Part shown: positions 1-64,000 of the stretch, in pieces
Numbering within the stretch: position 1 is the stretch's first letter
How the letters are laid out: each line of letters starts with the position of its first letter
From: Heliophilum fasciatum
Lineage (GTDB): Bacteria; Bacillota; Desulfitobacteriia; Heliobacteriales; Heliobacteriaceae
Direction: 5' to 3'
Length of the DNA: 64,000 bases
Assembly: GCF_004341395.1 (NCBI RefSeq)
Contig: NZ_SLXT01000006.1
Location: 62,001 to 126,000, forward strand
The notes under the pieces: model-generated
Told to the model about the DNA's origin: nothing
Databases searched by the model: none
The model's input: only the letters and a program-made list of their open reading frames with translations
Position numbers and translations under genes: made by a program

Positions 1-899
1 TCGCGGGTGGAGATGGTGATGCCGGCACGGGGCATCCAAAGGCGCAGGGCCGTCATCAACTGGACCATTTGCTTGTCCGTGACCAAGCAAGCCGGTGCAA
101 AGGCGCCTTTATGGGGGCGGATGCGGGGCAGCGAAAAACTGATTTCGGCGGACGGGTAGCGTTCTTGCAGATAAAGACCGTGCAGCGCTGTAAAAAAAGC
201 GTCCCGCTGCCATTCGGCCAAGCCGAGCAAAGCGCCGATATTGACATTGCGCATGCCAGCGCGGCAGGCCGCTTCCGGGGCATCCAAGCGGAAACGAAAG
301 TCTTTTTTGGGACCCCATAAGTGCAATTGATCGTACCGGGCTTCGTCATAGGTTTCCTGATACAAGGTCATTTGATCGACGCCGGCGGCAATCAAGCGGC
401 GGTAGCCCGCTTCGTCGAGGGCGTAGAGTTCCACACCGATGCAAGTAAAATATTTTTTGATGATGGCGATGGCGTCAGCAAGATAGTCAAGCGAAGCGAT
501 CTCTGGCGCATCGCCGGTCAGCAGCAAGATATGTTTGAGGCCGCTGGCGGCAATCAGCGCTGCTTCCCGCTCCACTTCGTCCAGGCGCAGTTGTTTGCGT
601 TGCAGGCGGTTGTGGGCGGCAAAGGAGCAGTAGACGCAGCGGTTGCTGCAGTAATTGGAAAGGTAAAGCGGTGTGTACAGCAAGATGGTGCGGCCGAAAT
701 GTTGTTTCGTCAACTGATGGGCTTTTTGCGCCATCGCTTCGAGGAACGGTTCGGCGGCCGGTGCGAGCAACGCCAAAAAATCAAGCGGTGACAGTTGATC
801 TTTTTGCAGCGCTCGGGCCACTTGGTTTGGCGTCACATCGGCGCAGTAGGCGGCAACATCGAATTCCCGATAGGCATGAAGCTGATCATAAAAGGACAA
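1..899 (-). CDS. thiH: 2-iminoacetate synthase ThiH (partial, 3' end beyond window)
   Basis: Radical SAM tyrosine lyase that makes dehydroglycine for the thiazole ring of thiamin. Reading leftward from a TTG at 899, the protein begins MSFYDQLHAYREFDV, as Firmicute ThiH proteins do. The radical-SAM cluster is CSNRCVYC at C84, C88 and C91 (CX3CX2C). The conserved stretches HLWGPKKDFRFRLDAPE and ALLGLAEWQRDAFF follow. About 299 residues are in the window; the C-terminus lies off the left edge. I chose the TTG because GGAGAAGGTG ends six bases before it; a GTG at 908 is the alternative. It is last in a thiD-thiS-thiG-thiH run, about 135 bp after thiG. Confidence 0.93.
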   Translation of the reverse strand, partial: MSFYDQLHAYREFDVAAYCADVTPNQVARALQKDQLSPLDFLALLAPAAEPFLEAMAQKAHQLTKQHFGRTILLYTPLYLSNYCSNRCVYCSFAAHNRLQRKQLRLDEVEREAALIAASGLKHILLLTGDAPEIASLDYLADAIAIIKKYFTCIGVELYALDEAGYRRLIAAGVDQMTLYQETYDEARYDQLHLWGPKKDFRFRLDAPEAACRAGMRNVNIGALLGLAEWQRDAFFTALHGLYLQERYPSAEISFSLPRIRPHKGAFAPACLVTDKQMVQLMTALRLWMPRAGITISTR

Positions 900-1033
900 T
901 GAACGCACCTTCTCCGTGGGCCGCCATCGAGGCGGCAGATTCTCCTGGGCACAAGGGTTGGCCTGGAGCGGGTTTCGGCGATATACGCGGTAGGGGGCGG
1001 TAGGGCGCGGTAACCGCACTGGCTCATCGAGGC

Positions 1034-1816
1034 TTAGCTGTGGAGAAAGCCCGTCAGCGGTGAAGAGGCCTGGGCAAGCTGGGAAATGGGGCCTACGCCG
1101 GCGCGATAAGCCTGGCGACCGGCGGCGACGGCATCGCCGAAGGCTTTGGCCATGGCGACGGGATCGTTGGCGGAGGCGATGGCCGTGTTGACCAAGCAGG
1201 CGGCGGCGCCCATTTCCATGGCTTCGCAGGCCTCAGAAGGACGGCCGATGCCGGCATCGACGATCACCGGCAGGGCGATTTCGGCGATCAAAATGCGGAG
1301 CAGTTCTTTGGTTTGGAGGCCGCGGTTGGAGCCAATCGGTGCACCGAGGGGCATGACGGCGGCGGCACCGGCATCGACGAGCGCCTTGGCCACCATCAGA
1401 TCGGGACTGATGTAGGGCAGGACAACAAAGTCTTCCCGGGCCAAAATCTCCGTGGCTTTGACGGTTTCGTACCCGTCGGGCAAAAGATACTTGTTGTCGG
1501 CGATCACTTCGATTTTAATCCAGTTGCCACAGCCGGCAGCGCGGGCCAGGCGCGCGATGCGGACGGCCTCTTCGGCGGTTCGTGCTCCGGAGGTGTTCGG
1601 CAGTAACTGCACGGTTTTCGGAATGTGCCGCATCACATTATCGGTGGATGCGGCAAAATCAACGCGCCGCAACGCGACGGTGATTACTTCGGAACCGGAC
1701 TGGGCAAGTACGTCCGGAATCAAGTGGTCCGAAGCGTATTTACCGGTGCCGACAAAGAGGCGGCTGGTCAGGGTCCGGCCACCCAGGACGAAGGGATCAA
1801 GGTGATATTCGGCCAT
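1034..1816 (-). CDS. thiG: Thiazole synthase ThiG
   Basis: Condenses 1-deoxy-D-xylulose-5-phosphate, dehydroglycine and ThiS-thiocarboxylate into thiamin thiazole phosphate. 260 residues, usual family length (TIM barrel). It starts [20 protein letters not shown]; the substrate-binding lysine is K101 in WIKIEVI. The phosphate-binding segments [15 protein letters not shown] and [10 protein letters not shown] are present. An upstream in-frame ATG at 1885 exists but lies inside thiS. The ATG at 1816 sits 2 bp after the thiS stop, so the two are translationally coupled. Partner of ThiS and ThiH. Confidence 0.96.
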
Positions 1817-1818
1817 GG

Positions 1819-2019
1819 TCAGCCCCCTCCCACAAAACGCAGTACTTCCAGGTTGTCCTTTTCCTGGAGTGTGATCGTGGCCCACTGATCCTGTTTGATG
1901 ATCTGTCCGTTGTATTCCACGATGATGCCGGACAGATCGTCCATTTTTTTGGTCAGATAGGCCGATAAAGTTTGGGTGCCGGTCAGTTCTGCCGGCTGGC
2001 CGTTGACGGTGATGCCCAT
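1819..2019 (-). CDS. thiS: Sulfur carrier protein ThiS
   Basis: Small ubiquitin-fold sulfur carrier (66 residues). The C-terminal Gly-Gly is adenylated and converted to a thiocarboxylate that donates sulfur to ThiG. The sequence starts [12 protein letters not shown] and ends RFVGGG, carrying one more glycine than the usual GG. The ribosome site AAAGGAG lies a few bases upstream of the ATG. It sits between thiD (about 30 bp upstream) and thiG (2 bp downstream). No thiF adenylyltransferase is visible in the window. Confidence 0.95.
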
Positions 2020-2048
2020 GAAAAAACTCCTTTCTGATGGGAAAGAGG

Positions 2049-2852
2049 CTAGTTGTACGTCAGCTTGCCTTTTTGATAAAGGTCAATCAGGTGGCCCACC
2101 GGGCCAGCACCTTGTCCGAGGGGCAGCGCATGGGTGATGGCGGCAGTGATGTAGGTTTTCGCTTGGCTGACCGCTTCGGCCACCGTGGCGCCCCGGGCGA
2201 GATACGAAGCAATCGCCGAAGAAAGAGTGCAGCCGGTGCCGTGGGTGTTTTTGGTGTCGATGCGTTTTCCTGGCAGGACCATGATCTGGTTACCGTCAAA
2301 AAGCAGGTCGTTGGCATCGTTGCAGCGGTGCCCTCCTTTGACGAGAACGTGCTTGGCGCCGCTCTGGGCAATCTGGCGGGCGGCCGCTTCCATACCGGCG
2401 GCGTCCTCGATGGTCAGCCCTGTGAGGGCCTCCGCTTCGGGAATGTTCGGTGTTGCTACGTCGGCGATGGCCAGCAGGTGGCGCAGTTCATCGACAGCCT
2501 CCGGCTGTAAGAGAAAATGACCGCTTTTGGCAACCATGACCGGGTCGACGACGATGTTCTTGGCGTCGTAGGCCTGCAGGGTTTCGCGAATGGTTCGGAT
2601 GATCGGTGCGCTGCTGACCATACCGATTTTGACAGCCGCCGGTGGGATGTCTTCGAAAATGGCTTGCATCTGCTGGCGCACCATTTCCGGCGTGAGCTCG
2701 GTAACGGCAAAGACGCCGGTGGTGTTCTGAGCGGTGATCGCCGTGATCACGGTCATCCCGTAAACGCCGAGAGCACACATGGTTTTGAGATCGGCTTGGA
2801 TGCCAGCACCGCCGGAGCAGTCCGAACCGGCAATCGAAAGAACAGGTTGCAT
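2049..2852 (-). CDS. thiD: Hydroxymethylpyrimidine/phosphomethylpyrimidine kinase ThiD
   Basis: Phosphorylates HMP and HMP-P in the pyrimidine branch of thiamin synthesis. 267 residues, normal length for the ribokinase-fold family. The N-terminus [21 protein letters not shown] carries the family's substrate-binding [13 protein letters not shown] motif. The C-terminal anion hole is seen in [16 protein letters not shown]. The ATG is preceded by AGGAGGATC. It is the first gene after the TPP riboswitch, so the whole thi operon should be shut down by thiamin pyrophosphate. Confidence 0.95.
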
Positions 2853-2863
2853 AAAGATCCTCC

Positions 2864-2894
2864 TAATAAAAAAAGCCTGCGGAAAGCAAGCTTT
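2864..2894 (-). terminator. Rho-independent terminator after TPP aptamer (attenuator)
   Basis: On the minus strand, AAGCTTGC pairs with GCAGGCTT around a five-base TTTCC loop and is followed by seven Ts and ATT. It lies directly between the TPP aptamer and thiD. This is the expected expression platform: transcription stops here when ligand is bound. Confidence 0.8.
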
Positions 2895-2899
2895 TAAAA

Positions 2900-2992
2900 A
2901 TTAGCCAACTTTCCTACGCCGGTATGACCCGGATCAGGTAATGAGGGTTGGATTGCTCCTCTCAGCCTTGCGGCACCCCTAGTGGATGTATG
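2900..2992 (-). promoter_or_regulatory. TPP riboswitch (thi box)
   Basis: Read on the minus strand, the segment carries the hallmark pieces in order: CTAGGGGTGCCG (P1/P2), GGCTGAGAGGA (the CUGAGA core), and ACCTGATCCGGGTCATACCGG followed by CGTAGGAAAG (P4/P5 and closing strand). These are the conserved blocks of the thiamin-pyrophosphate aptamer. It precedes thiD by about 50 bases, with a terminator hairpin in between, so control is by transcription attenuation. Confidence 0.95.
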
Positions 2993-3145
2993 CAGTTGTG
3001 GATACTACCTTAAGTATAGGCGGGAAAAAGGCTGCTGGCAAGTGCCACGATCCTTTCCGGTAGCGTATTTATGCAAGATCATGCTCGTTCGAGCGAGGGG
3101 ATACGTGTCAGGCGGTTAGGTGCTCTAAACGCATCGGAACGAGGT

Positions 3146-3180
3146 TTGAGCGCTTTTTGGATACTGCGTATACTGTATAC
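3146..3180 (+). promoter_or_regulatory. Candidate sigma-A promoter of aspA overlapping a palindrome
   Basis: TTGAGC (3146-3151) and TATACT (3169-3174) are separated by 17 bp. The -10 box lies within the near-perfect palindrome GTATACTGTATAC (3168-3180), which is placed where a repressor would block RNA polymerase. The cognate regulator is unknown; GntR-type operators are one possibility. Confidence 0.6.
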
Positions 3181-3215
3181 AATGGATGCGTTAGGAATGA
3201 AAGGATTGTGGTACC

Positions 3216-4631
3216 ATGCATTATCGAATGGAACGCGATATGATCGGCACGATGAATATCCCGCAAAGTGCCTACTACGGAATCCATACAGCACGGGCGG
3301 CGGAGAATTTTCGTGTATCCGGGCAAATGGTTCATCCGGAACTGATTCGGGCAATCGCGCTGGTAAAACAAGCGGCGGCAGAGACGAATATGGCCCTGGG
3401 GTTGCTCGATCGCCAGGTCGGCAATGCGATTGTCCGGGCAGCCGGTGAAGTGGCGCAGGGCAACCTGGCTGATCAATTTATCGTCGATGCGATGCAAGGC
3501 GGTGCCGGGACTTCGACCAACATGAATGTCAATGAAGTGATCGCCAACCGGGCGATTGAGATGCTCGGCGGCAGCAAAGGCGATTATACGGTCGTTCATC
3601 CGCTCAATCAGGTGAACTTGGCCCAATCGACCAATGATGTTTACCCAACGGCACTGCGCATCGCGACCATTCGGTTGCTGCGCCGACTTGCCGAAGCTTG
3701 CGCCACCTTGCTAAGTGCGCTGCAAGTAAAGGAAGCTGAATTTGCTGACATACTGAAGCTGGGGCGCACCGAGATGCAAGATGCGGTGCCTATTATGCTG
3801 GGGCAAACTTTTGCGGCCTGGGCCGAAGCGGTGGCACGGGATCGCCGGCGTTTCGGCGCAGTGGAAGAGCGTTTAGGACAAGTTAACCTTGGCGGCACCG
3901 CCATTGGCACGGGCATCAATGCGGACAGCCAATATATTGCTCAAGTAACAGAGCGCTTGCGTGACCTGGCAGGGCTGGCCCTGGGGCGCACAGAAAACAT
4001 GATCGACAGTACACAAAATGCCGATATTTTTGTGGAAGTCTCGGGACTCTTAAAAGCCAGTGCTACGAATCTGATCAAAATAACCGCTGATTTGCGCTTG
4101 CTGTCATCCGGTCCCCGCGGTGGACTGGGGGAACTGCGGTTGCCCAAGCAACAAGCCGGCTCATCGATCATGCCGGGCAAAGTCAATCCGGTGATGACGG
4201 AGATGCTGACGCAAGTGGCCTACCAGGCAATGGCCCAGGATCTGGCGATTACGCTGGCGGCCCAGGGGGGGCAATTGGAACTCAATGCGTTTTTACCACT
4301 GATCACGGCCAACTTGCTGCCGGCCATCGATACGCTGGCGCGGGCGATCGAGTTGTTTGCGGAGCGGTGCGTCCGTGGAATTGAGGCCGTGCCGGAACGC
4401 TGCCGTGCTCATCTGGATAACAGCGTAGGTATCATTACGGCCCTGGCACCGTTGCTGGGCTATGATCAAGCGGCAGCTTTGGCTGGAGAAGCATTAGCCG
4501 AAAACCGAACCGTGCAGGATGTGCTCATGCAGTCCGGTATTTTTACCACCGAAGAATTAAAGGAATTATTGCGCCCGGAACATATGACGCGCCCGGGGAT
4601 CATTGCGCGTTCGGGGCCATTAACGCGCTAG
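3216..4631 (+). CDS. aspA: Aspartate ammonia-lyase (aspartase)
   Basis: Deaminates aspartate to fumarate; member of the aspartase/fumarase superfamily. 471 residues, usual length. The start resembles B. subtilis AnsB (ERDMIGTMNIPQSAYYGIHTARAAENF). The superfamily signature is GSSIMPGKVNPVM; the ending with V-M and the motif GGAGTSTNMNVNEVIAN are more like aspartase than class II fumarase. QSTNDVYPTA is also present. ATG 3216 follows AAGGATTGTGGTACC; the spacing is loose. It is apparently monocistronic with its own promoter. Its stop overlaps the stop of the convergent nitroreductase gene by four bases (CTAG). A fumarase role cannot be excluded from sequence alone. Confidence 0.85.
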   Translation: MHYRMERDMIGTMNIPQSAYYGIHTARAAENFRVSGQMVHPELIRAIALVKQAAAETNMALGLLDRQVGNAIVRAAGEVAQGNLADQFIVDAMQGGAGTSTNMNVNEVIANRAIEMLGGSKGDYTVVHPLNQVNLAQSTNDVYPTALRIATIRLLRRLAEACATLLSALQVKEAEFADILKLGRTEMQDAVPIMLGQTFAAWAEAVARDRRRFGAVEERLGQVNLGGTAIGTGINADSQYIAQVTERLRDLAGLALGRTENMIDSTQNADIFVEVSGLLKASATNLIKITADLRLLSSGPRGGLGELRLPKQQAGSSIMPGKVNPVMTEMLTQVAYQAMAQDLAITLAAQGGQLELNAFLPLITANLLPAIDTLARAIELFAERCVRGIEAVPERCRAHLDNSVGIITALAPLLGYDQAAALAGEALAENRTVQDVLMQSGIFTTEELKELLRPEHMTRPGIIARSGPLTR

Positions 4632-5209
4632 GCTTGAACCGAGGCCTGACCATGCCAGGCGATGATCTCGGGCGGTTTTTTTTCCGGGGCCGGCATCTTG
4701 CCCTGCGGATAGCCGATGATGATCGGAGCCACAACCTGATAATCAGCAGGGACGCCCAGCGATGCCTTGATGTCCGGTTGATCCAGCAGCGGCTGGGCAA
4801 AGCCGATCCAGCAAGTGCCCAATCCGAGGGCGTGGGCGGCTAGCATGAGGTTCTGGGCGGCGAGGCTACAGTCAACGATGGTACGGTGGCTTTCCGGTTT
4901 GCCGTAGATGACGAGCAACGTTGCTGCTTCATAGAAGATGTTGAACTTCGGGTTGGACAGGGCCGTTTCATAGCGGCGCAGGTTCGGCGCTTGTTCAAGC
5001 AACGTCAGGAGCAGCGCTTTGGCTTGGGTCGAAAACTCGGCCAATTTGGCGCGATCTTGAATAATGAGAAAAGCCCAGGGCTGAAAGTTCATCGCACTTG
5101 GCGCCTGGGTGGCCGCTTGGAGCAACTGCTCAATCGTTTCCTTGGTCACTGGTTGATCCGTATAGCGGCGAACAGAACGGCGTGTATAGAGTGCTTCCAG
5201 CAGTTCCAT
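4628..5209 (-). CDS. Nitroreductase-family FMN oxidoreductase
   Basis: 193-residue member of the nitroreductase fold. Such proteins use FMN and NAD(P)H to reduce nitro compounds, quinones or flavins; the physiological substrate cannot be told. The N-terminal FMN-binding RRSVRRYTDQPV is followed by APSAMNFQPWAF and, later, AAQNLMLAAHALGLGTCWIGF, all characteristic. The C-terminus ends KPPEIIAWHGQASVQA. It starts at ATG 5209 (MELLEALYTRR). It converges on aspA and appears monocistronic. Confidence 0.88.
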   Translation of the reverse strand: MELLEALYTRRSVRRYTDQPVTKETIEQLLQAATQAPSAMNFQPWAFLIIQDRAKLAEFSTQAKALLLTLLEQAPNLRRYETALSNPKFNIFYEAATLLVIYGKPESHRTIVDCSLAAQNLMLAAHALGLGTCWIGFAQPLLDQPDIKASLGVPADYQVVAPIIIGYPQGKMPAPEKKPPEIIAWHGQASVQA

Positions 5210-5332
5210 CGTGCGATCATCCTTCCAACATCGTATTTAGGCAATATCATACCATTTTGGGCGATGGGAAGCGAGCCCATGCCAAAAGCTGTGGTGCACC
5301 CTTCCCGGAACGGCGCGTATGGTAGAGGGAGT

Positions 5333-5376
5333 GCAAGAACGGGAATAGGGCAAGAACGGGAATGGGGCAAGAAAGG
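5333..5376 (+). repeat. 17-bp tandem repeat (about 2.6 copies)
   Basis: GCAAGAACGGGAATAGG (5333-5349) is followed by GCAAGAACGGGAATGGG (5350-5366) and then by GCAAGAAAGG (5367-5376). It lies in the leader of the following peptidase gene, and an in-frame ATG (5362) falls inside the second unit. Confidence 0.85.
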
Positions 5377-5391
5377 CAGGCGGAAAAAAGG

Positions 5392-6318
5392 ATGGCTACT
5401 CGACCACCCATACTGCGTCAAGGCGATACCTTTGGCATTGTCACGCTGGGCAGTCCCTTGGCGCGGGAGATGATCGATGCCCGTGTAGCCTATTTAGAGA
5501 GTTTTGGCTTTAATGTAGTCCTCGGCCGCTACGTCTATGGGCAAGCGGGGTTTCTTGCCGCAACGGCGCAACAGCGGGCCGGCGACTTGATGGATATGTT
5601 TCGCAATCGCGATGTCAATGTGATTTTGCCGACGCGAGGCGGTGTCGGCGTGGCCGGCATCTTGCCTTTTTTGGACTATGCCGTGATTCGTAGCAACCCC
5701 AAGATCCTCTCCGGGTACAGCGACGTGACGATCTTGCTCAATACGCTCTATCAACAGGCGAATTTGATCACCTTTCACAGTTTGTTGCTGATCGATTTTC
5801 GTCCTGATACGCCGCCGTACAACTATAACCAGTTTTACGGCGTCACCGCGACCATAGCGCCACAGCGCCAGGTGCAAAACCCACCGGGCGTTTCGTTGGT
5901 CAGTGTCATCCCCGGCAACGTCACCGGACCGATCGTGGGCGGTAATTTGACGTCGCTCGTGGGGAGCCTGGGGACCGCTTTTGAGATCGATACGCGCGGT
6001 AAAATTTTCTTTTTGGAAGAGACCCATGAGCCGATCAATAGGGTCTACCGTTACCTGGAACATCTCCGGTTAGCCGGAAAGTTTCGCGATTGTATTGGCA
6101 TCATCATGGGCGAGTGTACCAATTGCGCCGATGCCTACGGAAAAACGTACAGTGACTTGATCCGGGACGAGATCGTTCCGCTGCGTAAGCCCTTGATGAC
6201 GAACTTGGCCAGCGGTCACGGCCTCTTTAAGGCGGCGATTCCCATCGGTGCGGTGGCCAATCTCAACACCCTCAATAATACGTTGACCATCGTGGAACCG
6301 ACCGTCAGTGCACGCTAG
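5392..6318 (+). CDS. LD-carboxypeptidase-like peptidase (S66 family, LdcA/MccF type)
   Basis: Serine peptidase of the S66 family, whose members trim the L-Ala/D-amino-acid bond of muropeptides during wall recycling or cleave microcin C-like compounds. The nucleophile elbow is GYSDVT (Ser about residue 110 from this start). The acid is in FFLEETHEPINRVYRYL and the histidine in ASGHGLFKAAIPIG, giving the Ser-Glu-His triad. About 308 residues, typical. I prefer ATG 5392 (MATRPPILRQGDTF) over an in-frame ATG at 5362 because the latter lies within a tandem repeat; neither has an ideal ribosome site. No signal peptide, so it acts in the cytoplasm. Confidence 0.85.
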   Translation: MATRPPILRQGDTFGIVTLGSPLAREMIDARVAYLESFGFNVVLGRYVYGQAGFLAATAQQRAGDLMDMFRNRDVNVILPTRGGVGVAGILPFLDYAVIRSNPKILSGYSDVTILLNTLYQQANLITFHSLLLIDFRPDTPPYNYNQFYGVTATIAPQRQVQNPPGVSLVSVIPGNVTGPIVGGNLTSLVGSLGTAFEIDTRGKIFFLEETHEPINRVYRYLEHLRLAGKFRDCIGIIMGECTNCADAYGKTYSDLIRDEIVPLRKPLMTNLASGHGLFKAAIPIGAVANLNTLNNTLTIVEPTVSAR

Positions 6319-6358
6319 CCGGCGGGGTAGTTGGGATGGAAGTCGCAGAAAAGGTACG

Positions 6359-6384
6359 GGCACGGCAGGGCCGTGCCGCTTTTA
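6359..6384 (+). terminator. Likely terminator of the S66 peptidase gene
   Basis: GGCACGGC and GCCGTGCC form a perfect 8-bp stem around a three-base loop, followed by GCTTTTAT. It lies 40 bp after the stop, between convergent genes. The T-run is short. Confidence 0.6.
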
Positions 6385-6849
6385 TGAGCTAATATGGCTG
6401 TTGAGGCGATAGATGACCCAGGAAAGATAGGTAGCGAAGGTCGTCCAAAGCGCGTACGGAGCCAGCAGACCGGCAGCCAGCGGTGAGTACGTCCAAGTCG
6501 TTACAGCGATGAGCACGGCAGTGATGGCGATCAGCCCTGTGTCGAGGAACGAAAGCAGCAAGTTACGGCTGAAGGCCTGGCCGATAAAAAAGAGAATGCT
6601 GAATCCATAGTTGGCAGTGGCGAGCACTTTCCAGAACAGGGGCAGATTCCGAAGGCCCATGTTCCGGGAAAGTACGACCATGGCCAGGGAGATCAGGCCG
6701 TAGATCACCAGCCAGATGAAACCAATGACCATGCCGGGCGGTGACCAAGACGGTTTTTCCAGAGAGTCGATAACGTCGCGGTTCATCGGAAAGATCCAAG
6801 CAGGGATGATCAGCAACCCGTAAGTAAGCAAAAAAACAACAGCACGCAT
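6382..6849 (-). CDS. tspO: TspO/MBR (tryptophan-rich sensory protein) family membrane protein
   Basis: Five-helix membrane protein of the TspO family, which binds tetrapyrroles and sterol-like ligands; the exact role is unsettled. The family signature KPSWSPPGMVIGFIWLVIYGLI is present near residues 32-53, and the C-terminal helix PYALWTTFATYLSWVIYRLN is also typical. 155 residues from ATG 6849, chosen because GGAGG lies eight bases upstream; an in-frame ATG 63 bp further upstream would add an untypical hydrophilic tail. Convergent with the S66 peptidase gene. Confidence 0.88.
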   Translation of the reverse strand: MRAVVFLLTYGLLIIPAWIFPMNRDVIDSLEKPSWSPPGMVIGFIWLVIYGLISLAMVVLSRNMGLRNLPLFWKVLATANYGFSILFFIGQAFSRNLLLSFLDTGLIAITAVLIAVTTWTYSPLAAGLLAPYALWTTFATYLSWVIYRLNSHISS

Positions 6850-7007
6850 GGGTATCGCCTCCGGATCAACGTTGTATCGTAGAGAGTATTCCCGAAAAGA
6901 GAGGGGATACACCTAGCGTTGTGTAAGGGTTGATTGAATTCCCTTGGCGAAAAGGTGGCGATAAGCAAGGTGGCGATTTGCAATAAAAATAAGATAAGAT
7001 AAGATAC

Positions 7008-7058
7008 ATAAAAAAAGCCGCTTACCTCCGGCAATATCTGCGGAGGCAAGCGGCTTTT
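7008..7058 (-). terminator. Strong Rho-independent terminator of the ABC-F gene
   Basis: On the minus strand GCCGCTTGCCTCCG pairs with CGGAGGTAAGCGGC (one mismatch) around a ten-base loop and is followed by seven Ts. On the plus strand the hairpin is followed by four Ts, so it may work weakly in both directions. Confidence 0.85.
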
Positions 7059-7108
7059 GCGATTGTTGTAACTCAATTTGTAAGCGAGATGGAATTTTTG
7101 TTGATGGA

Positions 7109-8707
7109 TTACGCGCTCACGCCGGCCCGGTAGGCCAAGTACTCATCAAAGGTGGACACACGGTCAATCAGCCCATCGGGTGTAATTTCAATGATCCGGT
7201 TGGCAATGGTCTGGACAAACTGGTGATCTTGCGAGACAAACAGCACCGTGCCGTCAAAAGCGATCAAGCCGTTGTTCAGCGCCGTGATCGATTCCAGATC
7301 AAGGTGGTTCGTCGGTTCGTCCAGGAGCAGCACGTTGGCAGCCGTCAGCATCATCCGCGAAAGCATGCAGCGCACTTTTTCGCCGCCTGAGAGCACGGTG
7401 GCTTTTTTCAGCGATTCCTCACCGGAGAAAAGCATGCGGCCCAGGAAGCCGCGGACGAAGTTCTCGTCTTGCTCTTTCGAGTACTGGCGCAGCCAGTCGA
7501 CAAGGCTTAAGTCCACACCGTCGAAGTAGGCGCTGTTGTCTTTGGGGAAGTAGGCTTGCTTTGTCGTGATCCCCCATTTGAATTCGCCAGTGTCAGCGGT
7601 GAGTTCGCCCATGAGAATCTGGAACAAGGTTGTCTTGGCCAAGCTGTCGGGACCGACGAGGGCCACCTTATCACCGCGATTCAAGGTGAAGGAAACGTTA
7701 TTAAGTACAGGGATGCCGTCGATGCTTTTGCACAGATCGGTGACGGTGAGAATATCTTTACCGGCTTCACGCTCGGATTTAAAGTCCACATAAGGGAACT
7801 TGCGGCTCGACGGTTTGATATCGTCAAGGGTCAGCTTCTCGAGCTGCTTTTTCCGTGATGTAGCTTGCTTGGACTTGGAGGCATTGGCGCTAAAGCGGCG
7901 GATGAATTGCTCTAGTTCCTTGATCTTCTCTTCTTTTTTCTTGTTGGCGTTGCGGCTCAGTTGCAGTGCCAACTGGCTCGATTCATACCAGAAGTCATAG
8001 TTACCGACATAAAGCTGCACTTTGCCAAAGTCGATGTCGACGATGTGCGTGCAGACTTGATTCAAAAAGTGGCGATCGTGAGAAACGACGATGACCGTGC
8101 CTTTGAAGGAGTAGAGGAAGTTCTCCAGCCAGGTGATCGACGCAATATCGAGATGGTTCGTCGGTTCGTCGAGCAGCAGGATGTGGGGGTTGCCGAAGAG
8201 CGCCTGTGCCAGGAGGACGCGCACTTTTTGCGGGCCGTCCAGGTCTTTCATCAGGCACTGGTGCAGTTCGTCAGCGATGCCCAAGCCCACGAGCAGTTCG
8301 GCCGCTTCCGACTCGGCATCCCAGCCGTTTAACTCGGCAAATTCGCCTTCCAGTTCCGCCGCGCGGATGCCGTCTTCTTCGGAAAAATCGCTCTTGGCGT
8401 AGAGTTCATTTTTTTCTTCCATGATGCGATAAAGGCGGGCATGACCCATGATCACGGTATCGAGCACGGGATATTCATCATAGGCATAGTGGTCTTGCTT
8501 TAAGACAGCGAGGCGCTCGCCCGGTGTGATAAAAACATCCCCACGATCGGCTTCCAGATCGCCGGAGAGGATTTTGAGAAAAGTCGATTTGCCGGCACCG
8601 TTGGCACCGATCAGCCCGTAACAGTTGCCGGGCAGAAATTTAATCGTCGCGTCTTCAAACAGGGTGCGCTTGCCAAAGCGCAGGGTAATGCCGTCCGTAC
8701 TGATCAC
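7109..8707 (-). CDS. ABC-F family ATPase (YkpA/YbiT type)
   Basis: Soluble tandem-ABC ATPase with no membrane domain; ABC-F proteins act on ribosomes as translation factors. 532 residues. ABC1 (about 1-235) has Walker A GANGAGKST, Walker B ILLLDEPTNHLD and H-loop VSHDRHFL. The YkpA-like sequence FGKVQLYVGNYDFWYE follows. A Lys-rich interdomain linker covers about 240-300. ABC2 has LSGGEK and LLLDEPTNHLD, but a degenerate Walker A (GPDSLAKTTL) and SQDHQF in place of SHDRxF. These substitutions are normal for this subfamily. ATG 8707. Resistance-type ABC-F proteins are a less likely alternative. Confidence 0.9.
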   Translation of the reverse strand: MISTDGITLRFGKRTLFEDATIKFLPGNCYGLIGANGAGKSTFLKILSGDLEADRGDVFITPGERLAVLKQDHYAYDEYPVLDTVIMGHARLYRIMEEKNELYAKSDFSEEDGIRAAELEGEFAELNGWDAESEAAELLVGLGIADELHQCLMKDLDGPQKVRVLLAQALFGNPHILLLDEPTNHLDIASITWLENFLYSFKGTVIVVSHDRHFLNQVCTHIVDIDFGKVQLYVGNYDFWYESSQLALQLSRNANKKKEEKIKELEQFIRRFSANASKSKQATSRKKQLEKLTLDDIKPSSRKFPYVDFKSEREAGKDILTVTDLCKSIDGIPVLNNVSFTLNRGDKVALVGPDSLAKTTLFQILMGELTADTGEFKWGITTKQAYFPKDNSAYFDGVDLSLVDWLRQYSKEQDENFVRGFLGRMLFSGEESLKKATVLSGGEKVRCMLSRMMLTAANVLLLDEPTNHLDLESITALNNGLIAFDGTVLFVSQDHQFVQTIANRIIEITPDGLIDRVSTFDEYLAYRAGVSA

Positions 8708-8943
8708 GTGATACGCTCCTTTTTTATCTCATGTGGGTAGGAATAATGGTTTGGAAAAGCGAAAAAAAGATGAAACTGATTCCAGGGAAAAGTACGCCAC
8801 ATCGTGGCATGATAACCAGTTCAGTATAACCCATTGCCACGTAAAGGGCAAAGAAAATCAACGTTGGCAACGAGGGACGAAAACAAGGGACGAAAAGGAA
8901 GCACAAAACGGTGTGCGAAATGAAGTACAAGGGAGGACTAGTG

Positions 8944-9321
8944 ATGAAACAAGCCATATCGACAGCCGGTGCGCCGGCGGCCATCGGTCCCTATTCGCAA
9001 GCGATGGTGGTGGGCAATCTCGTGATGACGAGCGGGCAAATTCCCTTGACGCCGGCCGGGGAACTGGTCGGAGAGGGCATTGAAGCGCAAACACGGCAAT
9101 GCCTGGAGAATGTGCAAGCGATTCTTCAGGAAGCGGGCTTGACGATGAACCATGTTGTCAAGACAACGGTGTTTTTGCAGGATATGAATGATTTTGCGGC
9201 CATGAACGGTGTTTACGGACAGTTTTTTCAAGAGCCCTTTCCGGTACGCTCTTGTGTACAGGTCGCGCGCCTTCCCCGCGATGTGCGTGTCGAAATCGAG
9301 GCGATGGCGCTTCGACCGTAG
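8944..9321 (+). CDS. ridA: RidA family enamine/imine deaminase
   Basis: Hydrolyses reactive 2-aminoacrylate and other enamines made by PLP enzymes, protecting them from damage. 125 residues, the usual length. Family motifs are GPYSQA near residue 15, TSGQIPLTPAGELV, and the active-site arginine R102 in FPVRSCVQVARLPRDVRVEIEAMA. ATG 8944 follows GGGAGGACTAGTG; an upstream in-frame ATG at 8911 lacks this. It stands alone, divergent from the ABC-F gene. Confidence 0.95.
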   Translation: MKQAISTAGAPAAIGPYSQAMVVGNLVMTSGQIPLTPAGELVGEGIEAQTRQCLENVQAILQEAGLTMNHVVKTTVFLQDMNDFAAMNGVYGQFFQEPFPVRSCVQVARLPRDVRVEIEAMALRP

Positions 9322-9462
9322 TGGCTTGCCAGGACGGCTTCTTTTATGGCATGATAGCACTGATTCCCACCTGCCCCGCCCGAACTTGCGGTGATGATGG
9401 TTACAATAATGAATGGGGAGCCTGATCAGGGCGGTGATCAGGACAGCGAAGGGAGCGCAACC

Positions 9463-10008
9463 ATGACGAACGAACGTAAGCAGTACAGTGCACCACCGGC
9501 GATGGTGATTGATCCACAAAAAAGCTACAAGGCCACTTTCACCACCACCATGGGCAACTTTCAAATTGAATTGCTGCCGGCCAACGCACCGAATACGGTA
9601 AATAACTTTGTGTTTCTGGCGCGCGATCACTTTTATGACGGTGTGGTCTTTCACCGCATTATCAAAGATTTTATGATTCAAACCGGTTGTCCCCAGGGAA
9701 CGGGTACCGGCGGCCCGGGCTATCGCTTTGCCGATGAACTGCCGCCACAATTGCCTTATGAAGCGGGGATCGTGGCCATGGCCAATGCCGGTCCCAATAC
9801 CAACGGCAGTCAATTTTTTATCTGTAACGGTAAAAGTGCCCGTAACCTGAACAGCTATCCCAACTACACGGTTTTTGGGCGTGTGGTGGACGGTATGGAC
9901 GTGGTGCTGGCGATTTCGGCGGTGCCGGTGGGACGGAGCCCCCATGGGGAGATGAGCCGTCCGCTGGAACCGGTGACGATCGAGAAGGTGACGATCGAAG
10001 AGGCCTAA
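9463..10008 (+). CDS. ppiB: Cyclophilin-type peptidyl-prolyl cis-trans isomerase
   Basis: Catalyses proline isomerisation during protein folding. 181 residues. Core motifs: TTMGNFQIELLPANAPNTVNNFVFLA, the catalytic FHRIIKDFMIQTGCPQGTGTGGPGY, and MANAGPNTNGSQFFI. It ends with EKVTIEEA. The short-loop bacterial form, with no signal peptide from ATG 9463, so cytoplasmic. That ATG is preceded by AGGGAG; upstream in-frame ATGs (9391 on) would only add a low-complexity Asp/Gly-rich tail. Confidence 0.93.
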   Translation: MTNERKQYSAPPAMVIDPQKSYKATFTTTMGNFQIELLPANAPNTVNNFVFLARDHFYDGVVFHRIIKDFMIQTGCPQGTGTGGPGYRFADELPPQLPYEAGIVAMANAGPNTNGSQFFICNGKSARNLNSYPNYTVFGRVVDGMDVVLAISAVPVGRSPHGEMSRPLEPVTIEKVTIEEA

Positions 10009-10010
10009 GG

Positions 10011-10050
10011 GTCTGTAGACGTCTGTAGGCGTCTGTGGGCGTCTGTGGGC
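10011..10050 (+). repeat. 10-bp tandem repeat (4 copies)
   Basis: Four consecutive decamers: GTCTGTAGAC, GTCTGTAGGC, GTCTGTGGGC and GTCTGTGGGC, starting 2 bp after the cyclophilin stop and followed by GTC. Intergenic; no known function. Confidence 0.9.
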
Positions 10051-10204
10051 GTCCTGACGTACGCGGACAGCGAAGGGTTCTCCAGTGGGTTCTAGGGGAC
10101 CCTTCGCTGGCGGCAAAAGCACGGAAGAAGATGATGGAGCAGGGGCGCTTGTGGGACAAGGGCCTTTTTTTGCTCATCGGGGAATTGGATCACAGGAGGC
10201 GGGC

Positions 10205-11743
10205 ATGATCAAACGGCTGACCCTGGATTATCTACGCACCTTGATGCGCCGCGCCGATGCCAAAGGGCGCAGTTTTGCCGATACGCAGGCGCTGCTGGAA
10301 GCTGGTCCGACCTTTTTTGCTTATCTGGAATGGTTGATTGTGCCGATGGATGGGCAAGAGCGAGCTTCGATCAGCGAGGACCGGATGCGCGTCGTCGGTT
10401 CGGACGGTTGGTCGCTTCGGCCATGGGAACAGGTGATCTTTGGGCAAATCTTGCGGCAGCGGCTTTTTTTCTGCGCCCTCGATGATGTGGTTATGCTGGC
10501 CGATTTGCACCGGGCCATGGGAGACTTGGCCGAAGTATATGGCCGGCAAGTTGTCCTTGACGCATGGCGGGCTTGGGAAGAGCGTGTGCTGGCGGCGAAA
10601 CCGGTTTGCCCTCATGACGATGGGCTGGCCTGCGTGATTGCCGAGATCCTACGTACGGGTGATCGCGCTGCCAGGGAAGCGTTGTTGACGCACTTGCTTG
10701 TCTACCGGCGCACACTGGCCGATGCACCTGATGCGGATGCACTTGATGAGGAAGCTGGGGAATCGGCGGGAGAACCGTTAAGAGAACCGATAGCCTGGCT
10801 TGCCGAGGAGGTACGCTGTGCCCGGGAAAAAGCGGCAGCCATCGTGACAGCGCTGCGCCCCTTTGATCAGATTGCTGCAAGCCATGGCCGGCCGGCGCCA
10901 AAACTGCGGCAAGCGCACTGGATGGAATGCGTAAGCTACTACCGCCATGCTCACCGAGGGTTGTCCTTGATCATCGAAGAGCCCGACCCGGTGCGGCAAG
11001 GTCAAGGGCTGGCCTTGCTGCTGCGGGAGCGACATTTTCCCTGGACGGAGCATCTCTCATCGGATGCCTCCTTCGTGCAGGTCTTGTCCGCTCTTGTTCA
11101 GGACCGCCAAGCGTGCCTGCGGTGGCTGCGACAGTTGACCGCGCCGACCGTACCGGCGGCGCTACGTTGGCTATTGTTGTGGTATGGATTGGCCGGTGCC
11201 GGCGATTCAAGCGCGGTGGGGGAAGTGTTGGCGAAGGCCTATCAGGACGAGCGAAAAACCGGACAAAAACAACGGTTGTTGATCGATGCTCCCAATCTGG
11301 CGGTGATCGAGCAGCGTTGTGCTCAGGTGGTCCACGGCAACTCAGCAGGTGCAACCGCAGCGGCATTGACGCTGGCCGGTGATCTGTTGCCTGCCGCGCG
11401 ACTGCACCAACTGGCAGTGCAGCTTTGCCGCCATTGGGGCCTGGAGGCCGGTCAATTTTCGCCGGAACTGCAGGCTTGCGGCTTGCGATGGCTTGGCATG
11501 AATGCGGCAGGAACACCGCTCACCGGAGAGGCGCTACGGAATCAATTGCGCCGCCGCCCCGGTGCCTTTGCGTTTGACGGTACGCAGGCGGAATTGGAAG
11601 ACCGCCTGTGGACGTACCGCTTGCTGACACCGGGTCTGCTCGAGCCGGAGCAGGGTGAAGTCCTGTTGCGGGCCGTCGTGCAGCCGGAAGTGGAAGATGA
11701 AGCGGCAATCGATGCGTTGTTTGCCGGATTAAAAGATTGCTAG
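10205..11743 (+). CDS. Unrecognised helical protein paired with an Hsp70-like gene
   Basis: 512 residues from ATG 10205, which follows CAGGAGGCGGGC. I do not recognise a family. The composition is rich in Leu, Ala, Arg and Glu with long predicted helices and few prolines; there is no signal peptide or membrane segment. Segment 90-150 (GQILRQRLFFCALDDVVMLA) is hydrophobic-amphipathic. An acidic stretch lies near 180-200. The gene ends inside an 8-bp tandem repeat, and the Hsp70-like gene starts 48 bp further on, same strand, suggesting an operon. Stand-alone or fused helical domains accompany some bacterial Hsp70-like proteins (DUF3731 is one I considered), but I cannot confirm homology. Confidence 0.75.
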   Translation: MIKRLTLDYLRTLMRRADAKGRSFADTQALLEAGPTFFAYLEWLIVPMDGQERASISEDRMRVVGSDGWSLRPWEQVIFGQILRQRLFFCALDDVVMLADLHRAMGDLAEVYGRQVVLDAWRAWEERVLAAKPVCPHDDGLACVIAEILRTGDRAAREALLTHLLVYRRTLADAPDADALDEEAGESAGEPLREPIAWLAEEVRCAREKAAAIVTALRPFDQIAASHGRPAPKLRQAHWMECVSYYRHAHRGLSLIIEEPDPVRQGQGLALLLRERHFPWTEHLSSDASFVQVLSALVQDRQACLRWLRQLTAPTVPAALRWLLLWYGLAGAGDSSAVGEVLAKAYQDERKTGQKQRLLIDAPNLAVIEQRCAQVVHGNSAGATAAALTLAGDLLPAARLHQLAVQLCRHWGLEAGQFSPELQACGLRWLGMNAAGTPLTGEALRNQLRRRPGAFAFDGTQAELEDRLWTYRLLTPGLLEPEQGEVLLRAVVQPEVEDEAAIDALFAGLKDC

Positions 11744-11774
11744 ATTGCTAGATCGATAGATTGCTGGATTGCAG
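11735..11774 (+). repeat. 8-bp tandem repeat across a stop codon (5 copies)
   Basis: Units GATTGCTA, GATTGCTA, GATCGATA, GATTGCTG and GATTGCAG run head to tail. The stop codon (TAG, 11741-11743) of the preceding gene is in the first unit. The array fills most of the gap to the Hsp70-like gene. Confidence 0.9.
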
Positions 11775-11791
11775 GGGAAAGGGTGGACTCC

Positions 11792-13402
11792 ATGGCACGA
11801 ACGACCCGCTACTACGTAGGGATTGACTTTGGCACAACGAACAGTTCAGTAGCTCGTATTGCGGTGAAGGCGCGCCGTTCCCGCCGGCAGCCCGATGTGG
11901 CGCCGGAAGTACTGGCGCTACAGAACGGTTACGGGACCAAAGAACTGGTCCGCACGGTGCTCTTTTTCAGTCCCGATGGCCGGGTCATGACCGAAGAAGT
12001 GCCGGCCTTTGAGCAGCCGGAACGGGGAGTCTTGTCCTTAAAGCGCAAGATTATGGAAAACCGCCACTACACCAAAACCATCAACGGCCGCGTCTACCGG
12101 GCCGAGGAATTGGTGGGGCTTTTTCTCCAGGAATTATTGCGGCAAGCGGAATTGCGCTTGTCGATGATTGAGCGGTTGGTGCTCAGTGTACCGACGGGCG
12201 ATCGTCACGACTGGAAAGATGTATTGCTGGCCGGTGCGGTTCGTTGCGGGATCAAAGAAGAGCAAGTTTGGTTTGTCGATGAGCCGATCGCTGTACTTTG
12301 GGACTATAAAGATACCTTGGTACGACGCTTGCCTGATGATGCGCCGGTGCTGGTTTTTGATTTTGGCGGCGGCACCTTGGATCTGGCGGTGATGGACAAA
12401 GGACATTCCTTATCGAGCACCGACCCGGCGGCGGATCATCACCGGCGCAGCTTGATCTGGGCCAAGCGCGGTATTCCCGTGGGCGGTGATGATCTGGACG
12501 AAGTGATCTTGCGCTTGCTCATTGAAAAAGGCCAAGCCCAAGGCAATGTGGTCTGTCAGCAGATCAATACGGAACTGTTTGCATCGCCGGAACGGTTAGG
12601 GCGATTTCGTGAGCATCCGGTCTATGCACGGTTAAAACGCCATGCCGAGTTGATCAAAGCGGAACTGAGCCACGTGGAAGCGGTGCCGGTCGCGATTCCG
12701 CCGCTGTTGCCCCGGGTGGATCGGATGGGACTGGTGGGCTTACGCATGGAGCGGGATGAATGGGTGCAGGCGGCCGAGCCGATCTGGGCGCAGATCCGGG
12801 AAGGGCTGTGCCGTCTGGATCAGGATCTGCAAGCCAATCAGGGCAAAAGCTTGGCCGATGTGCAGGCGGTACTGCTTTCCGGCGGCAGCAGTCAAGTTCC
12901 CTATGTGATGGATTTGCTGGAGGAAGCGCTGCCGCAGGCACGGTTAATTTTTGATGAGCATCTGCAAACACGGATTTGTCGCGGCAATGCCCGTTATGGC
13001 CGCGATGACCATGAATGGGCGCTGGAGGATACGGTCGGTGTGGCCATCGGGGTGTACAACCACCGACAAGGTAAGGTCAATGTGTTGATTCCGGAGAACA
13101 GCACCTACCCGGTGGAGGTGACACGCCGCATAGCCACGACGCGCCCGGAACAGCGGGCCATCGATATCCGGCCCATGATCGGTAAAGACGGCGCTTTTCA
13201 ACCGTTATACCGCGATGCTCAGGCGGTAGCTTGTCGCATGCAGATTCAGCCGGTGGCTACGGTCGGCGATTATGAGCGGTTTTCGCTGACCTTGACGTTG
13301 GATAAATCGCAGCGTCTACAAATTCGTGCATACGATCATCAGTTTGATGAGACCGTCGGCGTGGAGGAGATTGCCTGGCCCGAGGAACCGCAACTGCCTT
13401 GA
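11792..13402 (+). CDS. Short divergent Hsp70-family ATPase
   Basis: 536 residues, shorter than DnaK (about 610-640). The actin-fold ATPase is complete: phosphate-1 DFGTTNSSVARI near residue 12, connect-1 like VDEPIAVLWDY, phosphate-2 VFDFGGGTLDLAV near 190, and adenosine motif LLSGGSSQVPYV near 365. Beyond about residue 400 a shortened beta-type substrate domain remains (QKVNVLIPENSTYPVEVTRR is typical of Hsp70), with no helical lid or C-terminal tail. ATG 11792 is chosen over GTG 11783 because AAGGGTGG is at proper spacing. No DnaJ or GrpE is nearby. It is probably a specialised chaperone working with the upstream unknown protein (inference from adjacency). Confidence 0.88.
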   Translation: MARTTRYYVGIDFGTTNSSVARIAVKARRSRRQPDVAPEVLALQNGYGTKELVRTVLFFSPDGRVMTEEVPAFEQPERGVLSLKRKIMENRHYTKTINGRVYRAEELVGLFLQELLRQAELRLSMIERLVLSVPTGDRHDWKDVLLAGAVRCGIKEEQVWFVDEPIAVLWDYKDTLVRRLPDDAPVLVFDFGGGTLDLAVMDKGHSLSSTDPAADHHRRSLIWAKRGIPVGGDDLDEVILRLLIEKGQAQGNVVCQQINTELFASPERLGRFREHPVYARLKRHAELIKAELSHVEAVPVAIPPLLPRVDRMGLVGLRMERDEWVQAAEPIWAQIREGLCRLDQDLQANQGKSLADVQAVLLSGGSSQVPYVMDLLEEALPQARLIFDEHLQTRICRGNARYGRDDHEWALEDTVGVAIGVYNHRQGKVNVLIPENSTYPVEVTRRIATTRPEQRAIDIRPMIGKDGAFQPLYRDAQAVACRMQIQPVATVGDYERFSLTLTLDKSQRLQIRAYDHQFDETVGVEEIAWPEEPQLP

Positions 13403-13465
13403 CGGAAGCTTTCCGGCATGCCCGGTGGAAGGTTACCATAGGATGATCGCGAGGAAGATCGCAAA

Positions 13466-13496
13466 AGCCCGCAAGCCACTGCAAAGGCTGCGGGTT
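13466..13496 (+). other. Inverted repeat in intergenic region
   Basis: AGCCCGCAAGCC (13466-13477) faces GGCTGCGGGTT (13486-13496) over an eight-base loop. It could fold in RNA, but no T-run follows, so a standard terminator is unlikely. It sits between the Hsp70-like and DUF2156 genes. Confidence 0.45.
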
Positions 13497-13534
13497 GCGT
13501 TGCTTTGGGTTGTGCCTGGGTAGAGAAGAACGAG

Positions 13535-14434
13535 GTGAGAGTTATCATTTTTCAACCCATAGGTTTAGAGGATCAAGCGTTGTTTCGTTCCTACTTACGC
13601 CAACGCCGTGATGAGGGCTCGGAATGTAATTTTACAACACTTTATATCTGGCGCCGGGCGTTTCAAACGGCATGGATGATTCTGGGCGATCACTTGGTGG
13701 TGCAAGCCGGCCGGGGGGAAAGGTACTTTTTACCGCCTTTTGGACCGGACGATGAACGCCTGGATGAAGTCATCCAGCAGTTGCAAGCGTTTTGCCGGGT
13801 GCAAGGGATGACCTGGGTCATGCGTGGAACGCCCGATTGGCTCGTTTGCCGGTTAGCGACACGCTTTCCCGGCAAGTACCGTTTTCGGGCTGATCGGGCC
13901 AGCTATGACTATGTATACCGGGCTCAAGATCTGATCGAACTGGGCGGGCGGAAGTATCAAGCGAAGCGCAATCATCTGCATAAGTTCGAAAAGGAATATC
14001 CGAACCATCGCTATGTGCCCTTGACGGAAGAGTGGATCGGCGCTTGTCTGGACAATGAACGGGAATGGTGCAGTCAACGCGGCTGTGACCAAGATGAGAA
14101 CCTGCGTCTGGAAAAAGAGGCCATTACCGATGCCCTCGATCATTTTTTGGAGTTAGGCGTTACCGGCGGTGTGTTGATCATCCGGGACAAAGTGGAGGCT
14201 TTTACCTTTGGGGAAGCGCTTCATGCCGATACGGCATTGATCCATGTGGAAAAAGCGAATCCCAATATTGCCGGCTGTTATCCCTTTATTAACCGTGAAT
14301 TTTGCCGGCAAGCCTGGTCAACGATGACCTATATCAATCGGGAAGAAGATCTGGGCTTGGAGGGCTTACGCAAAGCCAAACTGTCTTATCGTCCGGTCAA
14401 GTTTGTGAAAAAATATACGGTGACGTTGGCCTAA
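13535..14434 (+). CDS. DUF2156 family protein (phosphatidylglycerol lysyltransferase C-terminal-like)
   Basis: About 299 residues with the GNAT-like double fold of DUF2156, the family that includes the catalytic part of MprF-type aminoacyl-lipid synthases. Stand-alone Firmicute members have no proven function. Recognisable pieces are FQPIGLEDQALFRSYL at the N-terminus, KYQAKRNHLHKFEKEYPNHRY in the middle, HVEKANPNIAGCYPFINREF and NREEDLGLEGLRKAKLSYRP at the end. No membrane segments, so it is not a full MprF. The start is uncertain: GTG 13535 gives MRVIIFQPI, matching relatives, but its ribosome site is weak; ATG 13505 is in frame. The next gene follows within about 40 bp. Confidence 0.85.
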   Translation: MRVIIFQPIGLEDQALFRSYLRQRRDEGSECNFTTLYIWRRAFQTAWMILGDHLVVQAGRGERYFLPPFGPDDERLDEVIQQLQAFCRVQGMTWVMRGTPDWLVCRLATRFPGKYRFRADRASYDYVYRAQDLIELGGRKYQAKRNHLHKFEKEYPNHRYVPLTEEWIGACLDNEREWCSQRGCDQDENLRLEKEAITDALDHFLELGVTGGVLIIRDKVEAFTFGEALHADTALIHVEKANPNIAGCYPFINREFCRQAWSTMTYINREEDLGLEGLRKAKLSYRPVKFVKKYTVTLA

Positions 14435-14476
14435 GCCGAGGCAAATTAAGTGCAGAAACGAAGTGGAGTGACAACG

Positions 14477-15640
14477 GTGGAATATCGCATGGCCGGGCCG
14501 GCTGATCAAGCGGCGATTCAATGGCTTTGGGATTACTGTTTTGAACGCGAAAGCGATCCCTTTTATCAATGGTATTTTTCACAGTACTACGCCCTTGACC
14601 GTGTGCTGGGCGGCTATGACGGGGATCAAATGGACTGTTGTTTACACTTGAATCCCTATACGCTGGAACTGCGCGGGCGAGCCGTGCCGGTGTCCTACAT
14701 TGTCGGTGTGGCCACAAGGCCGGAAGCGCGCCGTGGCGGTGCGGTGCGGGGTTTGTTGCAAGCATCGCTGGGGGAGATGCGGCGGCGCGAGATCGCCGTC
14801 AGCATCCTCATGCCTTCCGCCGTCGGGTTCTACCGGCCCCTGCATTGGGAATTTTGCTATCACCGCTTGGTCTATAAATTAAGCCCGATGGATCTCAAGG
14901 GCTTTCAAGGCGGACCGGGACGCATGCGTCCGGCAACGATGGATGATTTCGGTCGCATGCAAGCCATTTATCGCACGTTTTTAGCCGAGAAGCACGGCTA
15001 TGTGCTGCGCAGTTTTGCCAACTGGCAGCAACTTTTTGAAGAGCATACCCTCGGCGGCGGCCGGATCTACATCCTGGAGGAGGGCGCTGCGCCCATCGGC
15101 TACCTCTTCTATGCTCTCCAAGGAAGTACGCTGGTGGTCCGGGAGATGGCTTTTGTCGATGGCGCGGCCCAGACGAGTTTGCTGCAGTTTTTACACAATC
15201 ACCGCTCGCAAGTCGAGCACATTGAGTGGAATGCAGCCATTGATGATGACGTGCTGTTTAGCTTGCCGAACCCCAAGGGGCAGGTGCTGTTGGAGCCGAT
15301 GATGACGGGGCGCATTGTCGATGTGGCCGCCGCCTTTACCGGTTTGCCCTGGTCGGGCAGTACGGCGCCAATCCGGCTGCGTGTGGATGACCCGTTGGCG
15401 CCTTGGAATGATCAGCTTTTCTTGCTAGAAGAGCAAGACGGTTGCGTGACGGTGACGCCCTGCGGTGAAGGAACGGGCGATGTGCGCTGTTCCATCGGTG
15501 CGTTGACGCAGCTGCTTTTTGGCCGGTTGTCCGTAGAGGAGTTGCATCGAGCCGGTCGTTGCCAAGGGGAGGCCATCGCGATGGCTGCTTTATCGACCTT
15601 GTTGCCGCCGATGATCAATTATATTAATGAATATTACTAA
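14477..15640 (+). CDS. Eis-like GNAT N-acetyltransferase with sterol-carrier-like C-terminal domain
   Basis: 388-residue protein with the architecture of Eis acetyltransferases: a first GNAT domain (acetyl-CoA loop VATRPEARRGGAVRGLLQ at about 85-105), a second degenerate GNAT domain, and a C-terminal SCP2-like domain (RLRVDDPLAPWNDQLF to the end). It ends INYINEYY. Relatives acetylate amines, including lysines and aminoglycosides; the substrate here is unknown. GTG 14477 (MEYRMAGPADQ) is chosen because AGTGGAG is eight bases upstream; GTG 14450 is in frame. Likely co-transcribed with the DUF2156 gene. Confidence 0.88.
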   Translation: MEYRMAGPADQAAIQWLWDYCFERESDPFYQWYFSQYYALDRVLGGYDGDQMDCCLHLNPYTLELRGRAVPVSYIVGVATRPEARRGGAVRGLLQASLGEMRRREIAVSILMPSAVGFYRPLHWEFCYHRLVYKLSPMDLKGFQGGPGRMRPATMDDFGRMQAIYRTFLAEKHGYVLRSFANWQQLFEEHTLGGGRIYILEEGAAPIGYLFYALQGSTLVVREMAFVDGAAQTSLLQFLHNHRSQVEHIEWNAAIDDDVLFSLPNPKGQVLLEPMMTGRIVDVAAAFTGLPWSGSTAPIRLRVDDPLAPWNDQLFLLEEQDGCVTVTPCGEGTGDVRCSIGALTQLLFGRLSVEELHRAGRCQGEAIAMAALSTLLPPMINYINEYY

Positions 15641-15648
15641 GCTAGAAA

Positions 15649-15678
15649 GGCGCGAGGATTCGCGTCTTTTTGATTTTT
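15649..15678 (+). terminator. Rho-independent terminator after the Eis-like gene
   Basis: GGCGCGA pairs with TCGCGTC (one G-T pair) around GGAT and is followed by TTTTTGATTTTT. Nine bases after the stop codon. Confidence 0.75.
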
Positions 15679-15799
15679 CCGGAACAGCGGACTATTGGTC
15701 CCAGCGGAAGCGTAAGGTAAAAAAAGTAGCCGAAGGTTGGCAAAAAGATGTTTGTTTTGGCAACCTTCACAAAAGAATCAGCAGAAGGAGCTGATTAGG

Positions 15800-16537
15800 A
15801 TGAACAAGCGATTCCTGATGGCGGTTGCCGGCATCGGTCTGTTGATCGGTGGTGCCTACGATGTCATCGACGGTCAACCGTTTCATTTTCTCCGGGAAGC
15901 AACAGTGAGAAAAACCGTAGCGACCACTGCACCGGAAAACGCGCTGACGTTGCTGCAGGACGGCAATCGGCGTTTTGTTGAGGGCGAGCCAGTGGCTGTT
16001 GATCTGCGTGCGCAAAAGCGCCAAGCCCTGGTGCAAGGGCAAACCCCTTTTGCGGTGGTCGTCAGTTGTTCTGATTCCCGGGTGCCGCCGGAACTGATCT
16101 TTAACCAGGGGTTGGGCGATCTTTTTGTGATCCGGGTAGCCGGGAACGTGGTGGACGACCATGAGATCGGCAGTGTGGAGTACGCTGTGGAACACCTAAA
16201 AGCGCCGTTGGTGGTTGTGTTGGGTCACGAAAAATGTGGTGCTGTAGCCGCCACTGTTCAAGGCGGCGAAGTGCACGGCCACATCGATGAGATCGTGAAA
16301 AAAATCAAACCTTCGGTGGAAAAAGCCAAAGCCAGCAGTGTTAGCGGCAATGATCTGGTGGAAGAAGCGGTTGTTGAAAATGTGAGAAACACGGTCAATG
16401 CGTTAGAAAAAAGCGCCATCATCAAAGCGGCCATCCAAAAGCAAGCGATCCTGCTTGTAGGAGCAAAGTATGACTTGGATGAGGGCCAGGTGCAGTGGCT
16501 GAACCAACCGGTAACCGCCACGACCCAGCCCAACTAA
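15800..16537 (+). CDS. Beta-class carbonic anhydrase with N-terminal membrane/signal segment
   Basis: Interconverts CO2 and bicarbonate. 245 residues from ATG 15800 (AGGAG upstream). Zinc ligands of the beta class: C90 in VVVSCSDSRVPPE with the D92/R94 dyad, then H143 and C146 in LGHEKCGAV. The start MNKRFLMAVAGIGLLIGGAYDV has a basic end and a hydrophobic stretch (6-20), so the enzyme is probably exported or membrane-anchored, unlike most cytoplasmic beta-CAs. Followed by its own gap and the purL promoter. Confidence 0.92.
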   Translation: MNKRFLMAVAGIGLLIGGAYDVIDGQPFHFLREATVRKTVATTAPENALTLLQDGNRRFVEGEPVAVDLRAQKRQALVQGQTPFAVVVSCSDSRVPPELIFNQGLGDLFVIRVAGNVVDDHEIGSVEYAVEHLKAPLVVVLGHEKCGAVAATVQGGEVHGHIDEIVKKIKPSVEKAKASSVSGNDLVEEAVVENVRNTVNALEKSAIIKAAIQKQAILLVGAKYDLDEGQVQWLNQPVTATTQPN

Positions 16538-16578
16538 GCCCGAACCGGCAAGTCACGCCGGGACTTTGATGCAGATGG

Positions 16579-16607
16579 TTGTGGGATGGCCCGGATTCAG
16601 GTAAGAT
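16579..16607 (+). promoter_or_regulatory. Candidate sigma-A promoter of purL
   Basis: TTGTGG (16579-16584), 17 bp, TAAGAT (16602-16607). About 80 bp upstream of the purL ATG. No guanine riboswitch is visible in the leader. Confidence 0.5.
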
Positions 16608-16687
16608 GAACGTGGCAAGTTGTGCGATTTCCGCAATGGATGTCGATAGAAGTAGTGCTGATGGTGTTGCGACAAGGAGGAGAATCG

Positions 16688-19600
16688 ATGACAGACGCAG
16701 TGAAACGGATTTATGTAGAGAAAAAAGCAGGATTTGACGTAGAAGCGCGGCATTTGTTGGCGGATCTGCAGGTGAATCTGGGCATCAAGGGGCTGACGGG
16801 GCTGCGGATCGTTCAGCGCTATGATGTGGCCGGGATGGCCAATGAGGAATATCAACAAGCCCGAGAGACGATTTTTGCCGAACCGATGGTTGATCAGGTC
16901 TACGATGAAGAACTGCCGATCCCGGCGGGGACAAAACGCTTTGCCATGGAATACTTGCCCGGCCAATATGATCAACGGGCCGATTCGGCGGCCCAGTGTG
17001 TGCAGATTTTAACGCAAAAAGAGCGCCCGGCGCTCTTGTCGGCCAAGGTGATCCTCTTGACCGGCGACATCGACGATGACGATCTGGCCAAGATCAAAGC
17101 CTACTGCATCAACCCCGTCGAGTCGCGGGAAGCGGCCTTGGCCAAACCGGCGACGCTGGAGGTCGCTGCTGAGATTCCGCCTGATGTGCCGGTGCTGACT
17201 GGCTGGACAGCCTATGGAGAAGCAGAACTGCGTGCATGGATGAGCGAGATGGGTCTGGCCATGAGCTTTGCCGATCTGCAGTTCTGCCAGGCTTATTTCC
17301 GCGATACGGAAAAGCGCGATCCGACGCTGACGGAAATCAAAGTGATCGATACCTACTGGTCCGATCACTGCCGCCATACCACTTTCCTGACGCGGGTGGA
17401 AGACGTAGACATTCTGGAAGGCCATTTTACCCGGCCGATCCGTACCGCCTACCAGGAATATTTGCAGGCCCGGGAGCAAGTCTATGGTCAAGAGGGAGTC
17501 AACAACCGCGATGTTTGTTTGATGGACATTGCGGTGATTGGCATGAAAGCGCTCCGCAAAGCCGGCAAGCTGGCTGATCTGGACGAGTCCGAAGAGATCA
17601 ACGCCTGCAGCATCGTTGTGCCCGTCGATGTGGACGGCCGCCAGGAAGATTGGCTGGTCATGTTCAAAAACGAAACGCACAACCACCCGACGGAGATCGA
17701 GCCTTTTGGCGGGGCCGCCACTTGTCTCGGCGGAGCGATCCGCGATCCCCTGTCCGGCCGTTCCTATGTGTATCAAGCGATGCGAGTGACCGGCAGCGGT
17801 GATCCGCGCCGTAAGGTAGAAGAAACCTTGCCCGGCAAACTGCCGCAGCGCAAGATCACCATCGGCGCCGCCGCCGGATACAGTTCCTATGGCAACCAAA
17901 TCGGCTTGGCCACCGGTCAGGTCGCAGAGATCTATGACGAAGGTTATGTGGCCAAGCGGATGGAAATCGGTGCCGTCATCGCCGCCGCGCCGCGCGAGAA
18001 TGTCGTGCGGGAAGCGCCCGTCGCCGGTGATGTGGTCATCTTGGTCGGTGGCCGGACCGGCCGTGACGGTTGCGGCGGTGCCACCGGTTCTTCCAAGGAG
18101 CACACGGCCGATTCGCTGATGACCTGCGGCGCCGAAGTGCAAAAAGGCAATCCACCGACGGAGCGCAAGATCCAGCGCTTGTTCCGCAACCCCGCCGTCA
18201 GCCGTTTGATCAAACGCTGTAACGACTTTGGCGCCGGCGGTGTTTCTGTGGCCATCGGTGAACTGACCGATGCGCTGGAAATCGATCTGGCGGCAGTGCC
18301 CAAAAAGTATGAAGGCCTCGACGGCACGGAACTGGCCATCTCGGAATCGCAGGAGCGGATGGCGGTGGTCGTCAGCGCTGCCGATGTGGACGCCTTTTGC
18401 GCGCAGGCGGCAGCGGAGAACTTGGAAACGACGGTCGTGGCCAAAGTGACCGATAACGGCCGCTTGGTGATGCGTTGGCGCGACAAGGCCATTGTCGATT
18501 TGAGCCGCGAATTCTTGAATACCCACGGTGTAAAGCAGTCCACCCAAGTGCGCGTGACGGTGCCGACAGTTGATCAAATGGTCTTTCATCAATTGCCCTC
18601 CCACGTGACGGCGCAGCTCGGCGATTTACGGGCCGCCTGGCTGGCCAACTTGGGCGATCTGAATGTCTGCAGCCAAAAAGGCCTGGTCGAGCGTTTTGAC
18701 AGCACCATCGGCGCCGGTACGGTGCTGATGCCCCTCGGCGGCAGCGAACAACTGACGCCGGCCGAAGGGATGGTCGCCAAGATTCCGATCCTCCACGGGG
18801 AAACGACAACCGCCACCGCCATGTCCTTTGGCTTCAATCCGCAGATTGCCCGCTGGAGTCCCTTCCACGGCGCGTTGTATGCCGTGATCGAAGCGGTCGC
18901 CAAGATCGTGGCCATGGGCGGCGACTACCGGAAAGTTCGCCTGACACTGCAAGAGTATTTTGAAAAGCTCGGTCAAGACGCCGAGCGCTGGGGCAAGCCC
19001 TTTGCCGCCCTCTTAGGCGCTTTTTACGCGCAAGCCCGTCTGGGTATCCCGGCCATTGGCGGCAAAGACAGCATGTCCGGTACGTTTATGGACCTCCATG
19101 TGCCGCCGACGCTGGTCGCTTTTGCCGTCGGCACCTTGTCCACCCAACAGGTGGTCTCGCCGGAGTGGAAAAAGGCCGGCAGCCAAATTGTGCTGGTACC
19201 GCTGGCCCGTGACGCCTATGATTGCCCCGATTTTGATGAACTCGCCAAAAATTACAGCCGGATCACGTCGCTCATCCAAAACGGTCATGTGCTGGCGGCG
19301 CAAAGTGTGCGCGTCGGCGGCTTGGCGGCCGCTTTGACCAAAGCGTGTTTTGGCAACCGCATTGGCGTCAAACTTTCGATGGTGCTGTCGCCGGAACAGC
19401 TTTTTGCGCCGGAATACGGGGCGATCGTGCTGGAACTGCCGGAAGGCAGCGATGCAGCGGCGCTGCTGGGCGATGTGGAGTTTGTTCGTCTCGGCGTGAC
19501 CATCGACGAGCCCGAGATCATCGTCAATGACCAGGTGATCGCGCTTGACGATGCGCTGGACGCCTGGACGGCGCCGCTGGAGCCGATTTTTGCCACACGC

Positions 19601-20515
19601 CTGGCCGGCACTGCGGCGGCCGTACCTGCCGAAGCAACGGCCAATCAAGCGTCCTTGGTCGTACCGGCGCCGGTAGCACCGGTCCCGACGGCACGCCGGC
19701 GCGCACCGGCCTTGGCTCGGCCGCGCGTATTGATTCCGGTGTTCCCGGGGACGAACTGTGAATATGACTCGGCTCGGGCCTTCACACAAGCCGGCGCCGA
19801 CGTATCGACGTTGATTTTCCGCAACTTGACGGCTCATGATGTGGAAGAGTCGCTGGCCGCGCTCGTCGAAGAGATTCGCCGCGCCCAGATTGTCATGGTG
19901 CCCGGTGGTTTCAGCGCCGGTGACGAACCGGAAGGTTCGGGAAAATTTATTGCGACGGTGCTGCGTAACCCCCGCGTCAAAGAAGCCGTGATGGAACTGC
20001 TTAAGCAGCGTGACGGCTTGATGCTGGGCATCTGCAACGGTTTCCAGGCGCTGATCAAAGTGGGCCTTGTGCCGTTTGGTGAGATTGTCGACATGACGCC
20101 GGACTATCCGACGTTGACCTTTAACCAGATCGGCCGCCATATCTCCTGCATGGTGCGCACCAAAGTGGTGAACAATGGGTCGCCCTGGTTCCATAACGTG
20201 GAAGTGGGTGCCGTCCATACGGTGGCCATGTCCCACGGTGAGGGCCGCTTTGTGGCGCCGCCGGAGCAATTAGCCAAGCTGGTCGCTTCCGGACAGATTG
20301 CCACGCAGTATGTCGATGCCGTTGGACAGCCGACCATGGCGATTGAATGGAACCCCAACGGGTCAATGATGGCCATTGAAGGGATCACCAGCCCCGACGG
20401 CCGCGTACTCGGCAAGATGGGCCACTCGGAGCGGATCGGTCAGTCCGTAGCCATCAATGTGCCCGGTGAAAAGGATCAAGGGATTTTCGCGGCAGGTGTC
20501 GCTTATTTCCGGTAA
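16688..20515 (+). CDS. purL: Phosphoribosylformylglycinamidine synthase, single-chain large type
   Basis: Converts FGAR to FGAM with glutamine and ATP (purine synthesis step 4). 1275 residues: N-terminal PurS-like part (about 1-150), two AIR-synthase-like halves (KNETHNHPTEIEPFGGAATC near 330; KDSMSGTF near 795), and a C-terminal glutaminase (PGGFSAGDEPEGSGKF, nucleophile Cys in LGICNGFQ, MGHSER at the end). This fused form replaces the separate PurS/PurQ/PurL of bacilli. A Pro/Ala-rich linker lies near 975-1010. ATG 16688 follows AAGGAGGAGAATCG. No other pur gene is adjacent. Confidence 0.96.
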   Translation: MTDAVKRIYVEKKAGFDVEARHLLADLQVNLGIKGLTGLRIVQRYDVAGMANEEYQQARETIFAEPMVDQVYDEELPIPAGTKRFAMEYLPGQYDQRADSAAQCVQILTQKERPALLSAKVILLTGDIDDDDLAKIKAYCINPVESREAALAKPATLEVAAEIPPDVPVLTGWTAYGEAELRAWMSEMGLAMSFADLQFCQAYFRDTEKRDPTLTEIKVIDTYWSDHCRHTTFLTRVEDVDILEGHFTRPIRTAYQEYLQAREQVYGQEGVNNRDVCLMDIAVIGMKALRKAGKLADLDESEEINACSIVVPVDVDGRQEDWLVMFKNETHNHPTEIEPFGGAATCLGGAIRDPLSGRSYVYQAMRVTGSGDPRRKVEETLPGKLPQRKITIGAAAGYSSYGNQIGLATGQVAEIYDEGYVAKRMEIGAVIAAAPRENVVREAPVAGDVVILVGGRTGRDGCGGATGSSKEHTADSLMTCGAEVQKGNPPTERKIQRLFRNPAVSRLIKRCNDFGAGGVSVAIGELTDALEIDLAAVPKKYEGLDGTELAISESQERMAVVVSAADVDAFCAQAAAENLETTVVAKVTDNGRLVMRWRDKAIVDLSREFLNTHGVKQSTQVRVTVPTVDQMVFHQLPSHVTAQLGDLRAAWLANLGDLNVCSQKGLVERFDSTIGAGTVLMPLGGSEQLTPAEGMVAKIPILHGETTTATAMSFGFNPQIARWSPFHGALYAVIEAVAKIVAMGGDYRKVRLTLQEYFEKLGQDAERWGKPFAALLGAFYAQARLGIPAIGGKDSMSGTFMDLHVPPTLVAFAVGTLSTQQVVSPEWKKAGSQIVLVPLARDAYDCPDFDELAKNYSRITSLIQNGHVLAAQSVRVGGLAAALTKACFGNRIGVKLSMVLSPEQLFAPEYGAIVLELPEGSDAAALLGDVEFVRLGVTIDEPEIIVNDQVIALDDALDAWTAPLEPIFATRLAGTAAAVPAEATANQASLVVPAPVAPVPTARRRAPALARPRVLIPVFPGTNCEYDSARAFTQAGADVSTLIFRNLTAHDVEESLAALVEEIRRAQIVMVPGGFSAGDEPEGSGKFIATVLRNPRVKEAVMELLKQRDGLMLGICNGFQALIKVGLVPFGEIVDMTPDYPTLTFNQIGRHISCMVRTKVVNNGSPWFHNVEVGAVHTVAMSHGEGRFVAPPEQLAKLVASGQIATQYVDAVGQPTMAIEWNPNGSMMAIEGITSPDGRVLGKMGHSERIGQSVAINVPGEKDQGIFAAGVAYFR

Positions 20516-20526
20516 GAATATGTATC

Positions 20527-20561
20527 GCCGTCCGGTGCTCTCGGTGCCGGGCGGCTTTTTT
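20527..20561 (+). terminator. Rho-independent terminator of purL
   Basis: GCCGTCCGG pairs with CCGGGCGGC (one G-T pair) around an eleven-base loop, followed by six Ts, 12 bp after the purL stop. Confidence 0.88.
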
Positions 20562-20604
20562 CGGGCGTACGCTCCAATGCCGCCGAGGCATTTTTGCAGG
20601 CACC

Positions 20605-20633
20605 TTGCATCCAACTCCGGAAGGACGTATGAT
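20605..20633 (+). promoter_or_regulatory. Candidate sigma-A promoter of the Crp/Fnr gene
   Basis: TTGCAT (20605-20610), 17 bp, TATGAT (20628-20633), 30 bp upstream of the start codon. Confidence 0.6.
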
Positions 20634-20662
20634 GAACATAAACGAACAATGCCGGGGGAGTC

Positions 20663-21364
20663 ATGATGGAGTTATGGCAGCAGTTAAAATGCATGGATGG
20701 GCTTTCGGTCCTGCCCGATGAAGCACTGCAAGCCCTGGCGGCGGCCCAGGGGGAGCGCATCCATAAAAAGCGGCACCGCCTGTTTGGCGAGGGAGAGACG
20801 GCAGAAGCCGTCTATTTTCTGCTCCAAGGAAAAGTCAAACTGATCAAAGTCAACCTCGACGGGCTGGAAAAAATGTTGACGATCATCCGGCCCGGGCAAT
20901 TTTTCGGCGAGATTGCCGTCATGGACGGTAGTCCGGCACCGTACACCGCCGAGACTCTGGAAGAAGTGCGTCTTATTGCGATCAATAAGGAATCCTTTCA
21001 CAAGTTGTTGCACCAGTATCCCTTGATGGCCTGTGAATTGCTACGCATTGAAGCCAAACGATTGCGTCATGCCTACCGGCACATGAAAAATCTGGCCTTG
21101 CTGGACACCCACGGCCGTGTGGCGGCCAGTTTGGTTCGCTTGGCCCATAACGACAGTGTCAGTGAAGGCAATACCATTTCGATTCGCACCAACCTGACGC
21201 GACAGGAAATGGCGCAGCTTATCGGTACGTCCCGTGAAACGGTCTCCCGCATCCTGGCCGAATATGAACGCTTGGGCATCTTGGAGATCGATCGGCAGAC
21301 GATCATCATCCGCGATATGGAAGAACTCCGCTATCGTGCTTCCGGTGGGCGCGAGCGCGAATAA
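20663..21364 (+). CDS. Crp/Fnr family transcriptional regulator
   Basis: 233 residues: N-terminal cyclic-nucleotide-fold sensor (about 20-130), long dimer helix (about 130-155), C-terminal winged helix with the recognition segment LTRQEMAQLIGTSRETVSRILAEYERLGIL. The PBC region reads GEIAVMDGSPAPYTAET and lacks the Arg-Ser/Thr pair that binds cAMP in CRP. No N-terminal cysteine cluster of FNR is present. The effector is therefore unknown. Start at ATG 20663 with GGGGGAG upstream. Targets are not deducible; no partner gene is adjacent. Confidence 0.9.
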   Translation: MMELWQQLKCMDGLSVLPDEALQALAAAQGERIHKKRHRLFGEGETAEAVYFLLQGKVKLIKVNLDGLEKMLTIIRPGQFFGEIAVMDGSPAPYTAETLEEVRLIAINKESFHKLLHQYPLMACELLRIEAKRLRHAYRHMKNLALLDTHGRVAASLVRLAHNDSVSEGNTISIRTNLTRQEMAQLIGTSRETVSRILAEYERLGILEIDRQTIIIRDMEELRYRASGGRERE

Positions 21365-21659
21365 CCGCGTAGGGAAAAGCCGGAGCCCATGGCCGGGGAA
21401 CCGTAACCCGGTGAACAGGTGCGGCAGAACGTAGACACCTGGGGGTTCATGGGATATACTCTATTGCACTGGAACAAATAAACAAGCCATCGGTTAGGCA
21501 GCGCGGCAACACTTACCCGTACACAGCAATGTACCAGGTACAATGGCCAAAAGTGATCAAGAGCTACGAACGCTTCGCGTGCATCGGGATGTTGATCCAA
21601 CCGACGCCGGCCCCGAGCCATCATCGAACCAGTGATAATAGAGGAGAGACCGTCTAATT
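21365..21659 (+). other. Long leader/intergenic region upstream of DUF1934-argS
   Basis: 295 bp with a good promoter in its first third, leaving a leader of about 190 nt. It contains inverted repeats (GTACA/TGTAC around 21519-21534; GATCAA/TTGATC at 21555-21560 and 21592-21597). No T-box core (GGGTGG-ACCGCG) is visible despite the downstream argS. I cannot assign it to a known riboswitch class. Confidence 0.5.
21432..21460 (+). promoter_or_regulatory. Candidate sigma-A promoter of DUF1934-argS-rpoE
   Basis: TAGACA (21432-21437), 17 bp, TATACT (21455-21460). Confidence 0.6.
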
Positions 21660-22091
21660 ATGAAAAAAAACGTACTTGTGACGATTAAAGGCACCCAGAT
21701 CAATGACCTCGGTGAAGCCGATACGATGGAGCTTTTTACAGAGGGATTGCTTTTTATTCGCCCCGATTCGTATTATATCGTCTATAACGAATCCGCCATG
21801 TCCGGCATGGAAGGTTCCACCACATCCCTGCGGATCCAAACTGACAAAGTCGTCCTTAATCGCATGGGCAAAGCCGAAATGAAGCAGACCTTCGAACTGG
21901 GTAAGCTCGATGAAGGCATGTACGTTACCCCGCAGGGCGCGATCCATCTGGGCATCATCCCGTCACGCGTTCACGTTGATTTTGGCGAAACCGGGGGAGC
22001 GATCAATCTCGAATATGAACTACAGATCGGTCAGCAAACGGTGTGCAACAATTCCTTGCTGATCACTGTTAAGGAGGACCGCTATTCATGA
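21660..22091 (+). CDS. DUF1934 family beta-barrel protein (YwiB-like)
   Basis: 143 residues, starting MKKNVLVTIKGTQINDLGEADTMELFTEG, with the pattern of the DUF1934 lipocalin-like barrel (SYYIVYNESAMSGMEGSTTSLRI and INLEYELQI). The family is conserved next to argS and rpoE in many Firmicutes, and its function is unknown. No signal peptide. GGAGAGACCGTCTAATT precedes the ATG. The stop overlaps the argS start by four bases (ATGA), so the two are coupled. Confidence 0.88.
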   Translation: MKKNVLVTIKGTQINDLGEADTMELFTEGLLFIRPDSYYIVYNESAMSGMEGSTTSLRIQTDKVVLNRMGKAEMKQTFELGKLDEGMYVTPQGAIHLGIIPSRVHVDFGETGGAINLEYELQIGQQTVCNNSLLITVKEDRYS

Positions 22092-23881
22092 ATTCTGTGG
22101 AATCGATACGGCAAAAGATTATTACCTCCCTTGGGCAGGCACTGGCATCGCTGCAGCAAGACGGCACGATCAACGTAGACGATCTTCCGTTGGCCGAACT
22201 GGAAGTGCCCCGTGAAAAACAGCACGGTGACTTTGCCACCAACATTGCCATGACCATGGCCAAAAAAGCGCGCATGAACCCGCGCCAGTTAGCGCAAAAA
22301 ATCGTCGACCGTTTTGATCGGACCGGCACTTGGGTGCAGGACATTCAAATTGCCGGCCCCGGTTTTATCAACTTTGCCCTCGATCATCGCTGGCTCTATC
22401 CGGTGCTGGTTCACGTGCAGGCCGAAGATCACGCCTATGGCACCTCCGATGCCGGTCAAGGCAAACGGGTCCAAGTGGAATTCGTGTCGGCCAATCCCAC
22501 GGGACTGCTGCACATGGGGAACGCTCGCGGCGCTGCGCTGGGCGACACCTTAGCCAATTTGCTGCGCGCCGCCGGTTTTGACGTACAAAAAGAATTTTAT
22601 ATCAATGACGCCGGCAACCAGATTGAGAATTTTGCCAAATCACTGGAAGCGCGCTATCTGGAACTTTTGGGCCACGACGTGATCTTCCCGGAAGAAGGCT
22701 ATCATGGCCACGATATCATCGAGACCATGCAAGGATTGATCGCCCGCGACGGCGACCGGTACGTACAGATGGAAACAGCTGAGCGGCGCGCCGCTCTCGT
22801 CGCCTATGGCTTGCAAGAGAAAATCGGTGCCATCCGGCAAACCCTGGCCAACTTTGGCGTCGAATACGACGTTTGGTTTTCGGAAAAAACGCTCCATGAA
22901 TCCGGTGCGATTCAGGAAACCTTAGAAACCCTGCGCACCAACGGCTACGTTGACGAAAACGAAGGTGCCCAGTGGTTCAAGGCGACGGCCTTTGGGGAAG
23001 AAAAGGACGAAGTGCTCGTCCGTTCCAACGGTATCCCCACCTATTTTGCCGCCGATATCGCCTATCACAAAAATAAATTTGATCGCGGCTTTGACTGGGT
23101 GATCAACATCTGGGGTGCCGACCACCACGGTCACGTGGCCCGGATGAAAAACGCCGTGCAAGCCGTCGGCTATCCGCCGGAAGATCTCGATGTCATCCTC
23201 ATGCAACTCGTACGCCTCTTCAAAGGCGGCGAGATCGTGCGCATGTCCAAGCGGACCGGCCAGTACATCACCTTGGAAGAACTGATGGAAGAAGTCGGCA
23301 AAGATGCGGCCCGCTTTTTCTTTGTCATGCGCGGCGCCGACTCGCACCTCGATTTTGACCTGGATCTGGCCAAAAGCCAGTCCGCCGAAAACCCTGTCTA
23401 CTATGTCCAATACGCCCATGCCCGGATCTGCTCGATCCTGCGCACCGCCCAAGATGCCGGTGCCGCCGTACCGCGCGTCGCATCGGCACCGGCGTCGATG
23501 CCGAGTTCTTGCGGCCTTACGGGCTGCGGTTCCTGCGACGTTTCCGGCACATCGCTGACGAGCCTCCTTAAGGCGGCGCCGGCAGCGCCGGATAATATCG
23601 ATCTGACGGTGCTTACTCATCCCTCCGAACTGGCTTTGCTGCGTAAGATTGCCGATCTGCCCGATGAAGTGGCGCGGGCGGCGATGCAAATGGAACCGCA
23701 CCGGATGGCCCGCTACGCCCAAGATCTGGCGGCCCTTTTCCACGCGTTTTACACCCATTGCCGTGTCCTCAATGATGATCCGGCGCTGCAACAGGCGCGC
23801 TTGCTCGTTGTCGATGATACGCGCATCGTCCTGCGCAACGTTTTGCACTGGCTGGGTTTGACAGCACCGGAGCGGATGTAG
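22088..23881 (+). CDS. argS: Arginyl-tRNA synthetase with extra Cys-rich insertion
   Basis: Charges tRNA-Arg. Class I synthetase, 597 residues (B. subtilis is about 556). N-terminal additional domain, HIGH-equivalent in NPTGLLHMGNARGAA (about 138-152), KMSKS-equivalent VRMSKRTGQYITLEEL (about 382), and the anticodon domain ending VLHWLGLTAPERM. Between SILRTAQDAG and LTVLTHPSELALL, where the family has a short loop, about 40 residues are inserted that carry CGLTGCGSC (C475, C480, C483), a possible metal site. It starts 4 bp inside the DUF1934 gene. Confidence 0.95.
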   Translation: MNSVESIRQKIITSLGQALASLQQDGTINVDDLPLAELEVPREKQHGDFATNIAMTMAKKARMNPRQLAQKIVDRFDRTGTWVQDIQIAGPGFINFALDHRWLYPVLVHVQAEDHAYGTSDAGQGKRVQVEFVSANPTGLLHMGNARGAALGDTLANLLRAAGFDVQKEFYINDAGNQIENFAKSLEARYLELLGHDVIFPEEGYHGHDIIETMQGLIARDGDRYVQMETAERRAALVAYGLQEKIGAIRQTLANFGVEYDVWFSEKTLHESGAIQETLETLRTNGYVDENEGAQWFKATAFGEEKDEVLVRSNGIPTYFAADIAYHKNKFDRGFDWVINIWGADHHGHVARMKNAVQAVGYPPEDLDVILMQLVRLFKGGEIVRMSKRTGQYITLEELMEEVGKDAARFFFVMRGADSHLDFDLDLAKSQSAENPVYYVQYAHARICSILRTAQDAGAAVPRVASAPASMPSSCGLTGCGSCDVSGTSLTSLLKAAPAAPDNIDLTVLTHPSELALLRKIADLPDEVARAAMQMEPHRMARYAQDLAALFHAFYTHCRVLNDDPALQQARLLVVDDTRIVLRNVLHWLGLTAPERM

Positions 23882-23942
23882 TATAGTCGGATAAATTGTG
23901 GATTCACAGGTAGATGAGTTCGGATAAGGAGTGTTGACACAA

Positions 23943-24422
23943 GTGTCCGAAGTAACGGAAACCAAGAACGTTAACGAAGCGGCCGGCCAAAGCATCACGG
24001 CCGACGCCCAAGCCGTGGAAACGGTGGAAGCGCCGAAGCCGCCGCGGGCGACCCGGCCGGCACCGCGCTTTTCGGAGGCCGATACACTGTATAGCGTGTT
24101 AAACCAACAAGGCGAGCCCATGTATTATCGTGATCTGATTGAAGCGGCTCTCGGTAAGTTGGGCTATCAGTCGCCCTACGCAGCAACCGATATTAACTTT
24201 GTCTATTCCCAGTTAAATCTGGACATGCGCTTTGTTCATTTTGGCAACGGTATGTGGGGGATTCGCAACTGGGCACCGACAAAAACCGCCAAGAAAGTGC
24301 CGACCATTTCGCTGCTCAGCAAAACCGTCGACTACGATGACAGCGACGTCGATGATGAGTTTGACGAGCGTGACCACGATTACGGACGCAGCCGCGACGA
24401 TGATTGGGAGCGGGCCGACTAG
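23943..24422 (+). CDS. rpoE: DNA-directed RNA polymerase delta subunit
   Basis: Delta increases RNA polymerase recycling and specificity in Firmicutes. 159 residues. The HARE-HTH domain spans about 45-110 (ADTLYSVLNQQGEPMYYRDLIEAAL and HFGNGMWGIRNW), followed by a short acidic tail (DYDDSDVDDEFDERDHDYG). An N-terminal extension of about 40 residues, rich in Ala, Glu and Pro, precedes the domain; B. subtilis delta has none. AAGGAG ends at 23931, so GTG 23943 is the likely start; GTG 23931 overlaps the ribosome site. The stop codon lies in the loop of its terminator. Upstream argS, downstream pyrG, a standard arrangement. Confidence 0.9.
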   Translation: MSEVTETKNVNEAAGQSITADAQAVETVEAPKPPRATRPAPRFSEADTLYSVLNQQGEPMYYRDLIEAALGKLGYQSPYAATDINFVYSQLNLDMRFVHFGNGMWGIRNWAPTKTAKKVPTISLLSKTVDYDDSDVDDEFDERDHDYGRSRDDDWERAD

Positions 24423-24434
24423 GCCCGCTTTTTT
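24410..24434 (+). terminator. Terminator overlapping the rpoE stop codon
   Basis: GCGGGCC and GGCCCGC form a perfect 7-bp stem around GACTA, followed by six Ts. The stop TAG (24420-24422) sits in the loop and first base of the right arm. Confidence 0.9.
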
Positions 24435-24448
24435 GCGCGCTTATCGGG

Positions 24449-24477
24449 TTGCCCAAATGTTCGGAGTCAGCTAGAAT
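24449..24477 (+). promoter_or_regulatory. Candidate sigma-A promoter of pyrG
   Basis: TTGCCC (24449-24454), 17 bp, TAGAAT (24472-24477), about 40 bp upstream of the pyrG start. Confidence 0.55.
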
Positions 24478-24490
24478 AAATAAAGGTTGA

Positions 24491-26125
<1,635 letters not shown>

Positions 26126-26160
26126 TCGCACGATTAACAAGAAGAAGCCCCGAACATAGC

Positions 26161-26212
26161 AGACCTTTTCGCAGCCTGCCTAACAACACTGCGAAAAGGT
26201 CTCTTTCGGTTT
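26161..26212 (+). terminator. Strong terminator of pyrG
   Basis: AGACCTTTTCGCAG (26161-26174) and CTGCGAAAAGGTCT (26189-26202) form a perfect 14-bp stem with a 14-base loop, followed by CTTTCGGTTT. Confidence 0.8.
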
Positions 26213-26263
26213 ATTCGCGGGCAGGCTATTGGGTAGCACTGTCACGCCCATGAGGAGGACTAC

Positions 26264-27328
26264 ATGCAGGCCACTGAACTTACCCTGGCGGATAAAGAGC
26301 GCTTTAATGCGTTTATTGCCATGCACCCCAAAGGTCATGTGCTGCAAACCTGGCAGTGGGGCGATGTGAAAGCCAAAACCGGCTGGCAGCCCTATCGCCT
26401 GGTGGTGGAAGAAGGCGGCCAGATCCGCGCCGCTGTTTCGATCTTGAAACGGCGCCTGCCGGTCATCGGCAAACATATTTTCTATGCGCCTCGCGGTCCC
26501 GTCGTTGATCCGGCCGATCGGGCCGCCGCCGATTTGCTTTTGCAAGCGGTCGAGCGCCTGGCCCAACGGGAAGACGCCATTTTTCTGAAAATCGATCCCG
26601 ATATAACCACGCCCAACCCGGTTTGGAGCCAGTATCTACAGGATCAGCAGTTTCAGCGTGTCGATACGGGGGAAGGTTTTGAAGGCGTGCAGCCGCGCTA
26701 TGTCTTTCGCTTGGACATCAGCGACGATCTGGACAAGGTCTTTGCCCGTTTTCACCAGAAAACCCGCTACAACATCCGCCTCGCTGAAAAACGCGGCGTC
26801 GTGATCGATGATCAAGTGGGCAAAGAGGAACTGCCCGTTTTTTATCAAGTGCTCAAAGAAACCTGCGAACGGGATAACTTCCTCGTTCGCTCCTACTCTT
26901 ATTTTGAAGACATGTGGGACAACCTGGTCGAGCAAGGCTTAGGCAAGCTCTTTTTGGCGCGCTATGAAGGCCAAGTGATCGCCGGTACCCTGGCACTGAT
27001 CAACGGCAAAACGGCCTGGTATCTCTACGGCGCTTCGTCCAACCAGTATCGCAACGTCATGCCCAACTACTTGATCCAGTGGAAAATGATCAACTGGGCC
27101 AAAGCCAACGGCTGCAACTTGTACGATTTTCGCGGTGTGCCCGGCCATGTCGGCGAAGATCATCCCCTCTACGGCTTGGTGCGCTTTAAGAAAGGCTTTA
27201 ACGGCGATTATGTGGAGTTTATCGGTGAATACGACCGTGTGTACCAACCGCTCATGTACCGGTTTTGGAATTTTGCCGAACCGCTGTACCAAAACACGGT
27301 GCGTAAACTCCTCGTGCGCAAGAAATGA
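26264..27328 (+). CDS. FemAB family peptidoglycan bridge-forming aminoacyltransferase
   Basis: 354-residue double-GNAT protein of the FemX/FemAB family, which uses aminoacyl-tRNA to add amino acids to lipid II or muropeptide side chains. Typical elements: HVLQTWQWGDVKAKTGWQPYRL near 25-45, YAPRGPVVD, FHQKTRYNIRLAEKRGV at about 165-185, WYLYGASSNQYRNVMPNYLIQWKMI and DFRGVPG. ATG 26264 follows GAGGAGGACTAC. The next gene, alr, begins around its stop codon, so wall amino-acid supply and transfer are co-expressed. The amino acid added is unknown. Confidence 0.92.
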   Translation: MQATELTLADKERFNAFIAMHPKGHVLQTWQWGDVKAKTGWQPYRLVVEEGGQIRAAVSILKRRLPVIGKHIFYAPRGPVVDPADRAAADLLLQAVERLAQREDAIFLKIDPDITTPNPVWSQYLQDQQFQRVDTGEGFEGVQPRYVFRLDISDDLDKVFARFHQKTRYNIRLAEKRGVVIDDQVGKEELPVFYQVLKETCERDNFLVRSYSYFEDMWDNLVEQGLGKLFLARYEGQVIAGTLALINGKTAWYLYGASSNQYRNVMPNYLIQWKMINWAKANGCNLYDFRGVPGHVGEDHPLYGLVRFKKGFNGDYVEFIGEYDRVYQPLMYRFWNFAEPLYQNTVRKLLVRKK

Positions 27329-27342
27329 GAAGGGACGAAGCC

Positions 27343-28575
27343 ATGCAAGCGATCGAACAAAGGGCCGGTGATCAGCCGGTGACGCCCCGGGCTGCCCTCG
27401 ATGATGTCACCGGCGCGCTGGCCGCTTGGGTGGAAGTCGATCTCGACGCCATCGCCCATAACGCTCGCGCCGTTCGCCGGCACATCGGCGCAGAGACGAT
27501 CTTTTATGCCGTTGTTAAAGCCAACGCCTACGGCTGCGGAGCTGTGGCTTGCGCCCGTACGTTGCTTGAAGCCGGTGCCGATCGCCTGGCGGTTACTCAT
27601 GTAGTCGAAGGCCGGGAACTGCGCCGTCATGGCATCGAAGCCCCGATTCTCGTCATGGGGCCGACGTTGCCGGGCGAGATGGACGCGCTGGTGGCTGCTG
27701 ATTTGACGCCGGCCATCAGCACCGTCGAAGCGGCGGAGGCGCTCCGCCAGGCCGTACAAGCCCAGAGCAAAGCGAACTACCCGGTGCAGATTAAAGTGGA
27801 GACCGGCCTCGGGCGCACCGGCGTAACACCGGAACAAGCGCCATCGCTGGTGCAAGCCATCCTCGTCATGGAGGAACTGGTGATCGAAGGCGCCTTTACC
27901 CATCTGGCCACGGCCGCCACGGGCGATCCGGCCTGGGTACATCATCAGGCGCGCCAATTCGAGCAGGCCCTTCGAGCGATGGAAGCCGCCGGGGCCGTGT
28001 TGCCGATTGTGCATCTGGCCAATTCGGCGGCCACACTGGCTTATCCTGAATATCGATGGACGGCGGTACGTGTGGGCACACTGTTGTATGGACAGTCCCC
28101 GCTGGCCGGTGGCAGCGCCATGATCGATGTGCGTGATCCCTGGCGGCTCAAAGCGCGCATCGCCCACGTCGCTGATGTACCGGCCGGGCACGGTGTAGGC
28201 TACGGCCGCGCTTTTGTGACGTCCCGGCCGACGACGGTGGCCGTTGTGCCTGTGGGGTACGTCGACGGTTGGCAACTGGAACCGGTCAGTGTACCGGTGG
28301 GCATCATCGATTTGCTCAAAGTGCTGGCCAAACAAGCGCTGGCTTTTTTCGGCTACGGGCCGGGGCGGCGCCGGGTCCGTGTCGGTGATCAGGAGCGGCC
28401 TGTTCTTGGTAAAGTGGCCATGCAGTTTACCATGATCGATGTGACCGGCATGGATGTCTGCATCGGTGATCCGGTGGAACTGCCGGCCCGGCGCACCGTG
28501 ATTCGACCGGACTTACCGCGGGTATGGGTAGCGTCGGGGGCGGCAGAGCAACAGGAAAAGAGGGATGAACGGTGA
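27343..28575 (+). CDS. alr: Alanine racemase, variant form
   Basis: PLP enzyme interconverting L- and D-alanine for peptidoglycan. 410 residues. Schiff-base lysine K59 in YAVVKANAYGCG; catalytic tyrosine in GVGYGRAF. Odd points: a 25-residue N-terminal extension; about 30 extra residues after VPVGYVDGW (LEPVSVPVGIIDLLKVLAKQ and on); GKVAMQFTMIDVTG where most Alr have GR(V/I)xMDQ. Similar forms occur in Peptococcaceae as far as I recall. ATG 27343 is preceded by AAGGGACGAAGCC; ATG 27325 overlaps the femAB stop. The sppA start overlaps its stop. Confidence 0.92.
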   Translation: MQAIEQRAGDQPVTPRAALDDVTGALAAWVEVDLDAIAHNARAVRRHIGAETIFYAVVKANAYGCGAVACARTLLEAGADRLAVTHVVEGRELRRHGIEAPILVMGPTLPGEMDALVAADLTPAISTVEAAEALRQAVQAQSKANYPVQIKVETGLGRTGVTPEQAPSLVQAILVMEELVIEGAFTHLATAATGDPAWVHHQARQFEQALRAMEAAGAVLPIVHLANSAATLAYPEYRWTAVRVGTLLYGQSPLAGGSAMIDVRDPWRLKARIAHVADVPAGHGVGYGRAFVTSRPTTVAVVPVGYVDGWQLEPVSVPVGIIDLLKVLAKQALAFFGYGPGRRRVRVGDQERPVLGKVAMQFTMIDVTGMDVCIGDPVELPARRTVIRPDLPRVWVASGAAEQQEKRDER

Positions 28576-29510
28576 CCACGAAAAAGTGGGTAGTCGGTGG
28601 TCTGGCGGCGATTCTCGTGGCCTCTTTCGCAGCGCTCTTTTTTTATGGACCGAATCATGACGCCAAGCCAAGCAAAGGACCCGGTGCCGATCAAACGGTA
28701 GCGGTGGTGCGTGTGGAAGGCGTGATCAGCGACGCATCGACGGGCACGGTATTGGCGACACCGGGCAGCGGGCGGCAGATTTTGGAGACGCTGCGCCAGT
28801 TGCGTGATGATTCGTCGATCAAAGCGGTGGTGCTACGCATCAATTCGCCGGGCGGAACGTCGGCAGCATCACAAGAGCTAGGGGAAGAATTGGCCAAGGT
28901 CCGGCAATCCGGTAAAGTCGTTGTGGCTTCCATGGGGGAGATGGCTACGTCCGGCGGGTACTGGCTGGCGGCCAAGTGTGACAAGATTGTGGCATTGCCG
29001 ACGACGACGACAGGCTCTATCGGTGTGCGTATCGACTACGCAAACTTACAAGAACTGTATAAAAAGATTGGCTACCGTCCCGGTGTGATCAAAAGCGGCC
29101 CTTATAAAGACATCCTTTCGACGGATCGTGAGTTGACACCGGAAGAATTAGCCATTGTGCAAGCGTTGGTCAACGACACTTATGAACAGTTTCTCGATGT
29201 GGTCGCTGACGGGCGCAAGATGACCAAAGATCAAGTGCGTACCTTGGCCGACGGGCGCATCTATACCGGTCGCCAAGCGCTGAACGTGGGCCTCGTCGAT
29301 GAGCTGGGCACCTTTTATGATGCTGTCGATCGGGCGGCGCAACTGGCCGGGATCGAAGGCGAGCCGGTGATCGAAGAATACGGCAATATAAGCACCTTAG
29401 AAAAACTTCTTGGCTCCATGGGGGCGCAAAGCAAGCTCCAGCAAGCGGTGACGCCGGCGGACTTCTTGCGCTGGCTGCAAGTGGACCAAGGAAAACCGGC
29501 ACTCCCCTAA
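28572..29510 (+). CDS. sppA: Signal peptide peptidase SppA
   Basis: Membrane-bound serine protease that degrades leftover signal peptides. 312 residues, the short Gram-positive form. One N-terminal membrane anchor (residues 7-25) puts the catalytic domain outside. The catalytic dyad is S127 in GEMATSGGYW and K179 in KSGPYKD, 52 residues apart as in B. subtilis SppA. INSPGGTSAAS is also conserved. GTG start overlapping the alr stop (GTGA). Confidence 0.95.
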   Translation: MTTKKWVVGGLAAILVASFAALFFYGPNHDAKPSKGPGADQTVAVVRVEGVISDASTGTVLATPGSGRQILETLRQLRDDSSIKAVVLRINSPGGTSAASQELGEELAKVRQSGKVVVASMGEMATSGGYWLAAKCDKIVALPTTTTGSIGVRIDYANLQELYKKIGYRPGVIKSGPYKDILSTDRELTPEELAIVQALVNDTYEQFLDVVADGRKMTKDQVRTLADGRIYTGRQALNVGLVDELGTFYDAVDRAAQLAGIEGEPVIEEYGNISTLEKLLGSMGAQSKLQQAVTPADFLRWLQVDQGKPALP

Positions 29511-29528
29511 TCCGGAACGAAAGGCGGA

Positions 29529-30260
29529 ATGGCTGTGGAGGAAAAACAACCGTGGCCGGAGGCAAGTGGGCCCGGTACGGCTGATGAGAAAGGGCCGTTG
29601 CCGGCCGCCGACGGGGGCGTAGCCGAACCGGTGATGACTACCAACAATTGGCCCTGGAGTGACTATCTCTACTATGTGCTGGTGGCACCGGTACGGGCAC
29701 TGCGCCAGGCGGCACGGCAAAAACCCTTGGGCCTGGCCGTAGCCGTCGTGTTGACCATCGCCATGATCGCCTTGGCGGCCCAGATTTTGCTCGGGCCGCC
29801 GGAGGCGGGCTTTATGGGCCGCCCCATGAACAGCAGCACATGGCGGGCACTGGTCACCCTGGCCGGAACCGGCGCCATCATCATCGGTCTTGGTGGTTGG
29901 ATCATGGCCGCCGCGTTTTTTAACCTGGCCGGGGAGCTGCTGCGGGGTCGGCCCAATGCCAAAGGGTTACTGACGGCGCTGGGGTTGGCGCAATTGCCCA
30001 ACTTGTTCCAGATTCCGCTGCAAGCGATCGACGCAACCGTCGGCTTGCCCCAAGGCGTAGAGAGTTTACTGGTCACAGTGCTTTCCCTTTGGGTGGCCCT
30101 GTTACAGATCATCGCTGTGCGCGAAGCGCTGGCCCTCAGCACGGGGCGAGCGTTGCTCATTGTTTGCGTACCGCTTTTGCTGATTGGCGCCATTACCGTT
30201 GCGGCGGTCATCGCGGCGGTGACCTTTATTCATGCCGTGCCCGGCTTGTCGACGCTCTAA
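29529..30260 (+). CDS. Yip1-like multi-pass membrane protein
   Basis: 243 residues. The first 40 are hydrophilic and acidic/Pro-rich. Five hydrophobic segments then follow, approximately 72-92, 115-140, 155-180, 183-203 and 213-238, the layout of Yip1-domain proteins. YYVLVAPVRALRQAARQKP before the first helix is typical of bacterial members. Function unknown. It starts 18 bp after sppA (AACGAAAGGCGGA upstream) and is last in the femAB-alr-sppA operon, before a terminator. Confidence 0.7.
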   Translation: MAVEEKQPWPEASGPGTADEKGPLPAADGGVAEPVMTTNNWPWSDYLYYVLVAPVRALRQAARQKPLGLAVAVVLTIAMIALAAQILLGPPEAGFMGRPMNSSTWRALVTLAGTGAIIIGLGGWIMAAAFFNLAGELLRGRPNAKGLLTALGLAQLPNLFQIPLQAIDATVGLPQGVESLLVTVLSLWVALLQIIAVREALALSTGRALLIVCVPLLLIGAITVAAVIAAVTFIHAVPGLSTL

Positions 30261-30335
30261 CGACTTGCGCCGATATCACCTGGCTTTGGTGGCTCCCCAA
30301 GCATGTCCACAAGCGAAAAAAGCGCATCACCAAAA

Positions 30336-30368
30336 ACCTGCCAGAACCAACGGCAGGTCTTTTTTTGC
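30336..30368 (+). terminator. Terminator of the femAB-alr-sppA-Yip1 operon
   Basis: ACCTGCC and GGCAGGT form a 7-bp perfect stem around nine bases, followed by C and eight Ts. Confidence 0.88.
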
Positions 30369-30426
30369 CCGGAAAGGAGATTTGCTTTAGGATACTTTGT
30401 TAAATCCGTGGTTTTTTTAAAAAATG

Positions 30427-30456
30427 GCAGGAAAGCGGACGGCGGATCGCGAATCG
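30427..30456 (+). promoter_or_regulatory. Candidate sigma-H promoter of spo0F
   Basis: GCAGGAAAG fits the -35 consensus RnAGGAwWW, and GAATCG follows a 12-bp spacer plus CGC, close to RnnGAATww. The first purine of the -10 is a mismatch. B. subtilis spo0F is sigma-H dependent, which supports the reading. Confidence 0.4.
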
Positions 30457-30523
30457 ATCCTGCGAGCAATGTGGTTACTGATAACGATTACAATTGACGA
30501 AGAGTCAGAGAGGAGGCATGCCA

Positions 30524-30916
30524 ATGCCCGATCAAGCGCAAATATTGGTCGTCGATGATCAGCGTGGGGTCCGCCATTTGCTTGTCGACGCGCTGATGTT
30601 GCTTGATATTAAGGCCGATACAGCAAGCAATGGCAACGAAGCACTGGCTCGATTGACCCAAAGTGCCTACGACCTGGTCATTCTCGACATGAAGATGCCG
30701 GGATTGAGCGGTCTCCAAGTGGCGGTGGAACTGCACCGCCACGGTAAAGTGCCGGAGATCTGGCTGATGACGGCCTATGATGACGTAGAACTGCGCCAGC
30801 AAGCGATCGTCCAGGGGATTCACCGCCAGATTACCAAGCCTTTTGACGTGCTACAATTAGTCGAAGATATCCGGACTTGGATAACGGCAAAACAAGCCGA
30901 AAAAGCGTTGTTTTAA
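30524..30916 (+). CDS. spo0F: Sporulation response regulator Spo0F
   Basis: Single-domain receiver that relays phosphate in the sporulation phosphorelay. 130 residues, no output domain. The acidic pocket is DD at 11-12, phospho-acceptor D55 in LVILDMKMPG, T83 in LMTAYD and K105 in ITKPFD, nearly the same numbering as B. subtilis Spo0F (54/82/104). ATG 30524 has GAGGAGG at good spacing; ATG 30518 is too close. Its place before fba is the B. subtilis order. Confidence 0.9.
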   Translation: MPDQAQILVVDDQRGVRHLLVDALMLLDIKADTASNGNEALARLTQSAYDLVILDMKMPGLSGLQVAVELHRHGKVPEIWLMTAYDDVELRQQAIVQGIHRQITKPFDVLQLVEDIRTWITAKQAEKALF

Positions 30917-31004
30917 GCAGAAAAAACTATGTTGATCCTGGCAGTGGGAAAAGAGGATTTTCTAGTAGAGCGTTGAATAATGGGGGAGAGAGGAGGTTAT
31001 CCAC

Positions 31005-31673
31005 ATGACTGTGTCCACCATGACAATTGTCACATTGCGGTGTCCTGTGTGCGGCCGCATGGAGTTTCACGCCCTTTCGCTGTTTGCGTTTGCCGGCCGA
31101 AAAAACCAGAAGCTCTATTGCAGTTGCGGGGCGGAAGTAATGACGGTGGGCAGCAAGGATCGGCGACAATTCTGGTTACAGATCCACTGTATCATGTGTG
31201 AAACGCAACACCTCTATTGGTTTACCCGCAAGCAGCTCTGGGCGCACAACCTGATCGATCTGCAGTGCGTGGAGACCCTCGTCGACATTGGTTATGTCGG
31301 CCCGCGAGACAAGGTAAAAGCGGCAATCATGAAGCAGGAAAAGTCTCTCCAGGAAATGGCCGCCGATCTGGGTGTGGCCGATTACTTTGAAAATCCCGAG
31401 ATCATGTATGAAGTGCTGGAACGGTTGCATCAATTGGCTGAGGCAGGGCTCTTGTCTTGTACCTGCGGGAGCCGGCAGATTGCCGTGGAAGTATTTCCCG
31501 ATCGCGTGGAATTGCGTTGTGAAGTTTGCGATCATACCTGTACCTGCTATGCCGAATCCGACAACGATCTGGAAAGCGTCAAACGATTTGATAACATACA
31601 GATTCAAGGAGCCTATCATCCGGTACCCCGGAATCGCGGGGCCCGGAAGCGGCCAACCAAAAAGACAACGTAA
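31005..31673 (+). CDS. Unrecognised multi-zinc-ribbon protein
   Basis: 222 residues, no family recognised. Four cysteine groups are visible: CPVC (about 13-16) with CSC (about 39-41), CIMC (about 62-65), CTC near 150-152, and CEVCDHTCTC near 172-181. These could build at least two zinc ribbons separated by a helical middle (about 95-145: KVKAAIMKQEKSLQEMAADLG). The tail is basic (RNRGARKRPTKKTT), suggesting nucleic-acid contact. It begins about 90 bp after spo0F without a terminator between, so probably co-transcribed. The start may be at ATG 31005 or ATG 31020. Confidence 0.75.
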   Translation: MTVSTMTIVTLRCPVCGRMEFHALSLFAFAGRKNQKLYCSCGAEVMTVGSKDRRQFWLQIHCIMCETQHLYWFTRKQLWAHNLIDLQCVETLVDIGYVGPRDKVKAAIMKQEKSLQEMAADLGVADYFENPEIMYEVLERLHQLAEAGLLSCTCGSRQIAVEVFPDRVELRCEVCDHTCTCYAESDNDLESVKRFDNIQIQGAYHPVPRNRGARKRPTKKTT

Positions 31674-31686
31674 GTGGATCATGCGG

Positions 31687-31733
31687 CCGCAGTTTCTGAT
31701 GCTCACCCCATCAGTCGTGCGGTTTTTATTTTT
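31687..31733 (+). terminator. Terminator after the zinc-ribbon gene
   Basis: CCGCA-GTTT-CTGATG pairs with CATCAG-TCG-TGCGG (stem with an internal loop), apical loop CTCACCC, followed by TTTTTATTTTT. Confidence 0.75.
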
Positions 31734-31843
31734 CAAATCCCATCGTTCCATCCAGCGGCGTGCATGGGGATCCGCCGGATCAGGCATTCTGTTCCTATGG
31801 TGGGTTCTTTGCAATAGAACTAATTTATCAAGGAGGTTTTTTC

Positions 31844-32704
31844 ATGCCTATGGTTTCCGTGGCCCAGCTTCTTGCCAAGGCAAAAGAGGGGAAATATGCA
31901 GTAGGTGCATTTAACTGCAACAATATGGAGATTGTCCAAGCGATCGTTGCTGCTGCCGAAGCAGAGCGCGCTCCCGTGATCATTCAAGCGTCCCAAGGGG
32001 CGATTAAGTATGCCGGTATCGAATACATTGTTGCCCTGGCCCGTTTGGCCGCTGACCAATCGACCATCCCGGTAGCGCTGCACCTTGATCATGGCACTTC
32101 GTTTGAGCAGTGTGTCAAATGCATCGCCAGCGGTTTTACGTCGGTCATGATCGATGGCTCCAAGCATCCCCTCGATGAAAACATCGCCCTGACCAATCGC
32201 GTCTTGGCCGTCGCTCGGGCCGTCGGCGTTTCGGTGGAAGGCGAACTGGGCAAGATCGGCGGCACCGAAGATGACATCCATGTGGATGAACGGGATGTCT
32301 TTTTCACGGAGCCTGCGGAAGCGCTGCGTTTTGTGCAAGAAACGGGCGTCGACTCCTTTGCGCCGGCGTTCGGTACGGCCCATGGCCAATACAAAGGCCG
32401 TCCCGAGTTGGACTTTGCTCGCCTGGAGAAGATCTATTCGCTCGTTCCGGAAACGCCCATCGTCATGCATGGCTCTTCCGGTGTGCCTGATGAAGACATT
32501 CGCCGGGCCATTGAACGGGGCGGCGTGCGCAAGATCAACATTGACACGAACATTCGCGAGCAATTTGTGGCTGGTGTCAAAGAAGCCATCGCCAAAAATC
32601 CTGCCGAGATCGACCCGCGTAAACTCCTGGGACCGGCGAAGGAAAAGATGATCGAGATCATTCGTGAAAAAATCCGGTTGTTCGGATCGTCTGGTCAAGC
32701 CTAA
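31844..32704 (+). CDS. fba: Fructose-1,6-bisphosphate aldolase, class II
   Basis: Zinc-dependent cleavage/condensation of fructose-1,6-bisphosphate in glycolysis and gluconeogenesis. 286 residues. The metal and catalytic motif is VALHLDHGTSFE (D82, H83). Further zinc histidines are in FGTAHGQYKG and IVMHGSSGVPD, and the phosphate-binding part is KINIDTNIR. ATG 31844 follows AAGGAGG. Directly followed by fsa and glpX, a sugar-phosphate cluster. Confidence 0.96.
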   Translation: MPMVSVAQLLAKAKEGKYAVGAFNCNNMEIVQAIVAAAEAERAPVIIQASQGAIKYAGIEYIVALARLAADQSTIPVALHLDHGTSFEQCVKCIASGFTSVMIDGSKHPLDENIALTNRVLAVARAVGVSVEGELGKIGGTEDDIHVDERDVFFTEPAEALRFVQETGVDSFAPAFGTAHGQYKGRPELDFARLEKIYSLVPETPIVMHGSSGVPDEDIRRAIERGGVRKINIDTNIREQFVAGVKEAIAKNPAEIDPRKLLGPAKEKMIEIIREKIRLFGSSGQA

Positions 32705-32733
32705 GCAGGGAGTAAAGAGCAGGAGGTAGTACC

Positions 32734-33381
32734 GTGCGTTTATTTCTGGACAGTGCGAATATTGCCGAGATCCGGGCGGCCAATGAACTGGGTGTGATCA
32801 GCGGTGTCACGACGAATCCGTCGCTGATTGCCAAAGAGGGCCGGAATTTTCAACAGGTCGTGGAGGAAATTACCTCGATCGTAGACGGCCCGATTTCGGC
32901 CGAAGTGATTGGTATGCAAGCGGAAGCCATGGTGGCCGAGGCGCAGGAATTGGTCAAGATCCATCCCAATATCGTGATCAAGATTCCCATGTGTGCCGAA
33001 GGCCTCAAAGCGACGGCCCAACTGTCGCGCCAAGGGATCGCCACCAATGTGACGTTGATTTTTTCGGCCAATCAAGGGCTGTTAGCGGCGCTGGCCGGTG
33101 CTACCTATGTCAGTCCTTTTGTGGGACGGCTCGACGATGTAGGCCAAGAAGGCATGGACATGGTCCGTGAACTGGTCGAGATTCTGGCGATTCACGATCT
33201 GGACACGGAAGTGATTGCCGCCAGCATTCGCCATCCCGTGCATGTCACGGCGGCGGCTCGTGCCGGAGCGTCGATTGCTACCGTCCCTTATAAAGTCTTG
33301 CAGCAAATGATCGGTCATCCCTTGACGGAAGCGGGGATCGAAAAGTTCCTGCAAGATTGGGAAACAGTGAAAAATAAATAG
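32734..33381 (+). CDS. fsa: Fructose-6-phosphate aldolase / transaldolase-like protein
   Basis: Small transaldolase-family TIM barrel (215 residues). The Schiff-base lysine is K83 in [22 protein letters not shown] near 23-36 and [11 protein letters not shown] near 124-134 are signatures. Members act as transaldolase (pentose phosphate pathway) or F6P aldolase; the sequence does not decide between them. GTG start with AGGAGGTAGTACC upstream. 29 bp after fba. Confidence 0.92.
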
Positions 33382-33426
33382 AAAACGAACAACCGGGTGG
33401 GGACACAGAGGAGATAAATAGGGATT

Positions 33427-34425
33427 ATGAACAGAAGATTAGCATTAGAATTTGCCCGTGTGACGGAAGCGGCGGCGTTGGCGGCAGCGCGCTGGATGGG
33501 CCGGGGCAACAAGAATGCAGCCGATGAAGCAGCGACGGAAGCGATGCGCGCCATGTTTGACAGCATTCACATGGACGGCACCGTCGTCATCGGTGAAGGG
33601 GAAATGGATGAAGCGCCGATGCTTTATATCGGTGAACGCGTCGGTACCGGCGAAGAACCGCAATTGGATATTGCCGTTGATCCCCTGGAAGGCACCAACC
33701 TGGTTGCCAAGGGCTTGGCCGGTTCGATCGCCGTTATGGCCATCGCCGACCGGGGATGTTTGCTCCATGCGCCCGATATGTACATGGACAAAATCGTCGT
33801 CGGTCCGCGGGCAGCCGGTCGGATTTCGCTGGATGCGCCGGTGGAAGATAACCTGCGCAATGTCGCCGATGCCCTCGGCAAAGACGTGGAAGACCTGACG
33901 GTGGTGATTCTCGATCGGCCTCGTCACCAAGCGTTGATCCACTCGGTGCGTGCTGCCGGTGCGCGGATTCACCTGATCGGTGACGGTGACGTGGCGCCGG
34001 CCGTGGCGACGGCGTTTCCCGATTCCGGGATCGATATCATGATGGGGATCGGCGGTGCACCGGAAGGCGTCATCGCGGCGGCGGCGATTCGTTGTCTCGG
34101 CGGGGAGATGCAAGGGCGTCTTTGGCCGGAAAATGAGCAAGAAGAAGCTCGTTGTCGCACCATGGGCCTCGATGATCCCCGGAAACTGTTGACCATGGAT
34201 GATCTGGTCCAAGGCCACGGTGTGGTTTTTGCGGCCACCGGCATCACCGACGGCAGCCTGCTCAAAGGAGTCAAGTTCACCGCCGAAGGTGCCCATACGC
34301 ACACGCTCGTCATTCGTGGACGGACAGGCACGGTGCGCTTCATCAATGCGTTACACCGTTTAGATAAAAAGCCCTTTTTCGGACTGGGCCGTCAAGGTTG
34401 CACCAACCCTGAATTTGAGGCATAA
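33427..34425 (+). CDS. glpX: Fructose-1,6-bisphosphatase class II GlpX
   Basis: Dephosphorylates fructose-1,6-bisphosphate in gluconeogenesis. 332 residues. Metal-binding motifs [18 protein letters not shown] (about 55-72) and [16 protein letters not shown] (about 81-95) are intact, as are [14 protein letters not shown] and [16 protein letters not shown]. Start ATG 33427 with GAGGAGATAAATAGGG upstream. Third gene after fba and fsa. Confidence 0.95.
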
Positions 34426-34489
34426 TAAACCGTAGGAATGACAACATGCAAAGGCATCGTTGCACCAAGAAGAAATGGCGGGGATAGCC

Positions 34490-34978
34490 ATGAAGCGGTG
34501 GCAGAATTTTAAGCGCTACTTGCGATTGCAGTATTTGCGATTGTTGCGTTTGCGTGATCAACCGGAACCTCTGGCGCGAGGCGTAGCCTTGGGCTTTGCT
34601 TCTGGCTTTGGCCCTTTTTTTGGTATTGGTGTCTTGGCCGCCTATGCCTTTGCGGCGTTGCTCAAAGGCAATCGTGTCGCTGCGGTGTTGACGGCACTGA
34701 TGTTTAAATGGGCAATTCCGTTGTTCATGGCCACAAATATGGCCATCGGCACGTTAGTGCTTGGTGATGCATCTGGCTATGGAGCGCAAGGGATTCAATC
34801 GCATGATCTGATGACGTGGCAGTTTTGGCAAAGTGCCGGTTTGGCTTATGTGACCGGCAGCGCTGTCAGCAGTACGATTGCCTATGGCCTTACCTACTAT
34901 CCGGTGCGCCGGTGGGCGCTGCAGCGGCAGCAGGGCCGGCAGCAACGTCGTAACGCAGCATCATCCTATGTGGCGTAA
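34490..34978 (+). CDS. DUF2062 membrane protein
   Basis: 162 residues with an N-terminal basic amphipathic region (MKRWQNFKRYLRLQYLRLLRL), then PLARGVALGFASGFGPFFGIGVLAAYAFA, the DUF2062 hallmark, with two helical hairpins and a basic C-terminus. Function unknown. ATG 34490 is chosen over 34460 because GGCGGGGAT lies just upstream. It takes the position where B. subtilis has rho between glpX and rpmE. Confidence 0.82.
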   Translation: MKRWQNFKRYLRLQYLRLLRLRDQPEPLARGVALGFASGFGPFFGIGVLAAYAFAALLKGNRVAAVLTALMFKWAIPLFMATNMAIGTLVLGDASGYGAQGIQSHDLMTWQFWQSAGLAYVTGSAVSSTIAYGLTYYPVRRWALQRQQGRQQRRNAASSYVA

Positions 34979-35014
34979 CGGAAGCGGTTGCGTTAGTAAA
35001 GCATCACACCGTAG

Positions 35015-35045
35015 TTGCATGAATCGCAACCGGTCAATGTATAAT
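35015..35045 (+). promoter_or_regulatory. Candidate promoter of the M23 peptidase gene
   Basis: TTGCAT (35015-35020) and a perfect TATAAT (35040-35045), spacing 19 bp, longer than optimal. Confidence 0.45.
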
Positions 35046-35108
35046 GCATATTGAAGATGGGCAATCTATCATCGGGACCGCAATGATCCGAGGTGATTGT
35101 TCATAACT

Positions 35109-36086
35109 ATGGTTTCGAACAAAAGAGACACCAACGGTCCCAAGGCTGTTTCGTGTCTCTTACTTTTTTGCCTGTGGACGTCCGTCAGTTTGGCCGTGCC
35201 CGCTGTAAGCTCCGCGTGGACGGAGGCTATCGCTGATGTTTTTCAGTCCTCACCGCCGGTAAAGGCCGGCTTGGATGATGATGAAGTGGCACGCTTACTC
35301 AAAGGTGAGGCGGAAGCAGGGCAACCGGTAACAACGGTGGCCATGAACGTTCCGGTGCAAGGTGCAACCGGTGATAACCGGCAGCGCGCGGAAGCTTCGA
35401 AGTTCCACATTGTACGTTCCGGAGAAACGCTGTATACGATTGCCCGTACCAACCATATACCTGTCGAACGGTTGCTTGCACTAAACGGTCTGACGCCAAG
35501 CAACCCCATTTATCCGGGACAAAATTTGCAATTGCAGTCTCCCGAGGACGCGGAAGATGCCCTGGGTGGAGGCGAACTTGATCGGGACGGACGTGGCGAT
35601 GACGTAGAGCAGGACGTAGCGGGTTTGCCCCCCGATGGTGATCGGCAAGCCAAGGAAAAGAGAGAGCCACGAACGATCTACCCGTCACGGGGAGCGTTGC
35701 TTTCGGCCATGCGCCCGCCTCTCGTGGGTGTCATTACCTCCTCCTTTGGACCGCGCCGGCGAGGATTCCATCACGGTCTGGACATTGCCCGTGAAACCGG
35801 TGCACCGATCCGCGCTGCCCAAACCGGCAAGGTAACCTATGCCGGATGGCGGCCGGTCTATGGGAAAACGGTGATTCTGGAGCATGCCTATGGCGTGCGC
35901 ACCATCTACGGTCATCTGTCACGCCTGGCGGTTCGCCAAGGCGACGAAATCACGCGCGGTGAAGTGATTGGTGAGGTTGGTTCGACGGGAATATCCACCG
36001 GACCGCATTTGCATTGGGAAGTACAAGTCGAGCGCCGGGCGGTGAATCCGGCGGCCTATGTGAGCACCGCTGCCAAAGGCAATTAA
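35109..36086 (+). CDS. Secreted M23 peptidoglycan endopeptidase with LysM domain
   Basis: 325 residues. A signal peptide lies at about 1-36 ([24 protein letters not shown]). One LysM wall-binding domain follows ([30 protein letters not shown], about 96-143), an acidic linker (150-185), and a C-terminal LytM/M23 zinc peptidase ([21 protein letters not shown], then HLHWEVQ). The zinc ligands HxxxD and HxH are intact, so it should be active. ATG 35109 is used; a TTG at 35097 is in frame but overlaps the AGGTGA ribosome site. Confidence 0.9.
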
Positions 36087-36094
36087 ATTCCCAC

Positions 36095-36123
36095 TTGCAC
36101 CATTCTTTGACCTATGGTACAAT
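36095..36123 (+). promoter_or_regulatory. Candidate sigma-A promoter of rpmE
   Basis: TTGCAC (36095-36100), 17 bp, TACAAT (36118-36123). A second -10 (TATAAT, 36133-36138) lies 10 bp downstream with TTGACC 20 bp before it. Confidence 0.6.
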
Positions 36124-36195
36124 CCTTTCTGTTATAATTTGCTGAAGTATGGCTCGGCCGATCGGTCTGGTCTGGGTGGGAAAGAGGTGAACCCT

Positions 36196-36396
36196 GTGAA
36201 AGAAGGGCTCCATCCGAATTATTTTCGGAGCAACGTGATGTGCGCCTGCGGTGAAACATTTGAAACAGGCTCGACGCGCAAAGAAATCAAAGTGGATGTC
36301 TGTTCCAAATGCCATCCTTTTTACACCGGCAAGAAATCTCGTCTGGTTGAGGTCGGTGGACGGGTCGACAAGTTCAAGAAGAAATACGGTATGTAA
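36196..36396 (+). CDS. rpmE: Ribosomal protein L31 (zinc-binding form)
   Basis: Large-subunit ribosomal protein, 66 residues. It starts [13 protein letters not shown], has CAC (about 15-17) and CSKC (about 36-39) as the four-cysteine zinc site, and ends FKKKYGM. GTG 36196 is preceded by AAAGAGGTGA; longer starts would add non-homologous residues. The terminator immediately following separates it from the DUF1385 gene. Confidence 0.96.
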
Positions 36397-36402
36397 GCCG
36401 TG

Positions 36403-36434
36403 TAGCAGAGCTCTTTTGTGCTCTGCTATTTTTC
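36403..36434 (+). terminator. Terminator of rpmE
   Basis: TAGCAGAGC and GCTCTGCTA form a perfect 9-bp stem around eight bases, followed by TTTTTC. Confidence 0.92.
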
Positions 36435-36452
36435 TATGCAAAGGAGGCGCTT

Positions 36453-37310
36453 ATGGGGAACTTTACCTACGGCGGGCAAGCCGTGATTGAAGGCGTGATG
36501 ATGCGTGGTCCCGACGAAATGGCCATCGCCGTTCGCCGTCCCGATGCCAGCATTGTGGTGCAGCGGCAGCCGATCGCTTCTTGGCTCAATGCGTCTTGGT
36601 TGATGAAGACGCCCATCTTGCGCGGTACGGGGGCGTTAATCGATGCGCTGGTGCTGGGCATCAAAGCGCTTTCCTTTTCGGCCAGCCAGCAAGGTGAGGA
36701 CGAAGAAGAGCAACTGAGCAGTACCGAGATTGCGGTTACCATCGCCATTGCCATGCTCGCCGGTGCCTTTTTATTTATTGTGGTGCCCACATCGGCGGCC
36801 CATTTGGTGCGCGCTTGGGTGCCTAATCTCTTTTTGCAGAATCTGTTGGAAGGTATCGTCCGGATCGGCGTTTTTTTTGCCTACATTTTGTTGATGGCGC
36901 GCATGCCCGAGATCCAGCGGGTGTTTCAATATCATGGTGCTGAGCACAAAGTGATTCATGCCCATGAAGCCGGTGTGGAACTGACCGTCGATAACGCCCA
37001 GCGCTACACGACGGAGCACCCGCGCTGTGGCACCAGTTTTTTGCTTTTTGTGATGGTCTTGAAGATCTTGGTCTTTTCGTTGTTGCCCGATGCGGCGCTG
37101 GCCATGAAAGTACTTTTTCGCTTGGCCTTGGTGCCGCTGGTGGCGGGGATCAGTTATGAGTTGATCAAGCTTTCCGGCAAGTATCCCGCGATGGGGCTGG
37201 TGCGCTTGTTCATCTTACCGGGGCTTTGGTTGCAGCGCTTGACGACGCGGGAGCCCGATGATCAGCAAGTGGAAGTGGCGATTCATGCACTCCAGGCCGT
37301 ACGGCGCTAA
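36453..37310 (+). CDS. DUF1385 membrane protein (YqhQ-like)
   Basis: 285 residues, starting MGNFTYGGQAVIEGVMMRGPDEMAIAVRRPDASI, the DUF1385 signature, with membrane helices around 90-115, 125-150 and 195-240. QYHGAEHKVIHAHEAG and TEHPRCGTSFLLFVMV are conserved His/Cys motifs, probably metal-binding. Biochemical role unknown; the family regularly stands next to prfA/prmC. GGAGGCGCTT precedes the ATG. Confidence 0.9.
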   Translation: MGNFTYGGQAVIEGVMMRGPDEMAIAVRRPDASIVVQRQPIASWLNASWLMKTPILRGTGALIDALVLGIKALSFSASQQGEDEEEQLSSTEIAVTIAIAMLAGAFLFIVVPTSAAHLVRAWVPNLFLQNLLEGIVRIGVFFAYILLMARMPEIQRVFQYHGAEHKVIHAHEAGVELTVDNAQRYTTEHPRCGTSFLLFVMVLKILVFSLLPDAALAMKVLFRLALVPLVAGISYELIKLSGKYPAMGLVRLFILPGLWLQRLTTREPDDQQVEVAIHALQAVRR

Positions 37311-37376
37311 GTACGTACGCCACGACGTAAAAGAGAATCGAAAATGGGAAGTTCAAGCAAAGCAGGTGAGAGTGGC

Positions 37377-38441
37377 ATGATTGATAAATTAGAAGTGTTG
37401 GAGCAGCGCTATGAAGAACTAACGTCGCTGCTCAGTGACCCCGAAGTGATCAATGATCAAGCATCGTGGCAACGTCACGCCAAGCAGCAAGCCGGAATGA
37501 CGGAAATCGTCGAAGTGTTCCGGCAGTATAAGGGCATCTTGGCCGATCAGGAAACGGCCGAACTGATGCTGGCCGAAGACGATCCGGAGATGCGCGAGAT
37601 GGCTGAAGCGGAGCTCAAAGAATTGGCCCAAAGCCGGGCGGCGCTGGAACAATCGCTGAAGCTGTTGCTGCTGCCCAAAGATCCCAACGATGAAAAGAAC
37701 GTCATCGTCGAAGTGCGCGCCGGTACCGGTGGTGAAGAAGCGGCGCTGTTTGCCGGTGATCTTTATCGCATGTACACGCGCTACGCCGATCGGCAGGGGT
37801 GGCGCACGGAATTGTTGTCGGCCAACTATACCGACATCGGCGGTTTCAAAGAAGTGATCTTCCTGATCGAAGGGCGCGGCGCCTTCTCCAAGCTTAAGTT
37901 CGAGTCCGGGGTACACCGGGTGCAGCGGGTACCGGCAACCGAAGCCAGCGGTCGTATCCATACGTCGGCAGCGACGGTCGCCGTCTTGCCGGAAGCGGAA
38001 GAAGTGGAGATCGACATCAATCCCAATGAACTGCGCATCGATGTGTTTTGCGCCTCCGGTGCCGGTGGCCAGCACGTTAACAAAACCGAATCAGCGGTGC
38101 GGATTACCCATATACCGACGGGCGTTGTCGTTTCCTGCCAAGATGAAAAATCCCAGTTGAAAAACAAGGATAAGGCCATGCGTGTGCTCCGGGCGCGGTT
38201 GTTGGAAAAAGCCCAGGAAGAACAGCAAGGGGAAATGGCCAGCGTGCGTAAGTCCCAAGTTGGATCGGGCGATCGTTCCGAGCGCATCCGCACCTATAAC
38301 TTTCCCCAAGGGCGCGTGACGGATCATCGCATCGGCTTGACGCTGCACAAACTGGACACGATCTTGGACGGCGATCTGACAGAGGTCATCGATGCCTTGG
38401 TGACGACAGATCAAGCGGAGAAGTTGAAAGACATTGAATAA
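37377..38441 (+). CDS. prfA: Peptide chain release factor 1
   Basis: Reads UAA/UAG stop codons and releases the peptide. 354 residues. Codon-recognition tripeptide PAT at 186-188; catalytic GGQ at 230-232 in [17 protein letters not shown] 37377 follows AGGTGAGAGTGGC; an ATG at 37344 is in frame but less likely. The gene for its GGQ methyltransferase, prmC, overlaps its 3' end by eight bases. Confidence 0.97.
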
Positions 38442-39321
38442 GCAAAAAACCATCGGCGAGGCATTGCGGCAGGGGGTAGCGGCTTTTACAGAAGCGGCCA
38501 TCCCTTCGCCGCGGCTGGAAGCCGAAGTGTTATTGGCCTCGCTGCTGGGTCTCCGGCGGGCGGGGCTTTTGGCGCGCTTGCGCGATCCTCTGGAAGAAAA
38601 AACGGAGCAGCAGTGGTCGCGGTGGCTCGCCGAGCGCTGCTGCGGCCGGCCGCTGCAATACATTACGGGACAGCAGGAATTCTGGGGCCTGGATTTTGCT
38701 GTGACACCGGACGTGCTGATCCCGCGGGGCGACACGGAAGTGTTGGTGGAAACGGCGCTGGCCTTGCTGCGCGACCCGGCGACGGCCTTGCCGGGGTCGA
38801 TTGTCGATGTCGGTACCGGTTCCGGGGCGATTGCTGTGGCGCTGGCGCGGGAACTGCCGGACCGGACGGTGCTGGCGATCGATCGTTCGGAAGCCGCCCT
38901 GGCGGTGGCCCGGGCAAACGGCCGACGCCACGGCGTAAATGGGCAAATTACGTGGCTGCCGGGTGATTTGCTGCAACCCGTGCTGGATCGGGGTGAACGT
39001 CCGGCGATGATCCTGTCCAATCCGCCTTATATTTGCACCGGTGATCTGGCGGGGTTGCAGCGGGAAGTGGTCGGCTTTGAGCCCCACCTGGCCCTTGATG
39101 GCGGTGATGACGGTCTCCTCTGTTACCGCCGGTTGGTGCCCCAGGCAGCAGCGTTGCTTTTGCCGGGTGGTTGGCTGGTCGTGGAAATCGGCTGTGACCA
39201 GGGAAGCGATGTGGCGGGACTGATGAGGGCGCAAGGCTTTGCCGGTGTGCGCGTCATTGCCGATATGGCCGGGCTCGATCGTGTAGTGGTTGGTCAGTGG
39301 CATCGTCGGGAGGCGAAATAA
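38434..39321 (+). CDS. prmC: Release factor glutamine methyltransferase PrmC
   Basis: Methylates the GGQ glutamine of release factors using SAM. 295 residues: helical N-domain, SAM site [18 protein letters not shown] near 125-142, and catalytic NPPY in [12 protein letters not shown] near 195. TTG start 38434 with GGAGAAG upstream, overlapping the end of prfA, its substrate gene. Confidence 0.94.
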
Positions 39322-39323
39322 GC

Positions 39324-40493
39324 GTGAAAGATACAAGACAATGGCAGGTTGATCCGCAACAAGCAACGACGGAGGCCGTCGCGGAAGCCGTCGTGCCGGC
39401 GGCGGCGATCTTGCGCCAGGGGGGATTGGTCGCCTTTCCGACGGAAACGGTCTATGGCGTAGGGGCCAATGCCCTGGACGCGCAGGCGGTACAAGCCATT
39501 TTTGCGGCCAAAGGTCGGCCTGCCGATAACCCGCTGATTGTGCATATCGCTGACTGGGCGGCCTTGACACCGCTGATTACGGGGTTGCCCCCGTTGGCAA
39601 AGCGCTTGGCTGAATGCTTTTGGCCGGGACCGCTCACCTTGATTTTGCCGGCATCGCCGCTGGTACCGGCGGAAGTCACGGCTGGATTACCGACTGTGGC
39701 GGTGCGCTGGCCGGCCCATCCCGTGGCGGAAGCCTTGATTCGTGCCGCCGGTGTGCCGGTGGCGGCGCCTTCGGCCAATCGCTCCGGCAAGCCGAGCCCA
39801 ACCGATGCGGTGCATGTGCTCGAAGATCTGGGCGGGCGTATCGACGGGATCGTTGACGGCGGTCCTTGCGCCGTCGGTGTCGAGTCGACGGTTCTCGATG
39901 TGACCGTCGATCCGCCGGCGATCTTGCGGCCCGGTGGCATTACGGCCGATATGTTGCGACCGCTGCTGCCTGGTGGACGCTTGCAGGGGGAAGGCGTGTC
40001 GGAACAGGAACGGGCCGGTGAGCCGGTCGGCGATCCGGTGGGAGAAGCACCGCGAGCGCCAGGGATGAAATATACCCACTACGCACCTTCGGCGGACGTG
40101 TTTTTGCTGCCCGGCCCTTGGGAAGCGCAAGTGGCGCTGCTGCGCCGTACGATTGCAGCGCCTCCGGCAGGGGGGACGCTGGGGTTGCTGATCTCCGAGG
40201 AGACCTTGCGGGAACTGGGCGATCTTTTGGTACGGCCGGAATCGGCGGAAGGGGTGCTGTACCGTTCCGGTCACTTGATTGTCGGCATCGTCGGCCGGCG
40301 AGGTCAATTGACAACGGTCGCCAAAAAACTCTTCCGCGCTTTGCGTGCCTTTGATCATACCGATGCGGCAATGATTGTCGCCGAAACCTACCCAGCCGAA
40401 GGTATCGGTGCTGCCCTGATGAATCGTCTCTGCAAAAGCGCTGGTGGCCGCGTATGGCCGGCAGGCAATCCGGCATATAACGTAAGGAGGTAG
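39324..40493 (+). CDS. Threonylcarbamoyl-AMP synthase (Sua5 type)
   Basis: First step of t6A37 tRNA modification: makes threonylcarbamoyl-AMP from Thr, bicarbonate and ATP. 389 residues: YrdC domain (about 20-215: GGLVAFPTETVYGVGANA, KGRPADNPL, APSANRSGKPSPT) followed by a Sua5 domain (about 255-385, beginning with MKYTHYAPSADVFLLPG). GTG 39324 follows GGGAGG at ten bases. Starts 2 bp after prmC. Corresponds to B. subtilis ywlC in position. Confidence 0.94.
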   Translation: MKDTRQWQVDPQQATTEAVAEAVVPAAAILRQGGLVAFPTETVYGVGANALDAQAVQAIFAAKGRPADNPLIVHIADWAALTPLITGLPPLAKRLAECFWPGPLTLILPASPLVPAEVTAGLPTVAVRWPAHPVAEALIRAAGVPVAAPSANRSGKPSPTDAVHVLEDLGGRIDGIVDGGPCAVGVESTVLDVTVDPPAILRPGGITADMLRPLLPGGRLQGEGVSEQERAGEPVGDPVGEAPRAPGMKYTHYAPSADVFLLPGPWEAQVALLRRTIAAPPAGGTLGLLISEETLRELGDLLVRPESAEGVLYRSGHLIVGIVGRRGQLTTVAKKLFRALRAFDHTDAAMIVAETYPAEGIGAALMNRLCKSAGGRVWPAGNPAYNVRR

Positions 40494-40517
40494 CCGGAGA
40501 GCGAGGGGGCGTATCGC

Positions 40518-41078
40518 GTGGTCTGGGATCCATGGATGATCGGCGGTCTCGCGCTGGGGCTCAGTGCCGATGCGTGTACGGTGGCGATCGGCATCGGGTT
40601 GCGCGGTGTGCAACTACGCACGCTTATAAGTTTTGCGCTGCTCGTGGCCTTTTTTCATGTATGCATGCCTTGGGGCGGCACGTGGATTGGTACACTGTTG
40701 GGCCGGTTTGTCGGTGAGTGGGCCGGACCGGCCGTTGCTTTGCTGTTTGTGGGGTTAGGTCTGCGGGAGATCTGGACTGCTTGTCAACCGGCCCGGGACG
40801 GTTCGCTGCCGGCCGCGAAGATGACGGTGCTGGAGTTGGTTCTTTTGGCGTTTGGTGTCAGTTTGGATGCCCTCACCGTCGGCGTGGGCTTAGGGACGCT
40901 CGGTGTGATGCAAAACGCCTTGTATCTGGGCATCGGCGCCGCCGCCGGTTTGATGAGTTTCGGCGGCAGTTTGTTGGGGCGCCATGCAGGGCAGCGTATG
41001 GGCGGTGTTGCCCAGGTGGCCGGCGGCTTGCTTTTGCTTGTGCTCGGCGGTAAGCTATGGTTAGGCATGGGCCCATGA
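40518..41078 (+). CDS. mntP: Manganese efflux pump MntP
   Basis: Exports Mn2+ across the membrane. 186 residues, six transmembrane helices in two repeats. The paired acidic motifs are LALGLSADACTVAIGIGL (about 11-28) and LAFGVSLDALTVGVGLGT (about 113-130), each with a conserved Asp. GTG start. The usual Firmicute position after sua5. Confidence 0.9.
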   Translation: MVWDPWMIGGLALGLSADACTVAIGIGLRGVQLRTLISFALLVAFFHVCMPWGGTWIGTLLGRFVGEWAGPAVALLFVGLGLREIWTACQPARDGSLPAAKMTVLELVLLAFGVSLDALTVGVGLGTLGVMQNALYLGIGAAAGLMSFGGSLLGRHAGQRMGGVAQVAGGLLLLVLGGKLWLGMGP

Positions 41079-41108
41079 TCGAAAGCAGGAAGCGGAGGGC
41101 GGTAACGG

Positions 41109-41570
41109 GTGCAACTTTTATTGGTTTGTTTTGGCAACACTTGTCGCAGTGCCATGGCGCAGGCCTTGGCGGAGCAGATGCTTGCGGAGGAACCGGCGGG
41201 AACCATGACGATCCGATCGGCCGGTATTTTTGCTGCCGGTGGCGCGCCGGCATCGTTGATGGCGCAAAAAGTGATGGCCAAGCGCGGGATCAGTCTGGCC
41301 GGTCATCGCGCAACGCCGGTGCAACTGGACTTGGTCGCTGAGAGTGACTTGGTGTTAACGATGGAAGGTCGCCATCGCCAGCTTCTTTGTGAGCGCATGC
41401 CGGAGCATGCCCATAAAATTCATGAGCTGCTGGCCTTTGCCGGTAGCAGCGGCGATGTATCCGACCCGTACGGTGGCGATGAGGAAGTCTATCAAGCTTG
41501 TGCGGATGAACTCACTGCGGCGCTGCAGGCACTGTTGGCGCGGCTGCGTCGAACGGAAGGACCGTTGTAA
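41109..41570 (+). CDS. Low-molecular-weight protein tyrosine/arginine phosphatase (YwlE-like)
   Basis: 153 residues. The P-loop is CFGNTCRS (C7 to R13, CX5R) and the general acid is in SDPYGGDEEVY near 118. The middle TCR with Thr after Asn is like B. subtilis YwlE, a protein-arginine phosphatase, and it holds the same chromosomal place, so arginine phosphatase is a reasonable but unproven reading. GTG start with GGAGGGCGGTAACGG upstream. Confidence 0.9.
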   Translation: MQLLLVCFGNTCRSAMAQALAEQMLAEEPAGTMTIRSAGIFAAGGAPASLMAQKVMAKRGISLAGHRATPVQLDLVAESDLVLTMEGRHRQLLCERMPEHAHKIHELLAFAGSSGDVSDPYGGDEEVYQACADELTAALQALLARLRRTEGPL

Positions 41571-41715
41571 GCTTCGTCAAAGGCATCGGCTACCAGGCAA
41601 AGTCGATGCTTTTTTTGCGGTTTTTTATCAGGATAAAAGGGAATAGCCCAATGGATGTCGAACGAATTTATGTTTATCTAAAATTATTTTGTGCAGAAAG
41701 AATAGGATGATGATC

Positions 41716-42177
41716 ATGCGCATTGCGATCGCCAGCGATCATGGTGGCTTCCGGCTCAAAGAAGAAGTAAAAGGTTTTTTACAGGGACTCCAAAACGCGG
41801 ATGCCGACGGGGGTTCGTTGGAGATTATCGATCTGGGCACGGATTCGGAACAGTCGGTGGACTATCCGGACTACGGTGAAAAAGTGGCTCGTGCTGTGGC
41901 CGCCGGTGATTACGATCGCGGAATTGTGGTTTGCGGCACCGGAATCGGCATTTCGATCGCCGCCAATAAAATTGCCGGGATCCGGGCTGCCCTTTGCCAT
42001 GAGCCCTACTCCGCACGGATGGCACGGGAACATAATGATGCCAATGTGCTGGCTTTGGGTGGACGGGTAACGGGACCGGAACTGGCGCGCGAGATCGTCC
42101 AAGCTTTTGTAACAACGGAATTTGCCGGGGGGCGTCACGCCAAGCGGCTGGACAAGATCGCTGCCTTAGAGCGCTAA
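41716..42177 (+). CDS. rpiB: Ribose-5-phosphate isomerase B
   Basis: Interconverts ribose-5-phosphate and ribulose-5-phosphate. 153 residues. [18 protein letters not shown] start, [10 protein letters not shown] near 49-58, catalytic C73 in [18 protein letters not shown] 41716 is the start matching the family; ATGs at 41707 and 41710 are in frame just upstream. Next gene follows closely. Confidence 0.95.
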
Positions 42178-42195
42178 GTGAAGGAGGCGACTGGG

Positions 42196-42744
42196 GTGAG
42201 CGAAGCGATCGAGGCCCAAGTACGCGATGCGGCGGAAGAGCTTTGCCGCATCGCAGCGCTGCAGGCCGGACAGATCCTTGTCGTAGGTTGCAGTACGTCG
42301 GAAGTGATCGGCAGGGTCATCGGTACGTCCGGATCGGCCGAAGCGGCCCAGGCGATTTTGGCCGGTTTGCAGAGCGCCGTCCGTGAAAAAAACATCTTTT
42401 TAGCGATCCAGTGCTGTGAGCACTTGAATCGTGCCCTGGTCGTGGAGCGCGCACTGTTGCAAATCTATCCGCACTTGGAAGAAGTGACCGTGTACCCGGT
42501 GGCGCAGGCCGGCGGTGCATTGGCAGCAGCAGCGATGGCGGCTTTTGTCGAACCGGTGGTCATCGCCCAGGTACAAGCCCATGCCGGATTGGATATCGGT
42601 GAAACGATGATCGGGATGCATTTGCGGCCCGTAGCCGTGCCGGTTCGCTTGCAACGGCGCCAGATCGGTCAAGCCCGGCTCAATGCGGCCCGAACGCGGC
42701 CTAAATTGATCGGTGGCGAACGCGCTTGCTATAGCCGGCCTTAA
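42196..42744 (+). CDS. TIGR01440/YwlG family protein
   Basis: 182 residues of the YwlG family (conserved between rpiB and glyA in Firmicutes, function unknown). Motifs: [23 protein letters not shown] near 26-48, [18 protein letters not shown] near 74-91, and [22 protein letters not shown] near 134-155. GTG 42196 follows AAGGAGG at eight bases. 18 bp after rpiB. Confidence 0.9.
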
Positions 42745-42814
42745 TCACAGCAATATCAGTACATGCTTGCGCGGGCAACCAAGCAAAGCGAGATCAAAAA
42801 GTGGAGGAACCAAC

Positions 42815-44062
<1,248 letters not shown>

Positions 44063-44102
44063 GACGATGACCGGCCCATCCAACGATCAAGGGAGAGATA
44101 CG

Positions 44103-44543
44103 ATGCAGATGCGCAAAGATTGGGATCGCTATTTTATCGACATCGCCTTTGAAGTCGGGAGCCGGAGCACCTGCCCCCGCCGTTTTGTCGGCGCCGTCAT
44201 CGTCAAAGATAAAAAAATTAAAGCGACCGGCTACAATGGTAGCCCGCCGCAATTGCCCCATTGTCTTGACGAAGGATGCTTGATGCGCGACAATCATTGT
44301 GTGCGTACCATTCATGCGGAAGTGAACGCATTGATGGAATGTGACCCGGAAGATCGAATAAATGCCACCATCTATGTGACCGATCGTCCCTGCGCCGAAT
44401 GTTCAAAGTTGATCATTGCCGCCGGTATCACCCGCGTGGTCTATGCCCGCGATTATCCGATGGATTGTGACTGGCTGGCGCTGGCCCCCGGGATCGAAGT
44501 GGTCCATCACCCACGCACGGAGGCGACCCCAGAGGCGACGTGA
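44103..44543 (+). CDS. comEB: dCMP deaminase (ComEB-like)
   Basis: Zinc enzyme that deaminates dCMP to dUMP. 146 residues. The zinc site is HAE in TIHAEVNALM and PCAEC in DRPCAECSKLI. GYNGSPPQLPHCLDEGCLM is the substrate loop. ATG 44103 with GGGAGAG upstream. Between glyA and wecB as in bacilli; its link to competence is historical. Confidence 0.93.
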   Translation: MQMRKDWDRYFIDIAFEVGSRSTCPRRFVGAVIVKDKKIKATGYNGSPPQLPHCLDEGCLMRDNHCVRTIHAEVNALMECDPEDRINATIYVTDRPCAECSKLIIAAGITRVVYARDYPMDCDWLALAPGIEVVHHPRTEATPEAT

Positions 44544-44603
44544 TGATGAGGGGGGATACTCCCCTCATCGCACTTTTTCCAGATGATGAGGAGATGAAAC
44601 TGC

Positions 44604-45767
44604 GTGCGCTCACCGATTACCGTCCTTTCTGTTTTTGGTACCCGTCCGGAAGCGATCAAAATGGCGCCGGTGGTGAAAGCCTTAGAAGCCTATGGCGAGC
44701 CGATCCGGTCCCGTGTAGCCGTTACGGCCCAGCACCGGGAGATGCTCGATCAAGTGCTGCGCTTGTTCTCCATTGTTCCTGATGAAGATCTGAACATCAT
44801 GGCGCCGGAACAAACACTGTACGATGTGACCAGCCGGGCGCTTCTGGGGCTGCGCGACGTCTTTACCCGTGAAAAGCCCGATCTGGTGCTTGTCCACGGC
44901 GATACGACGACCACCTTTATCGCATCGCTGGCCGCCTATTACCAGCAGATTCCTGTTGGGCACGTTGAAGCGGGCCTGCGAACGGGCAACAAGTACTCGC
45001 CCTTTCCCGAAGAGATGAATCGTCGTTTGACCGGTGCCATCGCTGAATTGCACTTTGCGCCCACGGCCACATCGGAGCAAAACCTGCTGCAAGAAGCCGT
45101 CGCCCCGTCGGGCATTTATATCACGGGCAACACGGTTATCGACGCCTTGCTGGCCACCGTTCGCCCCGATTACACCTTTGCCGACCCGGCCCTTAATGCC
45201 ATCGATTTTGCGAAGCAGGAAGTGCTGCTGGTGACGACGCACCGCCGGGAAAACCTTGGTGAGCCGATGCGCCAGGTCTATACGGCGCTCAAGACGATCA
45301 TCGAAACGCGGCCCAAGGCGGTGGTGATTTTCCCGGTGCATAAAAACCCGGCCGTTCGACGTGTGGTGGCGGAAGTGCTCGGCGACCTTGACCGCGTTCA
45401 CTTGATCGAGCCGATGGATTATGAGCCCTTTGTCAACCTTATGGCACGCTCTACCTTGATCTTGACGGACTCCGGCGGTATGCAAGAAGAAGCACCGTCG
45501 CTGGGCAAACCGGTCCTGGTCCTTAGGGATACGACGGAACGCCCCGAAGCGGTGGAAGCCGGGACGGTGAAGCTGGTCGGGACCGACGGCGCGCTGATCG
45601 TCCGTGAGGCGCTGACGCTGCTAAGCGATCCCCTGGCCTATGGAGCCATGGCCAATGCGGTGAATCCCTACGGTGACGGCCAGGCATCGCAGCGCATCGC
45701 CCAAGCCATCGCCTATCACTTTGGCCTTACGGGGGAACGACCCGACGCCTTTATCCCGCGAGCGTAG
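44604..45767 (+). CDS. wecB: UDP-N-acetylglucosamine 2-epimerase
   Basis: Makes UDP-ManNAc for wall polymers. 387 residues. FGTRPEAIKMAPVVKAL near 11-27, VHGDTTTTFIASLAAYY near 98-114, HVEAGLRTGNKYSPFPEEMNR, and TDSGGMQEEAPSLGKPVLVLRDTTERPE near 291-318 are all diagnostic. GTG start with GAGGAGATG upstream. The atp operon follows after a 165-225 bp gap. Confidence 0.95.
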   Translation: MRSPITVLSVFGTRPEAIKMAPVVKALEAYGEPIRSRVAVTAQHREMLDQVLRLFSIVPDEDLNIMAPEQTLYDVTSRALLGLRDVFTREKPDLVLVHGDTTTTFIASLAAYYQQIPVGHVEAGLRTGNKYSPFPEEMNRRLTGAIAELHFAPTATSEQNLLQEAVAPSGIYITGNTVIDALLATVRPDYTFADPALNAIDFAKQEVLLVTTHRRENLGEPMRQVYTALKTIIETRPKAVVIFPVHKNPAVRRVVAEVLGDLDRVHLIEPMDYEPFVNLMARSTLILTDSGGMQEEAPSLGKPVLVLRDTTERPEAVEAGTVKLVGTDGALIVREALTLLSDPLAYGAMANAVNPYGDGQASQRIAQAIAYHFGLTGERPDAFIPRA

Positions 45768-45845
45768 CGTAGAAAAAAGGCGGATGCGAACCGGGCGCCC
45801 CGATGTCGTCGATTGTATTTTTGTGTACTCGCCAAGTTTTTTTTG

Positions 45846-45860
45846 AATCCTAACAGGATT
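45846..45860 (+). other. Inverted repeat upstream of the atp operon
   Basis: AATCCT-AAC-AGGATT, preceded by eight or more Ts. In the 45768-45992 gap, where the atp promoter should lie; no confident -35/-10 pair was found. Confidence 0.4.
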
Positions 45861-45992
45861 TTCGAATTTCGCCCCGAATAGGTTATGTCGGAATAAAAAG
45901 GACGGGCCTAAATCGATAGCTCCCGGTGAGGTATGAATGACAATTCACCAGGAGAGGATAACGATGGGAAGCTTGAAGTAGGAGGAAGCGCG

Positions 45993-46277
45993 TTGACGAG
46001 CTCTATGCGTGACACACGACGCACGTTTAAGGCGATCGCCTTGGTTTCGTCGATCGGTACCCAATTTGCTGCTTCCGTCGTTCTTGGTTTTATGGCCGGC
46101 CGTTATGCAGACACCCAATTGGGGACAGACCCGTGGCTCATGCTCTGTGGCGTGTTGGTGGGCGTAGCCAGCGGGTTTTTCAGCGTCTACCATCTGGTAA
46201 AAAAACACTATCGCGAAGACGAACGTAAGTTCGGTACCTCGCCAACCAACGGCCCATCGAAAAACGGCGGTACCTGA
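45993..46277 (+). CDS. AtpZ/AtpI-family small membrane protein
   Basis: 94 residues, two membrane helices (about 13-35 and 48-70: IALVSSIGTQFAASVVLGFMAG; LMLCGVLVGVASGFFSVYHLV), the size and pattern of AtpZ/DUF-type proteins preceding atpI. Probably helps ATP synthase assembly or Mg2+ uptake (known for AtpZ-AtpI pairs; inferred here). TTG 45993 is preceded by TAGGAGG at seven bases. ATG 45933 is in frame but would add a hydrophilic 20-residue tail. First gene of the atp operon. Confidence 0.75.
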   Translation: MTSSMRDTRRTFKAIALVSSIGTQFAASVVLGFMAGRYADTQLGTDPWLMLCGVLVGVASGFFSVYHLVKKHYREDERKFGTSPTNGPSKNGGT

Positions 46278-46321
46278 TTCCAGGGAACGCTTGTTCATCG
46301 AGAGAGAGGATGAGGCCGAAC

Positions 46322-46717
46322 ATGGAACTATCCAGGCTTCTCGCACGGCTGTGGCGACAGGCGCTCCTCGGGGTGGGTACTTGCCTGGCGCTCGTGCCTT
46401 TTGTTGATACACCAGCGTGGCCAGCCGGTTTCGCCCTCGGGTTGACATCGGGGCTCCTGGCTTCCTGGCTACTCATTCTGCGGCTTCGCCGCATGGAGGA
46501 ACAACCGGCCGCACAAGCGGTGCGCAGCATTCAACTTAGTTCCCTGTCGCGGTTTGCGCTGGGGGCACTGGCGCTGCTGATTGCTTTTCAAAACCCCCGG
46601 CTGTTTGACCTCCTTGCTACGGGAATCGGCTTGATCAGCTATCACCTCTATTCCATCTTCCTGGGATGGGTGGAGACGCAACGAGCCGATACCGAAATTA
46701 CGCAGAGAAAGGAGTGA
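46322..46717 (+). CDS. atpI: ATP synthase protein I
   Basis: Membrane protein that helps assemble the c-ring. 131 residues, four hydrophobic segments (about 10-28, 33-52, 77-93 and 97-115), ending hydrophilic. The typical variable AtpI location directly before atpB. ATG 46322 with GAGG six bases upstream. Confidence 0.8.
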   Translation: MELSRLLARLWRQALLGVGTCLALVPFVDTPAWPAGFALGLTSGLLASWLLILRLRRMEEQPAAQAVRSIQLSSLSRFALGALALLIAFQNPRLFDLLATGIGLISYHLYSIFLGWVETQRADTEITQRKE

Positions 46718-46730
46718 AACAGAAAACAAC

Positions 46731-47465
46731 ATGGAACACGCTAGAACTTTATGGCACTTCTTGGGGATGGACTTTTGGGCGGACACCCTCGTGATGACTT
46801 GGATCGTCATTATCTTTATGGTAATCTTCGGGGCAATGGCCGGACGGGCGGCGACGACTGGTGTACCGGGCCGTTTGGTCGCTGTCTGGGAAATCATCAT
46901 CGACTTTGTCCGCGGACTCGTTGCCGAAAACTGCGACTACAAGAAGATGGCCGGCTTGCTCAGCTACCTGGTAACGCTGATCATGTTCATTTTCTTCTCC
47001 AACATCCTGGGGCTCTTCCCGAACCTGACCTTTGAAATCGGCCACATCAAGGCAGGGGGGAACATGGCTTCGCCAACAGCCGACTTAAACACCACCTTGG
47101 CCTTGGCCACCCTGACGATCGTCTTGGCCCAATACTACGGCATCAAGTACAACGGCGCTCACTACTTTGGCCACTTCTTCGCACCGCACTGGGCGTTCTT
47201 CCCTTTGCATGCAGTTGAACTGGTGACCAAGCCGGTGACGCTGGCTTTCCGTCTATATGGCAACATCTACGCCGGTGAAGTTTTGATCGCCGTACTGTTG
47301 ACCTTTATCCCCTTTGGTTTAACCTACGTACTGGGTGGATTTATTCCCCACGTCGTATGGTTAGCCTTCTCCACCTTCGTCGGCGTCATCCAATCCTTCG
47401 TCTTCACCGTGCTGACGATCGTCTACATTTCCCAAGCCATCGGCGAAGCGGCCGACGGACATTAA
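46731..47465 (+). CDS. atpB: ATP synthase subunit a
   Basis: Fo stator channel subunit. 244 residues, six helices. The essential arginine is in PVTLAFRLYGNIYAGEVLIAVLL near 168-190. NILGLFPNLTFEIGHIKAGG earlier is typical. Starts 13 bp after atpI. Confidence 0.96.
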   Translation: MEHARTLWHFLGMDFWADTLVMTWIVIIFMVIFGAMAGRAATTGVPGRLVAVWEIIIDFVRGLVAENCDYKKMAGLLSYLVTLIMFIFFSNILGLFPNLTFEIGHIKAGGNMASPTADLNTTLALATLTIVLAQYYGIKYNGAHYFGHFFAPHWAFFPLHAVELVTKPVTLAFRLYGNIYAGEVLIAVLLTFIPFGLTYVLGGFIPHVVWLAFSTFVGVIQSFVFTVLTIVYISQAIGEAADGH

Positions 47466-47492
47466 TCCCGGCGGCCCCAGTCCGCCCCATCC

Positions 47493-47510
47493 CGGTCTGC
47501 ATGCAGACCG
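47493..47510 (+). other. Perfect 18-bp palindrome between atpB and atpE
   Basis: CGGTCTGCATGCAGACCG, fully self-complementary, 28 bp after the atpB stop. It can form a stem in the mRNA. Confidence 0.85.
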
Positions 47511-47525
47511 CTGACCAGTCCCTGA

Positions 47526-47837
<312 letters not shown>

Positions 47838-47948
47838 TCTCGGTTTCCATTCCCGGTTGCCGTCGCGAATGTGGCCAGGCATCATGTCTGAAGACCGCAT
47901 AACGGACGGATATCGTTCCCTATCGTTCTCCACTTGGGAGGTTGTGCA

Positions 47949-48446
47949 ATGCTAGAAGCCCTGAACCTGAACGCGACCTTTTTCGCGATGCTCGCCAGCT
48001 TCCTGCTCCTGGTAGCGCTTCTGAAAGCGGTAGCCTTTAACCCGATTTTGAAGGCCATCGATGACCGTCGCACGAAAATTGAGACTGAAATCAAACGTGC
48101 TGAGTTAGACCTCGAAGAAGCAGCCAAACTGCGTGCAGATTACTCGCAAGAGCAGAAAAAGGCCCGTCAAGAGGCCCATGAACTCCTCGCAGCCGCGAAA
48201 AAGACGGCCGAGGAAAGTGCCCATGATATCGTCGCCGCCGCCCAAGCCGAGGCGGAAAGCATGAAACAAAAAGCGATTGCTGAAATCGAGCGGGAAAAGC
48301 AAAAAGCCCTGGAAGATGTACGCAACTACGCTGTGAACTTGTCGATGCTGGCGGCTGAAAAGATCATCCAAAAGAACATCGATGCCCAAACGCAAGCCCA
48401 GCTCATGGATGAAGCGATCCGCGAAGTGGGGAATTTGCCATGCTAA
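47949..48446 (+). CDS. atpF: ATP synthase subunit b
   Basis: Peripheral stalk. 165 residues: one N-terminal membrane helix (about 10-32), then a long charged coiled coil (AELDLEEAAKLRADYSQEQK and on) to the end. ATG 47949 with GGGAGG upstream. Overlaps atpH by seven bases. Confidence 0.95.
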   Translation: MLEALNLNATFFAMLASFLLLVALLKAVAFNPILKAIDDRRTKIETEIKRAELDLEEAAKLRADYSQEQKKARQEAHELLAAAKKTAEESAHDIVAAAQAEAESMKQKAIAEIEREKQKALEDVRNYAVNLSMLAAEKIIQKNIDAQTQAQLMDEAIREVGNLPC

Positions 48447-49000
48447 CTGGAGCTGTAGCACGCCGATATGCCCAAGCACTCTTGGACATCGGCGTCGAAA
48501 ACAAGGCGCTCGACCAACTGGAAAAGGAATTGGGCAGTTTTGTCGCCCTGCTGGAAGAAAATGCGGAACTCAAGCGTGTACTCTTCCACCCGTCCATTAT
48601 CGTCGCTGAAAAAAAAGCACTGGTTGAGAAGTTGCTGGCTCAGGCCCAATTCTCTGCTACTGCCCGCGCCTTTATCTTGCTCGTCATTGATCGGCGTCGC
48701 GAGACGTATTTTGCCGACATCTACCGCGAATACGTACTCCTGGCCAACCAGGTACGCAACATCGCCCATGTCAATATCACCAGCGCTGTCGCTCTCAGTG
48801 ACGGACAGGTAACCAAGTTAAAAGAACAACTCGCTTCAGCCACAGGTAAAACCGTCGTCCTGCAACAAAAGGTCGATGCAAGCCTGCTTGGCGGCATGAT
48901 CATCGCTATTGGCGACCTGATCATCGACGGCAGCATCGCCGGCAAACTGCGTGACCTCAAAGCCACGCTGCAGCGCGCGCCACTGCCAACAGCTAACTAA
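48440..49000 (+). CDS. atpH: ATP synthase subunit delta
   Basis: Connects the stalk to the F1 head. 186 residues. VARRYAQALLDIGVENKALDQLEKEL near 6-31, FILLVIDRRRETYFADIYREYVLLAN, and the C-terminal DASLLGGMIIAIGDLIIDGSIAGKLRDLKATL signature. Confidence 0.95.
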   Translation: MLTGAVARRYAQALLDIGVENKALDQLEKELGSFVALLEENAELKRVLFHPSIIVAEKKALVEKLLAQAQFSATARAFILLVIDRRRETYFADIYREYVLLANQVRNIAHVNITSAVALSDGQVTKLKEQLASATGKTVVLQQKVDASLLGGMIIAIGDLIIDGSIAGKLRDLKATLQRAPLPTAN

Positions 49001-49010
49001 TGTTAAATAG

Positions 49011-50588
<1,578 letters not shown>

Positions 50589-50600
50589 GACAAGGCACAT

Positions 50601-50654
50601 AGTCGTTCCGCCTGTGCGTATGTCCGGTTCGGAAAGCCCATAGGGGGAACGACT
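50601..50654 (+). other. Long-range stem in the atpA-atpG spacer
   Basis: AGTCGTTCC (50601-50609) and GGAACGACT (50646-50654) are exact complements, 36 bases apart, inside a 160-bp spacer between operon genes. No T-run follows. Confidence 0.6.
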
Positions 50655-50748
50655 GCCCGGCCTGCTGTATCTGTATCTAGGTACGTGCGGCCCAGCGACA
50701 TAGGAACCAACGGGTTTGCTACCCTCGTACAAGTGAGGTGACACCCTT

Positions 50749-51612
50749 ATGTCCGGAATGCGCGACATTAAGCGCCGCATCCGATCGATCAAAAGCACCC
50801 AGCAGATCACCAAAGCGATGAAAATGGTTGCGGCCGCCAAGTTGCGTCGTGCGCAAGACAAGGTTACCGCCGCCCGTCCCTTTGCGCGTGAGATTCAGGG
50901 CGTCCTTTCCCGACTCGTCGGCGCCGCCTCGGATGTGAGCCATCCGCTCCTCGAGACCCGCGAGGTCAAAAAAGTCGCCTATATCGTTGTCACTGCCGAC
51001 CGCGGACTTTGCGGCGGCTACAATACGAACATTTTGCGGCTCGTCAATACGGCCTTCAAAAACCGTAACGACTTGGTCCTGATCCCCGTCGGGCGCAAAG
51101 GCCGCGATTTGTACAAGCGTCTGAACAAGACGATCATGGCTGAATACGTCGGTCTTGGCGAAGACATCAGCTTTGGCACGGCCCAAGAAATTGCCAAAAC
51201 CGTGATCGACATGTACAGCGAAGGCCAGTTTGACGAAGTCCATCTGGTGTTTACCGAGTTCGTCTCGGCGCTGACCCAGCGTCCGCAACAGATGCAACTT
51301 CTGCCCATCCCGGCTGCCAAGGACGCCGAAGGTGAAGGCAACGCTGCCGTCGGCCCCTTATACATTTTTGAACCCAGCCCGGAAGGCGTACTCGATGAAC
51401 TGCTTCCCAAGTATGTGGAAACGCAGATCTACCGAGCACTGCTGGAATCCAAAGCGTCCGAACATGGCGCACGGATGACCGCCATGGGTTCGGCGACGGA
51501 CAACGCGAAGGAAATGATCGCCAAGCTGACCTTGACCTTCAACCGCGCCCGTCAAGCCGCCATTACCAAAGAAATTTCCGAAGTGGTCGGCGGGGCCGCC
51601 GCCCTCGGCTAA
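50749..51612 (+). CDS. atpG: ATP synthase subunit gamma
   Basis: Central rotor shaft. 287 residues. [33 protein letters not shown] start and the C-terminal [44 protein letters not shown] are the paired coiled-coil ends. [11 protein letters not shown] near 84-94. Start ATG 50749 with AAGTGAGGTGACACCCTT upstream. Confidence 0.97.
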
Positions 51613-51656
51613 GCCCTACCGCCATTTATCACAACACGTAATGATCAACTCCCTAG

Positions 51657-53087
<1,431 letters not shown>

Positions 53088-53105
53088 CGAGGGGAGTGAC
53101 CAGCC

Positions 53106-53522
53106 ATGGCCAACAAGACCTACCGGCTTGAGGTGGTTACCCCGGAGCGGTTGGTACTCAGCGACGATGTTGAATTCACGTCCGCTCCGGGCGCAGAAGG
53201 CAGCATCGGCATTCTTGCTGACCACGCCCCCTTGCTCACGGCACTTCAGATCGGCGTACTTGAATACACCAAAGATGGACAAAACCAAAAGTTGACCGTA
53301 ACCGGAGGCTTCTTGGAAGTCGGTGATGGCAAAGTCACCGTACTCTCCAATGCTTCTGAGCGTCCCGTCGAAATCGACATTTCCCGCGCCGAAGCGGCCC
53401 GACGCCGTGCGGAAGCACGGATCGAAGAAGCCAAGCGCGGCACCGAAGATGCGGATTTAGCGCGTGCCGAGTTTGCCCTCAAGCGAGCGCTCCTGCGCAT
53501 CGATGTATCCAAATTCGATTAA
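53106..53522 (+). CDS. atpC: ATP synthase subunit epsilon
   Basis: Regulatory subunit of F1. 138 residues. N-terminal beta sandwich (YRLEVVTPERLVLSDDVEFTSAPGAEGSIGILADHAPLLTAL) and C-terminal helical hairpin (EAARRRAEARIEEAKRG to VSKFD). 18 bp after atpD. Last gene of the operon before a strong terminator. Confidence 0.96.
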   Translation: MANKTYRLEVVTPERLVLSDDVEFTSAPGAEGSIGILADHAPLLTALQIGVLEYTKDGQNQKLTVTGGFLEVGDGKVTVLSNASERPVEIDISRAEAARRRAEARIEEAKRGTEDADLARAEFALKRALLRIDVSKFD

Positions 53523-53532
53523 TTGATCCGTT

Positions 53533-53575
53533 TACACACCCCCTGTGGTCGTTTTGACCCAGGGGGTTTTGTGTT
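53533..53575 (+). terminator. Terminator of the atp operon
   Basis: ACCCCCTG-TGGTC pairs with GACC-CAGGGGGT around GTTTT; outer ACACA/TGTGT can extend the stem. TTTTGTGTT follows. Confidence 0.88.
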
Positions 53576-53631
53576 AGCAGCAAGTATATTTTCCGGGACA
53601 CCGCGGGCATGCTAGAGGGAAGGAAAGCTAA

Positions 53632-54663
<1,032 letters not shown>

Positions 54664-54711
54664 CCACCCTGCGATCATCAGCAAAAGAAACGGGCAGGTA
54701 TTCGTAAAAGC

Positions 54712-54740
54712 TTGTCAAATCGGCAGGTAAGCCATATACT
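54712..54740 (+). promoter_or_regulatory. Candidate sigma-A promoter of murA
   Basis: TTGTCA (54712-54717), 17 bp, TATACT (54735-54740). Confidence 0.65.
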
Positions 54741-54784
54741 GATGCCTGTGGAAAGAGCTCCTGTTTTTAGCGCGATGAACAGCC

Positions 54785-54830
54785 AAAGGAGGTGCCGCCG
54801 CTGACTGGAATGCCCCCGTCAATGGCATGA
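54785..54830 (+). other. Strong ribosome site with mini-ORF in the murA leader
   Basis: AAAGGAGGTG (54785-54794) is a near-perfect ribosome site. The frame after it (CTG 54801 or ATG 54810) closes at TGA 54828-54830, giving a peptide of only six to nine residues. murA itself starts 21 bp later at a TTG with a weak site. Confidence 0.5.
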
Positions 54831-54851
54831 CAGCGAAAAGCGGTAAGCCGA

Positions 54852-56114
54852 TTGCATGATACAAAAATTCTGATTACCGGGGGACGACGCTTGCAAGGCA
54901 CGATTCGTGTCAGCAGCGCCAAAAATGCCGTGCTTCCCCTGCTGATTGCCTCCCTGCTTGGCGAAGGCGAATCGGTGCTGACCGATGTGCCCAGCCTGGC
55001 CGATGTCGATACCACCTGCGCCGTACTGCAGCACCTTGGCTGTGAAGTGGCCCGGCAAAACAAAGACATCGTCATTCGCCCGGGACAAAGCAGTACCGTC
55101 GAAGCGCCCTACGAATTTGTACGGCGGATGCGTGCGTCCTTTCTTTGTCTTGGCCCGCTGTTGGCCCGTTATGGTCGGGCACGGATTTCCTTGCCCGGCG
55201 GTTGCGCCATCGGGTCCCGGCCGATCAATCTGCACCTCAAAGGATTGGAAGCCATGGGCGCCCGGGTACGCATGGAATATGGCCATGTGGAAGCCAGTTG
55301 CCGTCGTCTGCAAGGTGCGCAGATCTATCTCGACTTTCCCTCCGTCGGTGCGACGGAGCACTTGATGATGACCGCCGCGCTGGCCGAAGGACAAACCATC
55401 CTCGAAAATGCCGCTGAAGAGCCGGAGATCATCGATCTGGCCAATTACTTAAACAGCATGGGTGCCCATATCAAAGGTGCCGGCACCACCGTGATCAAAA
55501 TCGAAGGTGTGAAGCAGCTTCGCGGAACCCATTACACACCGATTCCCGATCGCATCGAAGCCGGTTCCTATATGGTCGCTGCCGCAGCCACCCAAAGTGA
55601 CCTGCTCATCGATAATGTCATTGCCGATCACGTCAAACCGATCACGGCCAAGCTTAAAGAAATGGGTGCCTATGTACAGGAAAACGACAGCAGCGTCCGT
55701 GTACGCAGCTGTGAACCCCTGAAGGCCGTCGATATCAAAACCTTACCCTATCCTGGTTTCCCCACCGATATGCAAGCGCAGATGATGGCCTTGCTGGCGA
55801 TCACCCAAGGTACGAGCGTCGTTACGGAAACGGTGTTTGAAAATCGTTTTATGCATGTCGACGAATTAAAACGTATGGGTGCCCAGATCAAAGTGGAAAG
55901 CAGTTCTGCTGTCGTCCAAGGCGTGCCGCGCCTCTATGGTGCTCCCGTGAAGGCGACCGATCTGCGGGCCGGTGCGGCCCTCGTCGTGGCGGCGCTGGCG
56001 GCCCAAGATACAACAGAAATCAGTTGCATTCATCATATTGAACGCGGTTATGATGATATTGTCAGCAAACTGCAGCACATCGGCGCCCAAATTGGGCGAA
56101 CGCATTCCAGCTAA
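54852..56114 (+). CDS. murA: UDP-N-acetylglucosamine 1-carboxyvinyltransferase
   Basis: First committed step of peptidoglycan synthesis (PEP + UDP-GlcNAc). 420 residues. K24-N25 in SSAKNAVLPLL; fosfomycin-target cysteine C118 in LPGGCAIGSRPINLHLKGLEAMGA, so the enzyme should be fosfomycin-sensitive. GFPTDMQAQMMALL follows. TTG 54852 is the only start giving the normal length, since the same frame is closed at 54828. Weak ribosome site. Followed by a terminator. Confidence 0.94.
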   Translation: MHDTKILITGGRRLQGTIRVSSAKNAVLPLLIASLLGEGESVLTDVPSLADVDTTCAVLQHLGCEVARQNKDIVIRPGQSSTVEAPYEFVRRMRASFLCLGPLLARYGRARISLPGGCAIGSRPINLHLKGLEAMGARVRMEYGHVEASCRRLQGAQIYLDFPSVGATEHLMMTAALAEGQTILENAAEEPEIIDLANYLNSMGAHIKGAGTTVIKIEGVKQLRGTHYTPIPDRIEAGSYMVAAAATQSDLLIDNVIADHVKPITAKLKEMGAYVQENDSSVRVRSCEPLKAVDIKTLPYPGFPTDMQAQMMALLAITQGTSVVTETVFENRFMHVDELKRMGAQIKVESSSAVVQGVPRLYGAPVKATDLRAGAALVVAALAAQDTTEISCIHHIERGYDDIVSKLQHIGAQIGRTHSS

Positions 56115-56119
56115 AACGA

Positions 56120-56143
56120 AGCTCCCCGAAAGGGGGGCTTTTT
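56120..56143 (+). terminator. Terminator of murA
   Basis: AGCTCCCC pairs with GGGGGGCT (one G-T pair) around GAAA, then TTTTT. Confidence 0.85.
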
Positions 56144-56153
56144 GCTTTTCGGT

Positions 56154-56182
56154 TCATAAAACAAGCCGAGACCACATACTCA
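56154..56182 (+). promoter_or_regulatory. Candidate sigma-E promoter of spoIID
   Basis: TCATAAA (56154-56160) resembles the sigma-E -35 (kmATAtt); after 14 bp CATACTCA (56175-56182) resembles the -10 (CATAcaAT). spoIID is a known sigma-E gene in B. subtilis. Confidence 0.6.
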
Positions 56183-56240
56183 TGAAAAACACAGGAACAT
56201 CGTCAAGGTTTCCGTCGCCCCGGAGATAAAGGAGATGATT

Positions 56241-57224
56241 ATGAGACGCTACCTGATCATTGCGGGCAGCATTCTCGTTGTACTCAGCATCATCGCCATC
56301 GGTGTACCCTATGTGATCATCCATACCCAACGTCAACCCCTGCCGACAGAACCGCTGGTCACGATCGAACAAAAAGATGGAGCAATGCAACAAGTACCCA
56401 TGGAAACCTATCTCATCGGTGTTCTGGCCGGTGAACTTTCCCCCAACGATCCCGAACAAGCGCTCTACGCCCAAGCCGTGGCCGCCCGCACCTATGCCTG
56501 GCGGAAAATCCAAGCCGGAGAAACATTAACCACGACCGTCAGCACCCAAGTCTGGCTGTCACCGGAAGAACGGCTAGCGCGCTGGGGTGTCCTGAAAACG
56601 CCAACCTACACGTATCATTTACAACGGGCGATCCAAGCCACGAGCGGACAAATTCTGACCCATCAAGGGCAGCCGATCCTGGCCGCTTTTCATGCTTCCT
56701 GTGGTGGAAAAACTGAAGATGCCAGTGAAGTCTGGGGACAGGTACGGCCTTATCTGATCAGTGTGCCCTGTTCCGAAGAAGACCAAGCCCACAACCAAAG
56801 TGTTCGTACGGTCCACTTTAGTTTGATCGATCTGGACGGACGCTTAGGGACGAATTTGCAGAACACAACGGCAGTGACGGCAGGGGGAACAAGCAAAAAG
56901 GCAAAAAAAGACGAATCCGCCATAGCCCAAGCCATGCTGCCGGCCGTGGCCATTACCGAAACAACACTAAGTGGCCGAGCCAAAACCGTGCGCATCGGTG
57001 AGCAGACGTGGCGGGCGACGGAACTGCGCAAGTTGCTCCAACTGCGCTCGACTGATCTCACACTGGCCTGGCAAGGAAACCAACTCCAGATCACTACCCG
57101 TGGCTACGGACATGCCGTCGGACTTTGTCAAGACGGCGCATGTTTGCTGGCCCAACAAGGAAAGGCCTACCAAGAAATCCTTCAGCACTACTACCCCCAT
57201 ACGGAACTGCAAAAATTGTATTGA
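56241..57224 (+). CDS. spoIID: Stage II sporulation protein D (lytic transglycosylase)
   Basis: Membrane-anchored peptidoglycan hydrolase that drives engulfment of the forespore. 327 residues. One N-terminal membrane helix (about 4-25), then the SpoIID domain: VPMETYLIGVLAGELSPNDPEQALYAQAVAARTYAW with the catalytic Glu in AGELS, AAFHASCGGKTEDASEVWG, and GYGHAVGLCQDGACLLAQQGKAYQEILQHYYPHTEL. ATG 56241 fits AAAGGAG better than ATG 56235. Normally works with SpoIIM and SpoIIP, not in the window. Confidence 0.95.
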   Translation: MRRYLIIAGSILVVLSIIAIGVPYVIIHTQRQPLPTEPLVTIEQKDGAMQQVPMETYLIGVLAGELSPNDPEQALYAQAVAARTYAWRKIQAGETLTTTVSTQVWLSPEERLARWGVLKTPTYTYHLQRAIQATSGQILTHQGQPILAAFHASCGGKTEDASEVWGQVRPYLISVPCSEEDQAHNQSVRTVHFSLIDLDGRLGTNLQNTTAVTAGGTSKKAKKDESAIAQAMLPAVAITETTLSGRAKTVRIGEQTWRATELRKLLQLRSTDLTLAWQGNQLQITTRGYGHAVGLCQDGACLLAQQGKAYQEILQHYYPHTELQKLY

Positions 57225-57313
57225 TGCCTAGCGGGAACGGCCCGGCAGAATGTTCTTTTTTGCTTACCCCATCCATATAATCTACAGATTTTTTGGGTGA
57301 GGGAGGGCCACTC

Positions 57314-57562
57314 ATGCAGGAATATATCCTCAAACGCGTCCTCGAAGTATCACAATACATTCTCGATTCGGCCGCGACTGTACGCCAAACGGCCAGCGTC
57401 TTTGGCGTGAGCAAAAGCACCATTCATAAAGATGTGACCGAACGCCTCCCCGGCGTCAATCCCCAGCTATCGGCCCAAGTCAAACAGATCCTGGATCGCA
57501 ACAAATCAGAACGCCATATCCGCGGCGGTGAAGCCACACGCAAAAAGTATCAAGACAACTGA
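57314..57562 (+). CDS. spoIIID: Sporulation transcription regulator SpoIIID
   Basis: Small mother-cell DNA-binding protein that modulates sigma-E genes. 82 residues. MQEYILKRVLEVSQYILDSAATVRQTASVFGVSKSTIHKDVTERLP carries the helix-turn-helix (about 22-45), and the basic tail RHIRGGEATRKKYQ completes it. ATG 57314 follows GGGAGGG. A CATATAAT box 40 bp upstream could be a sigma-E -10, but no matching -35 was seen. Confidence 0.95.
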   Translation: MQEYILKRVLEVSQYILDSAATVRQTASVFGVSKSTIHKDVTERLPGVNPQLSAQVKQILDRNKSERHIRGGEATRKKYQDN

Positions 57563-57611
57563 AATTTCCTGGCGAAGCGAAAGAAAAAAAAGCGAAGCGA
57601 ACCGATTCCCC

Positions 57612-57640
57612 TTGGATCCAGCCAAATGACAGGGTATACT
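57612..57640 (+). promoter_or_regulatory. Candidate sigma-A promoter of mbl
   Basis: TTGGAT (57612-57617), 17 bp, TATACT (57635-57640). Confidence 0.65.
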
Positions 57641-57695
57641 GTAGTTAGGGAAAAAACGCGTTTTTACGCTTCAGATGGACTAGGGGGACAAGTTC

Positions 57696-58727
57696 GTGTT
57701 AGGCTTGACTGAAGATATTGGTATTGATCTTGGCACCGCAAGTGTGCTTGTTTTTGTCAAAGGCAAAGGCATTGTTTTGATGGAACCATCGGTTGTAGCG
57801 ATTAACAAAGATACAGGATCGATCATCGCTGTGGGTGAGGAAGCTCGGCGTATGCTGGGGCGTACACCGGGTAACATTGTCGCTATCCGCCCCTTGCGTG
57901 ACGGCGTGATCGCTGACTATGATGTAACAGAGCGCATGTTGCGTTACTTTATTACCAAAGCTTGCGGAAAATCATTCTTTTTCAAACCACGGGTGATGGT
58001 CTGCATTCCTTCCGGTGTAACCGGCGTGGAAGAGCGGGCCGTTCGCCAAGCGGCTATGCAAGCCGGTGCTCGCCAAGCCTACCTGATCGAAGAACCACTG
58101 GCAGCGGCCTTAGGTGCCGGGCTGGAAATTTCCGAAGCATCGGGATCGATGATCGTCGACATCGGCGGAGGTACTACCGACATTGCCGTACTTTCCTTAG
58201 GCGGCATCGTCTGCTCCAAATCGTTGCGTGTCGGCGGTGATAAATTTGACGAATCGGTCGTTCGCTACATCCGCAAAGAACATTCCTTAATGATTGGTGA
58301 ACGTACGGCCGAAGAACTGAAGATTAAAATCGGTACGGCCTATCCCTCGGGCCGTAAAGGGGACGACGCGGCCGATATTCGCGGTCGTGACCTGGTTACG
58401 GGCCTACCCAAAACGGTGCGCGTCAGTGCCATTGAGGCCTATCGCGCGATGCAAGAAAACATTGAAGCCGTTGTTTCCGGCGTTAAAGAAGTGCTGGAAC
58501 GGACACCGCCGGAACTGGCTGCGGACATCATGAACAAAGGCATTGTCATGACCGGTGGCGGTTCCCTGCTGAACGGCCTCGATACGTTGATCGCCAAAGA
58601 AACACGTTTGCCCGTTCATGTGGCTGACGACGCCATCTCCTGTGTGGCTCTCGGTACAGGATTGGCGCTGGGCATGCTCAACTATCTCCATAAGGACAAC
58701 ATCATGTCCAAAAAAGTAATGATGTAA
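57696..58727 (+). CDS. mbl: Rod-shape determining actin homologue Mbl/MreB
   Basis: Cytoskeletal ATPase guiding lateral wall synthesis. 343 residues. Phosphate-1 DIGIDLGTASVLVFVKGKG (about 7-25), phosphate-2 MIVDIGGGTTDIAVLSLGGIV, and adenosine motif IVMTGGGSLLNGLDTLI. Its position after spoIIID and before flagellar rod genes equals B. subtilis mbl; no mreC/mreD nearby. GTG start with GGGGGACAAGTTC upstream. Confidence 0.93.
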   Translation: MLGLTEDIGIDLGTASVLVFVKGKGIVLMEPSVVAINKDTGSIIAVGEEARRMLGRTPGNIVAIRPLRDGVIADYDVTERMLRYFITKACGKSFFFKPRVMVCIPSGVTGVEERAVRQAAMQAGARQAYLIEEPLAAALGAGLEISEASGSMIVDIGGGTTDIAVLSLGGIVCSKSLRVGGDKFDESVVRYIRKEHSLMIGERTAEELKIKIGTAYPSGRKGDDAADIRGRDLVTGLPKTVRVSAIEAYRAMQENIEAVVSGVKEVLERTPPELAADIMNKGIVMTGGGSLLNGLDTLIAKETRLPVHVADDAISCVALGTGLALGMLNYLHKDNIMSKKVMM

Positions 58728-58737
58728 AAAAGGATGA

Positions 58738-59640
58738 GTGCCTTTGAAACGCAAAGTACGGAAGGCCATCATACCCGCTGCCGGTTTAGGTACGCGCTTT
58801 TTGCCGGCAACCAAATCACAACCCAAGGAAATGCTACCGATTATCGATAAACCAACCATCCAGTTTATCATTGAAGAAGCGATTGCCGCCGGCATTGAAG
58901 ATATCCTGATTGTGACGGGGCGGAGCAAACGGGCGATCGAAGATCATTTCGATCGCTCGATTGAACTGGAAGTTTTTTTAGAAGAGCGCCAGAAGTTTGA
59001 CCTGCTCGACACGGTTCAGGAAATCGGACGACTTGCCGATATACATTATGTACGGCAAAAAGAACCGTTGGGACTCGGTCATGCCATCTACTGCGCTCGC
59101 TCTTTTATCGGCCACGAGCCTTTTGCCGTGATGCTCGGTGATGACGTGATCCAGGGTGACATCCCTTGTATCGGCCAGATGATCGAAGCCTATGAACAAG
59201 TGGGCGGCACGATCGTCGGCGTGCAACCGATTCCGCCGGAGCATTCATCACGCTATGGCATCGTCGCCAAAAATCAACTTGTACGTCCGAATCTCTGGCA
59301 ACTGCAAGCAATCGTTGAAAAGCCGAAGCCCGAGCAGGCCCCTTCCGACCTGGCCGTCATGGGGCGTTACATCATTGACCCGGCTGTCTTTGATGTCTTG
59401 GCAAGCCAGCGACCCGGTGCTGGCGGTGAGATTCAATTAACTGATGCTATTGATGCATTACATACTCAACACCACCAGCAGTTGTATGCGTACATTTTCC
59501 AAGGCCGCCGTTATGACGTCGGTGACCGGATGGGGTATCTGGAAGCGACCGTTGATTTTGCCTTACAGCGCCCGGACCTTGCCCGCGATTTCGCCGCCTA
59601 TATGCAGCGAGCGCTACGTAATTATTCTGACCTTCCTTAA
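58738..59640 (+). CDS. galU: UTP-glucose-1-phosphate uridylyltransferase
   Basis: Makes UDP-glucose for wall polymers and glycolipids. 300 residues. KAIIPAAGLGTRFLPATKSQPKEMLPIIDKP near 8-38 is the nucleotide-binding start; VRQKEPLGLGHAIYCAR near 105, MLGDDVI, and GRRYDVGDRMGYLEATVDFAL near the end. GTG start 10 bp after mbl, so probably same operon. Confidence 0.95.
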   Translation: MPLKRKVRKAIIPAAGLGTRFLPATKSQPKEMLPIIDKPTIQFIIEEAIAAGIEDILIVTGRSKRAIEDHFDRSIELEVFLEERQKFDLLDTVQEIGRLADIHYVRQKEPLGLGHAIYCARSFIGHEPFAVMLGDDVIQGDIPCIGQMIEAYEQVGGTIVGVQPIPPEHSSRYGIVAKNQLVRPNLWQLQAIVEKPKPEQAPSDLAVMGRYIIDPAVFDVLASQRPGAGGEIQLTDAIDALHTQHHQQLYAYIFQGRRYDVGDRMGYLEATVDFALQRPDLARDFAAYMQRALRNYSDLP

Positions 59641-59720
59641 AGAAAGCAGTTCCCGAGTCACCGGCAACCAACAGCAATGGACAATGAAATGACCGACCGA
59701 CTCATGGAGGAGGAATTGCT

Positions 59721-60545
59721 TTGATTCGTGGACTTTATACATCGGCAACCGGCATGCTGGTGCAGCAAAACAACCAAGATACCATCGCCAACAACTTGGC
59801 CAATGTGCAAACCACAGGCTTTCAAAAAGAACGGGCCGTCACCCGCCAATTTCCCCAATTACTGATTCGGCGTTTGGAAGACATGAGCCCTACCCGCATG
59901 GGTTTCGGTATCGGCCACGGCATCGCAATGAACGACCCTGCGCCGATCCTCGGTAACCTCGGTACGGGAGCGATGACTGACCAGATCTGGACGGATTACT
60001 CCCGTGCCGGCCTGCGAACTACCGGTAACCCTACAGACCTCGCGCTGAACGGCCGGGGATATTTTGTCATTCGCACGGACGGGGGCGACCGTTATACGCG
60101 CAATGGAGCCTTTACGATGGGACCGGACGGGCGCTTGATGACCCAGTCCGGTGCCCCTGTTCAAGGGCAAGGTGGCGACATCATCATCCCCCCAGCGAGC
60201 AACGTGGCCATTGATGAACAAGGCAACGTCAGTGCCAACGGGGAAGTGGTCGATCAACTGCGCATCGTTGATTTTCCTGATCCCCTGCCGGGCCAACCGG
60301 TTACCTTGGTCAAGCAAGGCGACAGCCTTTTTGCCGTAGCGGAAGGAGCTAACGCAACCCCGCAAGATTTGACCGGCCAAAACGGCCTCATCCGCGTCGG
60401 TGCGTTGGAAAACTCCAATGTCAATGTCGTTCAAGAGATGGTGCACATGATTGAGGCAGCGCGAGCCTATGAGGCCAATCAAAAAGCGATCACCGCCCAG
60501 GACGGAACCCTCGACAAAGTCTGCAACGAAGTAGGCCGTGCGTAG
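59721..60545 (+). CDS. Flagellar basal-body rod protein FlgF/FlhO-like
   Basis: Proximal/distal rod or hook-basal component. 274 residues. MIRGLYTSATGMLVQQNNQDTIANNLANVQTTGFQKER is the flagellar rod N-terminal signature; the C-terminal VQEMVHMIEAARAYEANQKAITAQDGTLDKV is the matching coiled-coil partner. In the middle, NPTDLALNGRGYFVIRTDGGDRYTRNGAF. TTG start after GGAGGAGGAATTGC. Equivalent to B. subtilis flhO in location. Confidence 0.92.
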   Translation: MIRGLYTSATGMLVQQNNQDTIANNLANVQTTGFQKERAVTRQFPQLLIRRLEDMSPTRMGFGIGHGIAMNDPAPILGNLGTGAMTDQIWTDYSRAGLRTTGNPTDLALNGRGYFVIRTDGGDRYTRNGAFTMGPDGRLMTQSGAPVQGQGGDIIIPPASNVAIDEQGNVSANGEVVDQLRIVDFPDPLPGQPVTLVKQGDSLFAVAEGANATPQDLTGQNGLIRVGALENSNVNVVQEMVHMIEAARAYEANQKAITAQDGTLDKVCNEVGRA

Positions 60546-60586
60546 CCCAAGCACAAGCCGCCAACCGATCAAGGAGGTAACCCACC

Positions 60587-61363
60587 ATGATGCGTGCCCT
60601 CTATTCCGCCGCTTCCGGTATGAACGCACAGCAACTGAACATGGACACTATTTCCAACAACCTGGCCAACGTTAACACCTATGGCTACAAAAAAGCCCGT
60701 GCAGAATTCAAAGATCTGCTGTATGCCAACTTGCGCAACGCAACGGCCCAAGTACCGACGGGGATGCAAGTCGGTTCCGGTGTTCGTCCCAGTTCCATCA
60801 CCATCATCAATACAGGCGGCTCGTTAATCAACACTGGAAACCCCACCGATGTGGCCGTTTCCGGCGAAGGCTACTTCCGGGTGGTCAATCCTGCTGATGA
60901 TACCCGGCCCTACTACACCCGTGACGGCAGCTTCAAGCTTGATGCAGAAGGGTACCTCGTCAATGGTGATGGCCTGCGCTTAGACGGTGTCGATCCGATT
61001 CCACCGCGCTCATCGAATGTCAACATTGATAAGGATGGCCAAATCAGCTATGTGGAAAGCGGTGCGGCTACGGCCACAGCCGGTTCGAAGCTTCAGCTTT
61101 ACACCTTCCCGAACCCCGCGGGTCTCGAACGCAAAGGCGGCAACCTGTTGATGCAGACCGATGCATCAGGAGAAGCCGGCGGTGGTGATCCCAACACCGA
61201 AGACCGCGGTGGCATTGTGCAGGGGTTTTTGGAAGCATCGAACGTCCAAGTCGTGGAAGAGATGGTGGCCATGATCACGGCCCAGCGGGCCTATGAAGTG
61301 AGCACCAAAGCCATTCAAACGTCCGATGAAATGATGGGACAAGCCAATACGCTCAAACGATAA
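60587..61363 (+). CDS. flgG: Flagellar basal-body rod protein FlgG/FlhP-like
   Basis: Distal rod protein. 258 residues. MMRALYSAASGMNAQQLNMDTISNNLANVNTYGYKKARAEFKDLLY at the N-terminus; NPTDVAVSGEGYFRV in the middle; GFLEASNVQVVEEMVAMITAQRAYEVSTKAIQTSDEMMGQANTLKR at the end, all typical of FlgG. Start ATG 60587 after GGAGGTAACCCACC. Terminator follows. Confidence 0.94.
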   Translation: MMRALYSAASGMNAQQLNMDTISNNLANVNTYGYKKARAEFKDLLYANLRNATAQVPTGMQVGSGVRPSSITIINTGGSLINTGNPTDVAVSGEGYFRVVNPADDTRPYYTRDGSFKLDAEGYLVNGDGLRLDGVDPIPPRSSNVNIDKDGQISYVESGAATATAGSKLQLYTFPNPAGLERKGGNLLMQTDASGEAGGGDPNTEDRGGIVQGFLEASNVQVVEEMVAMITAQRAYEVSTKAIQTSDEMMGQANTLKR

Positions 61364-61395
61364 ATCCCGACAACGCTAAACCCCGAGGATGAACG

Positions 61396-61426
61396 AACAC
61401 CGCCTGATGAGGCGGTGTTTTTTTTA
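61396..61426 (+). terminator. Terminator of the flagellar rod genes
   Basis: AACACCGCCT and AGGCGGTGTT form a perfect 10-bp stem around GATG, followed by eight Ts. Confidence 0.93.
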
Positions 61427-61576
61427 TGCCCTGCTGCAATTGGGCAACCACTAAAGAAACAGGGGCAACGAAAGCTTCCACATAAGCGCAGGAAAAACAG
61501 GAATTTGTCATCTTTTTGGCGAAGGAACAAAGATAACGCCAACAGCTACATGGCGTACAAACAGGAGGGTTACCCC

Positions 61577-64000
61577 ATGCACAAACGCCTTGTCGGCGGA
61601 CTCCTCGCCATCAGCGTACTTGCCGCCCCGTTCAGTGGTTGGGCGGCGCCCGTAAAAACCTTTAGTGACGTAAGCACGGCGTTGCCGGAATACAGACCGA
61701 TTACCAAGTTAGCCAGCCAAGGAGCGATCAAAGGCCGCGAAGACGGTACCTTCGGGCCGGCCGATCCGGTCAAACACCTGGAAGCCCTCGTTATGGTGCT
61801 ACGCTTTTTTGGCTATGAAAAAACGGCCGATGCTGCCGGCAGCCAGCTAACGGCCGCCGACGAAGCGCGCTTTGGCGGCAAGGTACCCGCGTGGGGACGA
61901 GGGTACTTGGTTGTCGCCGGCAGTCAGAACTATATCGAGCCCGGTGAGCAGTTTAACTGGCAGCAAGGGGCATCCCGCGCTTGGATTGCCCGTACCCTGG
62001 TCAAAATGCTCGGCCATGACCAAAATGCCCAGGCCAAGATGAATCAACCGTTGACGTTTACCGATGACCACCAGATCCCGCCGGCGCTGCGCGGTTATAT
62101 TGCGGCTGCGGTGGAACTGGGGTTAATTCGTGGTTATGAAGACGGCAGTTTTCAGCCCAACCGCACCGTATCGCGCGGCGAAATGGCCATCTTCCTCGAT
62201 CGGGCCGAACGGCAGATGAAGCAACTGCCGCCCGGGGAAGCCCAAGCTACCGTCATTACCGCCCAAGACGGCGTGATCACCGCCATCGGCAGCGAAGGCC
62301 TCATGCTGAACTTGGCCTTAGATCCCAATGCGCGCATCTTTATCAAAGACAAACTGGGTACGGCTGCCGACTTGCAGCCGCAAGATCAAATTCGCTATAT
62401 CAACAACGGCGATCAAGTGGTCTACGTGGAAGCCAGTCAGGGCATGACCACCACCAGCAGTACCTTGCGCGGTGAAGTGATCCAAAACAACAGCACGACG
62501 GGGATGATCACGATCCGCAAAGCTGACGGCAGCCTGGGCAGCTACTTTTTAGCAACCGGCGTGAAAATCATCAATATGCTGGGGCAACCGATGACATCTA
62601 CCGGCATCACCGCCGGCACGGTCGTCCAGCTCAGCCTCAACCATGAAAGCAAAGCGTCGCAGATTCTGGTCGAAGCCAGCAGCCAAAACAGCAGCCAAGG
62701 TACGATCGTCGATATCAATTTGGCGAGCAAACTTTTGATCATTGCCGATACGCCCAATCACTTGAGTACCTACATGCTAAGTGATACAACGGCTGTGGAA
62801 TACAAAGGCCAGCGCTTTGCCAGCGTCAGTGACCTGCGTAATGGCGATAAAATTGCCGTGGAAACCGATGGGGCGAACAGCGTCACTAAAATCACCGTCA
62901 TTACCGCCCAAGATACCAATCAAATCGAAGGCACCGTCAGTTTGATCGACCGGGACAAGCGGATTGTCACGATCAAAGCAGGCAGCAGCCTCTATGCCTA
63001 TGAAGTACCCAGCACCACGTCAGTGCAGTTCAGCGACGGGACCAAAGCCGGCTTTGATCAGATCTACGCCGGAGACAGCGTCACCGTGGCCGTGAACAAC
63101 GGCGCCGTCACCAAGCTGACGGTCAACAAAACCGGGACAACAACAGGCATCGTCGGGAAAATCGTTTCGGTCGATACGGATCGGCGTCTGTTGATCGTCA
63201 AAGATCCCCAAGGCCAACTGCGCTCTTACGACATTAAGGATCCAGTGATTCTCGATATCGAAGGGATTAGCAGTCCCAGACTGACCCACCTGGCCATTGA
63301 CAGCATGATCGAATTCCAGTTGATCGATGAAAAAGTCAGCTATATCAAAGTGCGCAACACCACCGAATGCGTCGTCACCCGTGTGGACAGTGACAGCCAT
63401 TTGATCACCTTGCGTGATCTGACCGGTGTGGAAAAGAACTACTTGGTCAGTGATGACGTGGAAGTGCAGATCTACAAACGCTCCGGCGAAGACCTCGGGG
63501 ACGTCAACGTCAACGATCGTGTCAAAGTGCGCATTACCGGTGACATCGTCGAGCAGATCAAAGTGCAGACCTTCCTGAGTGGTCAGATCACCGACCGATC
63601 CGAAAGCAGCAACAATGTCTACATCAAAGATACCAACGATGACGAGCGGTCCTATCAGATCGGCAGCGACATTGACTTGGTGGTTCCCAACCAACCGGAC
63701 GCCCGGGTGGCCGATCTCACGCGCGGTCAATGGGCCGTCGTTACCTATTGGGGTAATACGCCCGAAGTGGTGACGATTCAGGAACCGGTCAGCGGGGAGG
63801 TAACGGCTGTCGATGCCGGCTACGGCAAAATTACCGTTCGTCAATATGACGGTACCTTGCGTGTTTGTGCCGTCGCACCGACGCTAAAAGTCGAGAAGAA
63901 CGGTGAAACCACCGGCGCATTAAGCACCATCACCACCGGTGACCGGGTCCAACTGATCTTAGACAACCAAGCCCGCGTCTTCCGGGCCAGCGCCACCCGC
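61577..64000 (+). CDS. S-layer homology protein with repeated beta modules (partial, continues beyond window)
   Basis: 808 residues in the window with no stop. Signal peptide at about 1-23 (KRLVGGLLAISVLAAPFSGWA). SLH wall-anchoring repeats at about 27-85, 86-150 and 155-213 (FSDVSTALPEYRPITKLASQG; GYEDGSFQPNRTVSRGEMAIFLDRA). From about residue 223 to the end, eight modules of about 65-80 residues follow, each opening with G-x-V/I-x-x-I/V and carrying a GDxV/I-like turn. Tyr- and Thr-rich, beta predicted. Likely a surface protein attached to secondary wall polymer. Start ATG 61577 with ACAGGAGGG upstream. Confidence 0.88.
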   Translation, partial: MHKRLVGGLLAISVLAAPFSGWAAPVKTFSDVSTALPEYRPITKLASQGAIKGREDGTFGPADPVKHLEALVMVLRFFGYEKTADAAGSQLTAADEARFGGKVPAWGRGYLVVAGSQNYIEPGEQFNWQQGASRAWIARTLVKMLGHDQNAQAKMNQPLTFTDDHQIPPALRGYIAAAVELGLIRGYEDGSFQPNRTVSRGEMAIFLDRAERQMKQLPPGEAQATVITAQDGVITAIGSEGLMLNLALDPNARIFIKDKLGTAADLQPQDQIRYINNGDQVVYVEASQGMTTTSSTLRGEVIQNNSTTGMITIRKADGSLGSYFLATGVKIINMLGQPMTSTGITAGTVVQLSLNHESKASQILVEASSQNSSQGTIVDINLASKLLIIADTPNHLSTYMLSDTTAVEYKGQRFASVSDLRNGDKIAVETDGANSVTKITVITAQDTNQIEGTVSLIDRDKRIVTIKAGSSLYAYEVPSTTSVQFSDGTKAGFDQIYAGDSVTVAVNNGAVTKLTVNKTGTTTGIVGKIVSVDTDRRLLIVKDPQGQLRSYDIKDPVILDIEGISSPRLTHLAIDSMIEFQLIDEKVSYIKVRNTTECVVTRVDSDSHLITLRDLTGVEKNYLVSDDVEVQIYKRSGEDLGDVNVNDRVKVRITGDIVEQIKVQTFLSGQITDRSESSNNVYIKDTNDDERSYQIGSDIDLVVPNQPDARVADLTRGQWAVVTYWGNTPEVVTIQEPVSGEVTAVDAGYGKITVRQYDGTLRVCAVAPTLKVEKNGETTGALSTITTGDRVQLILDNQARVFRASATR

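Follow-up and report, generated by a model that had tools for sequence, protein, structure and literature searches.

A bacterial review describes three prokaryotic Hsp70 types, DnaK, HscA and HscC, and reports that the aspartate of the J-domain HPD motif contacts R167 and Q378 (PMC8215388). In the fungal ribosome-associated complex Ssz1-Zuo1, Ssz1 binds ATP without hydrolysing it, and its partner is a J-protein. Ssz1 has a complete SBD-beta but no SBD-alpha lid, and is served by this single dedicated partner, which completes the Ssz1 SBD (PMC7083937). Here we describe two adjacent genes, P1 and P2, in a 64-kb stretch of DNA from the photosynthetic bacterium Heliophilum fasciatum (the window), which plausibly encode a two-component chaperone in one sequenced heliobacterium. 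What is new is the replacement, as aligned, of the J-domain docking residues in P2.

Results

P2 (11783..13402, plus strand) can start at a GTG at 11783 (539 aa) or at an ATG at 11792 (536 aa), and ends at 13402. Its product was identified as HSP70 (PF00012) by Pfam at 1.8e-15, and the actin-type NBD with phosphate loops, a feature of the Hsp70 superfamily, is present. The catalytic residues D8, K70, E171, D194 and GGGT199 are all kept, confirming the first-pass annotation of a divergent Hsp70 with intact ATPase motifs. The NBD covers residues 8-407 or so, the linker about 408-417, and the SBD-beta about 418-535. The solved structures closest to the P2 model are DnaK chains (Z about 36), including the lid-deleted 5obu and 7krv, and Ssz1 chains are also among the fold matches. 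The beta-sandwich SBD is modelled with strands in 421-531 and has 107 of 113 alignment positions filled, a result favored by the inclusion in the model alignment of 49 canonical-like rows (DnaK-like, from viral contigs) of our choosing. The lid and tail were correctly noted as missing: the alignment fills 3 of the 97 positions of the lid, and the model has no helix of four or more residues beyond residue 407. As judged from sequence and model, P2 is a strongly diverged Hsp70 that keeps its ATPase motifs intact and has an SBD-beta but no lid or tail.

P2 is 21% identical to E. coli DnaK (blastp) and scores below the NCBIfam equivalog cut-offs (60.2 bits vs 648 for PRK00290, the best, and 40.2 vs 708.55 for HscA). 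In the tree, P2 lies outside the DnaK/HscA/HscC clade with support of 99/97; its placement is unsure because its branch, at 2.81, is long. By these comparisons P2 fits none of the DnaK, HscA and HscC types. Matches to P2 among genomes of relatives and of the phylum, with at most three candidates scored per genome in the phylum search, shared 24-31% identity with it (best 1.5e-16 among relatives, 8.5e-20 in the phylum); their length and coverage make them look like ordinary DnaK. Plasmid records matched P2 in 11 cases at 1e-12 and in 185 at 0.01, and three of the neighborhoods were examined; a pattern scan of GTDB with P2 was empty.

Upstream of P2 lies P1 (10205..11743, plus strand), which encodes 512 aa of no recognised family. 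It runs from an ATG at 10205, preceded by the ribosome site AGGAGG (10194-10199), to a TAG at 11741-11743; position 10011, with which the region of the first-pass annotation opens, marks the start of the leader and not that of the gene. The P1 reading frame contains no stop codons, vs 5-19 in the other five frames, and codon usage is native both for P1 (z -0.51, with 48 ORFs of this genome as reference) and for P2. P1 thus looks like a real gene, judging from these coding features. As the first-pass annotation had it, no family can be named: a Pfam search returned nothing at E<=1, and a convincing relative was found in none of the collections searched. The only match among 61 genomes of relatives was the source genome itself. 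At E<=0.01, 2 of the 398 phylum genomes matched, the source genome and one other through a 55-aa match (E 0.0025); at E<=1, 7 of the 82 class genomes did, of which six besides the source genome gave weak matches (best 0.0049). A P1 pattern scan of GTDB contigs, scans of viral contigs with the whole of P1 and with each half, and comparison with plasmids and phages were empty or weak, and no convincing match was found among 6004 ORFs of collected loci. Orthologs of either P1 or P2 were found in none of the relative, phylum and class genomes or GTDB contigs.

Three of the weak P1 matches could be identified, two in group-1 glycosyltransferases and one in a sigma-54 regulator. Both glycosyltransferase matches were treated as chance. 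A profile built from those hits themselves, a circular test, scored P1 at 3.0 bits, equalled by 1 of 500 shuffles; two further glycosyltransferases from the same locus did not match P1, and its C-terminal part, searched against Pfam at E<=10, gave no glycosyltransferase and only HEAT_PBS (E 2). Internal repeats in P1 were likewise rejected (35 of 200 shuffles were as good). The description of P1 as helical is not established by its single-sequence structure model (pLDDT 39.8), and GrpE similarity lends no support to the nucleotide-exchange role proposed for it, with no Pfam hit at E<=1 and phmmer scores no higher than -2.9 bits for three GrpEs. P1 also has no Pfam DnaJ match at E<=1 and no HPD string.

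P1 and P2 lie on the same strand and in the same frame. The 48-bp gap first reported between them is correct for the ATG of P2 and becomes 39 bp for the GTG, which 13 open codons separate from the P1 stop. A simple terminator scan listed no terminator-like site in this gap, and we infer that the two genes are probably cotranscribed. P1 is preceded by a gene for a cyclophilin-type peptidyl-prolyl isomerase (9463..10008, plus strand; Pfam Pro_isomerase, 1e-43), and P2 is closely followed by one for an LPG_synthase_C protein of the phosphatidylglycerol lysyltransferase C-terminal type (13505..14434, plus strand; PF09924, 5.2e-54), which had no match in eight other genomes of the family. The reported absence of dnaJ and grpE nearby was upheld, as five GrpE/DnaJ queries found no relative among 920 frames of the window. 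The two DnaJ-domain genes of the genome (DnaJ and CbpA-like) are on other contigs, and the cell also has GrpE and its own DnaK.

The two tandem repeats said to flank P1 are real and above chance, with their positions now refined. The first, a 10-bp repeat in 4.3 copies (10011..10053), lies within a structured leader (10009..10204, plus strand; fold z -3.38, with none of 200 shuffles folding as well), where its copies are predicted to fold on one another as a hairpin of 16 bp. The predicted fold continues with another strong hairpin (10063-10114) and then, 33 nt ahead of the ATG of P1, with a terminator-like one on the plus strand that carries U7 (10137..10171) and was missed by the simple terminator scan because of an internal mismatch. 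No Rfam family reached its gathering score in the leader, which is single-copy in the genome, bar one 22-base match. From its predicted fold, the leader would be either an attenuator of P1 or a terminator of the upstream gene. The other repeat, of 8 bp in 4.9 copies (11734..11772), overlaps the last codons of P1 and straddles its stop.

At the positions of DnaK R167, N170 and T173, P2 has Q161, D166 and I169; N170 and T173 we take to be J-domain docking positions. We compared 27 hand-picked Hsp70s, 12 of the DnaK/HscA/HscC type and 15 atypical (including P2). The full triad occurs in all 12 of the former, two of which adjoin GrpE and J-TPR genes of their own, vs 0 of 15 atypical rows; the other 14 are YegD-like, GTPase-linked, HEAT-linked or DUF2760/DUF3731-linked. 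Loss of the triad among atypical Hsp70s is not uniform, because three DUF3731 rows retain R167. Each triad residue is present in 48 of the 49 viral-contig DnaK-like rows that we chose for the model. In neither alignment does P2 have Q at the position of Q378, where one of them places Y. The P2 linker reads WALED vs the conserved VLLLD, keeping L391 and D393 with the other hydrophobic positions changed, and P419 of the SBD is retained; because these three residues are J-domain or allostery contacts, some response of P2 to a J-protein is possible. The docking residues being replaced, it is probable that P2 relies on some factor that is not a J-protein, and P2 is best read as an atypical, probably J-independent Hsp70.

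Discussion

Since P2 has lost the residues at which the usual helper docks, its neighbor P1 may be a private helper, a partnership suggested by gene position. We put forward, tentatively, that P2 is an atypical Hsp70 without lid or docking residues and that P1 is its dedicated partner, doing the job of both J-protein and lid. P2 would retain a motor that hydrolyses ATP and a peptide-binding domain of the beta-sandwich type, and P1, which shares its frame, would be translated immediately ahead of it, probably from a shared transcript. P1 would hold the target or the open beta-sandwich of P2 and set its ATPase cycle: lidless P2-ATP would bind weakly and fast, P1 would dock on P2 or its substrate and trigger hydrolysis or stabilise the closed state, and nucleotide exchange would be spontaneous. 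We infer P1-P2 contact, the role of P1, the J-independence of P2 and co-transcription, and the explanation as a whole seems to us possible, somewhat short of probable. Counting against it are the failure to find orthologs, the linker residues and P419 kept in P2, the R167 of the three DUF3731 rows, the two atypical Hsp70s in the set that have no obvious partner gene, the closeness of the downstream gene as well, and the terminator-like hairpin ahead of P1. The two-component chaperone of the first-pass annotation is, to this extent, partly supported.

The two genes may instead be unrelated neighbors, P2 acting alone or with other partners and P1 being an orphan of another function. We regard this reading as possible, leaning to doubtful: adjacency is the sole link between P1 and P2, the region around them is a mix of unrelated housekeeping genes, and no relatives in the relative, phylum and class genomes show the linkage, but the same-strand gap is short and lacks a terminator-like site, and several other atypical Hsp70s sit beside large partner genes. 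In our set, atypical Hsp70s often adjoin, or are fused to, a large non-J protein: dynamin/GTPase genes at two loci, a HEAT protein at one, and DUF2760 and fused DUF3731 at four; two have no obvious partner gene.

It is improbable that P2 is an ordinary accessory DnaK using the DnaJ or CbpA-like J-protein and the GrpE encoded in the same genome. The retained linker residues and P419 would suit such a role, but all four of R167, N170, T173 and Q378 are replaced, and P2 falls outside the DnaK/HscA/HscC clade, unsure though that placement is. More improbable still is the derivation of P1 from DUF3731, as a split-off and very divergent form of the helical C-terminal domain fused to atypical Hsp70 in Proteobacteria. 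Residues 321-343 of P1 locally resemble a WWTLWRRAAGG stretch, and a 126-aa blastp alignment reached 28.6%, with E 0.24 in the search of a small set, but a profile of eight fusions scored P1 at -1.0 bits, which 31 of 200 shuffles reached, and its C-terminal part at 0.4 bits (9 of 200); hhalign gave a probability of 0.04%, and none of the 398 phylum genomes had PF12531 at E<=0.01. With the profile score at shuffle level, the idea was set aside. Occasional read-through of the single TAG into a 1064-residue-class protein, suggested by the shared frame and the open codons up to the GTG, is very improbable, as P2 has plausible starts of its own, a shared frame with no further stop would by our estimate arise by chance roughly one time in five to six, and TAG, ending 9 of 48 ORFs, is an ordinary stop in this genome.

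If P1, as the dedicated partner that we propose, replaces a J-protein in the ATPase cycle of P2, the pair would show how an Hsp70 motor can be joined to a partner of a new kind. The docking triad would be a simple sequence marker for more such Hsp70s; the significance is limited to one genome so far. A wider reading, which we consider unlikely, places P2 in a broad class of bacterial Hsp70s, barely documented so far, that are outside the J-protein/GrpE cycle and are each run by a separate, unrelated partner (GTPase, HEAT protein, DUF3731 or, in this case, P1), P1-P2 being an independently invented Hsp70 control system. Such a class would keep the motor and lose the R-N-T triad and mostly the lid. 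Searches of one collection of papers on DUF3731 with Hsp70 and on DUF2760, and on "J-protein independent" Hsp70, found nothing.

Among known systems, DnaK, whether of E. coli or the organism's own, shares with P2 the SBD-beta and an NBD with all catalytic residues, whereas P2 lacks the lid and tail, has its J-docking residues replaced and lies outside the DnaK clade. YegD, like P2, is an atypical Hsp70 without triad or lid, but it has no SBD at all (0 of 113 positions), where P2 has an SBD-beta. In a cluster on a Priestia megaterium plasmid, an atypical Hsp70 of 583 aa from a Firmicute has an orphan of 476 aa and a HEAT protein as its flanking neighbors; like P2, it has Y opposite Q378, and neither neighbor has detectable similarity to P1. 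The DUF2760 / Hsp70 / Hsp70-DUF3731 clusters of Proteobacteria contain Hsp70s that, as in P2, lack the triad and have almost no lid positions filled. There an Hsp70 is coupled to a large helical-looking domain by fusion, whereas P1 and P2 are separate genes; DUF3731 has no sequence relation to P1, and no DUF2760 was found beside P2. Ssz1 is likewise lidless with a complete SBD-beta, but P2, unlike Ssz1, keeps its catalytic residues, which suggests that it hydrolyses ATP, and P1, unlike the Ssz1 partner, has neither a DnaJ match nor an HPD motif.

P2, a divergent Hsp70

P2 (11783 to 13402, plus strand) is an Hsp70, as the first-pass annotation had read it: it matches HSP70 in family searches, and every catalytic position checked by alignment with E. 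coli DnaK is retained (D8, G10, T11, T12, K70, E171, D194, GGGT 196-199, and G342). The reported lack of a lid was borne out by alignment, with 3 of 97 lid positions filled versus 107 of 113 in the SBD-beta. A structural model, built from P2 and 49 DnaK-like viral-contig proteins hand-picked from 160 loci (mean pLDDT 76.4, pTM 0.68), shows an NBD, an ill-defined linker (residues 409-417 below 50), and strands only past 418. The solved chains closest to it are DnaKs, lid-deleted Mycoplasma DnaK providing two of the top three by VIA-align (Z about 36). The model supports, rather than proves, a canonical Hsp70 fold, as the canonical alignment rows bias toward that fold. Hydrophobic positions aligned with the DnaK peptide cleft are mostly kept (I401V, F426I, V436I, I438I). 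At the arch positions M404 and A429, P2 carries R and T, so that its peptide binding is likely weak or altered.

At the R-N-T triad of J-domain docking residues, P2 substitutes Q161 for R167, D166 for N170, and I169 for T173. Among 27 hand-picked Hsp70s, the full triad occurs in all 12 DnaK/HscA/HscC-type rows, including the extra Hsp70s of two same-class genomes, and in none of 15 others (three of which retain R167), which comprise P2, YegD and YegD-like proteins, NBD-only or long Hsp70s adjoining dynamin-type GTPases, a Priestia Hsp70-HEAT type, and DUF2760- and DUF3731-type proteins. A tree excludes P2 from the DnaK/HscA/HscC clade (99/97); its branch is the longest (2.81), and no sister grouping has support. 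The aspartate of the J-domain HPD touches DnaK R167 and Q378, the histidine the L391 backbone, and the proline P419 (PMC8215388); R167 is central in PMC7289447 as well. At the Q378 position, one alignment of P2 gives Y405 and another G401. P2 retains L391, D393, and P419, which counts against complete loss of J contact.

Other Hsp70 clusters were noted. In the two same-class genomes, extra GrpE - Hsp70 - J-TPR clusters (L078 3826-8057; L079 3040-6821) have, by eye, PPD and PPE at the HPD site, yet their Hsp70s retain R-N-T. Atypical Hsp70s cluster with dynamin-like and other GTPases in L077 (genome G008), as a 393-aa NBD-only form, and in L089 (a Rhodococcus plasmid). A Priestia megaterium plasmid (L098 1615-8472) groups an MBL-fold hydrolase, a 476-aa orphan, an atypical Hsp70, and a HEAT-repeat protein.

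P1 and its setting

P1 (10205 to 11743, plus strand) is a 512-codon gene, having a good ribosome site, the sole stop-free frame of six, and codon usage like its neighbours. Its description as a protein of no recognised family stands: it has no Pfam or PADLOC match at E<=1, NCBIfam and PHROG matches far below significance, and a single PDB match (E 2.2). No convincing relative was found in genomes of relatives, the phylum, and the class, in GTDB and viral contigs, or in plasmids and phages; nor was J-domain or GrpE similarity (Pfam and comparison with GrpE/DnaJ queries) or any significant internal repeat. Kinship with DUF3731, a lead suggested by the motif pattern, failed three tests. P1 is putatively helical, judging from a predicted model of unusable quality and its Ala/Leu-rich make-up.

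The leader (10009 to 10204) between the cyclophilin gene (9463 to 10008) and P1 holds three hairpins (whole leader z -3.38; 0 of 200 shuffles equally stable), the third followed by U7, 33 nt before P1. It is essentially single-copy in the genome, matches no Rfam family at its gathering score, and either terminates the upstream transcript or regulates P1. Elsewhere in the window, a TPP riboswitch aptamer (2894-2990, minus strand) scores 66.8 bits, exceeding the Rfam gathering score.

P1 and P2 share a frame, with one TAG and then 13 open codons between them (11741-11783); the TAG sits inside an 8-bp tandem repeat. The LPG_synthase_C gene downstream of P2 (13505 to 14434) likewise has no counterpart in the eight other family genomes (E<=1e-5), so this stretch may be peculiar to the lineage, though its codon usage is native.

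The host genome (3.14 Mb, 73 contigs; window on contig C6) encodes, in a 611-aa frame, a reaction-centre protein of PsaA/PsaB type (PF00223, E 1.6e-18), and it carries one canonical DnaK (operon order hrcA - chaperonin - grpE - dnaK - dnaJ), two DnaJ-domain genes, and, besides DnaK and P2, two more PF00012 matches, one being MreB inside the window. The operon's chaperonin (L107 1476-3122, contig C11), between hrcA and grpE, is a 548-aa TCP-1/cpn60 protein (Pfam 2.6e-112) resembling the archaeal-like "group III" bacterial chaperonins of Carboxydothermus. The second J-protein gene (L275 323-1270) is CbpA-like (DnaJ + DnaJ_C) and is followed by an apparent ClpB gene start, read by eye.

A possible P1-P2 pair

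The evidence for P1 acting on P2, as the first-pass annotation proposed in suggesting a two-component chaperone, is their adjacency; a functional pair is accordingly a tentative reading, and that they are unrelated neighbours is a less probable one, though still to be taken seriously. If they do form a pair, P1 may complete or drive P2, by analogy with Ssz1. Lidless Hsp70s are already known, with weak and fast substrate binding, and Ssz1, itself lidless, is completed by a dedicated partner (PMC7083937). So far restricted to one genome, P1-P2 would belong with the atypical Hsp70s of non-J coupling.
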